A program made the position numbers and the translations under genes. DNA of 64,000 bases, taken from Paracoccus bogoriensis. GTDB taxonomy: Bacteria; Pseudomonadota; Alphaproteobacteria; Rhodobacterales; Rhodobacteraceae. The notes under the pieces were generated by a model. The model worked only from the letters and a program-made list of their open reading frames with translations. It ran no database searches and was not told the DNA's origin. The DNA lies in the NCBI RefSeq assembly GCF_019431455.1, contig NZ_JAHYSR010000011.1, forward strand, positions 1 to 64,000, written 5' to 3'. This document shows positions 1 to 64,000 of the stretch, in pieces. Within the stretch, counting starts at the first letter, position 1. Every line of letters begins with the position of its first letter.

Positions 1-28
1 TCGCAGCAGCGAGGCCCTTCGATAAAAC

Positions 29-82
29 GCAATGGGCGCAGCCGCTTGAGCTGATTGATGGCTCCGCGCCTGCGCCCATTGC
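29..82. repeat. 13-bp perfect inverted repeat with 28-base loop
   Basis: GCAATGGGCGCAG at 29-41 is exactly complementary to CTGCGCCCATTGC at 70-82. The pairing stops cleanly on both sides. It lies inside the unexplained part of the IS fragment, close to the window edge. It could be a structure-forming site or the paired ends of a smaller mobile unit; the sequence does not decide. Confidence 0.6.
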
Positions 83-171
83 TCACGCCGCCGAATAATG
101 GCACACAAAAAGAGAACAAACTCGACTTACGAGTGGCCCTAAAACAGGGGCAGGTCAGTGTCGCTCGCGTA

Positions 172-256
172 TTAGGCGCGGTTCTCTCGAAAAAGCCGAA
201 CACCGCGTTCGCGAAGCTCGGCCGGATAGGCGGGGGGTGAATCTCTGCTTGCTCAT
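172..256 (-). pseudogene. IS3-family orfA remnant (transposase helix-turn-helix subunit)
   Basis: An ATG at 256 opens with MSKQRFTP, the usual beginning of this OrfA type. One extra C in a run of six near 233-238 shifts the frame; correcting it gives AYPAELRERGVRLFRENRA and then a TAA stop at 172-174 followed by YASDT, where intact relatives read an aspartate before YASDT. The fragment therefore carries a +1 frameshift and a nonsense change and is not functional. In intact elements OrfA supplies the DNA-binding part of the OrfAB transposase made by programmed frameshifting. No orfB is visible in the window. Confidence 0.6.
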
Positions 257-306
257 AGGGCTCATCCCTTGAGTGTCTTACTCTCCGGTAAACCAGGGGC
301 GGTTCA

Positions 307-2579
307 GCGTGGCAACGCGGTCTGGATGAAGTCGCCGTGCCTGATGTCGTCGCGGGGATAAAGAGCCGCTGCAATCTTTGCCGTGATGTGGGCCAGTTCG
401 ATGCCGTGATAAGGGGCATTGATACCCGCAGGCATCGTGCCCGCGAAGCCACCGACACCCATACCAGGCTCGAACACATGCCCATCCTTGAAACCAAGGC
501 GCTGCGCCAGAGCCCACATATTCCGCAAGACGGTCTCGGCCGTATAGAACGCATATTGGCTGGTCTTTTCGACCGTCGTGCGTTCCCTGGGGCGTCAGCA
601 GGCGGTCCAGGTCGGCCGCGATGTCCGGCATCCTGACACGACCGGTGCTATCGGGCAGGGCCGGGGCGAGAACGCCCGCGCCGCCGTATTTCGCCATCGC
701 AGCCCGCTCGTCATCAGTGGCCGGGCGCCCTTCGCGCTCAGGGGTGCGAACAATCTCAATGGTCTTGATCGCGTTGCGGGCGCGGGTCTTGTCACCTCCG
801 GGCAAATCAAGACCGCTCTCGGGGATGACATGGTTCCGAGGGGCCTCTAGTCGTCGCCCATCGTCAGTTCTGCCAAGGCTTCCGCCATCACCATCTCGCG
901 CATCATCACGTCCCCGCACGGGTCGTTCTTGCGCGGGTTCGGGTCCAGATTCGCCCGCGTTCTTGCCACCACGTCCTCGACGTATTCCCTGAGTGCGTTC
1001 GGCCCCCGGTTCTGGATCGCGCGCGCCTTGGCTGGCGCCTGCTCGATCATCGCCTTCATCAATGCCGTTTCGATCATGGGATCGGCCCTCCTTCTGTGCA
1101 TTTCGCCCGATATTATCACGATCCGCAGCATCCTGCGAGCCAGTCGATTGCTCAGGTGCAGCGTTTTCCTCGGCCAGCGCCTTGCGAACCTCGGCCATGA
1201 CCTGATCGGCCGTGTCAAAGCCGCTCACGTCCTCGCCGTTCAGGTCCATGTTGTCGCGCACATCGGCATAGGCCGCGCGCATGTAGCGTTGGGACTCCGC
1301 GACGGTCAGGCCGGTATCGCCCATGAAGTCGCGCAGCATCGCGCCGAACTTGCGGGCGCCCGCCTTGATGTAGAGGCCGGTCAGTTCGACGGCCATGCCA
1401 AGGATCTCCGGGTCGAGGCCGCTATTGGCCTGATTCCGCAGCCTGGCCGCCAGCTTCTTCTTCAGTTCGGCCATGCGAGCCTGATCTTCCGGCGACAACG
1501 CGGCGGCGATGCCGGATGCGGCGGGGGCCGGACCTGGGGCATCAGGGGTCTGTCCAGAATTGGATATACCCTCTGTGGCGGTAGGGCGCGGGGCCGGTGC
1601 TCTCGGTGCCGTGCTGATCGGTCCAGAACTGGACGCATCCGGCGCGGTGGGGCGCGGGGCAGTCTTGCCCGACGCATCGTCAGCGCCCATATTAACAGCA
1701 CCGCTCTGGCCCTTGGGATCAAGGGGGTTGGACAAGTCCGACGAGGTTCTGGGCCCGGTTTTCTCCCAGAGCGGTTCCTTCCGATCATACTGACCGCGCC
1801 GGATCGGCGTTGCGGTCCGCACGTCATGGAAGTCTCCGCTCGCGTCAGGTTCAAGTTGAACGACCAGCAAGCCGCGCTGATCGGCGTCGAGAACGAGATC
1901 AAGAGCCCGGTCGTCGCGCCGATAGATCGCCTCGAAATTGCGGGCGATACTCGCCACGAAGTCAGGAATGCTCTCATAACCCAAGTCACGAATCTGGTCG
2001 CCGTGTCGCGCCTCGATATGGCGCATTCCCGAGGCATTGTCGCCAATCCGCATCCGGATTGGGCCGCCCTGCCGTCCAATCGCTGCGGCGATATCGGTGC
2101 TGATCTGACCGAACGTGTCGGACCCATCCGGCGCGAGAACGAAAGCTGCGGGATCGGAGCTTAAACCAAGGTCATCAAGGCCCGTCTGACCGTCCACCCG
2201 CGCCGCAACCTCTCGCGGAGCGTTGTTGGCTTCAGGTCGACTTTGCGCGGCCACACTTTCAGCGGCAGCGACTCGCCGTTCTGGGTTAACATCCTCCGAT
2301 ACGATCCTGTCGGAAGGCGGTCGCTGGTCAGCGCCTTCTCCAAGGGCATCCTTCCCGCCGCCCATGCTGTCCGCGAGGCGCTTCTGCCACCCGATGCGAT
2401 CCTCGAGCCGGGCATCTGTCACCATGCCCTGCGCATTGCGCTGTTCCTCCATAGCGTGCAGGTCCGCAATCGCGTCGTCGCGGGTGTCGTTCGCATCGCC
2501 TGGCTTCGGTCGGCGATTTGCGCGCAGTGTCGAACTGCTCTGGCGTCAGTTCGATTTCTCGGCCCTCAATCCGCACCAA
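307..2579 (-). pseudogene. Truncated polyvalent protein with adenine-methylase-like C-terminal domain
   Basis: This minus-strand reading frame has several blocks. The N-terminal part includes ELTPEQFD and then QRNAQGMVTDARLED. A domain with GMRHIEARHGDQIRDLGYES resembles phage PBECR-type (Barnase/EndoU/ColicinE5-like) nuclease domains. A helical block and a low-complexity linker follow. Last comes a methylase-like part with KYGGAGVLAPALPDSTGR, then, in the next frame, SQYAFYTAETVLRNMWAL and the SAM-binding motif VFEPGMGVGGF. This order is typical of large helicase/methylase polyvalent proteins of phages, plasmids and integrative elements. An extra G in GGG near 583-585 breaks the frame, a second shift lies near 2540, and the gene stops abruptly at the IS end, before the expected NPPF catalytic motif. 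It is not functional as written. The 5' end (GTG at 2576 or TTG at 2579) is uncertain. Confidence 0.7.
847..1077 (-). CDS. Small unknown protein nested in the polyvalent gene
   Basis: This 76-residue frame begins MIETALMKAMIEQAP and ends EALAELTMGDD. An AAGGAGG Shine-Dalgarno sits nine bases before the ATG, among the strongest in the island. By my count 65 of its 76 codons end in G or C, as expected for a real gene here. Over the same bases the enclosing polyvalent frame reads as a charged Arg/Asp/Gly-rich linker with mixed third positions. Either this is a separate gene overlapping the disordered linker of its neighbour, or the neighbour is really two genes and the linker is only an open shadow frame. 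The protein is predicted soluble, helical and rich in Met and Ala. I recognise no family. Confidence 0.6.
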   Translation of the reverse strand: MIETALMKAMIEQAPAKARAIQNRGPNALREYVEDVVARTRANLDPNPRKNDPCGDVMMREMVMAEALAELTMGDD

Positions 2580-2612
2580 TGCGCCGGTCAGCGCCAGCAA
2601 TGCGGGCGACGA

Positions 2613-2687
2613 ATGACCGCCAAGGACATCGAGCGCATCCTGAACGAGGCCTTCGCGGCCCTCTGGCGCAAGTGGGGCGACAAGTGA
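2613..2687 (+). CDS. Very short ORF, possibly the 3' remnant of a gene
   Basis: The frame reads MTAKDIERILNEAFAALWRK plus four more residues, 24 in all. All 24 sense codons end in G or C, which argues that this is real coding sequence and not a shadow. Its TGA overlaps a GTG start of the next frame by three bases, the arrangement of a translationally coupled pair. No convincing Shine-Dalgarno precedes the ATG, so it may be the C-terminal end of a longer gene whose 5' part has been lost. It would form one amphipathic helix. No family recognised. Confidence 0.45.
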   Translation: MTAKDIERILNEAFAALWRKWGDK

Positions 2688-2899
2688 CTGCCCTACGCCA
2701 TCTGGTGAACCCGTCCTCTGTCGCGCGCCTCGAACGCGCGCTCGATCACGACCCGGCCGCGCTGCCCATCTTCGAGCGGATCGAACGGGAGCTTGAAGCC
2801 GCGCGGGCGCTGATGATGGCCCGGAAAGCGCCAAGCCCGGTCGAGCGTGCCAGGGCGCTGCTGCGGGCGAACGCAGATACGCTTGCAGGCCGCGCCTAG
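2684..2899 (+). CDS. Small unknown alpha-helical protein of the integrated element
   Basis: From the GTG at 2684 this encodes 71 residues, VTALRHLVNPSSVARLERAL onwards, ending ANADTLAGRA. Codons are strongly G/C-ending and the protein looks like one helical, arginine- and alanine-rich soluble domain. It is coupled to the 24-codon frame before it and ends at a TAG that overlaps the integrase stop on the other strand by three bases, a compact tail-to-tail arrangement common in integrative elements. I do not recognise the family. A small element-borne accessory or regulatory protein is only a guess from position. Confidence 0.55.
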   Translation: MTALRHLVNPSSVARLERALDHDPAALPIFERIERELEAARALMMARKAPSPVERARALLRANADTLAGRA

Positions 2900-4185
2900 A
2901 TCGCAGCCTTCAAGACCTGATCGCGCAGGAACACCAGATCGCCGCCCGATCCGTAGCGTTCCCGGTTCAGCGCATGGCCAAGCAGATCGCGACGCACCCG
3001 TTCATCCACGCCCGCGACCAGTAGCCGGTCCTCGAAGCTGTGGCGCAGCGAGTAGAGCGAATGCCGGACGGTCTCGAGAAGCCCCTTTCCCCGAAGATAC
3101 TCGTTCACCGTGGCTGATAGCGTCGCGCTGTTGCTGGCATAGCGGGCGAAGCCCCTGGGCGCGGCCCGGAACGCTTCGAGGCCGATACCGACCAGCGGCA
3201 GCACCCGCTTGCTATGCCCGGTCTTGAGCCCCCGGTTTCTGTTCTTCTGAATCACGATATGAGGCACATTGTCGGACAGCCGGATCTCGTCAGGCAGCAA
3301 CCCGGCTCCCTCGGACGGCCTGTATCCCGTGTTGATCATGCCCAGCAGGATCAGCCGCGCATCCGTTGTTCAATCCATCAAGCGCGCCCGGCGCCAGCAG
3401 CTTGCCCTTGATCCAGTCGCGCGAGAAGGGCGGGCGCACATCGTCCTTGTCCTTGTCCTGCTTGAGCATCAGCCCTTCGGTCGAGAAGCCCAGGGCGATC
3501 CCGCGCGACCGGCAAACACGCTTCCACATTCCGACCAGGTGAACGAAATCCCTGTTGGCGGTATCGGCTCGCGCCTCACCGTCCAGAACGCGATCCACCC
3601 ACCACTTGCGGAAGGCAAACATATCCTCGGTCGTGACCTCGGCCACGGGCTTGTTGCCGATCACGTCGATGACGTTCCTGGTGGCCTTGATCCGGGGGTT
3701 CTTCCAGCGCCGTATCTGATCCGCGCTCTTGCCGCGCAAATCCTCGGCCGCGACTTCATGGAAGCAGTCCAATGCCTGTGCGACCGTCAGAGCAGGGGGC
3801 GAGGCCAGCCCCAGCGCCGCGTCGGCTTCGCGCGGGTCGAACCGTCCAGCCCCGTCCACCGTGCTTTCGATCCGCGCCAGCAGGTCGTTGATCGGCAGTC
3901 TGGCGACCTCGGGCGCGGAGAATAGCGATAGCCTCGACGCTGGGCCAGGTTACGCGCCGCCGCCATGCGCGCCTCGGCCTCCTGTTCGGCACCGTCCGGC
4001 TTTGCCTCCCAGGCTTCGATCAGTTCCGACCAGACCTGCACCGCCTTTGCCTGCGCGATGGCGCGGCTATCGGTGTGCAGGCTGATGTGGATGATGGGTC
4101 GCGGCTCTATCGCGGCATAGCGGACCGGCACCCGCTTGCGGATATGCCAAGTGTTCTCGCGCAGGATGACGGTCGGGATTCTCAT
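2896..4185 (-). pseudogene. Site-specific tyrosine recombinase (integrase), two frameshifts
   Basis: The gene would make about 430 residues and integrate or excise the element at the neighbouring tRNA. It starts MRIPTVILRENTWHIRKRVP at 4185. Near 3936 one base is missing: after RNLAQRRGYRY the sequence continues as APEVARLPINDLL in another frame. Near 3366 one G is extra: GLNN continues as DARLILLGMINTGYRPSEG. The shifts cancel, so the first and last parts share a frame while about 190 codons between them do not. Catalytic landmarks are present in the last part: the Arg of TGYRPSEG, YSLRHSF (box II) and LLGHALNRERYGSGG with the Tyr nucleophile. It reads away from tRNA-Ser, whose 3' end lies 163 bases upstream of its start. 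Genuine decay is more likely than sequencing error, because the neighbouring island genes are also broken. Confidence 0.8.
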
Positions 4186-4346
4186 GCGCCGATATGGGCA
4201 GAATGCCCGGAACGGCGCAAGGGCCTTGCAGGCGGATTGTGAACCATCAAGTGAACCAATCCAGGCCCGTTTCCGAACGGCGCGCGGCCCAGAATGACGA
4301 AAGCACCAGCATTTTCTGGCGCTTTCGTCGTCCTGGCGGGGAAAAT

Positions 4347-4438
<92 letters not shown>

Positions 4439-4544
4439 GCGCTCTTGGGTGGTGGGCAGCCATCTAGAGGGCCGGGGGTTGAAGCGCAAGAGGATTTTTA
4501 CGAAAAATGGCGGAAATATCCCTGACCACGAAAGGGGGTGCCGA

Positions 4545-5417
4545 ATGTCCCCGGCTCTCTGTCTGATCGCGATGCTGACCCTCTTGCCGGCTGCGCCTCT
4601 GCCCCATCCCGCCCATGCGTCCGCGCCGCTCTGGCAGGTTGCCCAGGAACAGCACCAGGGACAGCGCATCTGGGACGCATTGCAGATGCAGGCGCTGGTC
4701 CCGACCTTGCAGCAAGAGGCCCGCAGCGGCGCCGCCCAGTTGGTCGAGGAGGGGCTGATGTCCGCCGGGTCGCCTGGCTGGCCCGAGATCGTGTCGCGCA
4801 TTCACGACCCCGCGCGGCTTGGACCGATGCTCCGCCACGCGCTGGGGCGTGCGGCGGAGCAGGCCGATCCGGCGCTTCTGGATCGGGCGCTGGCCTTCTA
4901 CGAAAGTGGTCCGGGCCTTCGCCTGGCCGCGCTGGAGCACAGTGCCCGCGCGGCGATGCTGGACCCCGAAATCGAAGAGGCCGCCCGGCTGGCTTTCCAG
5001 AGCGCCGACGCCGCGCAAGGGTCGCGCGCCCGCCTGATCCGGCGCCTGATCGACGAGGCCGATCTGATCTCGCCCAATGTGGCGACCGGGATGAACACCA
5101 GCATCGCCTTTTCGCAAGGCTACGCCGAGGCGGGTGGCTTCGACATGGTCCCCACGCCTGATGAATTGGTGGCCGATGCCTGGGCTCAGGAAGACGAGAT
5201 CGCGATCGAGGCCGAGACCTGGATGCAGGCCTTCCTGATGCTGGCCTATTCGCCGCTGAGCGATGCCGAGATCGAGTCCTATATCGACTTTGCCACCGCA
5301 CCCGAGGGGCTGCTTCTGGCAGACCTGCTGTTCAACGGCTTCGACGAGGTCTTTGTGCAGACCGCGCGCGAGATGGGGCGTGCCGCCGCGATGCGCGACG
5401 AAGGCCACGAATTGTGA
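4545..5417 (+). CDS. DUF2059 domain secreted protein (trgA position)
   Basis: The 290-residue protein opens with MSPALCLIAMLTLLPAAPLP, a clear Sec signal peptide probably cut after AHA. A DUF2059-type helical domain lies near the C-terminus (YSPLSDAEIESYIDFATAPEG). It is expected in the periplasm; its activity is unknown. The ATG at 4545 is preceded by AAAGGGGG. Its TGA overlaps the GTG of the Nudix gene. In Rhodobacter sphaeroides a locus trgA-trgB-cysK contributes to tellurite resistance, and this gene holds the trgA position, but I cannot confirm that it is homologous to TrgA. Confidence 0.75.
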   Translation: MSPALCLIAMLTLLPAAPLPHPAHASAPLWQVAQEQHQGQRIWDALQMQALVPTLQQEARSGAAQLVEEGLMSAGSPGWPEIVSRIHDPARLGPMLRHALGRAAEQADPALLDRALAFYESGPGLRLAALEHSARAAMLDPEIEEAARLAFQSADAAQGSRARLIRRLIDEADLISPNVATGMNTSIAFSQGYAEAGGFDMVPTPDELVADAWAQEDEIAIEAETWMQAFLMLAYSPLSDAEIESYIDFATAPEGLLLADLLFNGFDEVFVQTAREMGRAAAMRDEGHEL

Positions 5418-6505
5418 GCGTCGTCCTGCTGGGGCCGCTGGCCCATCCATCCCTCGCGGCTGTGCTGCGGGTCGAGGGGCAGCCTGTCGCGCTTCCGGGA
5501 TGCCTGACGGGTGGGGCCCGGGCCGGGATCGAGCGTGACGCATGGCCGGCGTTGATACCGGGCGCGGGCAGTGTGACGGGGCTGCGTGTCACGCCCGGTC
5601 CGGAGCTTGCGCGCTATGCGGCGGTGATGGGCCTGGGGCCACAGGAGATCGAGGGCGAGACCGTGCTGGGAATTGGCGGCCCGCCTGGCGCCCCCTGGGA
5701 CGCGATGACCTGGGATGCCGGGCTGGCCTGCGAGATCGCGCGGCAGATCCTCGACGCTCCCGCCGACGCCGATGCGGCCCATCTGGCCTGGCGGCTGCCA
5801 ATGACGGCGATCTGGGCCGCCAGCCGTCTGCGGGCAGGGGGCTCTGCCCGTTCGGGTGGGCGTGTGGTGGCGCCGCGCGACCCGGCTGACGTGCAGGTCC
5901 ATGCCCGAAGGCGGCTCGCCTCGGGCTATTTCGCGATGGATGAGCTGGTGCTGAGCCATCGCCGCCACGATGGCGGGATGACCGAACCGATGACCCGCGA
6001 GGGATTCCTGATGGGCGATGCGGTCGTTCTGCTGCCGTGGGATCCGGTGCGCGATCGCGTGCTGGTGATCGAGCAGTTCCGCCCCGCCCCCTTTCTGCGC
6101 GGCGATCCTCAGCCCTGGCTTCTCGAACCGATCGCAGGCCGGGTCGATGCCGGCGAAAGCGTCGAGGACGCGGCCCGCCGCGAGGCGCGCGAAGAGGCCG
6201 ACCTGGCGCTTGGTCGTCTCTTGCACGCCTTTGACGCCTATCCCAGCCCCGGCGCCGTCTGCGAATTCCTTTATCAATTCGTCGGTATCGCCGATCTGCC
6301 GGATGGGGTCGAAGGGATCCACGGCCTTGACGGAGAAGCCGAGGACATCCGCGGCCATCTGCTGCCGCGGGCCGATCTGACCGCGATGGTTCTGGCGGGG
6401 CAGATCACGAATGGTCCGCTGGCCTCGCTTGCCCTGTGGCTGGCGCTGCGGGCAGACGCAATGCGCGCGGAGCTTGGCCTGCCGGGTGCGGGTTCCAAGG
6501 CGTAG
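5414..6505 (+). CDS. trgB: AIG2-like plus Nudix hydrolase, TrgB-type ADP-ribose pyrophosphatase
   Basis: This 363-residue protein starts at a GTG inside the preceding stop. Residues 1 to about 130 resemble an AIG2/gamma-glutamylcyclotransferase-like fold (VVLLGPLAHP...LPGCLTGG). From about 170 onward there is a Nudix domain with the box GRVDAGESVEDAARREAREE at about 241-260. The family hydrolyses ADP-ribose to AMP and ribose-5-phosphate. The Nudix box ends EEADL where the consensus has a Gly, a small deviation beyond the metal-binding glutamates. TrgB of Rhodobacter sphaeroides has been linked to tellurite resistance, and the cysK gene follows at about 100 bases, as in that species. Confidence 0.8.
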   Translation: MSVVLLGPLAHPSLAAVLRVEGQPVALPGCLTGGARAGIERDAWPALIPGAGSVTGLRVTPGPELARYAAVMGLGPQEIEGETVLGIGGPPGAPWDAMTWDAGLACEIARQILDAPADADAAHLAWRLPMTAIWAASRLRAGGSARSGGRVVAPRDPADVQVHARRRLASGYFAMDELVLSHRRHDGGMTEPMTREGFLMGDAVVLLPWDPVRDRVLVIEQFRPAPFLRGDPQPWLLEPIAGRVDAGESVEDAARREAREEADLALGRLLHAFDAYPSPGAVCEFLYQFVGIADLPDGVEGIHGLDGEAEDIRGHLLPRADLTAMVLAGQITNGPLASLALWLALRADAMRAELGLPGAGSKA

Positions 6506-6608
6506 TGCGCGCGGAGGGCCTGTCCATGCGGGGGCAGGCTTGCCCCTCGGGCGGGGGCATGTGTAGGTAAAGCGCAATGTCACACCAACCGGAGAAAGGT
6601 CGATCGCC

Positions 6609-7640
6609 ATGCGAACCTGTTCTGATCTGGCCGATGCGATCGGCAACACGCCCCTGATCCGTCTGAAGCGTGCCAGCGAGGAAACCGGCTGCGAGATCCT
6701 CGGCAAGGCCGAGTTCATGAACCCCGGACAGTCGGTCAAGGACCGCGCGGCGCTTTACATCATCAAGGACGCCGTGGCGCGCGGTGTCCTGCGCCCTGGC
6801 GGCACCATCGTCGAGGGCACGGCGGGCAATACCGGCATCGGTCTGGCGCTGGTCGGCGCCTCGATGGGCTTTCGCAGCGTCATCGTGATCCCCGAGACGC
6901 AGAGCCAGGAAAAGAAGGACATGCTGCGGCTGGCCGGCGCGACCCTGGTCGAGGTTCCGGCGGCGCCCTACAAGAACCCCAACAACTACGTCCGCTATTC
7001 GGGCCGCCTGGCCGAGGCGCTGGCCCGGACCGAACCCAACGGCGCGATCTGGGCCAATCAATTCGACAACGTCGCAAATCGTCAGGCCCATCTCGAAACG
7101 ACCGGCCCCGAGATATGGAACCAGACGCAGGGCCGCGTCGATGGCTTCATCTGCGCGGTGGGATCGGGCGGCACGCTGGCCGGCGTGGCGGCGGCCCTGG
7201 CCCCGCGCGGGGTCAAGATCGGCTTGGCCGACCCCGAGGGCGCGGCGCTTCATTCCTTCTACACGACTGGCGTATTCGACAGTCCCGGCTCGTCGATCAC
7301 CGAAGGCATCGGACAGGGGCGCATCACGGCGAACCTCGAGGGCTTTACCCCGGATTTCAGCTGGCGCATCCCCGACCAGGAGGCACTGCCTATCGTCTTT
7401 GATCTTCTGGAGCACGAGGGGTTGTGCCTTGGCGGCTCATCGGGGATCAACGTCGCCGGGGCGATCCGCATGGCGCGCGAGATGGGGCCGGGCCATACGA
7501 TCGTCACGATCCTGTGCGATTACGGAACGCGCTACCAGACAAAGCTGTTCAATCCCGAATTCCTGCGGGCCAAGGGGCTGCCAGTGCCGGGATGGCTGAC
7601 CCGCGATGCGCCTGTCCTGCCCGAAGTGTTTGAAGGATAA
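6609..7640 (+). CDS. cysK: Cysteine synthase A
   Basis: O-acetylserine sulfhydrylase, 343 residues, cytoplasmic, PLP-dependent: it makes cysteine from O-acetylserine and sulfide. Lys44 in NPGQSVKDRA is the expected Schiff-base lysine. GTAGNTGIGL is the substrate loop, GSGGTLAG binds the cofactor phosphate and SSGINVAGA lies near the C-terminus. GAGAAAGG precedes the ATG. It follows the trgB-type gene on the same strand. Cysteine and sulfide metabolism affects tellurite tolerance, which fits the neighbours. The 2-base gap to the MscS gene downstream suggests cotranscription. Confidence 0.95.
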   Translation: MRTCSDLADAIGNTPLIRLKRASEETGCEILGKAEFMNPGQSVKDRAALYIIKDAVARGVLRPGGTIVEGTAGNTGIGLALVGASMGFRSVIVIPETQSQEKKDMLRLAGATLVEVPAAPYKNPNNYVRYSGRLAEALARTEPNGAIWANQFDNVANRQAHLETTGPEIWNQTQGRVDGFICAVGSGGTLAGVAAALAPRGVKIGLADPEGAALHSFYTTGVFDSPGSSITEGIGQGRITANLEGFTPDFSWRIPDQEALPIVFDLLEHEGLCLGGSSGINVAGAIRMAREMGPGHTIVTILCDYGTRYQTKLFNPEFLRAKGLPVPGWLTRDAPVLPEVFEG

Positions 7641-7642
7641 CG

Positions 7643-10126
7643 ATGCTACGATCCGTTCTTGCTGCGGCGCTGCTGGTCCTGACCATGGCGCTGGCCGCGC
7701 CTTTGTCCGCTCAGCAACGCCAACAGGTGATCAATTTCCAGACATGGGAACTGGTCGCAGAACGGGCCGAGGAACTGATCGTCAACCCCCAGGCGACCAA
7801 CGCCCAGCTTGCCCAGACCCGCGCCCGCATCGTCGAGTGGCGTGACCGGCTGCGCGAAGGGCAGAACGTCAACGCCGAGCGGATCGCAACGCTTCGCAGC
7901 CAGATCGACGCGCTTGGTCCCCCTCCGGCCGAAGGTGAGGCCGAGGCCGAGGAAACCGCCGCGCGCCGCGCCGAACTGAATCAGCAGCTTGCCACCGCCC
8001 AGGCCCCTCGCGTGGCCGCCGCCGAGGCCGTCAGCCGGGCCAATTCCGTGATCGCCCAGATCGACGAGGTGATGCGCCAACGTCAGGCGCTGGAGCTGAC
8101 CAAGCAGACGCCATCGCCGCTATTGCCAGGATCATGGGCACAGGCGATCTCGGCCAGCCTTTCCCTGGCCGAGGGCGTGGGCGCCGAGATCGCCTTGCGC
8201 GGGGCTGGGCCCGAGACGATGGCCGCCCTGCGCCCCAAGCTGCCCACGGTCATCGCCTATCTTCTGGCCGCACTGGCGCTGTTGACCTATGGCCGTGCCT
8301 GGGTTGATTCGCTGCCTTCGCGCCTGTCGGTCCGAGCCTCGGACCATTCGCGCGCGGTGCTGGCCTTCGTCACCTCGCTTGGCCAGATCGCGATTCCCAT
8401 GATCGGGGTGGCGCTGCTGATCAGTGCGTTGCAGGCGACGGGCCTGCCCGGCCCCTGGACGACGCCCTTTCTGAACGCGCTGCCCATGTCGGCGGTGATC
8501 CTGTTCGGCGGCGTCTGGCTGGCGCGGTCGCTGTTTCCGCAAAAGGCGATAGCCTATACCTCGCTGCACATGACCGAGGAAGCCCGCGTTTCGGCCGGGC
8601 GGATGGTGCGGGCACTGGCGGTGCTTTTCGCGGTTCATCACCTGATGACGCGGGCGGCGCTGCCTCTGGCCGGGCTCTATGAACAGGGCGAGGCGCAGGT
8701 CAGCCGCGTGCCGCTGCTTTTCCCCGAGGCCGGGGCGGGGGTCTGGCATCTGGCGCTGATCACGCTGGCGGGGCTGGCGATGGTGCGGCTTGGCAATATC
8801 CTGCGCCGTCTGACGCGCGAGGCGGTGACGCAGGATCTGTCCTATCGCCACTGGGTCATGGCCTGGGCCGGACGGCTGACGCGGGTCGTCGGTCCGCTGG
8901 CCATCCTGGCCACGGCAGCGGGCTATGTGAACCTGGGCAACCTGCTGGTCTGGCCCTGGCTTTTGTCCCTGGCTGTGGTTGCGCTGCTGATCCTGTTGCA
9001 GGACTTCATTGCCGACCTCTTCCACCTGTTGCAGCGCGGGGCCGAAGGCGCGCGCGAGGGGCTGGCGCCTTTGCTGATCGGCTTTGCGCTGGTCGTGCTG
9101 TCGATCCCCCTTTTCCTGCTGATCTGGGGGGCCTCGACCAGCGAACTGGCAGAATACTGGCAGCGCTTCCTTGCGGGGTTCAGCCTTGGCGGCGTCACGC
9201 TGTCGCCGGGCGCGGTGCTGATGCTTTTGATCGTCTTTGCGTTGGGCTATGGCCTCACGCGCGTCGTGCAGGGTGTGTTCCGAAACTCGATCCTGCCCAA
9301 GACCAAGCTGGACGCGGGTGGCCAGAATGCGGTTGTGGTCGGCCTGGGCTATGTCGGGATCTTCCTTGCCGCACTGGTCGCCATCACCTCGGCGGGGATC
9401 GACCTGTCGGCCTTTGCCATCGTGGCGGGGGCCCTGTCGGTCGGCATCGGCTTTGGCTTGCAGAACATCGTGTCGAATTTTGTCAGCGGAATCATCCTGC
9501 TGATCGAACGCCCCGTCAGTGTGGGCGATTGGGTTAGCGCAGGCGGTCAGCAAGGTATCGTCAAGAACATCTCGATTCGTTCGACCCTGGTCGAGACCTT
9601 CGACCGGACCGAAGTCATCGTGCCCAACAGCGATTTCATCAGCCAGCCGGTCACGAACTGGACGCGGCACAACAAGATCGGGCGCATCATCATTCCCGTC
9701 GGCGTGGCCTATGGCAGCGATACCCGCAAAGTGGAACGCATCCTGCGCGAGATCACCGAAGACCATCCGCTGGTGGCCATCGACCCGCCGCCTTCGATCG
9801 TGTTCAGGGCGCTTGGTGCGGATTCGCTGGACTTCGAGATCCGGGCGATCCTGGCCGATGTCGGCACCGGGATCGGTGTCACCTCGGACCTTCTGCACGA
9901 GATCGTGCGCCGCTTCGCCGAGGAAGGAATCGAGATCCCCTTTGCGCAGCGCGATATCTGGCTGCGCAACCCTGAGGCCTTGCCGGGCCATACCGGCCCG
10001 CGCGAAGCCGCGCCGGCAGCCTTGCCCGGCCAGCCTGATCCGCGGATCGCCGCGGCGCGCCGGGAAACAGCCCGCGCCCTGCCTGACGAAGACGACGCCC
10101 CCGACCTCGATCTGGATGGCCGCTGA
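7643..10126 (+). CDS. Large MscS-family mechanosensitive channel with DUF3772 domain
   Basis: The 827-residue protein has a signal peptide (LAAALLVLTMALAAPLSAQQ), then a periplasmic helical DUF3772-type region to about residue 180. Roughly ten membrane segments follow, with an MscS core near 570-730. The core shows the pore helix with small residues (FAIVAGALSVGIGFGLQNIV), then ERPVSVGDWV and VIVPNSDFISQPVTNWT of the beta domain. The tail is acidic. It sits in the inner membrane and should open under membrane tension on hypo-osmotic shock. It starts 2 bases after cysK and ends 33 bases from the convergent transporter gene. Confidence 0.9.
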   Translation: MLRSVLAAALLVLTMALAAPLSAQQRQQVINFQTWELVAERAEELIVNPQATNAQLAQTRARIVEWRDRLREGQNVNAERIATLRSQIDALGPPPAEGEAEAEETAARRAELNQQLATAQAPRVAAAEAVSRANSVIAQIDEVMRQRQALELTKQTPSPLLPGSWAQAISASLSLAEGVGAEIALRGAGPETMAALRPKLPTVIAYLLAALALLTYGRAWVDSLPSRLSVRASDHSRAVLAFVTSLGQIAIPMIGVALLISALQATGLPGPWTTPFLNALPMSAVILFGGVWLARSLFPQKAIAYTSLHMTEEARVSAGRMVRALAVLFAVHHLMTRAALPLAGLYEQGEAQVSRVPLLFPEAGAGVWHLALITLAGLAMVRLGNILRRLTREAVTQDLSYRHWVMAWAGRLTRVVGPLAILATAAGYVNLGNLLVWPWLLSLAVVALLILLQDFIADLFHLLQRGAEGAREGLAPLLIGFALVVLSIPLFLLIWGASTSELAEYWQRFLAGFSLGGVTLSPGAVLMLLIVFALGYGLTRVVQGVFRNSILPKTKLDAGGQNAVVVGLGYVGIFLAALVAITSAGIDLSAFAIVAGALSVGIGFGLQNIVSNFVSGIILLIERPVSVGDWVSAGGQQGIVKNISIRSTLVETFDRTEVIVPNSDFISQPVTNWTRHNKIGRIIIPVGVAYGSDTRKVERILREITEDHPLVAIDPPPSIVFRALGADSLDFEIRAILADVGTGIGVTSDLLHEIVRRFAEEGIEIPFAQRDIWLRNPEALPGHTGPREAAPAALPGQPDPRIAAARRETARALPDEDDAPDLDLDGR

Positions 10127-10159
10127 CGGAAGGGGCGCTGACAGGGTAGGCGCCGAGTG

Positions 10160-11266
10160 TCAGGCGGCGCCGTTGCTGATCCGGTTCGGTTCGGTCTTGA
10201 CGGGATCGCCGCTGCCGTCATCGGGCAGCCCCTCGCGCGACAGCATCACCGCCACGGGGCGCAGCCAGGGCACATGGGCGCAGACGATCATCAGCGCGAC
10301 CATGATCGGCACGGCCAGGAACATGCCCGGTATTCCCCAGACCGCGCCCCAGAAGGCCAGCGACAGGATGATCCCGAAGCTGGACAGACGCAATGTCTGA
10401 CCCAGAAGCATCGGGTCCAGGACATTGCCGATCACGAATTGAACCAATGTGATCGAGACACCGATGATCGCCGTCATTGTCATGTCTCCGGACAGCACAA
10501 AGACCAGGATCGTGGCGATCGCCGTCGCGATGATCGACCCGACCGAGGGGATGAAGTTCAGGATGAAGGTCAGGATCGCCACAGCCATGGCCAGTTCCAG
10601 CCCTGCCGCGCGGAAAATCGCATAGACCAGCACGGAGGTGACGGCGCTGACCCCGGTCTTGACGACCAGATAGCGGTTCACGCGATGCATGATCGACGAA
10701 ATGATGCGCCGGATACGCAGGGCCTTGTCGGCGTCTTCGGTCAGGCGCTCGACCTTCAGCGGGAACCAGACGCGCTCGGCAAACATGAAGCCTACGAACA
10801 GGATCACCAGCACGCTGCCTTGCAGGATGCCGCCGGCCTGCCCGGCCAGGGACCGGATCCAGCCGGTGATGTTGAAGTTCGTGATCGTCAGCATGATCCG
10901 TTCCTGCGCCTCGGGGCCAAGACGTTCTGTCAGGGCGGGCAGGGCGACCAGCGCGCGTTCGGCATAGGTAATGGACAGGAACACGATCTCGTTGACCTGA
11001 GCCACAATCGTGGTCGAGACCCACAGGATGCCAAGCGCAATGGCGATCAGCGCCAGCGTCGTGGCCAGCCAGTTCGGCACCTTGAGCCGGGTCGAAATGG
11101 CATGAATCGCGTCCGATGTCAGCGAGAACAGGATGATTGCGATGGCCAGCGCGATCAGGATGAAGCGCGCCTGGACCAACATGAACAGCAAAAGCGAAAA
11201 GGCGATGATGCCCAGAAATCCGGTTTGCAGCCGTTCGCGCAAAACCGCTTCGTTCGATTGGTCCAC
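10160..11266 (-). CDS. AI-2E family transporter (PerM/YdiK-like permease)
   Basis: The protein has 368 residues and about seven or eight membrane helices in the typical arrangement: two hairpins at the N-terminus, a soluble middle segment, and then NFIPSVGSIIATAIATILV and the final helices. Substrates in the family vary or are unknown; some members export AI-2, others act as Na+/H+ antiporters. I chose the GTG at 11266 because GAGGGG lies six bases upstream. The ATG at 11317 falls inside the gyrA terminator hairpin and is an unlikely start. It reads in the same direction as gyrA, which lies upstream of that hairpin. Confidence 0.8.
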   Translation of the reverse strand: MDQSNEAVLRERLQTGFLGIIAFSLLLFMLVQARFILIALAIAIILFSLTSDAIHAISTRLKVPNWLATTLALIAIALGILWVSTTIVAQVNEIVFLSITYAERALVALPALTERLGPEAQERIMLTITNFNITGWIRSLAGQAGGILQGSVLVILFVGFMFAERVWFPLKVERLTEDADKALRIRRIISSIMHRVNRYLVVKTGVSAVTSVLVYAIFRAAGLELAMAVAILTFILNFIPSVGSIIATAIATILVFVLSGDMTMTAIIGVSITLVQFVIGNVLDPMLLGQTLRLSSFGIILSLAFWGAVWGIPGMFLAVPIMVALMIVCAHVPWLRPVAVMLSREGLPDDGSGDPVKTEPNRISNGAA

Positions 11267-11288
11267 GTCGCCCCTCGGGTGATGAAGA

Positions 11289-11314
11289 AATCCCGGCCCC
11301 TGATGGGCCGGGCC
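11289..11314 (-). terminator. Rho-independent-like terminator of gyrA
   Basis: CCCGGCCC (11292-11299) and GGGCCGGG (11305-11312) form a perfect 8-bp stem with a 5-base loop. On the minus strand it is followed by ATTTCTTC. It starts ten bases after the gyrA stop codon and would separate gyrA from the transporter gene. Confidence 0.6.
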
Positions 11315-11321
11315 CATGGTG

Positions 11322-14102
11322 TCAGCCTTCCGACCCTTCGGTCAATGCCTCGCTGTCGCCCTGTTCGGCGATCCTGGCCACCGAAACGACGACCTCGCCA
11401 TTGGTGGTGTTGAAGACCTTGACCCCGCCGGCCGTGCGCGAGCGGAAGCTGATCCCCTCTACCGGCACCCGGATCGACTGCCCGGTCGAGCTGGCCAGCA
11501 TGATCTGGTCATCCATCTCGACCGGGAAGGCCGCGACCAGATCGCCGCCCCGCATCGCGCGGTCCATCGCCATGACGCCCTGACCGCCGCGGCCGCGCAC
11601 CGGGTAATCATGGGATGAACTGATCTTGCCCGCCCCACGCGCGGTGACGGTCAGGATCAGCTCTTCGGCTGCCGACATCTCGGCATAGCGTTCCTGGGTG
11701 ATACTGCCTTCGATCAAAGCCTCTGCGGCGTCCTCGTCCTCGTCGATCTCGGAGCCGTCATCCAGCGCGCCCGCCACGGCACGGCGCATCTTCAGATAGG
11801 CTGCGCGTTCGGCCGGGTCGGCCTCGAAATGGCGGATCACGGCCATGCTGACCACGCTATCGTCATCGGCCAGCCGGATGCCGCGCACGCCCGTCGAATC
11901 GCGGCCCTTGAACACCCGCACCGCCGTCGCAGGGAAGCGGATCGCGCGGCCCTTGGCGGTCAGCAGCATCACGTCGTCGTCGATGGTCGCCATGCGGGCG
12001 CCGATCAGGCTGACGCCTTCGGGCAGTTTCATGGCGATCTTGCCGTTCGATTTGACCGTAGTGAAGTCCGACAGCGCATTGCGCCGCACGTCGCCCGCTG
12101 AAGTTGCAAAGACGACCTGGTATTTCTCCCACTCGGTTTCGGGCGCATCGACCGGCATCAGCGCGGCGATCGAGACGCCGGGATTGATGGGCAGGATGTT
12201 GACGATGGCCTTGCCCTTGGCGGTCCGCCCCCCAAGCGGCAGCCGCCAGGTCTTGAGCCGATAGACCATTCCGTCAGTGGTAAAGAACAGAAGTTCGGTA
12301 TGCGTGTTGGCGACGAACAGCGTGGTGACAACGTCGTCTTCCTTGGTTGCCATGCCGGACAGACCCTTGCCGCCACGCCGCTGGCTACGGAACTCGGCCA
12401 GTGCGGTGCGCTTGATGTAGCCGCCCGAAGTGATGGTGACGACCATGTCCTCGCGTTCGATCAGATCCTCGTCCAGCATGTCGCCGGACCAGTCCACGAT
12501 CTCGGTGCGGCGCGGAACGGCAAAGAGGTCGCGCACCTCGCGCAGCTCGTCCGAGATGATGCCCATGATCCGATCGCGCGAGGCCAGGATCGCCAGATAA
12601 TCGCGGATGGCATCGGCCAGCGATTGCAGCTCGTCCGTGACTTCCCTGACGCCGATCTGGGTCAGGCGTTGCAGGCGCAGGTCCAGGATGGCGCGAGCCT
12701 GGATCTCGGACAGGTTATAGGTGCCGTCCTCGTTCACCGGGTGCAGCGGGTCGTCGATCAGGCGCAGGTATTCCACGATCTCGTGCGCCGACCAGCGTCG
12801 CGCCATCAGCTTGTCGCGCGCTTCGGCCGCATCGGCCGAGCTGCGGATGGTCGCCACGACCTCATCGACATTGCTGACCGCGACAGCCAGGCCGCAGAGG
12901 ACATGGCTGCGCTCGCGTGCCTTGCGCAACTCGAACGCGGTGCGACGGGCCACCACCTGCTCGCGGAATGTGATGAAGTGGCTCAGGAAATCCCGCAGCG
13001 TCAGTTGCTCGGGCCTGCCGCCGTTCAGCGCCAGCATGTTGCAGCCGAAGGTCGTCTGCAACTGGGTGAATCGGAACAGCTGATTCAGCACCACATCCGG
13101 CGTCGCGTCGCGCTTGAGTTCGATCACCACGCGCACGCCGTGGCGGTCGGATTCGTCCTGGACCGAGGAAATGCCCTCGATCTTCTTTTCCTTGGCCAGT
13201 TCCGCGATGCGTTCGATCAGGCTGGACTTGTTCACCTGATAGGGGATCTGGTCCACGACGATGGCGAAGCGGTCCTTCCTGGGTTCCTCGATATGCGTCT
13301 TGGCGCGGATCGTCACGCTGCCGCGTCCTTCGAGGTAAGCCTTGCGCGCGCCGGAACGGCCCAGGATGATCGCGCCGGTCGGGAAATCGGGCCCGGGGAT
13401 GATCTCCAGCAGGCGTTCGGTGGGCAAATCGGGGTTTTCGATCAACGCCAGGGTGGCGTCGATCACCTCTCCCAGATTGTGGGGCGGGATGTTCGTGGCC
13501 ATGCCGACCGCGATGCCGCCCGCGCCGTTGACCAGCATGTTCGGGAAGCGCGCGGGCAGGACGGTCGGCTCGCGGTCCTTGCCGTCATAATTGTCCTGGA
13601 AATCGACCGTGTCCTTGTCGATATCCATCAGCAGGTAATTCGCCACCTTGTCCATGCGGACCTCGGTGTAGCGCATGGCCGCCGCCGCATCGCCGTCCAT
13701 CGAGCCGAAATTGCCCTGACCGTCCAAGAGCGGCAACGACATGGAAAAGTCCTGCGCCATCCGCACCAGGGCGTCATAGATCGCGCTGTCGCCGTGGGGG
13801 TGGTATTTCCCCATCACGTCGCCGACCGAGCGGGCGGATTTGCGATAGGGTTTGTCGGCGGTGTTGCCGCCCTCGTTCATCGCATAGAGGATGCGGCGGT
13901 GAACCGGCTTCAGCCCGTCGCGCAGATCGGGGATCGCGCGGCTGACGATGACCGACATCGCGTAATCCAGATACGAGGTCCGCATCTCGGAGGAAATGTC
14001 GATCACCGGCCCGTCGTGGTGCATCACCATGCGCGTTTCGGCGGTGGTTTCCTCGCCGCTCTCAGGGGTTTCGGGCAGATCGTCTTCTGGGGTGTCGGCC
14101 AC
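11322..14102 (-). CDS. gyrA: DNA gyrase subunit A
   Basis: 926 residues. GyrA breaks and rejoins DNA in the A2B2 gyrase that introduces negative supercoils. The catalytic tyrosine is Tyr145 in [10 protein letters not shown]. The quinolone-resistance region reads [18 protein letters not shown] with Ser106 and Asp110, equivalent to Escherichia coli Ser83 and Asp87, so no classic resistance substitution is present. The C-terminal beta-pinwheel carries the GyrA box [10 protein letters not shown]. An acidic 25-residue N-terminal extension is present. gyrB is not in the window. The dsbB gene lies upstream on the same strand with a 94-base gap. Confidence 0.98.
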
Positions 14103-14196
14103 GGGTCGTCCTCAACATCTTGTTGGTCCGAGGTATAGCCGACAGGGCGGCGCGGGGCAATCTTGCCCCCGGATTTTCAGCGCCTTGAATGGCGTT

Positions 14197-14673
14197 TCAG
14201 GCGGGTTTGTCGCCCCGGCGGGCCGCCAGCAGCCACAGCCCCGCCAGACCCGCCGACAGGATCGCGTTCCAACCCGCCATCGAAATGCCCATGAACCGCC
14301 ACGCCACCTTGTCGCAGCGCACCACGGGCGCGGCTTGCAGGCGGTTCATCAGTTCGGCCGTGGACAGCCGCGCCAGATCGCCAACCCCGCCCGAGCAATG
14401 CGCCGGGCCCTGCCACCAGGCGATTTCGACCCCGACATGGTAAAGCGCCAGCCCCATCGCCGCGCCGGCCGCGATCATGCCCATAACCGCCAGCGCCCGC
14501 ACTCGGCCCGTCAGCCAGACCAGCCCCGCCACAGCCAGGGCCGCCACATGCGGCCAGCGCTGCAGGATGCACAATTCGCAAGGCGCATAGCCCGCCGCCT
14601 GAAAGCCAAGCGCGGCGATCAGCAGGAAACCCGACCCGGCCCCTGCCACAAGCGAAATCTGCGTGCCGTTCAT
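14197..14673 (-). CDS. dsbB: Disulfide bond formation protein B
   Basis: 158 residues, four membrane helices. DsbB reoxidises periplasmic DsbA and passes electrons to quinone. Both cysteine pairs are present: Cys32 and Cys35 in APCELCILQRW, and the second-loop pair Cys93 and Cys120. The start ATG at 14673 overlaps the stop of the upstream YqaA-type gene (ATGA), so the two are probably translationally coupled. Confidence 0.9.
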   Translation of the reverse strand: MNGTQISLVAGAGSGFLLIAALGFQAAGYAPCELCILQRWPHVAALAVAGLVWLTGRVRALAVMGMIAAGAAMGLALYHVGVEIAWWQGPAHCSGGVGDLARLSTAELMNRLQAAPVVRCDKVAWRFMGISMAGWNAILSAGLAGLWLLAARRGDKPA

Positions 14674-15251
14674 AGAACCCCCAGGACCAGAAAGCCGCCG
14701 ATCAGGCAGGCCATGAAGATGGTGAACACCAGGCCAAGCCGCCGCTCGATGAAATCGCGGATCGGCTCGCCGAAGCGCCACAGAAGGCCCGCGACGATGA
14801 AGAAGCGCAGCGACCGGCCCAGGATCGAGGTGGCGATGAACAGCGGCAGCGAAAAGCCCACCGCCCCCGAAAAGATCGTGATCACCTTGAAGGGAAAGGG
14901 CGTCAACGCCGCGATCAGCACCGCCCAGCCACCATGCAGCGCGAATTGCGCGGCAAGGCTGGCATAGGCGTCCTGTTTGCCATAGGCGGTCAGCACCCAT
15001 TGCCCCAGGCTGTCCATCAGCACCGCGCCGATCCAGTAGCCCAGCAGCGCCCCCAGAACCGACCCCGCCGTGCAGATCGTGGCAATGACCATCGCGCGGG
15101 CGCGCTGGGCCAGCACCATGGGGATCATCAGCACGTCGGGCGGGATCGGAAAGACCGAGCTTTCGACGAAACTGACCCCGAACAGGGCCGCATCGGCATT
15201 GCGGTGGCCCGCCAGGCCCATGGTCCAGTCGTAAAGCCTGCGCAGCATCAT
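14670..15251 (-). CDS. YqaA family inner-membrane protein (DedA/VTT-related)
   Basis: 193 residues with four to five predicted membrane helices. FVESSVFPIPPDVLMIPMVL at about residue 28 and a later ALTPFPFKVITIFSGAVG are the paired re-entrant motifs of the DedA/SNARE-associated (VTT) superfamily, as in YqaA. Family members are lipid scramblases or transport-linked proteins; the role of this branch is not settled. GAGGGGC precedes two consecutive ATGs; I use the first (15251). It is coupled to dsbB through a four-base overlap. Confidence 0.8.
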   Translation of the reverse strand: MMLRRLYDWTMGLAGHRNADAALFGVSFVESSVFPIPPDVLMIPMVLAQRARAMVIATICTAGSVLGALLGYWIGAVLMDSLGQWVLTAYGKQDAYASLAAQFALHGGWAVLIAALTPFPFKVITIFSGAVGFSLPLFIATSILGRSLRFFIVAGLLWRFGEPIRDFIERRLGLVFTIFMACLIGGFLVLGVL

Positions 15252-15484
15252 GCCCCTCGGATCATCGTTCCGGCGGTCATCCTGCCTGCCAGCCCCGAGG
15301 TCAAGTCCCTGCACCGCGCGGTCGCAAGGGCGTGATGCGGGAACGACCGGCCGGGCCTGGACGTTGGACGAGGTGCCGGGACCGTGTGGGGCGGGATGTC
15401 TTGCCTCTGACATGGCCCGAGGCAATATGACGCGTTCAACATCATTCGGTCCGTGCTGATCTTCGGGCCATGACGGAGGTTTCG

Positions 15485-15604
15485 ATGACCCTGATTGCAC
15501 TGACCCTGATCGGCGCGCTGAGCGCATTCGCCATCGCGCTGCGGCTGGCGGCGCCACGCCCGCGACCGGCTCCGATCCACGTCAGGCGCCGCAATCCACG
15601 CTGA
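15485..15604 (+). CDS. 39-residue single-pass membrane protein
   Basis: A GGAGG lies six bases before the ATG at 15485. The product is MTLIALTLIGALSAFAIALR followed by a Pro/Arg-rich tail ending HVRRRNPR. One N-terminal membrane helix and a basic cytoplasmic tail are predicted. Third positions are mostly G/C. It ends directly against the stop of the convergent 61-residue gene (stop to stop, no spacer). The strong Shine-Dalgarno makes a real gene likely; the function is unknown. Confidence 0.6.
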   Translation: MTLIALTLIGALSAFAIALRLAAPRPRPAPIHVRRRNPR

Positions 15605-15790
15605 TCAGCGGGGCAGGCGGGGGGCGCGCCCCTGATCCATCGTGGCCCAGTCGGGCCACAGCTCAAGCCATTCGGCCAGCACGATCAGCAACGCCACGCC
15701 GATCACGGCAAGGACCAGCCGCACCATGCGCGCGCTTGGAGGTTTTCGTGCCCATTTCACGGCCCTGAGCAGCCACACCATGTTGTTCAT
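15605..15790 (-). CDS. Small conserved-looking membrane protein, unknown
   Basis: 61 residues with one hydrophobic helix (VRLVLAVIGVALLIVLAEWL) between a basic N-terminus with WARKPPS and a short tail. Similar small proteins with an ARRPPS motif before the helix occur in Rhodobacteraceae, as far as I remember. Met1 or Met4 could be the start. It is convergent with the 39-residue gene and divergent from the ratA-like gene. The function is unknown. Confidence 0.65.
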   Translation of the reverse strand: MNNMVWLLRAVKWARKPPSARMVRLVLAVIGVALLIVLAEWLELWPDWATMDQGRAPRLPR

Positions 15791-15858
15791 GCCAGCCCCC
15801 CGCTGTAATCCCGGGTCGAAGTCGAACCGGACGCCGCCTCGAAATACAAGAGACCGCC

Positions 15859-16335
15859 TTGCCCCACCATCACGAAAGCCGCCACCTGCCCTATACGGCC
15901 CGACAGATGTATGATCTTGTTGCGGATATCGAAAGTTACCCGCAATTCCTGCCCTGGAACAGCGCCGCGCGCATCCGGTCGCGCCGCGAAACTGCCGAGG
16001 GCGCCGAGGAGATCGCGGCCGATCTGGTCATCAGCTTCAAGGTCTTTCGCGAACGGTTCGGCAGCCGCGTGCTGCTATGGCCCGCCGACAAGGATGGCCG
16101 CTTGCGGATCGACACCGAATATCTGGATGGTCCGTTCCGATACATGCGCAGCGGCTGGATCTTTGCCGATCGCCCCGAAGGAGGCTGTGACGTCGATTTC
16201 TTTGTGGATTTCGAGTTCCGCAACGCTATCCTGCAAAGGCTGATCGGCGTGGTCTTTCACGAGGCCATGTCGCGTATCGTGCGCGCCTTCGAGGATCGCG
16301 CAAGAAAGCTTTATGGAGGCGACGCATCCCGATGA
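15859..16335 (+). CDS. START/COQ10-domain protein, RatA-like
   Basis: 158 residues, START/polyketide-cyclase fold. The N-terminal ESRHLPYTARQMYDLVADIE followed by YPQFLPWN is the signature of the RatA/COQ10 family. In mitochondria and alphaproteobacteria this family binds ubiquinone and supports respiration; in Escherichia coli RatA was described as a ribosome-binding toxin. A quinone-related role is the better guess here because no RatB partner lies next to it. The start is a TTG at 15859, placed by homology with AAGAGA upstream. Its stop overlaps the next start (ATGA). Confidence 0.8.
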   Translation: MPHHHESRHLPYTARQMYDLVADIESYPQFLPWNSAARIRSRRETAEGAEEIAADLVISFKVFRERFGSRVLLWPADKDGRLRIDTEYLDGPFRYMRSGWIFADRPEGGCDVDFFVDFEFRNAILQRLIGVVFHEAMSRIVRAFEDRARKLYGGDASR

Positions 16336-16688
16336 CCCATTCCCCCGTAACCCGCGAACCCGACCTGATGCCGGCCAAGATCATCTATGCGCTTTACGCG
16401 CTTGGCTATTTCTCGGCGATTCCTTCGCTGATCGGGGTGGTTTACGCCTATATTGCGCGCGGCCGCAGCGAGATCGCCGACAGCCACCTGAATTTCCAGA
16501 TTCGCACCTTCTGGATCAGCCTTGCCATAGGCCTTCTGGCGATGATCACCATGATTGTGGGGATCGGCTTTCTGATCTGGATATTCCTGGCCGTCTGGGG
16601 CGTGGTTCGGGTGATTTCCGGGTTCCTGCTGGCCAATGAGGGCCGGCCCATCACCGGCACCCGCTATTGGGGGATCATGGCTTATTGA
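16332..16688 (+). CDS. DUF4870-like small membrane protein
   Basis: 118 residues with three hydrophobic segments: ALYALGYFSAIPSLIGVVYA, then ISLAIGLLAMITMIVGIGFL running into IWIFLAVWGVV. DSHLNFQIRTFWIS between the first two is typical of the DUF4870/Tic20-like small membrane family. No activity is known. It is coupled to the ratA-like gene by a four-base overlap and is followed by a hairpin shared with metK. Confidence 0.7.
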   Translation: MTHSPVTREPDLMPAKIIYALYALGYFSAIPSLIGVVYAYIARGRSEIADSHLNFQIRTFWISLAIGLLAMITMIVGIGFLIWIFLAVWGVVRVISGFLLANEGRPITGTRYWGIMAY

Positions 16689-16715
16689 TGGCCGGGCCGC
16701 ATAAGACAGGGATCG

Positions 16716-16742
16716 AGGGCCGCCCGTTCGGGGCGGCCTTGC
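16716..16742. terminator. Hairpin between convergent genes, possible bidirectional terminator
   Basis: GGCCGCCC (16718-16725), loop GTTCG, GGGCGGCC (16731-16738): an 8-bp G/C stem placed between the DUF4870-like gene and metK, which read towards each other. Only short T runs follow, so termination may be inefficient. Confidence 0.5.
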
Positions 16743-16748
16743 GTATCG

Positions 16749-17927
16749 TCAGCGCGCGGCGTCGCGCAGGGCCTCGGCCCGGTCGGTGCGCTCCCAGCTG
16801 AAGGCGGTGGCTCCGGCCAAGGCATAGGGTTCGCGCCCGAAATGGCCGTAGCTGGCCGTCGGGCGATAGATCGGGTGCAACAGGTCCAGTTCGCGGATGA
16901 TGGCAAAGGGACGCAAGTCGAAAACGCGGCGCACAGCGGCCACGATCCGTTCGACCGGCACGGTCTCGGTCCCGAAGCAGTTCAGGCTGATCGAGGTCGG
17001 CTCGGCCACGCCGATCGCATAGCTCACCTGGATCTCGCAGCGGCTCGCCAGCCCGGCGGCGACGATGTTCTTGGCCACCCAACGTCCTGCATAGGCCGCC
17101 GAGCGGTCCACCTTGGACGGGTCCTTGCCCGAGAAGGCGCCGCCGCCATGGCGCGCCATGCCGCCATAGCTGTCCACGATGATCTTGCGTCCGGTCAGGC
17201 CGCAATCGCCGACCGGCCCGCCGATGACGAACTTGCCCGTGGGGTTGATGAAGAACTTGGTCTGGGCCGACAGCCATTCGGCCGGCAGAACCGGTTTGAT
17301 GATCTCTTCGATCACGGCCTCGCGCAGGTCGGCCAGCGCGATGTCCGGGTTGTGCTGGGTGGACAGCACCACCGCGTCGATCGCCTCGGGCCGGCCGTCA
17401 GCACCGTAGCGCATCGTGATCTGCGACTTTGCGTCCGGGCGCAGCCAGGGCAGCGTGCCGTCGCGGCGCACCTTGGCCTGACGTTCGACCAGACGGTGGG
17501 CATAGGTGATCGGCGCGGGCATCAGCACGTCGGTTTCGTCCGAGGCGTAACCGAACATCAGGCCCTGATCCCCCGCGCCCTGATCTTCTAGGTTGTCGCG
17601 GTCAACCCCCTGATTGATCTCGGGCGATTGCTTGCCGATGATGTTGATGACCGAACAGGTCGCGCCATCGAAGCCGACATCGCTGCTGGTATAGCCGATA
17701 TCGTTGATCACCCCGCGCACGATGGATTCCAGATCCACCCATGCGCTGGTCGTGATCTCGCCAGAGATGATCGCCACGCCGGTCTTGACCATGGTTTCGC
17801 AGGCAACACGGGCGCGCGGATCTTCGGCCAGGATAGCGTCAAGAATGGCGTCGCTGATCTGGTCGGCGATCTTGTCGGGATGGCCTTCGGACACGGATTC
17901 CGAGGTAAAGGTCGTGTATTCGGTCAT
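16749..17927 (-). CDS. metK: S-adenosylmethionine synthase
   Basis: 392 residues; makes SAM from methionine and ATP in the cytoplasm. Landmarks: [20 protein letters not shown] near the N-terminus, [12 protein letters not shown], and [20 protein letters not shown] in the central domain. It lies four bases downstream of ahcY on the same strand, so SAM synthesis and removal of its by-product SAH are probably made from one transcript. Rhodobacterales often carry a SAM/SAH riboswitch directly before metK; the 4-base gap leaves no room for one here. Confidence 0.97.
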
Positions 17928-17931
17928 GCAG

Positions 17932-19317
17932 TCAATACCGGTAATGATCGGATTTGAAGGGCCCTTCCGGCTTTACGCCGATATAGGCGGCCTGCTCGGG
18001 GGTCAGGGTGGTCAGTTTCGCGCCGATCTTGTCCAGATGCAGGCGGGCAACCTTTTCGTCCAGGTGCTTGGGCAGGATATAGACGCCGGGCTTGTAGTCG
18101 TCGCCCCTGGTCCACAGCTCGATCTGTGCCAGAACCTGGTTGGTGAAGCTGGCCGACATGACGAACGAGGGATGCCCCGTCGCGTTGCCCAGGTTCAACA
18201 GGCGGCCCTGGCTCAGCAGGATGATGCGATTGCCCGAGGGCATCTCGATCATGTCCACCTGGTCCTTGATGTTGGTCCATTTGTGATTGCGCAGCGCAGC
18301 GACCTGAATCTCGTTGTCGAAATGGCCGATATTGCCGACGATCGCCATGTCCTTCATCTCGCGCATATGCTCGATGCGGATCACGTCGCGGTTGCCGGTC
18401 GTGGTGATGAAGATGTCCGCGGTCGCGGCGACATCCTCCAGCGTCACGACCTCGAACCCGTCCATCGCGGCCTGCAGCGCGCAGATCGGATCGACCTCGG
18501 TCACCTTCACTCGCGCGCCCGCGCCTTGCAATGACGCGGCCGAGCCCTTGCCCACATCGCCATAGCCGCAGACAACCGCGACCTTGCCCGCCATCATCAC
18601 GTCGGTCGCGCGGCGGATGCCGTCCACCAGCGACTCCTTGCAGCCATATTTGTTGTCGAATTTCGACTTGGTCACGCTGTCGTTCACATTGATCGCCGGG
18701 AAGGGAAGTTGCCCGTTCTTCATCAGGTCATAGAGCCGGTGCACGCCGGTCGTGGTCTCTTCTGAGACGCCGACGATCTGGCTGCGGATCTTCGTGAACC
18801 AGCCGGGCGATTGCGCCATGCGCCTGGCGATCTGGGCCTTGATCACGGCCTCTTCGTCCGATTGCGGGACGGGAATGATGTCTTCGCCAGCCTCGGCCCG
18901 CGCGCCCAGCAGGACGTAAAGCGTCGCGTCGCCGCCATCGTCCAGGATCAGGTTCGGGCCTTCCGGGAACTGGAACGAACGGTCAAGGTAGTCCCAGTGC
19001 TCTTCCAGCGACTGCCCCTTGACGGCAAAGACCGGGACACCGGATTTCGCAATGGCCGCCGCCGCGTGGTCCTGGGTCGAGAAGATGTTGCACGACGCCC
19101 AGCGCACATCGGCACCAAGCGCGGTCAGCGTCTCGATCAGGACGGCGGTCTGGATGGTCATGTGCAGGCTGCCCACGATCCGGGCGCCGGCCAGAGGCTT
19201 GCTGTCGCCATATTCGGCCCGCAGCGCCATAAGGCCCGGCATCTCGGTCTCGGCAATGTCCAGTTCCTTGCGGCCGTAATCGGCCAGCGCGATGTCCTTG
19301 ATGATGTAATCGGTCAC
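17932..19317 (-). CDS. ahcY: Adenosylhomocysteinase (SAH hydrolase)
   Basis: 461 residues; splits S-adenosylhomocysteine into adenosine and homocysteine with bound NAD. Landmarks: [29 protein letters not shown] (catalytic Lys/Asp region), the NAD-binding [10 protein letters not shown], and the C-terminal KSDHYRY with its conserved Lys and Tyr. I use the GTG at 19317 ([17 protein letters not shown]), preceded by GGAAAG; the longer upstream reading lacks family similarity. It is first in the ahcY-metK unit. I looked for SAH or SAM/SAH riboswitch consensus in the roughly 110-base leader and did not see one. Confidence 0.96.
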
Positions 19318-19426
19318 GGCTGCTGCTTTCCATCTTTCCCGGCGTGGGGACCGACATAACCCAAGGGTAACAGCGCCGAAAGGGGCAATTCCGTCGCGCA
19401 TGGCCGCCCAGGGCTCGGGCGTCCTC

Positions 19427-20074
19427 TCAGGGCTTGCTGCTGCGGGCCATTCGCAGCACGAAGTCGCGCATCATCCGTTTCGCGGAGTCAAGTCCGCTCG
19501 CGCCGTCAAGCCGGCCATCAAGCCGCCCGTCCAGCAACAGGCTGGCCGCACCCACCGCGAAACTGCGCGCGGACAGAACCAGCATCTCGACATCCTCTCG
19601 GGGATGCAGACGGCCCTGTTCGCGCGCGCGCATCAGAAGCCGCGTCATCAGATCGCCCAAGCTGTCAACGTAGCGGCGCAGCCTGGGCACAGTGCGATAA
19701 TCCAGACGCCGCGTATCCGCCAGCAGGCGGAACTGCGCGGGGTGGTGGCTTGCCCATTCCAGATAGGCTTCGCCGATGGCGGTGAACTGCGCGACCGGGT
19801 CGTCGGGATCCACCTTGACTACGGCGCGGGTGCAGGTGTCGATGAGGATGGTCAGCGATCGTTCAAGCGCGGCGACCAGCAGATCGCGCCCCTCGGAAAA
19901 GACCGGGTCGATGCTGGCTTTCGGCACGTCGATCACCTCGGCGATCTGCGCCAGCGACGGCACCCGACCCTGACTGTCCGTCAACTGCAACGAGGCTGCC
20001 ATCGCGCGCTCGTGCAGATTCGGGGATTGGCGTGGATATGTGCTTGTCATCATGCCCATCATGCCCTCGACCAT
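19427..20074 (-). CDS. TetR-family-like transcriptional regulator
   Basis: Up to 215 residues. An N-terminal helix-turn-helix ([20 protein letters not shown]) is followed by [19 protein letters not shown] and an all-helical ligand domain, the TetR layout. The recognition helix is atypical for the family. [11 protein letters not shown] near the C-terminus is a short imperfect repeat. The start is ambiguous among clustered ATGs at 20074, 20062/20059 and 20053/20050; GAGGG lies ten bases before the 20053 ATG. It lies upstream of ahcY on the same strand; a regulatory link is not shown. Confidence 0.7.
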
Positions 20075-20321
20075 CGGATGACCCGGTTAACCAATGAACG
20101 CAGCGACACGAAAAAAGACCCAGAACCAACCGGTTTGAAAATGAGGCTTCGCATCGGGGTTGGCAAGGTCAAGCCGGTGGCTGAAGCGGACCGGACATCT
20201 CGAAGGCCGAAACCCCACATCTGGCGTATTCACCGAAACGGCTGGTCGATCAACGTCTTGCCTGAATGCGATCATCCCGACCCGCGGGGACGGGCCGGAA
20301 AACAGATCCAATTCTATGCAA

Positions 20322-22142
<1,821 letters not shown>

Positions 22143-22227
22143 GAGGGCCTTGATGCAGAGGTTTTGCCGGTCCCCTAGCGGATCGAGGCCCCGAAGGCCA
22201 GCCCGCAATCGTCGATCCGGCATGGCA

Positions 22228-22256
22228 AAGGCCCCCGACGCGGGGTCGGGGGCCTG
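22228..22256 (-). terminator. Terminator after the glycine-zipper membrane protein
   Basis: GGCCCCCGAC (22230-22239) and GTCGGGGGCC (22245-22254) make a perfect 10-bp stem with a 5-base loop, followed on the minus strand by TTTGCC. It lies between the membrane protein ending at 22280 and typA. Confidence 0.7.
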
Positions 22257-22279
22257 TGTCTTGGCGTTCGGCTGCTGCC

Positions 22280-23398
22280 TCAGCGGCGGGTCCGGGTCAG
22301 ACCGGTCCAGATGCGACCGGCATCGCGGTCCTGGCCACCCTTGATGGCGCCCAACCATGCCGCCAGAGCGGCGATCAGCGAGGATACCGCCAGGAACAGC
22401 GCCGACCAGACCGCACCGCGGCGCGCGGTTTCGGCGGCTTCGATGGCGGCCTCCTGCGCCTGCTGCAGGCGCAGCTCGGCTTCGGCGCGCAGCTCCTCGG
22501 CCTGGGCCTGAGCGGCGGCCAGCGCCTCGTCGGCCTGGGCCTGTGCCTCGGCCAGACGGGCCTCGGCCTCGGCCCGCAGCGCGGTGACCTGCTCAACGAC
22601 CTGCTCGACGCGGGCGTCGATCTGGGCCGGGGTCAGCGTGGTCCGCGCGGCCAGCGCGTCACGCATGTAATCCAGGTCTTCGTCCGAGATCTCACCCGTG
22701 CGCAGCAACTGGCCGGCAATGGCGGTCAGTTCGCGGCGGATCGCCTCGTTCGAGAACTCATCGCCGGCCGCGGTCTGGCCGCGCAGGAAACGGTCGGTGA
22801 TATAGTCCAGCGGGTTGCCGCCATCCGGGCCTTCGGCCTCGGACAGGCCGCTGGCCGCGCCGCCGACCAGTTGGCCCACGCCGCTGATCGCACCGCCAGC
22901 CACCTGGCCCACGCCGCCGATGACACCACCGGCCAGCTGGCCCGTGCCCTGCAAAGCACCGCCCACGGCAGCACCCGTCGCCTCGACAGCGGTCGAGGCC
23001 GCGTTGCCTGCGGCACGGATGCCGCCGCTGATGACGCTGCCTGCCAGCACCGCCGAAATCAGGATGCCGATGGCCCAGACTGTCAGGCCATGGATGCCGT
23101 CACGCGCCTCGATCTCGTCCTCCGAGGTCGAAGTGCGGCGGCGCATCCGGCCGGCCACGTAGCCGCCCAGGGCATAGACCGCCAGCATCGCCAGAAACGA
23201 GAACAGGCCGACCAGAACCAGCGCAAAGGTTCCAAGGCCTTGATCCGGATCGGCCGAGACCGATCCCAGGCCGATCGCTGTCGTGAAGCCGGTAAACACG
23301 ACCGACGCACCTGCCGCGATGACCGCACCGGCCAGGATCGCCGGCCAATCGACATGGCTGTTGCGCGCACCCGTGACGGGTTCATGAAGTTCGTTCAT
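22280..23398 (-). CDS. Membrane protein with glycine-zipper repeats and coiled coil
   Basis: 372 residues. The N-terminal part has three membrane segments ([60 protein letters not shown]). Then comes a repeat-rich block of GG/AG zippers ([20 protein letters not shown] and on) at about 145-190, a soluble helical domain, a long Ala/Glu/Gln coiled coil at about 270-340 and a last membrane helix. Similar proteins are sometimes labelled PhnA-like, which I think is uninformative. It lies 14 bases after the 24-residue membrane peptide gene, so the two form one unit. Probably an envelope-stress or membrane-organising protein; unproven. Confidence 0.7.
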
Positions 23399-23412
23399 TC
23401 TGTCCTCTCCCC

Positions 23413-23487
23413 TTACCGCAGGCCGAGAAACGACAGGATGAACAGGACCACGACCACCAGGCCGACAATATAGATTATGGAGTTCAT
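23413..23487 (-). CDS. 24-residue single-helix membrane peptide
   Basis: The product is MNSIIYIVGLVVVVLFILSF plus LGLR: one membrane helix ending in an Arg. AAGGGA precedes the ATG at 23487 at a good distance. Very similar short peptides with an IIYIVGL...SFLGLR pattern occur in alphaproteobacteria as I remember them. It is followed after 14 bases by the glycine-zipper membrane protein and probably shares its transcript. The function is unknown; assisting membrane insertion or assembly of the partner is speculation. Confidence 0.65.
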   Translation of the reverse strand: MNSIIYIVGLVVVVLFILSFLGLR

Positions 23488-23626
23488 GTGCTATCCCTTC
23501 TTGTCAGGGTCGCGTGTCGCTGCACGGGCGACATCGTGACGCATCGAGACTGCAACGGATCAGGCGGGAAGGGGTTCCGCGCTCAGACACGAATCCTGTG
23601 GTCGTTGCAGCCTTGCCGCAATGCGG

Positions 23627-24397
23627 TCAGGCGCCCAGGCCGCGCAGCCGGCCAAGCCAGTTCAGCCCCGCCTGGGTTGTGCGGGCGGGCTCGTATTCCG
23701 CCCCGATCCAGCCGCGATATTCCGAGGACCGCAGCGCCGCCATGAAACCCGCCAGGGGCTCGGTCTCCGGCTCGGGCTCGTTGCGGGCGGGCCATCCGCC
23801 GATCTGGACATGGCGGGTGAGGGCGGACACCTGCCTCCAGCAGGCGACCAGATCGCCGGTGATCGACAGCGCATGGTGCATGTCCAGTTGCAATCCCAGG
23901 TTCGGCGCACCGATCCGTCGGATCACGTCCAGCGCGGTGCCGTAATCGGTCAGGAAGACTCCCGGCATGGACTGGGGGCAGGCGGGTTCGATGGTCAGGC
24001 TGGCATGGGGCGCGCGCTCGGCGGCCCAGGCAAGGTTGCGGGTCAGCGTATCCAGCGCCTGCGGACCTGCGGCGCGGCCGGCCATGATGTTGATGTGTCG
24101 CACGCGCAGCGCCTCGGCCACGCGAAGGCTGCGCTCGAAATCGCGCCGGAACCGTTCTTCCAGGCCCGGCACAGCGGCGAAGCCGCGCGGTCCGCCCGTC
24201 CAGTTCGGTGGCGGGGCATTGATCAGCACGATCTCGGTGCCGGCGGCGATGGCGGCACGCGACAATTCGCGCGCGGTAAGATCATAGGGGAACAGGATCT
24301 CGACCCCCTCGAACCCGGCCTCGGCAGCGGCAGCAAAGCGTTCCGGCATCGGCAACTCGGTGAACAGCACCGACAGGTTGGCTGCGAAACGCGGCAT
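23627..24397 (-). CDS. Hydroxypyruvate isomerase family TIM-barrel protein
   Basis: 256 residues, xylose-isomerase-like TIM barrel. Landmarks: FAANLSVLFTELPMPERFAA at the start, EAGFEGVEILFPYD, HINIMAG, LTIEPACPQ with a metal-binding Glu, LQLDMHHA with Asp/His, HVQIGG, and a C-terminal GWIGAEYEP Glu. These match the Hyi/OtnI family (hydroxypyruvate or 2-oxo-tetronate isomerase). The exact substrate cannot be told; no gcl, glxR or otn genes are near. The start at 24397 lies 2 bases after the DUF1285 stop. Confidence 0.8.
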   Translation of the reverse strand: MPRFAANLSVLFTELPMPERFAAAAEAGFEGVEILFPYDLTARELSRAAIAAGTEIVLINAPPPNWTGGPRGFAAVPGLEERFRRDFERSLRVAEALRVRHINIMAGRAAGPQALDTLTRNLAWAAERAPHASLTIEPACPQSMPGVFLTDYGTALDVIRRIGAPNLGLQLDMHHALSITGDLVACWRQVSALTRHVQIGGWPARNEPEPETEPLAGFMAALRSSEYRGWIGAEYEPARTTQAGLNWLGRLRGLGA

Positions 24398-24399
24398 GA

Positions 24400-24960
24400 T
24401 CACGGCTCCAGCGCGAAGAACCGGCCCTGCGACGTGACACCCAAGCGGCCATCTTCACCCTCGGTCGCGGCAGCGGCCAGCCGGTAGAAGGTCTTGCGGT
24501 CGATCAGCGCCTCGAGGCCCGCGCGCACATGCACATAAGGACGAGGCCGTTCGGCCGACCCGCGCAGGATGATCGCGTGATCCGGCCCTGCGACCACGCT
24601 GTCGCCGACATTGGTAACGAAGGTGATGCGGTCGGGCGCGATGGTCGCATCCACCGCGACGAAGGGCGCGTCCTCGACCCGGATGCCGACCTTCTCGACC
24701 GGGGTGACAAGAAAATAGCGGTCGCCCTCGCGCCTGAGGATGGTCGAGAACAGGCGCACCATGGCCGGGCGTCCGATCGGCGTGCCGTTGTAGAACCAGG
24801 TGCCGTCGGCGCGGATCTCCATGTCCAGATCGCCGCAGAAGGGCGGGTTCCACAAATGGACCGGCGGCAAACCGGCCGCCTTGCCGGCCAGACGCGCAGC
24901 TTCGGCCAGGGACTCGGCCGATGGTGGCGCGCTCACCTTTTTGTCACCCTCTTGCGCCAT
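24400..24960 (-). CDS. DUF1285 domain protein
   Basis: 186 residues, cytoplasmic, two-domain beta-rich protein of the DUF1285 family. The typical VHLWNPPFCGDLDMEIRADG and WFYNGTPIGRPAMVRLFSTI stretch is followed by LRREGDRYFLVTPVEKVGI. The family has structures but no known activity. It is probably cotranscribed with the isomerase gene behind it and divergent from the MoxR operon with a 60-base gap that must hold both promoters. Confidence 0.85.
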   Translation of the reverse strand: MAQEGDKKVSAPPSAESLAEAARLAGKAAGLPPVHLWNPPFCGDLDMEIRADGTWFYNGTPIGRPAMVRLFSTILRREGDRYFLVTPVEKVGIRVEDAPFVAVDATIAPDRITFVTNVGDSVVAGPDHAIILRGSAERPRPYVHVRAGLEALIDRKTFYRLAAAATEGEDGRLGVTSQGRFFALEP

Positions 24961-25020
24961 TCGTCTGGTTGTCTCCCGTCATCCTGTTATGTTGACATAA
25001 GGCAGCGAAAGGACATTGTC

Positions 25021-26024
<1,004 letters not shown>

Positions 26025-26028
<4 letters not shown>

Positions 26029-26906
26029 GCCCCCAACCGCCCGCCAGCGCCGCCGCGCTTCGCGCCCGCGCCGAGACGGCGGGCCTGCATCTGCCGGGCT
26101 TGATCCTGGCCGCCGAGCAGCTTGCCGCGCAGGTCTCACCCGGCGCGCATGGTCTGCGCCGCGCCGGCCCGGGCGAGGATTTCTGGCAATACCGCCCGGC
26201 CTCGGCCGGCGACGGCATGCGCGCCATCGACTGGCGCCGCTCGGCCCGGTCGGATCAGGATTTCGTTCGCGACCGCGAGGCGCAGACAGCCCAGACCGCC
26301 GCGATCTGGGTTTCGGGCGGGCAGGGGATGGCCTTTTCCGGCGCCTCCGACCGCGAGACCAAGGCCGAACGCGCACGCCTGCTGGCGCTGGCTCTGGCCA
26401 TGCTGATGCTGCGCGGGGGCGAGCGGGTGGGCTTGCTGGGTCAGCGCGCCCGCAGCGGCAGGCTTCAGGCTGAACGCCTGGCCGAGGCGCTGGTCGCCGC
26501 GCCCGCCGCCCAGGCAGATTTCGACGCGCCCGATGCCGGAGCGCTGCGACCCCGTCAGCGCGTTGTGCTGATCGCGGATTTCCTGGCCCGTCCCGACTGG
26601 CTGCCGGGCTTTCTGGCGCAGGCGGCCGGTCTGGGCACGACCGGCGTGATCCTGCAATTGCTGGACCCCGACGAGGAAAGCTTTCCCTATCACGGCGCGG
26701 TCCTGTTTCGGTCCCAATCAGGCGCTTTGCGTCACGAAAGCCGCGATGCAGGCGCGCTTCGGGGCGCCTATCTGGCGCGGCTGGCGGAGCGCCGCGACTG
26801 GCTGGCGGCGCAGGCCGGGGCTGCGGGCTGGCGCTATGTCCACGCCTCGACGGGGGATTTGCCTGCGGACAGCCTGACCGAACTCTGGCAGATGATGGGG
26901 CGCTGA
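26025..26906 (+). CDS. DUF58 domain protein, MoxR partner
   Basis: 293 residues. The DUF58 signature is clear: AGDGMRAIDWRRSARSDQDF then VRDREAQTAQTAAIWV. The domain is a divergent VWA-like fold that partners MoxR ATPases. A short hydrophobic stretch (LLALALAMLML) lies in the middle, but no full membrane anchor. Start and stop overlap both neighbours (ATGA before, TGATG after), so translation is probably coupled along the operon. Confidence 0.88.
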
Positions 26907-29635
26907 TGCTGCTTCTGGGTCCGATAGGTTTTGCCGCGCCCTGGGTTCTGGCGGCGCTGGTCGCACTGCCGGTGCTGTGGGTCATCCTGCGCGCGATCCC
27001 GCCCGCGCCGCAGCGCATTACCTTTCCGGGCGTCGCGCTGCTGGCCGGTCTGGCCGATCGCAGCACGACCGCGCGGCGCACGCCCTGGTGGCTGCTGCTG
27101 ATCCGGCTTCTGGCGGTGGCGGCGCTGATCCTGGCCTTTGCCGGTCCGGTCTGGCGGCCCGTGCCGCTTCTGCCGGCGTCGGGGCCCCTTCTGGTGGTCA
27201 TGGATGCGGGCTGGGGCGCCGCGCCCGACTGGCCCGCGCGCCAGGCCCGCGCCGAACGCGCCCTGACCGAGGCCGCGGGCGCGGGCCGACGCGCCGCGCT
27301 GCTGATGGCCGACGGGCGTGACGGGGCGCAGCCGCTGCGCTTTCAGCCCGCCGACAGCCTGATGGCGCGGCTGCGCGGGGCGGGGCCCGGCGGCTTCCCC
27401 TCGGCCCTGCCCGACGATCCCGGCCCCGCATTGTCGGACCTGCCGCCGGGGCGGCTGTCGGTCCTGTGGCTGTCCGACGGCCAGGATCACCCGAACCGCG
27501 CGCGCTGGTTTCAGGCGCTGGCCGAGCGGGGCGACGTGACCGTGGTGCCGCCCGCCCGGCCGCTGAATGCCCTGACGCTGGAACCGGGCCCCGACGCGCC
27601 GGTCCTGCGCCTTCACGGCGAGGGCGCGGCGGTGCTGGCCATCGGCCCCGATCCGCAGGGGATCGAACGCGAACTGGCCCGCCTGATCCCGGGCGAGGCC
27701 GAGGCGGGCAGCCGCCTTGTGGCGCTGGACCTGCCGCCCGAACAGCGCAACCGCGTCACCCGTTTCCAGATCGAGGGCGCAAGTCATGCCGGGGCGGTGG
27801 TTCTGGCCGATGACAGCGTGCGCCGCCGCAAGGTCGCGCTGGTCGGCGACCTGGCCGGGCAGGCCGAGGGCCAGCAGCTTCTGTCGCCCGCCCATTACGT
27901 CCGGCAGGCGCTGGCCCCCTCGGCCGATCTGATCGAGGGCGGTCTGGGCGACGTGCTGGACGCCGCGCCCGATGTGGTCATCCTGATCGATCAGGTGCAG
28001 CTGGCCGAGATCGGCGAACTGGCCGAATGGGTGGATCGCGGCGGGCTGCTGATCCGCTTTGCCGGGCCGCGCATGGCCGGCTCCGACCGCCTGACCGAGG
28101 AATTGCTGCTGCCCGTGCCGCTGCGTCAGGGCGGGCGCGATATCGGCGGCGCGCTCAGCTGGGGCGATCCGCGAGGGCTGGCGCCCTTTGCGCGCGACGG
28201 GGTCTTCGGCGGCCTGACCCCGCCCGATGACGTGACGGTGCGCGCGCAGCTGATGGCGCAGCCCGGCCCCGATCTGGCCTCCCGCACGATTGCCACCCTG
28301 TCGGACATGACGCCCCTGGTCACGCGCGACCGGTTCGGGCAGGGGCAGGTCGTGCTGTTCCATGTCTCGGCCAATCCCGAATGGTCGAACCTGCCGCTGT
28401 CGGGCCTGTTCGTCGAGATGCTGACCCGCCTTGTCGCCACCGCTCGCAGCGCCCCCGCGACCGAAAGCGATCCGCGCGAGGCCCCTTTCTGGACGCCGCA
28501 ATCCGTGCTGGACGGCTTTGGCCGCGCCCTGCCGCCCGAGGGCCTGTCACCTGTCGCCGCCGAGGATCTGGCGCGCGGTCCCGCCCATGATCGCCCCGCC
28601 GGCATTTATGCGGCGGGCGAGCGTGTTCAGGCCCTGAACGCGGGCGCGCCGCTTGCCCCTGCCGAATGGCCGGGCGCCCGGATCGAGGATGCAGGCGCGG
28701 GGCAGGGGCTTGGCCTGCGCGGGCCGCTGCTGGCGCTGGCGGCGCTGCTGATGGTGCTGGATGCGCTGGCCTCGGCCTTTGCGGCGCGAGGCGGGCGGGT
28801 CGCCGCCGCTCTGCTGGCCGGGCTGATCCTGACCGCACCGCCCCCCGCCCAGGCCCAGGATCTGGACCCCGACCTGATGCGCGCGGCCGCCGAGGTCGCG
28901 CTGGCCTATGTCGTGACCGGCGATCCCGAGGTGGACCGTGCTTCCGAACGCGGGCTCTGGGGGCTGTCGCTGGCCCTGCGCCAGCGCAGTTCGGTCGAGC
29001 CGGGCCGGCCCATCGGCGTCGATCTGGAAAGCGATGACCTGTCTCTGCTGACGTTTCTCTATTGGCCGGTGACAGACAGCCAGCCCGCGCCGGGGCCGCG
29101 CGCCTATCTGCGGTTGAACGCCTTCCTGCGGTCGGGGGGGATGATCCTCTTCGACACGCGCGACGGCGATCTGGCGGGGGTGGGCGGGCCGGACATGTCC
29201 GGCGCCCTGCGCCGCCTGGCCGCGCCGCTGGACATCCCGCCCCTGGCGCCTGTCCCCGAGGATCATGTCCTGACGCGGACCTTCTACCTGCTGGCCGATT
29301 TTCCGGGCCGCTGGCAAGGCAATCCCGTCTGGGTCGAGGCCCCGCCCGTCGGCGCCGAAATCCAGGCCGGGATGCCCTTTCGCCAATTGAATGACGGCGT
29401 GAGCCCGGTCGTGATCGGCGGCAATTCCTGGGCCGAGGCCTGGGCCATCGACGATAACGGCGCGCCGCTCTACCCGATCGGTCGGGGATGGGAGGGCGAG
29501 CGCCAGCGCGAGATGGCCTATCGCTTCGGGATCAACCTGATCATGTATGTGCTGACCGGGAACTACAAATCCGACCAGGTCCATGTCCCCGAGCTTCTGG
29601 AACGCCTGCGGACCGAGGAGATCCCGTCGCGATGA
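26906..29635 (+). CDS. BatA-like N-terminal plus DUF4159 membrane protein
   Basis: 909 residues. The N-terminus is a BatA/aerotolerance-regulator domain with two membrane helices (PWVLAALVALPVLWVILRAI; LLIRLLAVAALILAFAGPVW). A VWA-like region follows, then a third membrane segment near 610-650 with a Pro/Ala linker (LILTAPPPAQAQ). The periplasmic or cytoplasmic DUF4159 domain fills the rest (LLTFLYWPVTDSQP, FLRSGGMILFDTRDGDLAGV). Its Walker/MIDAS residues are not obvious. It is encoded inside the MoxR operon, overlapping both neighbours. Role in complex maturation or envelope maintenance is inferred from the operon only. Confidence 0.85.
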   Translation: MLLLGPIGFAAPWVLAALVALPVLWVILRAIPPAPQRITFPGVALLAGLADRSTTARRTPWWLLLIRLLAVAALILAFAGPVWRPVPLLPASGPLLVVMDAGWGAAPDWPARQARAERALTEAAGAGRRAALLMADGRDGAQPLRFQPADSLMARLRGAGPGGFPSALPDDPGPALSDLPPGRLSVLWLSDGQDHPNRARWFQALAERGDVTVVPPARPLNALTLEPGPDAPVLRLHGEGAAVLAIGPDPQGIERELARLIPGEAEAGSRLVALDLPPEQRNRVTRFQIEGASHAGAVVLADDSVRRRKVALVGDLAGQAEGQQLLSPAHYVRQALAPSADLIEGGLGDVLDAAPDVVILIDQVQLAEIGELAEWVDRGGLLIRFAGPRMAGSDRLTEELLLPVPLRQGGRDIGGALSWGDPRGLAPFARDGVFGGLTPPDDVTVRAQLMAQPGPDLASRTIATLSDMTPLVTRDRFGQGQVVLFHVSANPEWSNLPLSGLFVEMLTRLVATARSAPATESDPREAPFWTPQSVLDGFGRALPPEGLSPVAAEDLARGPAHDRPAGIYAAGERVQALNAGAPLAPAEWPGARIEDAGAGQGLGLRGPLLALAALLMVLDALASAFAARGGRVAAALLAGLILTAPPPAQAQDLDPDLMRAAAEVALAYVVTGDPEVDRASERGLWGLSLALRQRSSVEPGRPIGVDLESDDLSLLTFLYWPVTDSQPAPGPRAYLRLNAFLRSGGMILFDTRDGDLAGVGGPDMSGALRRLAAPLDIPPLAPVPEDHVLTRTFYLLADFPGRWQGNPVWVEAPPVGAEIQAGMPFRQLNDGVSPVVIGGNSWAEAWAIDDNGAPLYPIGRGWEGERQREMAYRFGINLIMYVLTGNYKSDQVHVPELLERLRTEEIPSR

Positions 29636-31815
29636 CTGCGCTGCGTTTCGATCCCGCCCTGCCCTGGTGGGCAATCGCCACGCTGGCGGTGCTGGCGTTG
29701 CTGGTGGCAGGCTTCGCGCTGTGGCGGGGTCTGCGCGGTTGGGCGTGGCGGGGCCTTGCCGGTCTGGCCGCGGCGCTGGCGCTGGCCGGTCCTGCTCTGG
29801 AAACCGCCACGCGCAACGCGCTGTCCGACATCGTGATCCTGATCGAGGACCGCTCGGCCAGTCAGGATCTGCCGGGCCGCGCCGCGCAGATGGACGAGGC
29901 CGCCGAAAGGCTGGCCCAAGCCGCGCTGGCGCTGCCGGGCACCGAATTGCGCCGCGTGACGCTGGGCGACGATCCCGACGGCACGCTTCTGGGCGCCGAA
30001 CTGGCCCGCGCCGTCGCGGCCGAGCCCGCCGAAAGACTGGCCGGGGTGATCGCCCTGACCGACGGGCGCCTGCATGACGCGCCGATGCTGCCCGAGACCC
30101 TGCCTGCGCCGCTGCATGTCCTGCTGACCGGCCAGCCCGAGGATTGGGACCGCCGTCTGGTCATCGAGGAAGCCCCCGCCTTCGGCCTGATCGGGCAAGA
30201 GATCCAGATCCGCCTGCGGATCGAGGATCAGGGCCGCGTCCCGCCCGGCCTGGCCGCCACCGCGACCTTGCGCATCTCGGTCGATGGAGAAGAGCCTCTG
30301 GTCGTCTCGGTCCCGGTCGGCGTGTCGATGACGCTGCCGGTCACGCTGGGCCATGCCGGCCAGAACGTGGTGCAGATCGTCATGGAGGCGCCCCAGGCCA
30401 GCCCCGCCGAACTGACCGACCGCAACAATGCCGCTGCCATCAGCATCAACGGCGTGCGGGACCGGTTGCGCGTGCTGCTGGTCTCGGGCGAGCCTCATGC
30501 GGGCGAACGCACCTGGCGCAACCTGCTGAAATCGGATGCGGCGGTGGACCTGATCCACTTCACCATCCTGCGCCCGCCCGACAAGTTCGACGGCGTGCCG
30601 GTCAGCGAATTGTCGCTGATCGCCTTTCCCACGCGCGAACTGTTTCTGGAGCGGATCGAGGATTTCGACCTGATCATCTTCGACCGCTACCGCGTCCGGG
30701 GCATCCTGCCGCCCGAATACTACCGCAACATCGCCCGCTATGTCGAAAACGGTGGCGCGCTGCTGGTGGCGGCCGGCCCCGAGATGGCGGGGGTCGAAAG
30801 CCTCAACCGCTCGCCTCTGGGGCCGATCCTGCCCGCGCGCCCCACGGGGCGGGTGATCGACGCGCCCTATCGACCGACGCTGACCGAAGAAGGGCGGCGC
30901 CATCCCGTCACGGCGGGCCTGAGCGATTCCGAAACCCCCGAATGGGGTCGCTGGCTGCGCTTGTCCGAGGCCGTTCCCGAACCCGGCGCGCAGGTCGTGA
31001 TGACCGGGGCCGAGGACTCGCCGCTGCTGATCTTGAACCGTGTGGGCGAGGGGCGGGTGGCGCTGCTGACATCCGATCAGGTCTGGCTCTGGGGGCGCGG
31101 CTTCGAGGGGGGCGGACCGCAACTGGAATTGCTGCGCCGCATCGCGCATTGGTCGATGAAGGAACCCGAACTGGAGGAAGAGACCCTGCTGGCCGACGTT
31201 TCGGGCAGCGATCTGGTCCTGACCCGGCGTTCCATGGCCGAGACCACGCCCCCCCTGACCGTGACCCGCCCCGATGGCGGCACCGAGGAGATCGCGCTGT
31301 CCCCCGACGGGCCGGGCCGCTTCAGCGCGCGCTGGAGCGCGCCCGAGCCGGGGCTCTACCGGCTGGATGACGGGCAGGTGCGCCGCGTCGTGGCCATCGG
31401 CCCGCGCGCGCCCCGCGAATTCGAGGAAACCGTCGCCGCCGCGCCGCTGCTGGAACCGCTGGTCGCGGCCTCGGGCGGATCGGTGCAGCGCCTTTCGGAC
31501 GGCGTGCCGGATCTGCGCCAGATCCGCCAGGGCCGCCGCGCCGAGGGCCGCGCCATCAGCGGACCCTGGATCGGCGTCACGCCCCGCGACGCGGCCAGCG
31601 TGACCGGGCTTGAACGCCGGCCGCTTCTGCCGGGCTGGGGCTGGCTGGCTCTGATCGCCGGGTTGATCCTGGCAGGCTGGCTGCGCGAGGGCGGGCGGTT
31701 CGGGCGGGGGCTACCGCATGAGGGGGCGCGCTTGCCAAGCCCTGGTGCGGTTGGTAACCCCTTGATCGAGGCCCCGTCCGGGGCAGAAGAGCCCCGAAGG
31801 AATGCTTATGGCTGA
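29632..31815 (+). CDS. Large membrane protein with glutamine-amidotransferase-like domain
   Basis: 727 residues. Two N-terminal membrane segments ([20 protein letters not shown] and the one after it) precede a VWA-like segment with [16 protein letters not shown] class I glutamine-amidotransferase-like flavodoxin fold sits in the middle ([51 protein letters not shown]) without an obvious catalytic Cys. One last membrane helix ([17 protein letters not shown]) follows. It ends the MoxR/DUF58/DUF4159 set. Its last codons overlap the fabZ start by 8 bases, so it and the lipid A genes are on one message or very closely linked. Confidence 0.82.
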
Positions 31816-32287
31816 CGCAACGCGCAACCCCGCCCCCTATACCGAGGCCGATCTTTCGCTGATCAAGCGGATCATCCCCCATCGCTATCCCTTCCTGTTC
31901 ATCGACAAGGTGCGCGACATCGTGCCTTTTGAAAGCGCGGTCGGGATCAAGATGGTGACCTGTAACGAGCCGCATTTCCAGGGCCACTTCCCCGCGAAGC
32001 CGATCATGCCCGGCGTTACCATCGTCGAGGCGATGGCTCAGACCTCGGCCGTGGTCGTCGGCATCAGTCTTGATCTGGTGGACAAGCCGCTGCTGACCTA
32101 TTTCATGGGGATCGACGCCTGCAAGTTCCGCCGCATGGTGGTGCCGGGCGACGTGCTGGAACTGCATGTCTCGGCCAAGCGCGCAGGCGGCAAGATCTGG
32201 AAGTTCCGCGGCGAGGCCAAGGTGGACGGCCAGATGGCCGCCGAGGCCGAATTCACCGCGATGATGGACCTCAAGACCGATGGCTGA
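31808..32287 (+). CDS. fabZ: 3-hydroxyacyl-ACP dehydratase
   Basis: 159 residues. Hotdog fold; dehydrates 3-hydroxyacyl-ACP in fatty acid synthesis and so balances the acyl pool used by LpxA. The catalytic pair is His60 in [13 protein letters not shown] and Glu74 in VEAMAQT. GAAGGA lies six bases before the ATG at 31808, inside the end of the preceding gene, so I prefer it to the ATG at 31802. It overlaps lpxA by 8 bases. Confidence 0.95.
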
Positions 32288-33080
32288 GACCCGCATCCAC
32301 CCCATGGCCGTGGTCGAACCCGGGGCCCAGATCGGCGAAGGTGTCCAGATCGGCCCCTTCTGCGTGGTCGGTCCAAAGGTGCGGCTGGCCGACGGGGTGG
32401 TGCTGAAATCCCATGTCGTTGTGGCCGGGGACACCTCGATCGGGCCCGAGACGGTGATCTTTCCCTTTGCCTCGATCGGTGAGGCGCCGCAGGATCTGAA
32501 GTTCCAGGGCGAAAGCACGCGCCTGGTGATCGGCGCTCGCAACCGCATCCGCGAACACGTGACGATGAACCCGGGCACCAGGGGCGGCGGCGGGCTGACG
32601 CAGATCGGCGATGATGGGCTGTTCATGGCAGGCAGCCATGTCGCACATGATTGCCGGATCGGGGATCGGGTGATCCTGGTAAACCATGCCTCGGTCGCGG
32701 GGCATTGCGTGCTGGGCGATGATGTGATCGTCGGGGGGTTGTCGGGCGTGCATCAATGGGTGCGGATCGGGCAGGGCGCGATGATCGGCGCGGTAACGAT
32801 GGTGACGGCGGACGTGATCCCGCATGGCCTGGTCCAGGGCCCGCGCGGGCATCTGGACGGGCTGAACCTGGTGGGCCTCAAGCGCCGGGGCGCCTCGCGC
32901 GCCGAGATCGCGGAACTGCGCGCGCTTCTGGGCGATCTGGCGCAGGGCTCGTTCCGCGACACGGCGCGGGCGCGGCACGACACCAGCACCGGTCGCGCGC
33001 GCGAGGTGCTGGACTTCATCCTCGGCCCCTCGGATCGCAGCTTCCTGACGCCTCGTCCCACAGGCGGCGAGGCACGATGA
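32280..33080 (+). CDS. lpxA: UDP-N-acetylglucosamine acyltransferase
   Basis: 266 residues; first step of lipid A synthesis, moving a 3-hydroxyacyl chain from ACP to UDP-GlcNAc. The N-terminal two thirds is a left-handed beta helix with hexapeptide repeats ([20 protein letters not shown]), followed by [20 protein letters not shown] containing the catalytic-His region, then a helical C-terminus. It overlaps fabZ by 8 bases and lpxI by 4. lpxD, often next to fabZ in other bacteria, is not here. Confidence 0.96.
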
Positions 33081-33886
33081 CCCGCACCGCCATCATCGCC
33101 GGAGAGGGGCGGCTGGCCCCTCTGGTCGCCGCTGCGCTGGACGCGCCCCTGATCCACGCGCTGGAAGGTTTTGCGCCGCCGATCCCCGCCACCCCCTTCC
33201 GGCTGGAACGGCTGGTGCCGTTTCTGGATCACCTGCTGGATCAGGGCGTCAGCCGCGTGGTCTTTGCAGGTGCCGTCCGGCGACCGCGCCTGGACCCCGA
33301 AGCCTTCGATCCCCGCACCGCGCAACTTGTGCCGCGCATCCTGCGGGCGATGCAGTCGGGCGATGACGCGGCGCTGCGCACCCTGCTCGACATTTTTGAA
33401 GAACACGGACTAAGCATCGCTTCTGTCGCCGAAATCTGCCCCGATCTGGTTCCGGGTCCGGGCATCCTGACCGGCGAGCCCTCGGCCCATGACCAGCGCG
33501 ACGTTACGCGGGCGGCGCAGATCCTGGCCGCCACGGGCGCGCTGGATCTGGGGCAGGGCGTCGTTGTGGCGCAGGGGCTGTGCCTTGCGCTGGAGACGCT
33601 GCCCGGCACGGCGGCGATGCTGGATTTTGCGTCCCGTCATGCGGGTCTGCGGCCCGATCCGAACGGCGCGAGGGGCGTCTTTTACAAGGCGCCCAAGCCC
33701 GGACAGGATCGCCGGATCGACCTGCCGACACTTGGCCCCGACAGCGTGATCCAGGCCGCGCGCGCCGGTCTGGCGGGTATCGCATGGGAGGCGGGGGGCG
33801 TCATCCTGCTTGACCGTGACGAGGCCGTGCACCGCGCCCAGGCAGAGGGGCTTTTTCTCTGGTCCTGCCCGCCTCTGGCAGGCTGA
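33077..33886 (+). CDS. lpxI: UDP-2,3-diacylglucosamine diphosphatase LpxI
   Basis: 269 residues, DUF1009/LpxI family, the alphaproteobacterial replacement for LpxH; hydrolyses UDP-2,3-diacylglucosamine to lipid X and UMP. The N-terminal AIIAGEGRLAPLVAAAL and the C-terminal segment with GVFYKAPKPGQDRRIDLPTL and GPDSVIQAARAGLAGIAWEA, then GGVILLDRDE, are characteristic; the catalytic aspartate is expected in the DLPTLGPD stretch. It starts inside the lpxA stop. Confidence 0.93.
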   Translation: MTRTAIIAGEGRLAPLVAAALDAPLIHALEGFAPPIPATPFRLERLVPFLDHLLDQGVSRVVFAGAVRRPRLDPEAFDPRTAQLVPRILRAMQSGDDAALRTLLDIFEEHGLSIASVAEICPDLVPGPGILTGEPSAHDQRDVTRAAQILAATGALDLGQGVVVAQGLCLALETLPGTAAMLDFASRHAGLRPDPNGARGVFYKAPKPGQDRRIDLPTLGPDSVIQAARAGLAGIAWEAGGVILLDRDEAVHRAQAEGLFLWSCPPLAG

Positions 33887-33949
33887 AAGACTGGTCTGCA
33901 CCGTGCTGTTCGGCTAGGCCTTAAGCAGGACAATGACAGGCGGGCGGGC

Positions 33950-35110
33950 ATGAAGTTTTTCCTGATCGCGGGCGAGGCCTCGGGCGACCAGCTTGGCGCA
34001 GCCCTGATGGCCGGGCTGAAGACCCTTGATCCCCAGGCGGAATTCGTCGGCGTGGGCGGCCCGGCCATGCAGGCGCAAGGGTTGGAGAGCCTGTTCCCGA
34101 TGGACGAGCTCAGCGTCATGGGGCTGATGGAGGTTCTGCCGAAATACCGGGCTCTGAAGCGGCGCATTGCCCAGACCGCCGCCGCGGTGACAAAGACCGC
34201 GCCCGATGCGCTGATCGGCATCGACAGCCCCGATTTCTGCCTGCGCGTGGCCCGCGCGGCGCGGCCTGACAATCCCGACCTGCCGATGATCCATTACGTC
34301 GCGCCCTCGGTCTGGGCCTGGCGGCCCGGCCGGGCGCAGAAGATGGCGCGCGTCATCGACCACGTGCTGGCCATCCTGCCCTTCGAGCCGCCCTACATGC
34401 AGGCGGCCGGCATGAGCTGCGATTTCGTGGGCCATCCCGTTGCCACCGAGCAGGTGGCTGGTTCCGACCAGGCCGCGCTGTTCCGCAACGTCCATGGCAT
34501 CGCGCCAGACGCGCCGCTGGTCCTGTGCTTGCCCGGATCGCGTCGAAGCGAGGTTGCGCGCCTCGGTGCCCGTTTCGATGAGGCCTTGATCCGCCTGCGC
34601 GACCGCGTGCCCGAAATCCGCGTGGCGCTGCCCACCGTGCCGGGCGTGGCGGGCATGGTGCGCGAGATGACGCGCCGCTGGCCCACCGCGCCCATCGTCA
34701 TCGAGGATGCCGACGAAAAGCGCGCGGCCTTTGCTGCCGCCGATCTCGCGCTGGCGGCCTCGGGGACGGTCAGTCTGGAACTGGCGGCGAACCGGGTGCC
34801 GATGGTGATCGGCTACGACATGGCGCCGTTGAGCCGCCTGATCATCGGCTTCCTGCTGCGCACCGATACGGTCACGCTGGTCAATCTGGTCAGCGAGACG
34901 CGCAGCGTGCCGGAATTCCTGGGCCGCGCCTGTCAGCCCGACCCGCTGGCGCGGGCGCTGCAGCAGGTGCTGGAAGACCCCGCCACCCGCATGGCGCAGC
35001 TTGACGCGATGGATCTGACCATGGAGCGGCTGGGTCGCGGGGGCGAGGCGCCGGGCCTTCGCGCGGCGCGCTCGGTCCTGACCGCGATCAGAGAACGGCG
35101 GTCACGATGA
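33950..35110 (+). CDS. lpxB: Lipid A disaccharide synthase
   Basis: 386 residues, GT19 glycosyltransferase at the inner face of the inner membrane; joins lipid X and UDP-diacylglucosamine. Landmarks: FLIAGEASGDQLGAALMAGL at the start, GIDSPDFCLRVAR, IHYVAPSVWAWRPGR, FVGHPV, LPGSRRSEVARL and ASGTVSLELA. It is 63 bases from lpxI, the only real gap in the fabZ-lpxA-lpxI-lpxB group. Its last 23 bases overlap the 3' end of the RidA-like gene on the other strand. Confidence 0.96.
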   Translation: MKFFLIAGEASGDQLGAALMAGLKTLDPQAEFVGVGGPAMQAQGLESLFPMDELSVMGLMEVLPKYRALKRRIAQTAAAVTKTAPDALIGIDSPDFCLRVARAARPDNPDLPMIHYVAPSVWAWRPGRAQKMARVIDHVLAILPFEPPYMQAAGMSCDFVGHPVATEQVAGSDQAALFRNVHGIAPDAPLVLCLPGSRRSEVARLGARFDEALIRLRDRVPEIRVALPTVPGVAGMVREMTRRWPTAPIVIEDADEKRAAFAAADLALAASGTVSLELAANRVPMVIGYDMAPLSRLIIGFLLRTDTVTLVNLVSETRSVPEFLGRACQPDPLARALQQVLEDPATRMAQLDAMDLTMERLGRGGEAPGLRAARSVLTAIRERRSR

Positions 35111-35435
35111 TTTCGACCTTGTAATCCGGCGTGGCCAGGGCCGATTCGCCGGTCGCGCGGGCAGGAGTATGACCCTGCGGCACCCAGGCATCCCAGACGG
35201 CGTTCATTTCCGCGAAATCGGCCATGTCGGCCAGCCAGATCTGGGCCGAAACGATGCGTGTCTTGTCGGTCCCGGCTTCGGCCAGCAGCGCGTCGATCTG
35301 GGCCAGCACCGCGCGGGTCTGTTCCGTCACCGAGGTGCCCGGCTCGCCGACCTGACCGGCCAGAAAGACGAAGCCATTGGCGATGACCGCCTGGCTCATG
35401 CGGGGGCCGGTCTGGATGCGTTTGATGTCGCTCAT
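35088..35435 (-). CDS. RidA/YjgF family protein
   Basis: 115 residues. GFVFLAGQVGEPGTSVTEQT, AEAGTDKTRIVSAQIWLADM and AFVPQGHTPARA-type C-terminus (AWVPQGHTPARATGESALAT) place it in the RidA superfamily of trimeric enamine/imine deaminases. The conserved Arg in PARA is present. AAGGAG lies seven bases before the ATG at 35435. It follows the TauE-like gene with the stop of that gene overlapping its leader, so they are cotranscribed. Confidence 0.88.
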   Translation of the reverse strand: MSDIKRIQTGPRMSQAVIANGFVFLAGQVGEPGTSVTEQTRAVLAQIDALLAEAGTDKTRIVSAQIWLADMADFAEMNAVWDAWVPQGHTPARATGESALATPDYKVEIIVTAVL

Positions 35436-35437
35436 GT

Positions 35438-36193
35438 TCATGCTCCTTGAATGAGACGCCAGAAGAAGATCGCGGTCATGCCGAAGCCCACAAGGGCGAT
35501 CAGCAGCCGCAGGACAGGTCGCGGGATGCGGCGTGCGACGGGGGCGCCCGAATAGCCGCCGATGATCGTGCCAAGCGCCATGATCGCGGCCGGTCCCCAG
35601 ACGATGCTGCCTCCGGCGGCAAAGACGGCAAGGGCGATCAGCGACAGCGCGAAGCTGAGCCAGCTTTTCAGCCCGTTCATCTGGTGCAGGTCGGTCATGC
35701 CCCACATGGCAAAGACCGCCAGCATGATGATTCCGAGCCCGCCGTTGAAATAGCCGCCATAAACCGCCATCGGCAGCAATGTGCCCAGACCGAAGGGCGT
35801 CACCGCGCGGCGCCAGCGCGAGGCCGCGCGGCGGACCTGATCCGACCAGGTAAAGACCACCGTGGCCAGCAGCAGCAGGAAGGGGACCAGCATGGCAAAG
35901 CCCTCGTTCGAGCTGACCATCAGCAGGCCCGCGCCGACCGCGCCCCCGGCCATGGTCCAGATCGTGACGCGCAGCAGCGGCGCGCCCTCCATCACGCGGA
36001 TGTCCCGGCGAAAGCCCCAGGCGGCGGCCAGATAGCCGGGCAGGGCGGCCACCGTCGTCGTAGCATTGGCCGCGACGGGCGGCACGCCGGTAAAGACCAG
36101 CGCCGGAAAGGTGATGAAGGTGCCGCCGCCCGCCACTGCGTTCAGCATACCCCCCAGAACGCCCGCAACGAACAGCAGCACGATATCGAACAT
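35438..36193 (-). CDS. TSUP/TauE-SafE family membrane permease
   Basis: 251 residues and about eight membrane helices. The repeat signature GGMLNAVAGGGTFITFPALV near the N-terminus and GTIIGGYSGAPVARRIPRPV in the second half are typical of the sulfite/organosulfonate exporter family; substrates vary. It precedes the RidA-like gene. Its promoter must lie in the 133 bases shared with mmcB. Confidence 0.88.
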   Translation of the reverse strand: MFDIVLLFVAGVLGGMLNAVAGGGTFITFPALVFTGVPPVAANATTTVAALPGYLAAAWGFRRDIRVMEGAPLLRVTIWTMAGGAVGAGLLMVSSNEGFAMLVPFLLLLATVVFTWSDQVRRAASRWRRAVTPFGLGTLLPMAVYGGYFNGGLGIIMLAVFAMWGMTDLHQMNGLKSWLSFALSLIALAVFAAGGSIVWGPAAIMALGTIIGGYSGAPVARRIPRPVLRLLIALVGFGMTAIFFWRLIQGA

Positions 36194-36291
36194 GGATGCC
36201 TTTCGCTGGGCAGATTCGCGGACCTGCAGACGCTATCCCCCGGTCAGGACAGGAGCAAGCGGCCGCGACATTGGTCAGGCGCATGGGGCGC

Positions 36292-36320
36292 TTGCCGATG
36301 TTCCGTTCCTGTTCTATCTT
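36292..36320 (+). promoter_or_regulatory. SOS promoter with LexA box GTTC-N7-GTTC
   Basis: GTTC at 36300-36303 and GTTC at 36311-36314 are separated by exactly seven bases, the LexA operator of Rhodobacterales and other alphaproteobacteria. The box fills the spacer between a TTGCCG (36292-36297) and a TATCTT (36315-36320) with 17 bases between them, so LexA binding would block polymerase. Transcription would begin at about 36326-36328, at the mmcB ATG. Confidence 0.8.
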
Positions 36321-36326
36321 GAGAAA

Positions 36327-36794
36327 ATGAACGTTCTTTCGGACAATATCTCGCCTCTGCCCGCCATGCCCGGCCAGCGCCTTGCGCGTGGGGTGGGGCG
36401 GCTTCTGCGAAGCCTCGATCATGCGGTGCTGACAGAATTCGTGCCCGTGCGCGGTCTGCGGGTTGATCTGATGAGCCTGGGCCCCCGGTCCGAAATCTGG
36501 GTCGTCGAATGCAAGAGCGGCCGCGCCGATTTCATCTCGGACCGGAAATGGCAGGGCTATCTTGACTGGTGCGACCGCTTTTTCTGGGCGGTGGACGCGG
36601 AATTCCCTGCCGATCTGCTGCCCGAGGGGACCGGCCTTATCCGGGCCGATCCCTTCGGCGCCGAAATCACGCGCATGGCCCCCGAGACACGGCTGCCGGG
36701 CGCCAGGCGCACCAGACTGATGCGCGATTTCGCCCGGGCTGCGGCCTTGCGCTTGCAGGGGGCCGCCGATCCGGGCGCCTTCAGCGACGCCTAG
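36327..36794 (+). CDS. mmcB: MmcB family DNA repair protein
   Basis: 155 residues, restriction-endonuclease-like fold: ending of beta strands with EIWVVECKSGRADFISDRKW gives the D/E...ExK type motif. In Caulobacter, mmcB is an SOS gene that adds to mitomycin C resistance. The LexA box directly before the start agrees with this. There is almost no room for a Shine-Dalgarno, and the promoter predicts a transcript starting at or next to the ATG. The gene is convergent with the DUF6324-like gene and overlaps its 3' end by 14 bases. Confidence 0.88.
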   Translation: MNVLSDNISPLPAMPGQRLARGVGRLLRSLDHAVLTEFVPVRGLRVDLMSLGPRSEIWVVECKSGRADFISDRKWQGYLDWCDRFFWAVDAEFPADLLPEGTGLIRADPFGAEITRMAPETRLPGARRTRLMRDFARAAALRLQGAADPGAFSDA

Positions 36795-36981
36795 GCTTGG
36801 TGCCGCTGCGGGCGACTTCGGCGGCGGCGATCAGTTCCTCGGCGATCTCCATCGCCTCGTCAGGGTCGAAATCCATCGGCAGATCCACGCCCTCGCCCTG
36901 GACATAGATACGGACCATGCCCTGATCCGTCGGGCCGATCTGCAGATTTGCGGCAATGTCGCTTTCGCTGTTGATGCCCAC
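36781..36981 (-). CDS. Small DUF6324-like protein
   Basis: 66 residues from the GTG at 36981, which has AAGGAAA upstream. SESDIAANLQIGPTDQGMVR and then IYVQGEGVDLPMDFDPDEAM are followed by a helix and a basic tail. The sequence matches a small conserved family of Rhodobacteraceae and relatives (annotated DUF6324, as I recall). Cytoplasmic, function unknown. Longer in-frame starts would run into poorly conserved sequence. Confidence 0.7.
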   Translation of the reverse strand: MGINSESDIAANLQIGPTDQGMVRIYVQGEGVDLPMDFDPDEAMEIAEELIAAAEVARSGTKPRRR

Positions 36982-37084
36982 GGCTGTTTCCTTTCTGCAA
37001 TTGGCACTTTCTGTAGCGCGGACGCATTTTCGCGGCAAGCAGGGCTTGCAACGCGGCGCGACGGGGGCTAAAGAACCGCCCTGT

Positions 37085-37161
37085 GCCGCCTTAGCTCAGT
37101 TGGTTAGAGCGCTAGATTGTGGATCTAGAGGTCCCCCGTTCGAGCCGGGGAGGCGGTACCA
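37085..37161 (+). tRNA. tRNA-His(GTG) without encoded G-1
   Basis: A complete cloverleaf: acceptor GCCGCCT (37085-37091) pairs with AGGCGGT (37151-37157), D-loop GCTCAGTTGGTTAGAGC, anticodon loop TTGTGGA, T-loop TTCGAGC, discriminator A and encoded CCA (37159-37161). The base before the acceptor is T, not G, and position 73 is A, the state reported for the alphaproteobacterial clade that lost the G-1 identity element. Confidence 0.96.
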
Positions 37162-37317
37162 TCCCCTCTTTGACCCCAAGACATCTTGACCGCAAGACAT
37201 CGCTGCCACATCGCCCGGCTGCGCGAGGGTCTTTTTCTGCGCCCGCATCGGAACATTTTGTCGCGGCCGAATGTTGATGCCCCGAAGGTGACAAGACAGC
37301 CTGAAAGGAAGAACATC

Positions 37318-37716
37318 ATGGCACAGAACATTTCGGCCGAAGAAGCCAAGCGCGACGCCAAGGACGCGGTTCGCGAGGCGCGCGACGATCTGGAGCGGGG
37401 CGCCCGCAAGGTCGGCGAGCAGGTCCGCGAGACCGCCCGCGACCTGGCCGACAACTCGGGCGCCGAGCGCCTGATGGAGCGCGGCTCCGAACTGGCTGAA
37501 GAGGTCGTGCAGGTCGGCCGTGAATATGCCGACAAGGCGCGGCATGAGGCCGAGCGTCTCTACGAGGCCGGTCAGCGCCACGCCCATGACGCCGCCGCCT
37601 ATGCCGAAGAGCGCTATGACGAAGTGGCCGAGATGGTCCGCCGCAACCCCGCGCAGGCCTTGGGCATTGCGGCCGGGATCGGCTTTCTGGTCGGTCTGCT
37701 CATCTCGCGTCGCTGA
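37318..37716 (+). CDS. DUF883/ElaB-YqjD-like membrane-anchored protein
   Basis: 132 residues. A long charged helix with heptad-like Ala/Arg/Glu repeats (residues 5-105) is followed by the motif RRNPAQALGIAAGIGFLVGL and a C-terminal membrane helix ending ISRR. This is the ElaB/YqjD/DUF883 layout. YqjD-type proteins bind ribosomes and inner membrane in stationary phase in Escherichia coli. GAAAGGA precedes the ATG. The holin-X-like gene follows by 8 bases, matching the yqjD-yqjE type of order. Confidence 0.85.
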   Translation: MAQNISAEEAKRDAKDAVREARDDLERGARKVGEQVRETARDLADNSGAERLMERGSELAEEVVQVGREYADKARHEAERLYEAGQRHAHDAAAYAEERYDEVAEMVRRNPAQALGIAAGIGFLVGLLISRR

Positions 37717-37724
37717 GGCGCGCG

Positions 37725-38378
37725 ATGTTCGACTTCGCGCAAAGGTTGCAGCTTGCGGTCAGGGACCGGCTGCGCGGGACCGGATTGAAGGCCGGGGCGG
37801 GTCTGCTGGGCGCGGCTGCGTCGGGCTTTCTTCTGGCCGCGCTGTGGTCGTTTCTGGCCCGTGAATTGGGCTGGGGCTCGGCGCTTGCGTCTCTGGCGGT
37901 TGCCGTGCTGCTGCTGGCTGCGGCAGGCGTGTTGATCGCGCTGTCCAAGCCGCGCCAGCCCATGCCGACCGGCGAGGATTTCAAGCGCGAGGTCGAAGCC
38001 CGCCTTTCACTGGCTGCCGATCTTGCAACAAGCCGCGCCAAGGCCGAGGCTGCCCGCGTCATGGACATGGCCGGTCAAAAGGCCCATGCGGTCATGGACC
38101 AGGCCAGTTATCGCGCCTTGAAATTGGCCGATGACGCCGAGCGGCGCGTTTTCGGGACGGTGCGTGACACGATGCAGGCCGTTGGCCTGACGCCCGAGCG
38201 CCGCCGTGACGCAAAGCGCACGGTCCGCAACGCATCGGCCCGCGTCAGGCGCGCCGCCCATTCCGACGCGGGCAGCATGGCCAAGTTGATCGGAGCCTTT
38301 GCCATCGGCGTGGCGATCGCCTCGAACCTGGCAGAGCGGCGCAAGTCGCGCGACATCGACCCCGAAGATCTGCTGTGA
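37725..38378 (+). CDS. Phage-holin-X/YqjE-like membrane protein
   Basis: 217 residues. The N-terminal half has two membrane helices (AGAGLLGAAASGFLLAALWS; GSALASLAVAVLLLAAAGVL) of the putative holin-X/YqjE type. A long helical cytoplasmic part follows, with RRAAHSDAGSMAKLIGAFAI and a weak third hydrophobic stretch near the C-terminus. It is unlikely to be a true holin, as it lies beside the DUF883 gene and no phage genes are near. Probably a membrane-tethering or envelope protein. A strong hairpin follows. Confidence 0.75.
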   Translation: MFDFAQRLQLAVRDRLRGTGLKAGAGLLGAAASGFLLAALWSFLARELGWGSALASLAVAVLLLAAAGVLIALSKPRQPMPTGEDFKREVEARLSLAADLATSRAKAEAARVMDMAGQKAHAVMDQASYRALKLADDAERRVFGTVRDTMQAVGLTPERRRDAKRTVRNASARVRRAAHSDAGSMAKLIGAFAIGVAIASNLAERRKSRDIDPEDLL

Positions 38379-38421
38379 GATATCGGACGGTTCCGCAACT
38401 CCGCAACGACAACGAAACGAC

Positions 38422-38452
38422 AAGGGGCGGCGCAGACGCGCTGCCCCTTTCC
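38422..38452 (+). terminator. Terminator after the DUF883/holin-X pair
   Basis: AAGGGGCGGCGC (38422-38433) pairs with GCGCTGCCCCTT (38438-38449) through 12 positions with a single G-T wobble and a 4-base loop; TCCC follows. It ends the plus-strand pair and is also near the stop of the convergent gene. Confidence 0.65.
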
Positions 38453-38455
38453 CGT

Positions 38456-38872
38456 TCAGGCGCGGCGCATCAGGGGTGGCCTTGCATGGGCTTGCAATGC
38501 TTGCACGAGCACAGCCACATCATCCGAGGAAAAGGGAGCTGGCAGGCTGAACCAGCCGCGTTCCCGCACGGCCTCTATCGTGTCACCGCCAAGGCGCAGC
38601 ACCAGCCGCCAGCCGCGGGCCGCAGCCATCGCGCCCAGGCCGCAAGCCTCGATTTCGGCGATGGACAGTTTGGTGATGATGACGGGGCGGGTCGCCCGGT
38701 CGTCCAGGTGCCGCAGGATCATCATGCAGCCGTCCAGGTCGGGCGTTCTCAGGCACAGGCATCCGGGGCAGGCATCATGAAGCCCGCAGCGCAGATCGCT
38801 GGCGATGAAGCTGTCCCGTTCGATGATGATGAAGCAGGGGACGAGTTCTTGCATGATGCCCCATACTTCCAC
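38456..38872 (-). CDS. Unknown protein, degenerate response-regulator-like
   Basis: 138 residues (or 132 from the ATG at 38854, MQELVPCFIIIERDSFIASD). The length and alternating beta-strand/helix pattern (CFIIIERDSF...RPVIITKL...WRLVLRL) recall a CheY-like receiver without a DNA-binding domain, but the phospho-acceptor pocket is not intact. Clustered cysteines in GLHDACPGCLCLRTPDLDGC could bind metal or be structural. Codon use is normal for the region. Function unknown. Confidence 0.55.
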   Translation of the reverse strand: MEVWGIMQELVPCFIIIERDSFIASDLRCGLHDACPGCLCLRTPDLDGCMMILRHLDDRATRPVIITKLSIAEIEACGLGAMAAARGWRLVLRLGGDTIEAVRERGWFSLPAPFSSDDVAVLVQALQAHARPPLMRRA

Positions 38873-38982
38873 CGCAAGGCGAGTGGGGCAACATGATCTT
38901 TGTCAGTCGCCGCGCCAGAGGGGGCGATGCCGGGGACAGACCCTGCCGCTGGTCGGCGCGAGGACGGGTTCCGCCCCGGATA

Positions 38983-39345
38983 TCAGGCATTCGCCTCGCG
39001 GATCTTGTCGGCGGCGGCCTTGTCATAGGCCACGGCCTTCTGGTCGAACATCTGGTCCAGCTCACCCGAAAGGGTCATCTCGGTGACGATGTCGCAGCCG
39101 CCGACGAACTCTCCCTTGACGTAGAGCTGCGGGATGGTCGGCCAGTCCGAGAAATCCTTGATCCCCTGGCGAATATCGGGGTCGGTCAGCACGTTCACGT
39201 CCTTGTAGCTGACACCCATGTAGTTCAGCACGCCTGCCACGCGGCTGGAGAAGCCGCATTGGGGCATCTCCTTGGTGCCCTTCATGAACAACACCACGTC
39301 ATGGCTGTCGATCAGGTCACGGATACGGGTCGTCACATCGCTCAT
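38983..39345 (-). CDS. grxD: Monothiol glutaredoxin Grx4
   Basis: 120 residues. The monothiol active site is Cys30 in PQCGFSS, preceded by FMKGTKEM, and [20 protein letters not shown] and GGCDIVTEM carry the glutathione contacts. Grx4 homodimers, or Grx4-BolA heterodimers, hold a [2Fe-2S] cluster and deliver it or signal iron status. The bolA gene lies 62 bases upstream on the same strand, a common partner arrangement. Confidence 0.94.
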
Positions 39346-39407
39346 GGCGGCAGTCCTTGTCTGGGGCCGCGACTGGTGCGGGCCGGTCATCTGAATGGGC
39401 AACGCCT

Positions 39408-39650
39408 CTAGTCGGGGGCCTTGGTCGTCAGCGCAAGGGCATGCAGATCGCCCGCCGGGCCGTCCATCTTGCCCCGAAGGGCGGCATAGACTGCGCGTTG
39501 TTGCTGCACCCGGTTCAGGCCGCGGAAGCTTTCGTCAATCACCTCGGCCGCGTAGTGGTTGCCATCGCCCGCAAGGTCCGTGATCGTGATCCGGGCCTTC
39601 GGAAACGATGCGCGGATCAAGGCCTCGATCTCGTGCGCTTCCATCGCCAT
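39408..39650 (-). CDS. bolA: BolA family protein
   Basis: 80 residues, KH-like fold. [20 protein letters not shown] then [20 protein letters not shown] with the conserved His, ending [10 protein letters not shown]. BolA proteins bind monothiol glutaredoxin and its Fe-S cluster. Met1 or Met3 may be the start. Cotranscribed with grxD. In alphaproteobacteria this pair is linked to iron regulation; the exact branch (BolA1/IbaG type) is not settled by sequence alone. Confidence 0.88.
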
Positions 39651-39740
39651 GTTGCTGTCCTCGCTGTCCTTGCCTTCCAGATTTAGGCCAAGCGCGTGGC
39701 CCCCGCAAGGGCGGGGACCAGATGGCAGGACGGGTTCGAG

Positions 39741-39917
39741 TCAGTTCGCGCTGGCCGCGCCAAGAGTTCCGCCAACGATAGCACCCGCAGGGCCTGCCAG
39801 AACCGCGCCCCCCAGGCCGCCGGTCGCCGCCCGTTCGGTCGGCTTGTTGCCGCAGGCGGCAAGCGTCAACAGCGCGGCGCAAAGGCCCGCCACAAGGCAC
39901 GGAGTGCGGTTGGTCAT
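39741..39917 (-). CDS. Small lipoprotein with glycine-zipper motif
   Basis: 58 residues. A signal peptide MTNRTPCLVAGLCAALLTLA leads to the lipobox LAAC, so the mature N-terminus is a lipidated Cys, followed by GNKPTER and a glycine-zipper-like GGLGGAVLAGPAGAIVGGTL. AAGGAG precedes the ATG. It is probably envelope-attached, of the small lipoprotein type often seen as 17-kDa-antigen or osmotically induced fragments; function unknown. Confidence 0.72.
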   Translation of the reverse strand: MTNRTPCLVAGLCAALLTLAACGNKPTERAATGGLGGAVLAGPAGAIVGGTLGAASAN

Positions 39918-40108
39918 GTCAAGGCTCCTTTTCCCTGGGGCGCCTGTCGGCGCGGCCGCATGAGACAGACGTTTCGGCCGGGGCGGGGGTTCCGACTGGA
40001 TTGGCACGAACCGCCATCTCGGTCACGTCGTCCTGATCGGCTTGCACATGTCCGACCAGTTTCCGGCAGTTCCGCGGCAGTTGATGTCCAGCCGGGCGCC
40101 TGATCCAG

Positions 40109-40978
40109 TCATTGCGCGTGCAGCAGATCGGCCAGAAACGGATTGCCGAAGCGCCTGCGCCGAGTCACGGCAAGGAAACTCTCGCTGATGCCATCAAGCT
40201 GCGCGGCCTCGCGCAGAAGGCCCGCGCCGATCTCGTCGCGCACGACGATGGGCGGCAGGACAGCCAGCCCCGCATCCTCGCGCACCAGAAGGCGCAGCAT
40301 CGCCATGTCGTCGGCTTCGGCCGCAATGGCGGGCATGATGGATAGCCGCGCCAGCATCGCGTCGATCGCCACGCGCAGCGCCGTGTCGCCCGTGGGCAGG
40401 ATCAGCGGCTCGTCGGTCAGAAGCCGCGCCAAGGGCCGCGGCTCGTCGCCGATCCGGGCGGGAGTGCCGATCAGGCTGACGGGCTGTTCGGCCAGATGGT
40501 GGATCAGCCAGGGGCTGGTCGCATCGCATGGCGGCGCCAGATTGGTCAGCACCACATCCAGCGACAGCGCATCCAGTCCCCGTAACAGTTCCGCCAGCGA
40601 ACCCGATCGCAGCACCACCTCGACATCCGCCCGCCCGATCACGGGCGCCAGGAACTGAAGCTGGAAGTTCCGCGACAGCGTGGCCAGCGCGCCAACCCGC
40701 AGGATGTGCCGCCCTTGGCCGGTCTGGCGCAGGGTCGCGGTCAGTTCGTCGGCGGTGCGAAAGATCGCCTCGGCATGGTCCAGCGCGATATGGCCCGCCT
40801 CGGTCAGCACCAGCCTCCGGCCGCGCCGCTCGAACAGGTCATGGCCAAGCGAGGCCTCGAGCGCGCGCAACTGGGTGGACAGGGCCGATTGCGACAGGTT
40901 CAGCCGCCGCGCGGCGCCGGTCAGCGTGCCGTCCAGTGCGACGGCACGGAACAGGCGCAGATGGTGCAGGTTCAGCAT
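40109..40978 (-). CDS. LysR-type regulator divergent from dabBA
   Basis: 289 residues. The N-terminal winged helix reads LHHLRLFRAVALDGTLTGAA then RRLNLSQSALSTQLRALEAS, with the effector-binding domain after it. The regulator is closest in feel to the NhaR/CbbR-like branch. It faces dabB across a 100-base AT-rich gap (40979-41078). LysR proteins usually activate the divergent operon; inorganic-carbon operons of autotrophs often have such a partner. The effector is unknown. Confidence 0.88.
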   Translation of the reverse strand: MLNLHHLRLFRAVALDGTLTGAARRLNLSQSALSTQLRALEASLGHDLFERRGRRLVLTEAGHIALDHAEAIFRTADELTATLRQTGQGRHILRVGALATLSRNFQLQFLAPVIGRADVEVVLRSGSLAELLRGLDALSLDVVLTNLAPPCDATSPWLIHHLAEQPVSLIGTPARIGDEPRPLARLLTDEPLILPTGDTALRVAIDAMLARLSIMPAIAAEADDMAMLRLLVREDAGLAVLPPIVVRDEIGAGLLREAAQLDGISESFLAVTRRRRFGNPFLADLLHAQ

Positions 40979-41078
40979 GAACCATCCATATAATAGAACA
41001 ATAAAGCCAAAAATATGTAATTTTCTTGAAGGTATGCAAGCCCTAAATCTGCGGTATCAGCAATCGGAGTGTTCCCGG

Positions 41079-42659
41079 ATGTCTCTGTTCCCCTTTCTGG
41101 CGGCCCTGGCGCCGCTGATCCTGCTGGCGGTCGCGGCTTCGGCGCTGGCGCGCCCCGGGCCGCGACCGGGCGCCCTGCCGCGTCAGGCCGAGCTGGCGGC
41201 GCTGGCCGCGCTTGCGCTGATCGGTATCGCGGCAATTCATGCCGCGTTGACCGGCCCGCAGGCCCTGTCGATCGGGCAGGGCGTGGCGCTGGTCTCGCTA
41301 CGGCTTGACGCAGTCAGCTTCACGATGGCGCTGCTGGTCGGCTTCGTCGGCTGGGTCGTGATCCGCTATTCCCGCCGCTACATGGACGGAGAGCCGCGCG
41401 AAGGCGCCTTTCACGGTCTGACGCTGGCCGTGCTGGCGCTGGTCCTGGTTCTGGTGCAGGCGGGAAGCCTGCCCGTGCTGCTGGCGGCCTTCATCGGGGT
41501 GGGGATCGGGCTGCGGCAGCTTTTGCTGTTCTACAGGAACCGCCCCGAGGCGCGGCGTGCGGCGGCAAAGTTCTCGCTGGTCTGGGGCGTGGGCGATCTG
41601 GCGCTGTTCGGGGCGGCGATGCTGCTGTGGATCTCGTTCGAGACCGCGGATCTGGCACAGATCTCGGCTCTGGCGGCGACGGGTCTGGACCTGTCTGCGC
41701 GGATCGCGGTCGGGCTGTTGGTGCTGGCCGCGCTGCTGAAGACGGCGGCCTTCCCGCTCCATGGCTGGCTGACCGAGGTGATGGAGGCGCCGACCCCCGT
41801 TTCGGCACTGCTTCACGCAGGCATCATCAATGCTGGCGGCGTGCTGCTGATCCGGCTGGCCGATCTGGTCCAGGCCAGCCCCGGTGCGATGGCCGCGCTG
41901 GTCATGGCGGGCGGGATCACCGCGCTTTTCGGTGCGGTGGTGATGCTGACGCAAAGCGCGGTCAAGACGGCGCTGGCCTGGTCCACCGTCGCGCAGATGG
42001 GCTTCATGCTGCTGCAATGCGGGCTGGGTCTCTGGCCGCTGGCGCTGCTGCATATCGTGGCGCATTCGCTTTACAAGGCACATGCCTTCCTGTCCTCGGG
42101 CGGGGCGGTCCGGGCGGTCGCGGCGGCGCGAAAGCCGGGGCCGGTCGCTGTGCCGGGCCTGCGCGCGGTCGGCCGTTCCTTCATGGCGGCGCTGGTCCTT
42201 TACGCGGCGATGGCCTGGGTCTTTGCGGCGCTCGGCGCGCCCAAGAACCCGCAGGCGTTGGCTCTGGGTGCGATGCTGATCTTCGGTGTGGCCTATCTGG
42301 TCGCCCAGGGTCTGGCCGACAGCGCGCCCGCAGCGCTGACCCGGCGCATGGTGACGGCCTCGGGCGCGGCGGCGCTGGCCTATTTCGGCTTTCACGCGTT
42401 GGCCTCGCTGGCCTGGGGCGCACATCTGCCTGCGACCCCGCAGGCCGGCGCGCTGGAATGGGCGCTGATCGTGCTGGCGGTCCTGTCCTTCGGCCTGGTG
42501 GCCTTTGCGCAGGCGCTGTTCCCGCTCTGGGCGCATCATCCGGCGGCGGCGGGCCTGCGCGTCCACCTGGCCAACGGGCTTTATCTGAACGCGATCCTTG
42601 ACCGGCTGATCGGCGGCTTCCGCCGGTCCGACGCCACCCAAGCCACAGGAGAGGCATGA
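41079..42659 (+). CDS. dabB: Inorganic carbon transporter membrane subunit DabB
   Basis: 526 residues and about 14 membrane helices. It belongs to the proton-pumping NADH dehydrogenase NuoL/MrpA family (AAFPLHGWLTEVMEAPTPVS, then ALLHAGIINAGGVLL with the conserved Lys/His in the channel). It lies beside dabA, which identifies it as DabB, not NuoL. DabB lets protons in to drive CO2 hydration by DabA. I use the ATG at 41079 with GGAG upstream; the upstream in-frame extension is antisense to the LysR gene. Its stop overlaps dabA (ATGA). Confidence 0.9.
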   Translation: MSLFPFLAALAPLILLAVAASALARPGPRPGALPRQAELAALAALALIGIAAIHAALTGPQALSIGQGVALVSLRLDAVSFTMALLVGFVGWVVIRYSRRYMDGEPREGAFHGLTLAVLALVLVLVQAGSLPVLLAAFIGVGIGLRQLLLFYRNRPEARRAAAKFSLVWGVGDLALFGAAMLLWISFETADLAQISALAATGLDLSARIAVGLLVLAALLKTAAFPLHGWLTEVMEAPTPVSALLHAGIINAGGVLLIRLADLVQASPGAMAALVMAGGITALFGAVVMLTQSAVKTALAWSTVAQMGFMLLQCGLGLWPLALLHIVAHSLYKAHAFLSSGGAVRAVAAARKPGPVAVPGLRAVGRSFMAALVLYAAMAWVFAALGAPKNPQALALGAMLIFGVAYLVAQGLADSAPAALTRRMVTASGAAALAYFGFHALASLAWGAHLPATPQAGALEWALIVLAVLSFGLVAFAQALFPLWAHHPAAAGLRVHLANGLYLNAILDRLIGGFRRSDATQATGEA

Positions 42660-45019
42660 TGTTCCTCAAACCCATCGAGATCGCGCCCCGGCGCAGCATC
42701 GAGCTTCTGGCCGCTGCCGAGGCCGCAGCCCGCGCCATCCCCCCGGCCTTTCCGCTGGATGCCACCGTCGCCGTGAACCCGATGCTGGGCCAGACCGGCG
42801 AGGATCTGGCCACCGCCGCCGCCAGGCTGGCGCGAGTCTCGGGCGCGCGGATCATCCCGGATCGGGCAGGCCATGCGGCTGCCATTGCCGCAGGCGCGAT
42901 TACCGACACCGATCTGGAACAGGCGCTTGAGGCATCCGGCTCGCCGCTGAAACCGCCCAGCCTTCAGGCGCTGAAGGTGGCGATGTCGCGCCCCGTGCGG
43001 CCCGTCCGCGCATTGCCCAGCCTGGCGGAACTGGCGGCTGAGGCGGACGGCACCGACTGGCCCATGGTGATCGCGCGCAGCATCGGTCTGTGGGCTGCGG
43101 GGCATTTCGACCGGGGGCAGGCGCTCTGGACGCCCGCTCCGGGGCGGGGGGTGCTGGCGGGCTGGCGGGAATGGGCCAGCCATGACCTGACTCCGGAAAT
43201 TGCGGGCCTTTCCGGGTTCTGTGCACATGTCGCGGCCAGCCCCGACACGGCAGAACGCGCCATCCTGCGGGCCTGCGATGCGCTTGGCCTGACCGAGGCC
43301 GCCGCGCCGACCTGCTTTCATTCGCTGCTGATCCAACTTGGCGGTTGGTCGCAGCACGCGCGCTGGCTGCTTTGGCAGGCCGAGATGCAGGGCGGCACCG
43401 ATGCGGCGCTGACCGACCTGCTGGCGATCCGCCTGATCTGGGACGAGGCGCTTCTGGCCCGCGACCCGGCCTTGGCCGCGTCCTGGGCCGAGGTGGTCGC
43501 CGCGCATGAGGCGCCCGTCGCCCCTGATGCCGACACCGTGCTGGATGCGATCCTGCAGGAGGCCGCCGAACGCGCCCATCAGCGCAGGCTGGCCGCATTG
43601 CTCAGCGGCCCGCGCCCCGCGCCTGCCCGGCCAGCCATGCAGGCGGCGTTCTGTATCGACGTGCGGTCCGAGGTGTTCCGCCGCGCGCTCGAGGCACAGG
43701 ATCCCGGAATCCAGACCCTTGGCTTTGCGGGCTTCTTTGGCCTGCCTGTGGCGCACCTGCCGCATGGCAGCGACTGCGCCGAACCCCATCTGCCGGTGCT
43801 GCTGAACCCGACGATGACCGCGACCAGTCACGCTGCCCCGTTGACGGAACAGCGCATCAGGATCAGAGCGCGGGCAGAGCGGGCCTGGGGGCGGTTCCGC
43901 CAGGCGGCCGTATCGTCCTTTGCCTTTGTCGAGGCGGCAGGCCCGGCTTATGGGCTGAAATTGCTGAACGCGGCGCTTGGCCGGGCTGGTGCACATCCGG
44001 AGCACGGTCCCGCGCCGCGTCTGGACCCCGGCCTTGATCCTGCCACCAAAGCCGATACCGCCGCGGCCGTTCTGCGCGCCATGAGCCTGACGCGCGGTCA
44101 TGCGCGGTTGATCCTGCTGCTGGGTCACGGCGCTCATGTGACGAACAATCCGCATGAAAGCGGGTATCACTGCGGCGCGTGCGGGGGACAGACCGGCGCG
44201 GTCTCGGCTCGGCTTCTGGCGGGGCTGTTGAACGATCCCGAAACGCGGGCGGGCCTGTCTGCGCAGGGGATCGAGCTGCCCTCGGACACGCTGTTCGTGG
44301 CGGGATTGCATGACACGACCACCGATCGGATCATGCTGTTCGACGAGTCTCTGCCGCTGTCCCATCGCGCCGAACTGATGCAGGCGCGCGCCTGGCTTGA
44401 CCGCGCGACGGGTCTGGCTCGGGCCGAGCGCGCCGCGCGGCTGCCCGGCGCCAGCGTAGATACCATCGCCGACCGCGCCCATGACTGGGCCGAGATCCGG
44501 CCGGAATGGGGCCTTGCAGGCTGCGCCGCCTTCATTGCTGCGCCGCGCGAGGCGACAGCGGGCCGCGACCTTTCGGGCCGGGCTTTCCTGCACTCCTATG
44601 ACTGGCGGCAGGACGAAGGCTTCCGGACACTGGAACTGATCCTGACCGCGCCTGTCATCGTGGCCAGTTGGATCAGCCTGCAATATTACGGATCGGCGGT
44701 CGCGCCCGAAATCTTTGGCGGTGGCAACAAGCTGATCCACAACGTCGTGGGCGGTATCGGCGTGGTGCAGGGCAATGGCGGGATATTGCGTCCGGGGCTG
44801 CCCTGGCAGGCGATCCATGACGGCGAGACGCTGGCGCATGAACCTCTACGGCTCAGCGTGCTGATCGAGGCCCCGCAGGATGCCATTTCGCAAATCGTGG
44901 CCCGCCATGAGGGGTTGCGCGCCCTGTTCGACAATGGCTGGCTGCATCTGCTCTCGCTCAAGGATGGGCGTGTGACCGGTCATTACGCGCCCGGTGGGCA
45001 CTGGATCGCCCATCCCTGA
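42656..45019 (+). CDS. dabA: Inorganic carbon transporter catalytic subunit DabA
   Basis: 787 residues, DUF2309/UPF0753 family. The zinc site conserved with Halothiobacillus DabA is complete: Cys333 and Asp335 in FCIDVRSE, His491 in LLLGHGAHVTN and Cys506 in GYHCGACGG. The protein resembles a beta-carbonic anhydrase core that hydrates CO2 to bicarbonate in one direction, powered by the proton gradient through DabB. A cytoplasmic, membrane-bound complex. It implies the organism accumulates inorganic carbon, for autotrophy or for anaplerosis at low CO2. No RubisCO genes are near. Confidence 0.93.
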   Translation: MMFLKPIEIAPRRSIELLAAAEAAARAIPPAFPLDATVAVNPMLGQTGEDLATAAARLARVSGARIIPDRAGHAAAIAAGAITDTDLEQALEASGSPLKPPSLQALKVAMSRPVRPVRALPSLAELAAEADGTDWPMVIARSIGLWAAGHFDRGQALWTPAPGRGVLAGWREWASHDLTPEIAGLSGFCAHVAASPDTAERAILRACDALGLTEAAAPTCFHSLLIQLGGWSQHARWLLWQAEMQGGTDAALTDLLAIRLIWDEALLARDPALAASWAEVVAAHEAPVAPDADTVLDAILQEAAERAHQRRLAALLSGPRPAPARPAMQAAFCIDVRSEVFRRALEAQDPGIQTLGFAGFFGLPVAHLPHGSDCAEPHLPVLLNPTMTATSHAAPLTEQRIRIRARAERAWGRFRQAAVSSFAFVEAAGPAYGLKLLNAALGRAGAHPEHGPAPRLDPGLDPATKADTAAAVLRAMSLTRGHARLILLLGHGAHVTNNPHESGYHCGACGGQTGAVSARLLAGLLNDPETRAGLSAQGIELPSDTLFVAGLHDTTTDRIMLFDESLPLSHRAELMQARAWLDRATGLARAERAARLPGASVDTIADRAHDWAEIRPEWGLAGCAAFIAAPREATAGRDLSGRAFLHSYDWRQDEGFRTLELILTAPVIVASWISLQYYGSAVAPEIFGGGNKLIHNVVGGIGVVQGNGGILRPGLPWQAIHDGETLAHEPLRLSVLIEAPQDAISQIVARHEGLRALFDNGWLHLLSLKDGRVTGHYAPGGHWIAHP

Positions 45020-45207
45020 ACGGGATTCAGCGGGACTGGGGCGATTGATCTCCGGCCCCGCAGGCTTGCCTGCAGCGGGTCAGAGCGCCTGTCCCATTCT
45101 GTGCTCCGCGTGCTGCAACATGCAGCCGGACATTCCGGAACAGAGCCCACCACGCTTTGTTCAGACAGGCTGTGCCGCCTGGCCCGAGCCGTTGCCGCGA
45201 CAGAAGC

Positions 45208-45243
45208 GGCCGCCCGGACCAGAGCATGGTCATCCGGGCGGCC
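45208..45243 (-). terminator. Hairpin downstream of clpA
   Basis: GGCCGCCCGGA (45208-45218) and TCCGGGCGGCC (45233-45243) form a perfect 11-bp stem; the loop can fold once more (ACCA/TGGT). It lies 15 bases after the clpA stop. No long T run follows on either strand, so it may act as a 3'-end stabiliser or a terminator. Confidence 0.55.
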
Positions 45244-45258
45244 CGTCCTGCCCCGAAC

Positions 45259-47577
45259 TTACTCGGCGGTCAGAAGCGGCGTCCTGGTCTTGCCGAGGCG
45301 TGGCGTCTCGGGGCCGGTGATGTCAAAGGCCGGCTTGTCGTCTTCGATCTTGACGCGCACCATGCCGCCCTTGGTCAGACGGCCGAACAGCAGTTCTTCC
45401 GCCAGAGGCTTCTTGATGTGCTCCTGGATGACGCGGCCAAGCGGGCGGGCGCCCATCCGGTCGTCGTAACCCTTTTCGGCCAGCCAGTCGGCGGCTTCGG
45501 GGGTCAGCTCGATATGGACGTTGCGGTCCATCAGCTGGGCTTCCAGTTGCAGCACGAACTTCTCGACAACGTGGACAACCACCTCGCGCGACAGAGGCGC
45601 GAAGCTGATGATCGCGTCCAGACGGTTGCGGAACTCGGGCGTGAAGGTGCGTTCGATCGCGGCCGTATCCTCGCCTTCGCGCCGGTCGCGGCCAAAGCCG
45701 ATGGCGGCCTTGGCGGCATCCGCAGCGCCCGCATTCGAGGTCATGATCAGGATGACATTACGGAAATCGACCTGCCGCCCGTTATGGTCGGTCAGACGGC
45801 CCGCATCCATGATCTGCAGCAGGATGTTGTAAACATCCGGGTGTGCCTTTTCGATCTCGTCCAGCAACAGCACGCAATGGGGGTGCTGGTCCACACCGTC
45901 GGTCAAGAGCCCGCCCTGGTCGAAGCCCACATAGCCCGGAGGCGCGCCGATCAGCCGGCTGACGGCGTGCTTTTCCATGTATTCCGACATGTCGAAACGC
46001 AGCAATTCCACCCCCAGGGTCGAGGCAAGCTGCTTGGCCACCTCGGTCTTGCCCACGCCGGTCGGCCCGGCAAAGAGGTAGTTGCCGATGGGCTTTTCCG
46101 GCTCGCGCAGGCCGGCGCGCGCCAGCTTGATCGCCGAGGACAAAGCCTCGATCGCCTTGTCCTGCCCGAAGACCACACGTTTCAGCGTGCCCTCCAGATC
46201 GCGCAGGACTTCAGCGTCGTTCTTGCTGACATTCTTGGGCGGGATGCGGGCGATCTTGGCCACGACGGCCTCGATCTCCTTGGGGCTGATCGTCTTGCGC
46301 CGCTTGCTTTCCGCGACCAGATGCTGCGCGGCCCCCGCCTCGTCGATCACGTCGATGGCGCTGTCGGGCAGCTTGCGGTCGTTGATGTAGCGCGAGGCCA
46401 GTTCCACCGCCGACTTGATCGCCTCGTTGGTGTAGCGCAGGTCGTGGTGCTTCTCGAAATGCGGCTTGAGGCCCATCAGGATCTTGATCGTGTCCGGGAC
46501 CGAGGGCTCGTTCACGTCGATCTTCTGGAACCGGCGGCTCAGCGCGCGGTCCTTCTCGAAATGCTGGCGGTATTCCTTGTAGGTGGTCGAGCCCATGCAG
46601 CGCAGCTTGCCGCCGGCCAGCGCGGGCTTGAGCAGGTTCGAGGCGTCCATCGCCCCGCCCGAGGTCGCCCCCGCACCGATGACGGTGTGGATCTCGTCGA
46701 TGAAGAGGATCGCGTCGGGATGGGCCTCAAGCTCCTTGACGACGGCCTTCAGCCGCTCTTCGAAATCGCCGCGATAGCGCGTGCCGGCCAGCAGCGCGCC
46801 CATGTCGAGCGAGAAGATGGTGGCGCCCGCCAGCACGTCCGGCGTCTCGCCGCGCGTGATCTTCAGCGCCAGCCCCTCGGCGATGGCCGTCTTGCCCACG
46901 CCTGGATCGCCGACCAGCAGCGGGTTGTTCTTGCGGCGGCGGCACAGCACCTGGATGGCGCGCTCGATCTCGGCTTCGCGTCCGATCAGCGGATCCACGT
47001 CCCCCTTGCGCGACTTGGCGTTCAGATCGACGCAATACTTGCCAAGCGCGGTCTCGTCCTTGGTTTCGGGCGCGGCTTCGGCCTTCTGCTCGGGCTCTTC
47101 GGCGCCGATGACCTTGCGCGGTTCGTTGAAGGACGGGTTCTTGGCCACGCCATGCGCGATGAAGTTCACCGCGTCGTAGCGCGTCATGTCCATTTCCTGC
47201 AGGAAATAGGCCGCGTTCGATTCACGTTCCGCAAAGATCGCGACCAGAACGTTGGCACCCGTGACCTCTTGCCGTCCCGAACTTTGAACATGGATCGCGG
47301 CGCGCTGGATCACCCGCTGGAAGGCCGCAGTCGGCACCGCCTCGGAACCCTCGACATCGGTGATCAGCGTGGACAGATCCTCTTCGATGAAATCGACCAG
47401 CGTGCTTCGCAGCTCGTCCAGATCGACATTGCAGGCCCGCATCACCTTGACGGCGTCCGGTTCCTCTGTCAGCGCCAGCAGCAGGTGTTCCAGCGTCGCC
47501 AGTTCGTGGCGATGCTCGTTTGCCAGTGCAAGAGCCTGGTGAATGGCCTGTTCCAGGGTGGTCGAGAAACTTGGCAC
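45259..47577 (-). CDS. clpA: ATP-dependent Clp protease ATPase subunit ClpA
   Basis: 772 residues. An N-terminal double Clp repeat ([20 protein letters not shown]) precedes D1 with Walker [14 protein letters not shown] and D2 with [13 protein letters not shown], then the ClpP-binding loop region and the D2-small domain. It unfolds substrates for ClpP. The start is a GTG at 47577 with CAGGAGA upstream. clpS, the N-end-rule adaptor often located just before clpA, is not found in the 197 bases upstream, where only gloB follows. Confidence 0.97.
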
Positions 47578-47774
47578 GGGTCGTCTCCTGTCAGTCGGCT
47601 GGCGGTATGGGCCGCGTCTTGCCCACCTGCCCAGACTGTCACGATGTCATTAAGATTTGGTGGATTTCGACCGGCATCAAGAGGCAATTCGTCCCATGCC
47701 GCCGTTTTTCCCAGCGATGAGGCAGATGTGATGCGGCAGGCATCGTTTCAAGGGCAGGGCCCGCATCGTGATGG

Positions 47775-48521
47775 TCAGAACGCATCCTTCATGCGCCTCA
47801 GCCGGGCGAAGACCGCCGCGTCATCCGCGCCCTCCATCCCCAGCCCCTCGCGCAGCGCAGCGACGCGCAGGAAGGGGTTCGTCGCCCGCTCCAGAGCCAG
47901 CGTCGCCGGCGCGCAGGGGCTTGCCGCCTCGGCGATGGCCCGCATCCGCTCGCGCAGCGCCGCATTGTCGGGATCGACCGTCAGCGCGAAGGCAGCATTG
48001 CCGCTGCAATAATCGTGCCCGGAACAGATCAGCGTCTCGCCTGGCAGGGCGTTCAGCCGCGACAGGCTGGCCCACATCATTGCCGCATCCCCCTCGAACA
48101 GGCGCCCGCAGCCCATCGCCATCAGGCTGTCGGCGGTGAAAGCCAGCGCGCTTTGCGGGAAGTGAAAGGCCAGATGGCCGATCGTGTGGCCCGACACGTC
48201 CAGGATCTCGACCGGGTCGCCCAGAATCTCCAGCGGCTCGCCGGGCACGACGCTCACATCCAGCGGCGGCAGGCGATGGGCGTCCGCCGCCGCCCCGATC
48301 ACCCGCGCCCCGGTGGCCGCGACCAGTTCGGGCACCGCCTGGATGTGGTCGTCGTGGTGATGGGTCAGAAGGATCGCGTCCAGCCCCCAGCCGCGCACCG
48401 ACAATTCGGTCAGGACCGGCTGCGCCTCGGGGGCGTCGATCAGCACGGTCCCGGCCTCGGAATGCAGCAGATAGGCGTAATTGTCGCGCAGGCAGCGCAG
48501 CGTGACCAGCTCCAGCGGCAT
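47775..48521 (-). CDS. gloB: Hydroxyacylglutathione hydrolase (glyoxalase II)
   Basis: 248 residues, metallo-beta-lactamase fold. THHHDDH (His54, His56, Asp58, His59) binds the two metals; ICSGHDYCSGNAAFAL and the C-terminal NPFLR glutathione-binding stretch are as in GloB. It hydrolyses S-lactoylglutathione to lactate and glutathione in methylglyoxal detoxification. GAGAGGG precedes the ATG at 48521. Divergent from the methyltransferase-like gene with 56 bases between. Confidence 0.95.
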   Translation of the reverse strand: MPLELVTLRCLRDNYAYLLHSEAGTVLIDAPEAQPVLTELSVRGWGLDAILLTHHHDDHIQAVPELVAATGARVIGAAADAHRLPPLDVSVVPGEPLEILGDPVEILDVSGHTIGHLAFHFPQSALAFTADSLMAMGCGRLFEGDAAMMWASLSRLNALPGETLICSGHDYCSGNAAFALTVDPDNAALRERMRAIAEAASPCAPATLALERATNPFLRVAALREGLGMEGADDAAVFARLRRMKDAF

Positions 48522-48577
48522 TGGCAAAGCCCTCTCCTTGTGATCCTTTAGCGTGACAAATGCCGGGCCGGGGCGCA

Positions 48578-49405
48578 ATGCATCACGACATCGACCAGTT
48601 GAGACGCTTTTATTACCAGCGCGCCCTGGGCCGGGTGGTGCAGCGCATCCTGCGCGACCGGCTGACCGAGCGTTGGCCCCCCGCCACAACGACCGGCATG
48701 AATGTCGCGGGCTACGGGTTTGCCGCGCCGCTTCTGCGGCCTTATCTGGCCCATGCGCGGCGCGTCATGGCGCTGATGCCCGGTCAGCAGGGGGTCATGG
48801 CCTGGCCCGCCGGCCTGCCCAACCACTCCGTCCTTTGCGACGAGACCGCCTGGCCGGTGGAGACGGGCAGCATCGACCGCCTCATGATGCTGCACGGGAT
48901 CGAGGGCAGCGAACATCCCCGCCAGCTTCTGGCCGAGGCCTGGCGCTGCCTGGGGCCGGGGGGGCGCGTGATGGTGATGGTGCCGAACCGGGCAGGGCTG
49001 TGGGCCGCGTCCGAACGCACGCCCTTCGGGTCGGGGCGGTCCTACACGGCCGGCCAGATCGAGACCCAGATGCGCCATGCAGGCTTTCAGCCGGAATGGC
49101 ACGGCTCGGCGGTCTATATACCGCCCTCGGACCGGCGCTTCTGGCTGCGCAGCGCGCAGTTCTGGGAACGCACCGGCCTGCGCATCAGTCGCGTGCTGAT
49201 CGCCGGAGTGGTGTTGGTGGAGCTGGCCAAGCACAGCCGTGCGCCGGTCGGGCCGGGCCTGAAGATCCGGGTGCCGAGCCCGCTTGAGATCCTCGATGGT
49301 GTCGCGCGCCCCCAGCCGGGTCGCGCGGCCCCGGCATCGCGCGGCTCCGCTCTGCGGCGCAGGGCGGTCAGCCCGCCCGAATCCCCGCCAGACGCGGCGG
49401 GCTGA
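48578..49405 (+). CDS. SAM-dependent methyltransferase-like protein
   Basis: 275 residues, class I methyltransferase-like. The N-terminal LRRFYYQRALGRVVQRILRD is characteristic of the family found beside gloB in Rhodobacteraceae. Motif I is degenerate (GMNVAGYGFAAPLLRPYL), the post-I and motif IV regions are present (IDRLMMLHGIEGSEHPRQLL; CLGPGGRVMVMVPNRAGLWA). Whether it still binds SAM is uncertain. The substrate is unknown. I use the ATG at 48578 because similarity begins at MHHDIDQ; ATG 48560 would add six residues. Confidence 0.75.
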   Translation: MHHDIDQLRRFYYQRALGRVVQRILRDRLTERWPPATTTGMNVAGYGFAAPLLRPYLAHARRVMALMPGQQGVMAWPAGLPNHSVLCDETAWPVETGSIDRLMMLHGIEGSEHPRQLLAEAWRCLGPGGRVMVMVPNRAGLWAASERTPFGSGRSYTAGQIETQMRHAGFQPEWHGSAVYIPPSDRRFWLRSAQFWERTGLRISRVLIAGVVLVELAKHSRAPVGPGLKIRVPSPLEILDGVARPQPGRAAPASRGSALRRRAVSPPESPPDAAG

Positions 49406-49717
49406 GTCGCCGCCGATCCCCGATCGAAGATGGCAGGTTTCAAGTGGGTGCGACATCCTGCCCCAGGGCGGAACAGGCTTCAAGAGTGGGGTGTTGGCGC
49501 TATCATCAATGTCAACGGCGGTCAGCCGCGACCTTTGTCGCACAGGCTCGCATCTGCGTGTGCATGACGGTTGCCGGGCGGTCAAACTGCTGCTAGAGAC
49601 GCCGCAGAATTCCGGGCGGCCCTCCAAAAGCCGCGCGACCGCGACCCGCGCCCCGTGACAGACCGGATTTCGCGTCCGGCCCGCCAGTGGGGTTTGCGCA
49701 AACCGTAAAGGATGACC
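49406..49717 (+). promoter_or_regulatory. Leader and promoter region of the atp operon
   Basis: 312 bases without a gene, between the methyltransferase-like gene and atpH. A TTGCCG (49571-49576) and CTAGAG (49593-49598) with a 16-base spacer are the best promoter candidate I see. No long hairpin, terminator or repeat stands out. The promoter call is weak. Confidence 0.3.
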
Positions 49718-50277
49718 GTGGCCAACTCTGTTTCCATGTCCCACAGCATCGCCGGGCGTTACGCGCAGGCCGTTTTCGACATCGCGATGGCCGAGGGGCA
49801 GATCGACAGCCTCGCCCGCGAAACCGAGAGCCTGGCCGCGGCCCTGGCCGAAAGTGACGATCTTCGGGCGCTGATTTCCAGTCCGAAATATTCCCGCGCC
49901 GAACAGGCGGCCGCCATCGGCGCCATTGCCTCGAAGATGGGCCTGTCGCCGGTGATGGCGAACACGCTTCAGCTGATGGCGAAGAACCGCCGCCTGTTCG
50001 TGCTGCCGCAACTGACCGAGCGTCTGGCTGCGCTGATCGCGGATGCGCGCGGCGAAGTCACGGCCGAGGTAACCAGCGCCGTCGCGCTGAGCGACGAGCA
50101 GATGGACCGCCTGAAACAGACCCTGGCCGAGAAATCCGGCAAGACGGTCAAGCTGAACACGCGCGTCGATGACAGCCTCATCGGCGGCATGATTGTCAGG
50201 TTGGGCTCGCAGATGATCGACACCTCGGTCCGCTCGAAGCTCGCTTCCCTTCAGAATGTCATGAAAGAGGTCGGATA

Positions 50278-50278
<1 letters not shown>
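49718..50278 (+). CDS. atpH: F1 ATP synthase delta subunit
   Basis: 186 residues. The delta subunit sits at the top of F1 and ties it to the b stator. [20 protein letters not shown] at the start and the C-terminal [20 protein letters not shown] are typical. The GTG at 49718 is preferred over the ATG at 49712: AAAGGA then lies six bases upstream. Its TAA overlaps atpA by one base (TAATG). The F0 genes are elsewhere, as usual in Rhodobacterales. Confidence 0.95.
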
Positions 50279-51813
<1,535 letters not shown>

Positions 51814-51825
51814 GAGGGGGAATAG

Positions 51826-52698
51826 ATGCCCAGTCTCAAGGATCTCAAGAACCGGATCGGCAGCGTCAAGAACACGCGCAAGATCACAAAGGCGATGCAG
51901 ATGGTCGCCGCCGCCAAATTGCGCCGCGCGCAAGAGGCGGCGGAAGCCGCGCGGCCCTATGCCGACCGCATGGCGACTGTCATGGCAGGCCTGACCGCGA
52001 ATGCGGCAGGCCAGGCAGGCGCGCCGCGCCTGCTGGCCGGGACGGGCAGCGATCAGCGGCACCTTCTGGTGGTCATGACTGCTGAACGCGGCCTTGCCGG
52101 CGCCTTCAACAGTTCGATTGTAAAGCTGGCCCGACAACATGCCGACCGCCTGAGGGCCGAAGGCAAGCAGGTTGCGATCCTGACCGTCGGCAAGAAGGGT
52201 CGCGAGCAGCTGAAACGCGACTATGGCGATCTCTTCGTGCATCACGTGGACCTGTCCGAGGTCAAGCGCGTGGGCTATGATACGGCACGCAAGATCGCCG
52301 ACGAGCTGCTTCAGCGTTTCGAGGCGGGCAGCTTCGACGTGGCGACGATCTTCTACAACCGTTTCGAGACGGTGATCAGCCAGATTCCGACCGCGAAGCA
52401 GGTGATCCCCGCCGAGGTGCCCGCCGATGCGGCGCCCGCCAATGCGCTCTATGAATACGAGCCGGGCGAAGAGGAATTGCTGGCCGAATTGCTGCCGCGC
52501 TCGGTCGCGACGCAGATCTTCGCCGCGCTTCTGGAAAATGCGGCGTCCGAACAGGGCGCGCGGATGAGTGCCATGGACAACGCCACGCGCAATGCGGGCG
52601 ACATGATCGACAGGCTGACGACGCAATACAACCGCTCGCGTCAGGCCGCGATCACCACGGAACTTATCGAAATCATTGCGGGCGCCGAGGCGCTCTGA
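51826..52698 (+). CDS. atpG: F1 ATP synthase gamma subunit
   Basis: 290 residues; the central rotor shaft. [20 protein letters not shown] then [13 protein letters not shown] at the N-terminus and the C-terminal [20 protein letters not shown] followed by [12 protein letters not shown] are the conserved paired helices that run through the hexamer. 20 bases separate it from atpD. Confidence 0.97.
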
Positions 52699-52715
52699 CC
52701 GTAAAGCAGAGGTGA

Positions 52716-54143
<1,428 letters not shown>

Positions 54144-54152
54144 GGGGGCATC

Positions 54153-54602
54153 ATGGCCGATACCATGCAGTTCGACCTTGTGTCGCCGGAACGGAGGCTT
54201 GCCTCGGTTCCCGTGCGCGAGGTGCGCCTGCCGGGCAGCAATGGCGATCTGACCGCCATGCCCGGCCATGCGCCTGCGATCGTGACTCTGCGCCCGGGCA
54301 TGGTCGCGCTGGTCGGCGCTGACGGTGCCATCAGCGAATTCGCCGTGACCGGCGGCTTTGCCGAGATCAACGCCGACTCGGTCAGTGTGCTGGCCGAACG
54401 CGGTCATCCGCGCGCGGAACTGACGCAGGCTGTCTTCAACGACATGCTGGCCGAGGCCCGACGCGCGCAGCAAAGCGCCGAATCGCGCCGCGAGCAAGTG
54501 GGCGAAGAGGTCGTGACCGCCGCCGTCAAGCTGGTGGGCGACATGGTCGCCATGGGAACGCATATCGGGCTGGACCCCAATCAGTCCACCGTGCCCGACT
54601 GA
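54153..54602 (+). CDS. atpC: F1 ATP synthase epsilon subunit
   Basis: 149 residues. The N-terminal beta sandwich (QFDLVSPERRLASVPVREVR, LPGSNGDLTAMPGHAPAIV) is complete. The C-terminal helical part is shorter and less regular than in Escherichia coli, as in alphaproteobacteria, where epsilon has weaker inhibitory function and the zeta protein takes it over (known in Paracoccus). Last gene of the operon; a clear terminator follows. Confidence 0.94.
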   Translation: MADTMQFDLVSPERRLASVPVREVRLPGSNGDLTAMPGHAPAIVTLRPGMVALVGADGAISEFAVTGGFAEINADSVSVLAERGHPRAELTQAVFNDMLAEARRAQQSAESRREQVGEEVVTAAVKLVGDMVAMGTHIGLDPNQSTVPD

Positions 54603-54644
54603 TCGCCAAGCCGCCTTTCGCGCGCCTTTGGGCGTTGCGGCATC

Positions 54645-54676
54645 GGCCCCGGTCCTGCACCGGGGCCTTTTGCTTT
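54645..54676 (+). terminator. Terminator of the atp operon
   Basis: GGCCCCGGT (54645-54653), loop CCTGC, ACCGGGGCC (54659-54667): a perfect 9-bp stem directly followed by TTTTGCTTT. It lies 42 bases after the atpC stop. Confidence 0.88.
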
Positions 54677-54723
54677 CCCGCCCCCGGTGGTTATCCTGAC
54701 CCCGTATCCATTCCGGAGTTGCC

Positions 54724-55071
54724 ATGGTGCGTTTCCACTCGTCCGAGATCGGCGTCAGCCAGGGCTCGGTCATGCTTGTCACCGATTACGACACCGGCGG
54801 CCCGCTCTGGACCGGCAGCGGCGAGCGTGTCACCCGCCAGAGCGTCGTCTTCCCCGAACGCTTCCTGGCCCCGCCCGCCGTGCAGGTCGCGCCGTCCATG
54901 TGGGACATCGACGGCAGCACGAACCAGCGCGGCGATCTGGGGGTCGAGAACGTGACCTCGGCCGGGTTCGATCTGGTCTTCAAGACCTGGGGCGACAGCC
55001 GGGTGGCGCGGATGCGCGTCCAGTGGACCGCGATCGGCGCCTTGCCCGACGATCAGGATTTCCTGCTCTAG
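54724..55071 (+). CDS. H-type lectin domain protein
   Basis: 115 residues. RFHSSEIGVSQGSVMLVTDY at the start, VVFPERFLAPPAVQVAPSMW and a final VQWTAIG match the H-type (Helix pomatia agglutinin-like) lectin fold, a compact six-stranded domain that binds GalNAc-type sugars in animals. No signal peptide is visible, so it may be cytoplasmic or secreted by another route. CGGAG precedes the ATG. It is convergent with the hydrolase gene (4-base overlap). Ligand unknown. Confidence 0.8.
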   Translation: MVRFHSSEIGVSQGSVMLVTDYDTGGPLWTGSGERVTRQSVVFPERFLAPPAVQVAPSMWDIDGSTNQRGDLGVENVTSAGFDLVFKTWGDSRVARMRVQWTAIGALPDDQDFLL

Positions 55072-55844
55072 CCGCGTTCCAGATTGGCGCCGATCAGGCC
55101 CGCCACCTGCGCGGCATGGGTCATGGGCGCCATATGGCCCGCACCGGGGATCAGCGCGCGGCCCACATCGGGCAGCCGCGCCGCCAGCGCATCGGCGATG
55201 GCATGGATCACCGGCGGGCTGTCGCCACCCGCCACGATCAGCACCGGCGCATCCACCGTTTCCAGCCCGCCCTTTCGCAGGATGCGGGCGCTGTCGGTCC
55301 GCAGGGCGGGGCCGGTCTCGGCCACCAGCCGGATCTGGCGCACCATCTGCGCGCGGATCGGAGGGGGCAGGGCGTCCAGTTCCTGCCCGTTCCAGGCCGA
55401 CAGGAAGGTCGCTGCGGCTTCGCCGTCACGCCCCTCGTCCAGCAGCGCGGCCAGACGCGCATCCAGCGCATCCTGTTCGGCCGAGGGTGCTGCGGCGAAC
55501 AGGACCGGCTCGATCAGGGTCAGCGTCCGGATGGCCTCGGGGGCGGCGACCGCGATGCGCAGCGCCACGGTCGCGCCGAAACTGTGGCCGATCAGGTCCA
55601 GCGGACGCTCGATCATCGCCGCGGCCAGCCGTGTGACGGCGGTGTGGTAATCCGGCCTGTCAGGCCCAGGCTGCCAGGGATCGCTGCGGCCATGGCCCGG
55701 CATGTCGAAGGCGCGCAGATCGACCGCCCCCGCCAGCGCCGCCGCGACCGGCGCCCAGCCCCCCGCGCTGCCCATCATGCAATGCAGCGCCAGAGCCGGG
55801 CGGTCGGGATCGCCCGGCCAGTGGCGGATGTTCAACCCGCTCAT
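55068..55844 (-). CDS. Alpha/beta-fold hydrolase
   Basis: 258 residues. The nucleophile elbow is Ser88 in LIGHSFGAT; the oxyanion region is ALHCMMGSAGGW, and FDMPGHGRSDPW is the usual strand-4 region. The catalytic His is expected in PGAGHMAPMTHA near the C-terminus. Substrate unknown. It overlaps the stop of the DsbA-fold gene upstream by four bases, so the two form a unit. Confidence 0.85.
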   Translation of the reverse strand: MSGLNIRHWPGDPDRPALALHCMMGSAGGWAPVAAALAGAVDLRAFDMPGHGRSDPWQPGPDRPDYHTAVTRLAAAMIERPLDLIGHSFGATVALRIAVAAPEAIRTLTLIEPVLFAAAPSAEQDALDARLAALLDEGRDGEAAATFLSAWNGQELDALPPPIRAQMVRQIRLVAETGPALRTDSARILRKGGLETVDAPVLIVAGGDSPPVIHAIADALAARLPDVGRALIPGAGHMAPMTHAAQVAGLIGANLERG

Positions 55845-56440
55845 GCGCCCGCCAGATGCCGGTCCAGGAAATCCAGCCGGTCCTGGCCCCAGAACCGGGC
55901 GCCGGTCTCGCGCACCACATAGAAGGGCGCGCCGAAGACCCCGGCTTCGACCGCCTGTTCCAGATTGCGGCCATAGGTCTCGGCGCCGACGAACAGGCCC
56001 TTGTCGGCCAGGGCAGGATCGAAGCCATGCGCGGCCAGGATGTCGCGGATCACCGAATCGTCACTGATGTCGCGCTCTTCGGCCCAGACGGCGCGCAGGA
56101 AGCCGTGGACCAGCCCGCCCAGATCGCCGCCGCCCGCCTCTTGCGCGGCGATGATCGCGTAAGAGGAGGGCGCCATGTTCACCGGCCAATGCGCGGGTTT
56201 CAGGTTCAGTGCCATGCCCAGATGATCGGCCCAACGCGGCAGTTCCTGCGCGCGGTATGCCATGCGGCCGGGATGGCGGTTCGCGGGCCGCACGCCGCCT
56301 GTCCGGTCGAAGAGCTGCAACAGGTCCAGCGGTTTGTAGGTGATCGTCGCGCCGTGGCGCGCCGCGATCCGTTCCAGCCGGTCGCCCGCCAGATAGCACC
56401 ACGGGCTGATCGTGCCGAGGTAATAGTCGATATGCGCCAT
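55841..56440 (-). CDS. DsbA-fold 2-hydroxychromene-2-carboxylate isomerase-like protein
   Basis: 199 residues, thioredoxin-like kappa-GST/HCCA-isomerase family. The active-site stretch is YYLGTISPWCYLAGDRLERI, with Ser in the place of the first Cys of DsbA, and GVFGAPFYVV is the cis-Pro loop. The family isomerises glutathione-linked aromatic ring-cleavage products or acts as glutathione transferase; the substrate is not known here, and no naphthalene-type genes are near. Cotranscribed with the hydrolase gene. Confidence 0.82.
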   Translation of the reverse strand: MAHIDYYLGTISPWCYLAGDRLERIAARHGATITYKPLDLLQLFDRTGGVRPANRHPGRMAYRAQELPRWADHLGMALNLKPAHWPVNMAPSSYAIIAAQEAGGGDLGGLVHGFLRAVWAEERDISDDSVIRDILAAHGFDPALADKGLFVGAETYGRNLEQAVEAGVFGAPFYVVRETGARFWGQDRLDFLDRHLAGA

Positions 56441-56526
56441 GGTCCTGTCCTTTTTACGGGTTTGCCCGCAGGCTAGCGCGGTGCTAAGGCAGCCGCAATC
56501 TGACGCAACCGCCAAAGGCCAAGCCC

Positions 56527-57546
56527 ATGCCCGTCATGACCGAACCCAAGCTGATCTCAGGCAATGCCAACCGACCGCTGGCGCAATCCATCGCGCGGCG
56601 CATGTCCATGCATCGCGGGATGAGCGTGAACCTGCTGGATGCGCGGGTCGAGCGGTTCAACGATGCCGAGATCTTCGTCGAGGTCTATGAGAATGTCCGT
56701 GGCGAAGACATGTATATCATCCAGCCGACCTCGAACCCGGCCAATGACAACCTGATGGAATTGCTGATCATGGTCGATGCGCTGAAACGGTCCTCGGCCG
56801 CGCGTATCACCGCGGTGGTCCCCTATTTCGGCTATGCCCGCCAGGACCGCCGCGCCAAGGCCCGCACGCCGATCACCGCCAAGCTGGTCGCAAATCTGAT
56901 GACCGAGGCGGGGGTGGACCGGGTTCTGACCATGGATCTGCACGCCGCCCAGATCCAGGGCTTCTTCGACATTCCTGTGGACAACCTCTATGCGGCGCCG
57001 GTCTTTGCGCTGGACGTGCAGCATCACTTCAAGGGGCGGATGGGCGATCTGATGGTTGTCTCGCCCGATGTCGGCGGCGTGGCGCGGGCGCGGGAACTGG
57101 CGGCGCGAATCGGCGCGCCGCTGGCCATCGTGGACAAGCGCCGCGAGAAGGCGGGCGAGGTGGCCGAGATGACCGTGATCGGCGATGTGTCGGGCAAGGC
57201 CTGCATCATCGTCGATGACATCTGCGACACGGCCGGCACGCTCTGCAAGGCAGCGCAGGTTCTGACCGACAATGGCGCGACCGAGGTTCATGCCTATATC
57301 ACCCATGGCGTTCTGTCTGGCCCGGCGGTGGATCGCGTGACGAAATCGGTGATGAAGTCGCTGGTGATCACCGATTCGATCCAGCCGAGCGAGGCGGTGA
57401 AGAACGCGCCCAACATTCGCATCGTGCCGACCGCACCGATGTTCGCCCAGGCGGTGCTGAACATCTGGAACGGCACTTCGGTCTCGAGTCTGTTCGAGAC
57501 GGACACGCTGCTGCCGATCTACGAGGGGCTGTATTCGACCGCCTGA
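56527..57546 (+). CDS. prs: Ribose-phosphate pyrophosphokinase
   Basis: 339 residues; makes PRPP from ribose-5-phosphate and ATP for purine, pyrimidine, histidine and NAD synthesis. [20 protein letters not shown] is the flexible ATP loop, [19 protein letters not shown] is the Mg/pyrophosphate region and [15 protein letters not shown] the PRPP loop. The two-residue-longer N-terminus ([10 protein letters not shown]) may start at Met4. Divergent from the HCCA-isomerase-like gene. Confidence 0.97.
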
Positions 57547-57595
57547 CGCTGTGGAGCGGGAGGCCGCCTCCGGCGGGGGTATTTGGACAACGAAG

Positions 57596-57623
57596 AAGCC
57601 GGCGGGTGAGCGCCGGCTTTTTT
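57596..57623 (+). terminator. Terminator of prs
   Basis: GCCGGCG (57598-57604) and CGCCGGC (57611-57617) with A-T extensions form a 9-bp stem with a 6-base loop, followed by six T. It lies 50 bases after the prs stop and is a textbook rho-independent terminator. Confidence 0.92.
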
Positions 57624-57694
57624 CGTTGCGGATGAGGCCTGTGCACGGGCTGTGCACGCGCGGCGCACCTTCGGTGGCCGGGCGGTGCGGGGGG

Positions 57695-58951
57695 CTACAG
57701 CGCCCGCCAGCCGATGTCGCGGCGGCAGAAGCCCTGCGGCCAGTCGATCGCGTCGATCAGCGCATAGGCGCGCTGATGCGCCTCGGCCAGGGTCGCACCG
57801 CGCCCGGTGCAGGCCAGCACGCGGCCTCCGGTGGCCAGGATGGCGCCGTCCTTCCGCGCCGTGCCGGCATGGAATGTCATCTGGAAGCTGGTCTCGGGAA
57901 GGCTGTCCAGACCGTTGATACGGCTGCCTTTTTCGTAGCTTCCCGGATAGCCGTTCGCGGCCATGACGACGGTCAGGGCGTGATCGTCGGCCCAGGTGAT
58001 GCGGGCTTCGGCCAGCCGGCCCTGGGCACAGGCCAGAAGCAGGTCAAGCGCCTGCGCGCCCAGCCGCATCATCAGCACCTGGCATTCCGGATCGCCGAAG
58101 CGGACATTGTATTCCACAAGCCGCGCCCGGCCCTGCTCGATCATCAGGCCGGCGTAGAGAACCCCTTGGAATGGCATGCCTTTTTCGGCCATCGTGGCGA
58201 TGGTCGGGCGCACGATCTGCGCCATGACCTGATCCTGGATCGCCTGGCTCAGGACCGGCGCGGGGCTGTATGCGCCCATGCCGCCGGTATTCGGACCGGT
58301 ATCGCCATCGCCCACGCGCTTGTGGTCCTGGGCGGTGCCGATGGGCAGGCAATCCGTGCCGTCCGAGAGGATGAAGAAGCTGGCTTCCTCGCCGGCCATG
58401 AATTCTTCGATCACGACCGAAGTGTCGCCGAACGCACCCTCGAAGATGGCGTCGATGGCCGCGTGGGCCTGTTCGACGGTTTCGGCCACGGTGACGCCCT
58501 TGCCGGCCGCCAGCCCATCGGCCTTGATCACGATGGGCGCGCCCTGCGCAGTGACGTAATCGCGCGCAGGTGCGGCTGCGTCGAAGCGTCTCCAGGCTGC
58601 TGTGGGCGCCCCGCAGGCATCGCAGATCTGTTTGGTAAAGGCTTTCGAGGCCTCTAGCTGCGCCGCTGCCTGGCTGGGGCCAAAGACCAGGAAGCCCGCG
58701 TCGCGCAGCGCGTCCGATACGCCCGCGGCCAAGGGCGCCTCGGGGCCGATGATCACGAAGTCGATTGCATTTTCTTGTGCGAACTCAAGAACTTGCGCGC
58801 GCGACAGGATATCCAGATCGGCACATTCCGCGACCCCGGCAATGCCCGCATTCCCGGGGGCCACGATCAGCCGGTCGCATTTCGGGTTCTGCCGGATCGC
58901 CCAGGCCAGAGCATGTTCTCGCCCGCCGCCGCCCAGGATCAGGATATTCAT
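57695..58951 (-). CDS. purD: Phosphoribosylamine-glycine ligase
   Basis: 418 residues, ATP-grasp enzyme making glycinamide ribonucleotide, second step of purine synthesis. Landmarks: NILILGGGGREHALAWAIRQ, FVIIGPEAPLAAGV, VIKADGLAAGKGV, VVIEEFMAGEEASFFILSDG and GDTGPNTGGMGAYSPAP. Complete. It uses the PRPP made by the neighbouring prs on the other strand (through phosphoribosylamine). Divergent from xseA. Confidence 0.97.
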   Translation of the reverse strand: MNILILGGGGREHALAWAIRQNPKCDRLIVAPGNAGIAGVAECADLDILSRAQVLEFAQENAIDFVIIGPEAPLAAGVSDALRDAGFLVFGPSQAAAQLEASKAFTKQICDACGAPTAAWRRFDAAAPARDYVTAQGAPIVIKADGLAAGKGVTVAETVEQAHAAIDAIFEGAFGDTSVVIEEFMAGEEASFFILSDGTDCLPIGTAQDHKRVGDGDTGPNTGGMGAYSPAPVLSQAIQDQVMAQIVRPTIATMAEKGMPFQGVLYAGLMIEQGRARLVEYNVRFGDPECQVLMMRLGAQALDLLLACAQGRLAEARITWADDHALTVVMAANGYPGSYEKGSRINGLDSLPETSFQMTFHAGTARKDGAILATGGRVLACTGRGATLAEAHQRAYALIDAIDWPQGFCRRDIGWRAL

Positions 58952-59013
58952 CTGCCGCCCTTTCGCTTGGTCCTGCGGCGTTCTAGTCTGCGCCGCGAAA
59001 GGGAACAAGCCAC

Positions 59014-60570
59014 ATGGATCTGCTTGAAGACGAGCCCGGCCCGGGCAGCAACGCGCATGAATTCACCGTCTCGGAACTGTCCGGCGCGGTGAAGCGCAGC
59101 ATCGAGGATCAGTTCGGCCGCGTGCGTGTCCGGGCCGAAGTGGGGCGTGTGTCGCGACCGTCGTCGGGGCATCTCTATTTCGATCTCAAGGATGACCGCG
59201 CCGTGCTGGCCGCCGTGACCTGGAAAGGCCAGGCCGCCCGCCTGGTCCAGCGCCCCGAAGAGGGGATGGAGGTCATCGCCACCGGTCGCCTGACGACCTT
59301 TCCGGGTCAGTCGAAATATCAGATGATCGTGGACCAGATCGAGCCTGCAGGCGCCGGCGCGCTGATGGCCATGCTGGAAAGGCGCCGCAAGGCCTTGGCC
59401 GCCGAGGGCCTTTTTGACGAGGCGCGCAAGCGGCCGCTGCCCTTTCTGCCGCGCGTGATCGCGGTCGTCACCTCGCCTTCGGGGGCGGTGATCCGTGACA
59501 TTCTGCACCGCCTGCGCGACCGCTTTCCCAGTCATGTCCTGATCTGGCCCGTGGCCGTCCAGGGAGAGGGCTGCGCACAGCAGGTGGCTGCCGCGATACG
59601 GGGTCTGAACGCGCTGGCCCCTCGCGGTATCATCCCGCGCCCCGACCTGATCATCGTCGCGCGCGGGGGCGGCAGCCTCGAGGATCTGTGGGGCTTCAAC
59701 GAGGAAATCGTCGTCCGCGCCGCCGCAGAAAGCACCATCCCGCTGATTTCGGCTGTAGGGCACGAGACCGACACGACGCTGATCGACTTCGCCTCGGACA
59801 GGCGTGCACCCACGCCCACGGCGGCGGCCGAGATGGCCGTTCCTGTCCGGGCGGATCTGGCCGCGCGGCTGGCCGAGACCGGCGCCCGCATGTTGCGCGC
59901 CAACGCGCAGGCGATCCAGCGGCCGCGCCAGCGCCTTCGCGATCTGGCCCGCGCCATGGGGCGTCCCGCCGCCCTGATCGAGGGGCCGCGCCAACGGCTT
60001 GATCTCCAAGGCGCAAGGTTGGAGCCGGCGCTGCGGCTCTGGCTGCAATCGCGCCGAAACCGGCTTGCGTTGCGACCCATGCCCGCTGCAACGCTGCGCC
60101 AGTTCATGCAAGCCAGGCGCCATGGGCTGGACCGCATCGCGGTGCGGCTGGATCAGGCGCGGCTGCGGCGTCTGGAACGCCCGCAAGACCGACTGAACCA
60201 GCTTCAGGAACGGCTCGATGCATCGCTGCGGCGTGTCACGGCCAGCACGCATCGCGCGATCGCACAGGACAAGATGCGTCTTGGCGACCTCGTCCAGCGG
60301 CTTGACGCGGCGTTGATGCGCGCTCAACGCCAGCGCCGTGACGTGCTGACCCGGCTTGATCGCATCCGTCAGACGCTCGGTTACAAGGAGACGCTGAGGC
60401 GCGGTTTTGCCGTCATCCACGGACCGGAGGGCTTGATTACCAGTGCCGCAGCCGCCGCCCGTGCGCCGCAATTCCAGATCGAATTCGCCGATGCCCGGAT
60501 CGAGGCGCGCCCTGCTGCCGGGAAATCCCGTCGCCCCGCGCCCCCGTCGGGTCAGAAAACCTTGCTCTGA
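59014..60570 (+). CDS. xseA: Exodeoxyribonuclease VII large subunit
   Basis: 518 residues. N-terminal OB-fold (FTVSELSGAVKRSIEDQFGR), catalytic core with IAVVTSPSGAVIRDILHRLR, DLIIVARGGGSLEDLWGFNE and SAVGHETDTTLIDFASDRRA, then a long coiled coil of Arg/Leu-rich helices. ExoVII degrades single-stranded DNA with XseB, whose gene is not in the window. Ends in a short basic tail. Confidence 0.95.
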   Translation: MDLLEDEPGPGSNAHEFTVSELSGAVKRSIEDQFGRVRVRAEVGRVSRPSSGHLYFDLKDDRAVLAAVTWKGQAARLVQRPEEGMEVIATGRLTTFPGQSKYQMIVDQIEPAGAGALMAMLERRRKALAAEGLFDEARKRPLPFLPRVIAVVTSPSGAVIRDILHRLRDRFPSHVLIWPVAVQGEGCAQQVAAAIRGLNALAPRGIIPRPDLIIVARGGGSLEDLWGFNEEIVVRAAAESTIPLISAVGHETDTTLIDFASDRRAPTPTAAAEMAVPVRADLAARLAETGARMLRANAQAIQRPRQRLRDLARAMGRPAALIEGPRQRLDLQGARLEPALRLWLQSRRNRLALRPMPAATLRQFMQARRHGLDRIAVRLDQARLRRLERPQDRLNQLQERLDASLRRVTASTHRAIAQDKMRLGDLVQRLDAALMRAQRQRRDVLTRLDRIRQTLGYKETLRRGFAVIHGPEGLITSAAAAARAPQFQIEFADARIEARPAAGKSRRPAPPSGQKTLL

Positions 60571-60637
60571 TCTGTCTTGGCCCAAATATCCCACGGGGGT
60601 CCGAGGGCGTGAAGCCCCGGCGCTCAGGGCCCGACAA

Positions 60638-61852
60638 TCAGGGCTCTTTCGGGCGCATGACCAGCCAGATCAGCGCGCCACCGGCCAGAACCAGAAAGGG
60701 CAGCATCGCCAGGTTCACCGCGTTCCAGCCCGCTTGAACCGACCCCCCAGCACAGTTCATCAGCCCGCCCGACGACAGCGAGGCCAGAAAAACTCCTCCA
60801 AAGACAAAAAAATCATTCATGCCCTGAACCTGTCCTCTTTCCTCGGGCGCATGGGCGCGGGTCAGCATGGCGGTCGCGCCGATATAGCCAAAATTCCAGC
60901 CGATCCCCAAAAGGACCAGCGACAGGAAGAATTGCTGCAACGCGACCCCAGACAGCGCCACCGCGCCCGCCAGGGCCAGGATCACCAACCCCGCACCGAC
61001 GATCCGTTCGGCACCGAAGCGGGCGATCAGATGGCCGGTCACGAAGCTCGGTGCGAACATGGCCAGCACATGCGCGCTGACGATGTTGGCCGCGTCCGAT
61101 GGCGCAAAGCCGCAGCCCACCACTGCCAGGGGTGTCGAGGTCATGACCAGGTTCATGAGCGCGTATGAGACCATCCCGCAGATCATCGCCACGCCAATGG
61201 CCGGGCGCCTGACGATCTCGCGCATGGGACGGGGCGCCGCGGCGTTGGCCGCAGGTGCCGGCGGTTTCGGCATGTCCAGAAACGCGAACAGGAACGGACC
61301 GACAAGGTTCAGCCCGATCACCGCCATGTAGGTCGCAAGAAACGGCACGGCGGTCAGCCCGTCCGTCCCCCGCACGATCGCCGGGCCGATGATCGCCGCC
61401 ACCAGCCCCCCCGCCATGACCCACGAGATCGCCCGCGGGGCGTAGTCCTCGGGCGCGGTATCGGTCGCGGCAAAACGGTAGAAGCCCTGCGAGGACATGT
61501 AGATACCTGTCAGCAGCGATCCCGCCAGAAACAGCCAGAACGACCCGACCCACAGACCCGCCGCCGAGACCGCCGCTCCGATCCCGCCTGCCGTCGTCGC
61601 CAGCAGGAAACCCGCTGGCCGACCCCGCGCCTGCATCAGCCGCGATAGCGGTTGCGCGGTCAGGGTCGAGCCGAGAATGATCATCGACAGGGGCAGAGTT
61701 GCAAGACAGGGGCTGGGCGCAAGGATCGCCCCCGCCAGGCCGCCCACGATGAACATGATCGGCATCTGCGCGCCCAGGATGGCCTGCGCCATCACCAGGA
61801 TGAGAACGTTGCGCCTTGCGCGTCCCAGGTCCAGGGCCGGAGCGTCTTGCAT
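60638..61852 (-). CDS. MFS transporter
   Basis: 404 residues, 12 predicted membrane helices. The family motifs (SRLMQARGRPAGFLLATTAG between helices 2-3; EERGQVQGMNDFFVFGGVFL late) are visible. The substrate is unknown. I use the ATG at 61852, four bases after the eda stop; the longer reading only adds sequence antisense to eda. Being downstream of eda on one message suggests, but does not prove, transport of a sugar acid or related compound. Confidence 0.85.
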   Translation of the reverse strand: MQDAPALDLGRARRNVLILVMAQAILGAQMPIMFIVGGLAGAILAPSPCLATLPLSMIILGSTLTAQPLSRLMQARGRPAGFLLATTAGGIGAAVSAAGLWVGSFWLFLAGSLLTGIYMSSQGFYRFAATDTAPEDYAPRAISWVMAGGLVAAIIGPAIVRGTDGLTAVPFLATYMAVIGLNLVGPFLFAFLDMPKPPAPAANAAAPRPMREIVRRPAIGVAMICGMVSYALMNLVMTSTPLAVVGCGFAPSDAANIVSAHVLAMFAPSFVTGHLIARFGAERIVGAGLVILALAGAVALSGVALQQFFLSLVLLGIGWNFGYIGATAMLTRAHAPEERGQVQGMNDFFVFGGVFLASLSSGGLMNCAGGSVQAGWNAVNLAMLPFLVLAGGALIWLVMRPKEP

Positions 61853-61856
61853 CGAT

Positions 61857-62498
61857 CTAGCGGTGCAGGGCGCTGGCGGCGCGGGCGCGTTCCTCGATGG
61901 CCTGCCAGTTCCCCGCCGCCATGTCGGCATCCGTCACGATCCAGCTGCCGCCGACGCAGACCACGTTCGGCAACGACAAATAGCCGCCCGCGTTCTGCGG
62001 GGTTATGCCTCCGGTCGGGCAGAAGCTGATCCGGGGCAGGGGGCCTGCCAGCGATTTCAGCGCCGGCGCGCCGCCCACGGCCTCGGCCGGGAAGAACTTC
62101 AGCATGTCATAGCCCGCATCCGAGGCCCGCATCACCTCGGACGCGGTGACGGCGCCGGGCAGCAGCGGAAGGCCGATTTCCTCGCAGGCGGCGATCAGGC
62201 GGTCGGTCAGACCGGGCGAGACCGCAAAGGTCGCCCCCGCGTCCCGGGCGCGCTTCGCATCGTCGGGCGTCAGCACGGTGCCTGCGCCGACATGGCCGCC
62301 CTCGATCCGGGACATGGCGCGGATGGCGTCCAGCGCCGCGTCCGAGCGCAGCGTGACCTCCAGCACGGGCAGGCCGCCCGCGACCAGCGCCCGTGCCAGA
62401 TCGGCGCCCCTGGCCGCGTCCTGGATGACGATGACCGGAATGACCGGGGCCAGCTTGCACAGGGCTTTCGTGGCTTGGGACTGGGTTTCGGGGGTCAT
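61857..62498 (-). CDS. eda: KDPG/KHG aldolase
   Basis: 213 residues. Class I aldolase: Lys134 in MLKFFPAEA forms the Schiff base and Glu47 in GGLPVLEVTLRS is the general base, with GAGTVL as the phosphate-binding region. It splits 2-keto-3-deoxy-6-phosphogluconate into pyruvate and glyceraldehyde-3-phosphate in the Entner-Doudoroff pathway. edd and zwf are not in the window. Cotranscribed with the MFS gene. Confidence 0.95.
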   Translation of the reverse strand: MTPETQSQATKALCKLAPVIPVIVIQDAARGADLARALVAGGLPVLEVTLRSDAALDAIRAMSRIEGGHVGAGTVLTPDDAKRARDAGATFAVSPGLTDRLIAACEEIGLPLLPGAVTASEVMRASDAGYDMLKFFPAEAVGGAPALKSLAGPLPRISFCPTGGITPQNAGGYLSLPNVVCVGGSWIVTDADMAAGNWQAIEERARAASALHR

Positions 62499-62681
62499 GG
62501 CACACCTTCGGCAGGAACATTCGCGCCGACCTGACCCCAAACCCCGCGCCGATGCAAGGGAAAGCCCGCCTGTTCCCTTGGCTATGTTAAGGCTATCGGC
62601 GTCGATATCACAGCGTTTCCCCCTTGCGCTGGCGGGGATCAGAGGCTAAGTCGCGCAGACTTCACAGGCAGGGGCGGGCCC

Positions 62682-62760
62682 TTGCGGGAGACATCCGCAA
62701 ACGGTCCACCGGTTGGGGCGATCGCCCTGAAACCCCCTGCCAGGGCGCAAACCGGAAAGG
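62682..62760 (+). promoter_or_regulatory. Structured leader before rpsB
   Basis: The leader holds a TTGCGG/CCGCAA stem (62682-62687 with 62695-62700), a 12-bp palindrome GGGCGATCGCCC (62716-62727) and a CCCTGCCAGGG inverted repeat shortly before the Shine-Dalgarno. Such leaders often take part in feedback by ribosomal protein S2. Only the base-pairing potential is visible; function is inferred. Confidence 0.35.
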
Positions 62761-62768
62761 AACACGAT

Positions 62769-63548
62769 ATGGCGCTTCCCGAATTCACCCTGCGTCAGCT
62801 GCTGGAAGCCGGTGTCCATTACGGCCACCAGACGCAGCGCTGGAACCCCCGTATGGGACAATACATCTATGGCGAGCGTAACGGCATCCACATCCTGGAT
62901 CTGACGCAGACTGTCCCAATGCTGGATCAGGCACTGACCGTGATCCGCGACACCGTCGCCAAGGGCGGCCGCGTCCTGTTCGTCGGCACCAAGCGCCAGG
63001 CTCAGAAGGCCATCGCCGAAGCGGCCGAGAAATCCGCGCAATTCTACATGAATCACCGCTGGCTGGGCGGCACGCTGACCAACTGGAAGACCGTCAGCCA
63101 GTCGATCAACCGTCTGAAAGCCATCGACGAGACGATGGCCAGCGGCGCCGAGGGTCTGACCAAGAAAGAGCGTCTGCAACTTGAACGCGAGCAGGCCAAG
63201 CTGCAGGCGTCGCTTGGCGGCATCCGCGACATGGGCGGCCTGCCGGACCTGCTGTTCGTCATCGACGTGAACAAGGAAGACCTGGCCATCGCCGAGGCGA
63301 AGAAGCTGGGCATCCCGGTGGTCGCCGTGGTCGATACCAACTGCTCGCCCGAAGGCGTTGACTACATCATTCCGGGCAATGACGATGCCTCTCGCGCCAT
63401 TGCGCTTTATTGCGACCTGGCCAGCCGCGCTGCGCTGGAAGGCATGTCGGTTCAGATGGGCGCCGCCGGGGTCGATCTGGGTTCCCTGGCCGAAGCCCCC
63501 GAAGAATTGCTGGACGAGGCCGCCCCGGAAGAAGCCGCCGAGGCCTGA
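62769..63548 (+). CDS. rpsB: 30S ribosomal protein S2
   Basis: 259 residues with the complete family core: [50 protein letters not shown] and [20 protein letters not shown]. An acidic C-terminal tail ([17 protein letters not shown]). AAAGGA lies nine bases before the ATG. tsf follows after 86 bases, the order common in bacteria. Confidence 0.98.
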
Positions 63549-63583
63549 TCCCGTCCGCGGATCGAGTTTTTCACGGAATTGTC

Positions 63584-63610
63584 GTCAGGCGGGGATAAGC
63601 CCCGCCTGAC
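63584..63610 (+). terminator. Intercistronic hairpin between rpsB and tsf
   Basis: GTCAGGCGGGG (63584-63594), loop ATAAG, CCCCGCCTGAC (63600-63610): a perfect 11-bp stem. No T run follows (GCGTTGAC), so it is more likely an attenuator, an RNA-processing or stabilising element than a full terminator. It would set the ratio of S2 to EF-Ts. Confidence 0.5.
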
Positions 63611-63634
63611 GCGTTGACATCAGAGGAGACGGAT

Positions 63635-64000
63635 ATGGCAATCACCGCAGCGATGGTGAAGGAACTGCGTGAGACCACAGGCGCAGGCATGATGGACGCC
63701 AAGAAGGCCCTGACCGAAACTGATGGCGACATGGAGGCGGCCATCGACTGGCTGCGCACCAAGGGTCTGGCCAAGGCCGCCAAGAAATCCGGTCGCATTG
63801 CTGCCGAAGGCCTTGTCGCCGTGGCCGTCAAGCCCGGCAAGGGCGTCGCGGTCGAGGTGAACTCGGAAACCGATTTCGTGGGCAAGAACGAGGAATTCCA
63901 GGCCATGGTCCGCAAGATCGCGCAGGCTGCGCTGAATGTGGACGATGTCGAGGCGCTGAAGAACGAGCAGATCGACGGCAAGCCGGTTTCCGAGATCCTG
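63635..64000 (+). CDS. tsf: Elongation factor Ts, N-terminal part
   Basis: The first 122 codons of tsf; the gene runs off the window. [20 protein letters not shown] is the EF-Tu-binding N-terminal domain, then [10 protein letters not shown] (the TDFV motif inserts next to the nucleotide site of EF-Tu). EF-Ts is the guanine nucleotide exchange factor for EF-Tu. AGAGGAGA precedes the ATG. Confidence 0.97.

Follow-up and report, generated by a model that had tools for sequence, protein, structure and literature searches.

The mmcB locus and its promoter region

The window analyzed in the present study, a contiguous stretch of 64,000 nucleotides from Paracoccus bogoriensis, carries on the forward strand the DNA-repair gene mmcB, a coding sequence of 155 amino acids plus a stop codon (36327..36794), the product of which matches the MmcB-like profile PF06319 with an E-value of 2.1e-44 and 151.3 bits (cut-off 22); no NCBIfam family match was obtained for this product. 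Nearly all of its approximately 30 best named protein relatives belong to Paracoccus, with a Paracoccus sp. MAG being the top relative at 90% identity. A divergent TauE/SafE-type gene (PF01925) starts at 36193 on the opposite strand, which leaves 133 bases between it and mmcB.

Upstream of the mmcB start codon ATG (36327-36329) on the same strand, a -35 element, TTGCCG (36292..36297), and a -10 element, TATCTT (36315..36320), are separated by a spacer of 17 bases (36298-36314), the first two of which are AT. The remaining 15 bases are taken up by a LexA box of the GTTC-N7-GTTC type, GTTCCGTTCCTGTTC (36300..36314), which directly adjoins the -10 element. The placement of the box inside the spacer, as claimed in the preliminary description, is a matter of direct reading. 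Only six bases, GAGAAA (36321..36326), lie between the -10 element and ATG, which is too short for a ribosome-binding site. The A of ATG lies seven bases downstream of the last base of the -10 element, and the -35 element begins 35 bases upstream of it, i.e., at -35 when this A is +1. This promoter geometry is in agreement with the earlier proposal that transcription starts at or within a base of the mmcB ATG, and the predicted start (+1) is 36327 on the forward strand, give or take one base; the mRNA would then begin with its ATG start codon, as a leaderless mRNA does. The box overlaps the promoter, and the genome's own lexA has such a box, both of which are features of a LexA-regulated promoter.

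When -35 and -10 hexamers were scored jointly at gaps of 0-40 bases before this ATG, the best pair had a gap of 6, a spacer of 17, and 8/12 matches. The generic promoter scan had a threshold of 9/12 matches, and hence did not list the mmcB promoter. The one promoter-like match from the scan, at 36319-36347, overlaps the gene start; it was rejected because its hexamers span the region of the -10 element and ATG and no support for it was seen in relatives. Over its first 50 bases, the predicted mmcB mRNA folded no better than shuffled sequences, which is a neutral result.

Conservation of the box, start codon, and promoter register in Rhodobacteraceae

The DNA upstream of mmcB was read in one genome from each of 129 Rhodobacteraceae genera, including that of the present strain, and a box was accepted with one mismatch at most in its eight GTTC letters. 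This set was obtained from 134 family genomes with mmcB by leaving out G057, two partial loci (G187 and G162), one split locus (G089), and G063, which was transferred to a same-genus set of 25 rows (23 of 24 relatives with a match, the present genome, and G063). The box was found before mmcB in 117 of the 129 genera, being exact in 104, in a sample of related genomes that are not independent of each other; it was absent at this stringency from 12 genera and one same-genus row. Of these 117 rows, all but one had an in-frame ATG located 9 to 14 bases behind the box (116 rows), at a distance of 11 bases in 67 rows and 12 bases in 35, with 9, 10, 13, and 14 bases accounting for 4, 5, 3, and 2 rows, respectively. 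As a control, in-frame slots 15-60 bases behind the box contained ATG in 60 of 1794 cases. In the single exception (L036), the nearest in-frame ATG was 17 bases behind the box, and neither GTG nor TTG occurred at 9-14. The layout was present in 24/25 same-genus rows and in 78/80 rows of a named set that overlaps with the other sets. It is also found at mmcB of the laboratory species Paracoccus denitrificans (L098).

In the 112 rows measured, the distance from ATG to the conserved RGxxR motif of the protein ranged between 9 and 44 codons, with 18 different values. Since the N-terminal length varies and the spacing between the box and ATG is tight, the box follows ATG and not the conserved domain. 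Regarding the box itself, the left half-site (36300-36303 in the window) is GTTT rather than GTTC in 17 of 24 Paracoccus rows (relatives L002-L024 and L034), and GTTC in 103 of 115 rows from other genera. This substitution may weaken LexA binding and, thus, the operator in Paracoccus. The GTTC in the middle of the box (36305) is not kept in the nearest relative, L062.

The promoter register was conserved along with the box. When positions were numbered from the A of ATG (+1), TTG started at -35 (66 rows), -36 (21 rows), or -34 (14 rows) in a total of 101 of the 116 rows, and a NANNNT hexamer ended 5-7 bases before ATG in 101/116 rows (gap 6 in 68, gap 7 in 23, and gap 5 in 13; a row may be counted repeatedly). 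These are the usual places of the -35 and -10 elements for a transcript that starts at the A of ATG. Among rows with ATG 11 bases behind the box, the commonest letters read CTTG at positions -10 to -7 relative to the box and CATATT beginning with its final base. When hexamers ending 3-15 bases before ATG were compared with TATAAT, the single best match was located at 11-15, inside the box, in 42/116 rows, and transcription could start a few bases further upstream in these cases. In the same 42 rows, TTG at -34 to -36 was kept in 39 and NANNNT at 5-7 in 31. Under joint scoring of both elements with gaps of 0-40, the best position was 5-7 alone in 75 of the 116 rows, 5-7 on a par with another position in 22, and a different one in 19.

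A gapped alignment of the window with L062 showed identities of 37/37 from -170 to -134, 42/44 from -133 to -90, 33/47 from -89 to -43, and 35/42 from -42 to -1. The promoter is kept better than the adjacent 47 bases, but not better than the DNA where the divergent gene begins. An impression of divergence upstream of approximately -42, which had come from an ungapped comparison with L062, was not supported by the gapped alignment and has been withdrawn; this and the above -10 results slightly lower our confidence in the favored explanation.

As a motif by itself, the box is weak evidence: GTTC-N7-GTTC has three matches in the window against 1.16 expected, at least three were reached in 11 of 100 shuffles, and the motif is, thus, not above chance there. 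In the genome-wide search for the box that the preliminary description had proposed, the bare motif yielded 92 matches in the genome of this strain against 63 for the reversed pattern, and the box with an ATG 10-14 bases downstream yielded 6 against 0. By reading, two of these six places had a promoter and gene start, namely, those of mmcB and of a radical SAM gene of the PA0069 family. In the genomes of 12 other genera, the box with an ATG 10-13 bases behind it occurred 90 times against 25 (column sums), and 12 of these 90 places were chosen by eye for a closer look. The position of the box and its conservation are strong evidence, with the comparison of relatives placing this position far above chance.

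Several box-like sequences were noted elsewhere in the genome. GTTCTTATAACGTTC (three copies) and GTTCTTGTAACGTTC (one copy) occur near the starts of four contigs (C15:70-84, C26:50-64, C33:388-402, and C37:42-56), as if the assembly had been interrupted by a repeated element to which they belong. Two other box-like sites are found near genes named by eye only, one SRAP/HMCES-like (C28:16559-16573; L293) and one UvrD-like (C5:27007-27021; L294).

Shine-Dalgarno pairing was assessed between bases -20 to -4 and the 16S tail, with a threshold of -4 kcal/mol or lower. This threshold was reached before mmcB in 0/116 rows (the present strain and 115 relatives), consistent with the view in the preliminary description that mmcB has no convincing Shine-Dalgarno sequence, and in 6% of shuffled 17-mers with the same letters. 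lexA served as a positive control, using the 30 best family loci of 57 genomes with a match, and reached the threshold in 30/30 with a mean of -8.3 kcal/mol. The nearest exact box in these loci was in the reverse orientation 19-202 bases before ATG (none was found in one of the 30), and TTGAC matches were located 59-117 bases upstream (29 matches). Based on its Shine-Dalgarno pairing in all 30 loci and the distant TTGAC matches, lexA looks leadered, and the method separates both kinds of genes. The present genome itself encodes LexA (PF01726 above the cut-off), and its lexA has GAAC-N7-GAAC 19 bases before the start. In 12 of the 30 lexA promoters (L328-L357), exact GAAC-N7-GAAC boxes are situated 11 bases apart and, thus, share a half-site.

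A second gene and the distribution of the promoter outside the family

Regarding the PA0069-family gene, the layout in the genome of this strain (C11:59461-59490; L297:101-130) is the same as that at mmcB, with TTGCAG, a spacer of 17 bases containing GTTCCGATAATGTTC, TATCAT, six bases, and ATG, and the gene behind this promoter encodes a PA0069-family radical SAM protein of 359 residues (NF033668, 472 bits, cut-off 360). In a sample consisting of the 30 best loci (43 of the 61 genomes searched had a match), with starts set by the in-frame ATG, the box followed by ATG 11-13 bases behind was present in 29/30 loci, 28 of which had an exact box; the box was in the reverse orientation in the remaining locus (L320). 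TTG was found at -34 to -36 in 19/29 and NANNNT at gap 6 in 17/29, and Shine-Dalgarno pairing at the same threshold was detected in one of the 27 rows scored.

Outside the family, the comparison covered 57 mmcB loci that represent 55 families of Alphaproteobacteria (from 61 genomes with PF06319, leaving out G000 and G194, which belong to the same family, and the partial loci G253 and G289). Only six of these 57 loci had an exact upstream box when both orientations were considered. An in-frame ATG was present 9-14 bases behind the box in five of them (L256, L269, L377, L379, and L381, the last two of which are from one genus) and 4 bases behind it in the sixth (L368). A strict leaderless promoter was observed in 9/57 loci against 0.85 expected from other positions in the same loci, and was not seen in the other 48; the -10 element alone was observed in 13/57 against 5.08 expected. 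Three of the nine strict loci had a Shine-Dalgarno-like stretch at that ATG, and eight were without an exact box. Within the family, a -10-like hexamer is still found 5-6 bases before the mmcB ATG in some box-less rows, e.g., L228 and L235, and is not kept in others, e.g., L024 and L239.

These distributions suggest a leaderless promoter that predates the LexA box or is more widespread. We tentatively propose, as a possibility that we regard as somewhat less than even, that a subset of the SOS regulon in Alphaproteobacteria, namely, mmcB and the PA0069-family gene, is leaderless by design, the box having been fitted into the spacer of an older and wider leaderless promoter. DNA damage would then release messages that begin with AUG, while lexA stays under Shine-Dalgarno control, and one regulon would use two modes of translation.

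Proposed leaderless SOS control of mmcB

The explanation that we favor, and consider likely, is that mmcB is transcribed from a LexA-repressed leaderless promoter of the sigma-70 type. In an undamaged cell, LexA bound at 36300-36314 would cover the spacer as far as the border with the -10 element and exclude RNA polymerase. After DNA damage, LexA would be cleaved, polymerase would start at the A of ATG (36327), and the ribosome would initiate at an AUG located at the very 5' end, with no Shine-Dalgarno sequence. The box, the promoter elements, their spacing, the lack of a Shine-Dalgarno sequence, and the conservation of these features are seen in the sequences themselves, while LexA binding, induction by damage, the precise position of the 5' end, and the leaderless mode of translation are what we infer for mmcB. 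The preliminary description is right on the anatomy of the promoter and very probably also on the leaderless start.

The tight spacing between the box and ATG throughout the family is what a leaderless start predicts, and there is no obvious reason for a leadered gene to maintain it. If the main mmcB mRNA instead began further upstream with a leader, short or long, and LexA acted as a repressor or roadblock on a message that used the same ATG without a Shine-Dalgarno sequence, the common register of the -35 element, box, and ATG across the family would be left unexplained, as would the fact that ATG tracks the box despite a variable N-terminus. We regard such an upstream start as improbable, even though non-Shine-Dalgarno mRNAs are described as common in Caulobacter (PMC4117421), 133 bases separate mmcB from the divergent gene, joint scoring puts the best -35/-10 pair outside 5-7 in 19 of the 116 relatives, and no part of the alignment with L062 is more conserved than the region 90-170 bases upstream, in which the divergent gene begins.

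The fixed position of ATG behind the box would also go unexplained if the true start codon were further downstream, e.g., the ATG at 36366, which would give a leader of approximately 39 bases. This codon occurs in part of the same-genus rows; however, it is absent from many relatives, no Shine-Dalgarno sequence was noted before it by eye, and the codons between the first ATG and RGxxR have a bias resembling that of coding sequence (GC1 0.76, GC2 0.465, and GC3 0.694 in 1806 codons), which makes a downstream start very unlikely. At least as improbable, and in our estimate slightly more so, is a chance match that leaves mmcB outside LexA control in this organism: the motif alone is expected approximately once in the window, but a box at one position in 117/129 genera and the same type of box at the genome's own lexA both argue against coincidence.

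The assignment of mmcB to SOS control, as put forward in the preliminary description, fits what has been stated for Caulobacter in a review (PMC9578287), according to which mmcB is SOS-regulated, the box there is of the GTTC-N7-GTTC type, the gene was placed in the LexA regulon by da Rocha 2008 and Lopes-Kulishev 2015, as cited in that review, and MmcB has nuclease activity and protects against mitomycin C. The comparison with Caulobacter covered SOS control and the type of box, both of which are shared. The lexA promoter of the same family resembles that of mmcB in having a GTTC/GAAC-N7 box upstream of an SOS gene, but differs in that its box is reversed and farther from ATG and a Shine-Dalgarno sequence is present.

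Leaderless mRNAs, in which the mRNA starts at the start codon as predicted for mmcB, are not rare in Alphaproteobacteria; 375 have been reported in C. crescentus (PMC4117421), 171 in S. meliloti (PMC3616915), and 119 in Zymomonas (PMC7566282). The term "SOS" is absent from the main text of the C. crescentus article, as is "LexA" from that of the S. meliloti article, and the main text of an in silico LexA survey of Dinoroseobacter (PMC6473078) contains mmcB, DUF1052, and leaderless 0 times. Among the open-licence papers searched, no description of a leaderless mmcB was found in titles and the starts of abstracts. On the other hand, a leaderless SOS transcript, which had been presented as a new detail, is not new as such: lexA of M. 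tuberculosis has been reported to be leaderless (PMC2897130; listed again in PMC3062782), and represents a gene of the LexA system in which the translation start is the transcription start, as predicted for mmcB. M. tuberculosis recX is also leaderless, with SOS control of its internal promoter not being stated in that source (PMC3062782). Mycobacterium belongs to a different phylum, and it is lexA itself that is leaderless there, whereas the lexA loci examined in Rhodobacteraceae look leadered and have a Shine-Dalgarno sequence, and mmcB and the PA0069-family gene are the candidates for leaderless expression.

The individual parts of this system are already known; the tight geometry throughout the family together with a partner gene provides a clean and testable case, with a precise prediction that is common to most of a bacterial family. 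The layout described herein may also help in annotation by fixing the start codons and promoters of mmcB and PA0069-family genes. If the prediction is true, the PA0069-family radical SAM gene would be a likely co-regulated partner of mmcB, and leaderless translation in Rhodobacteraceae would be used by a conserved portion of the SOS response, but not by lexA.
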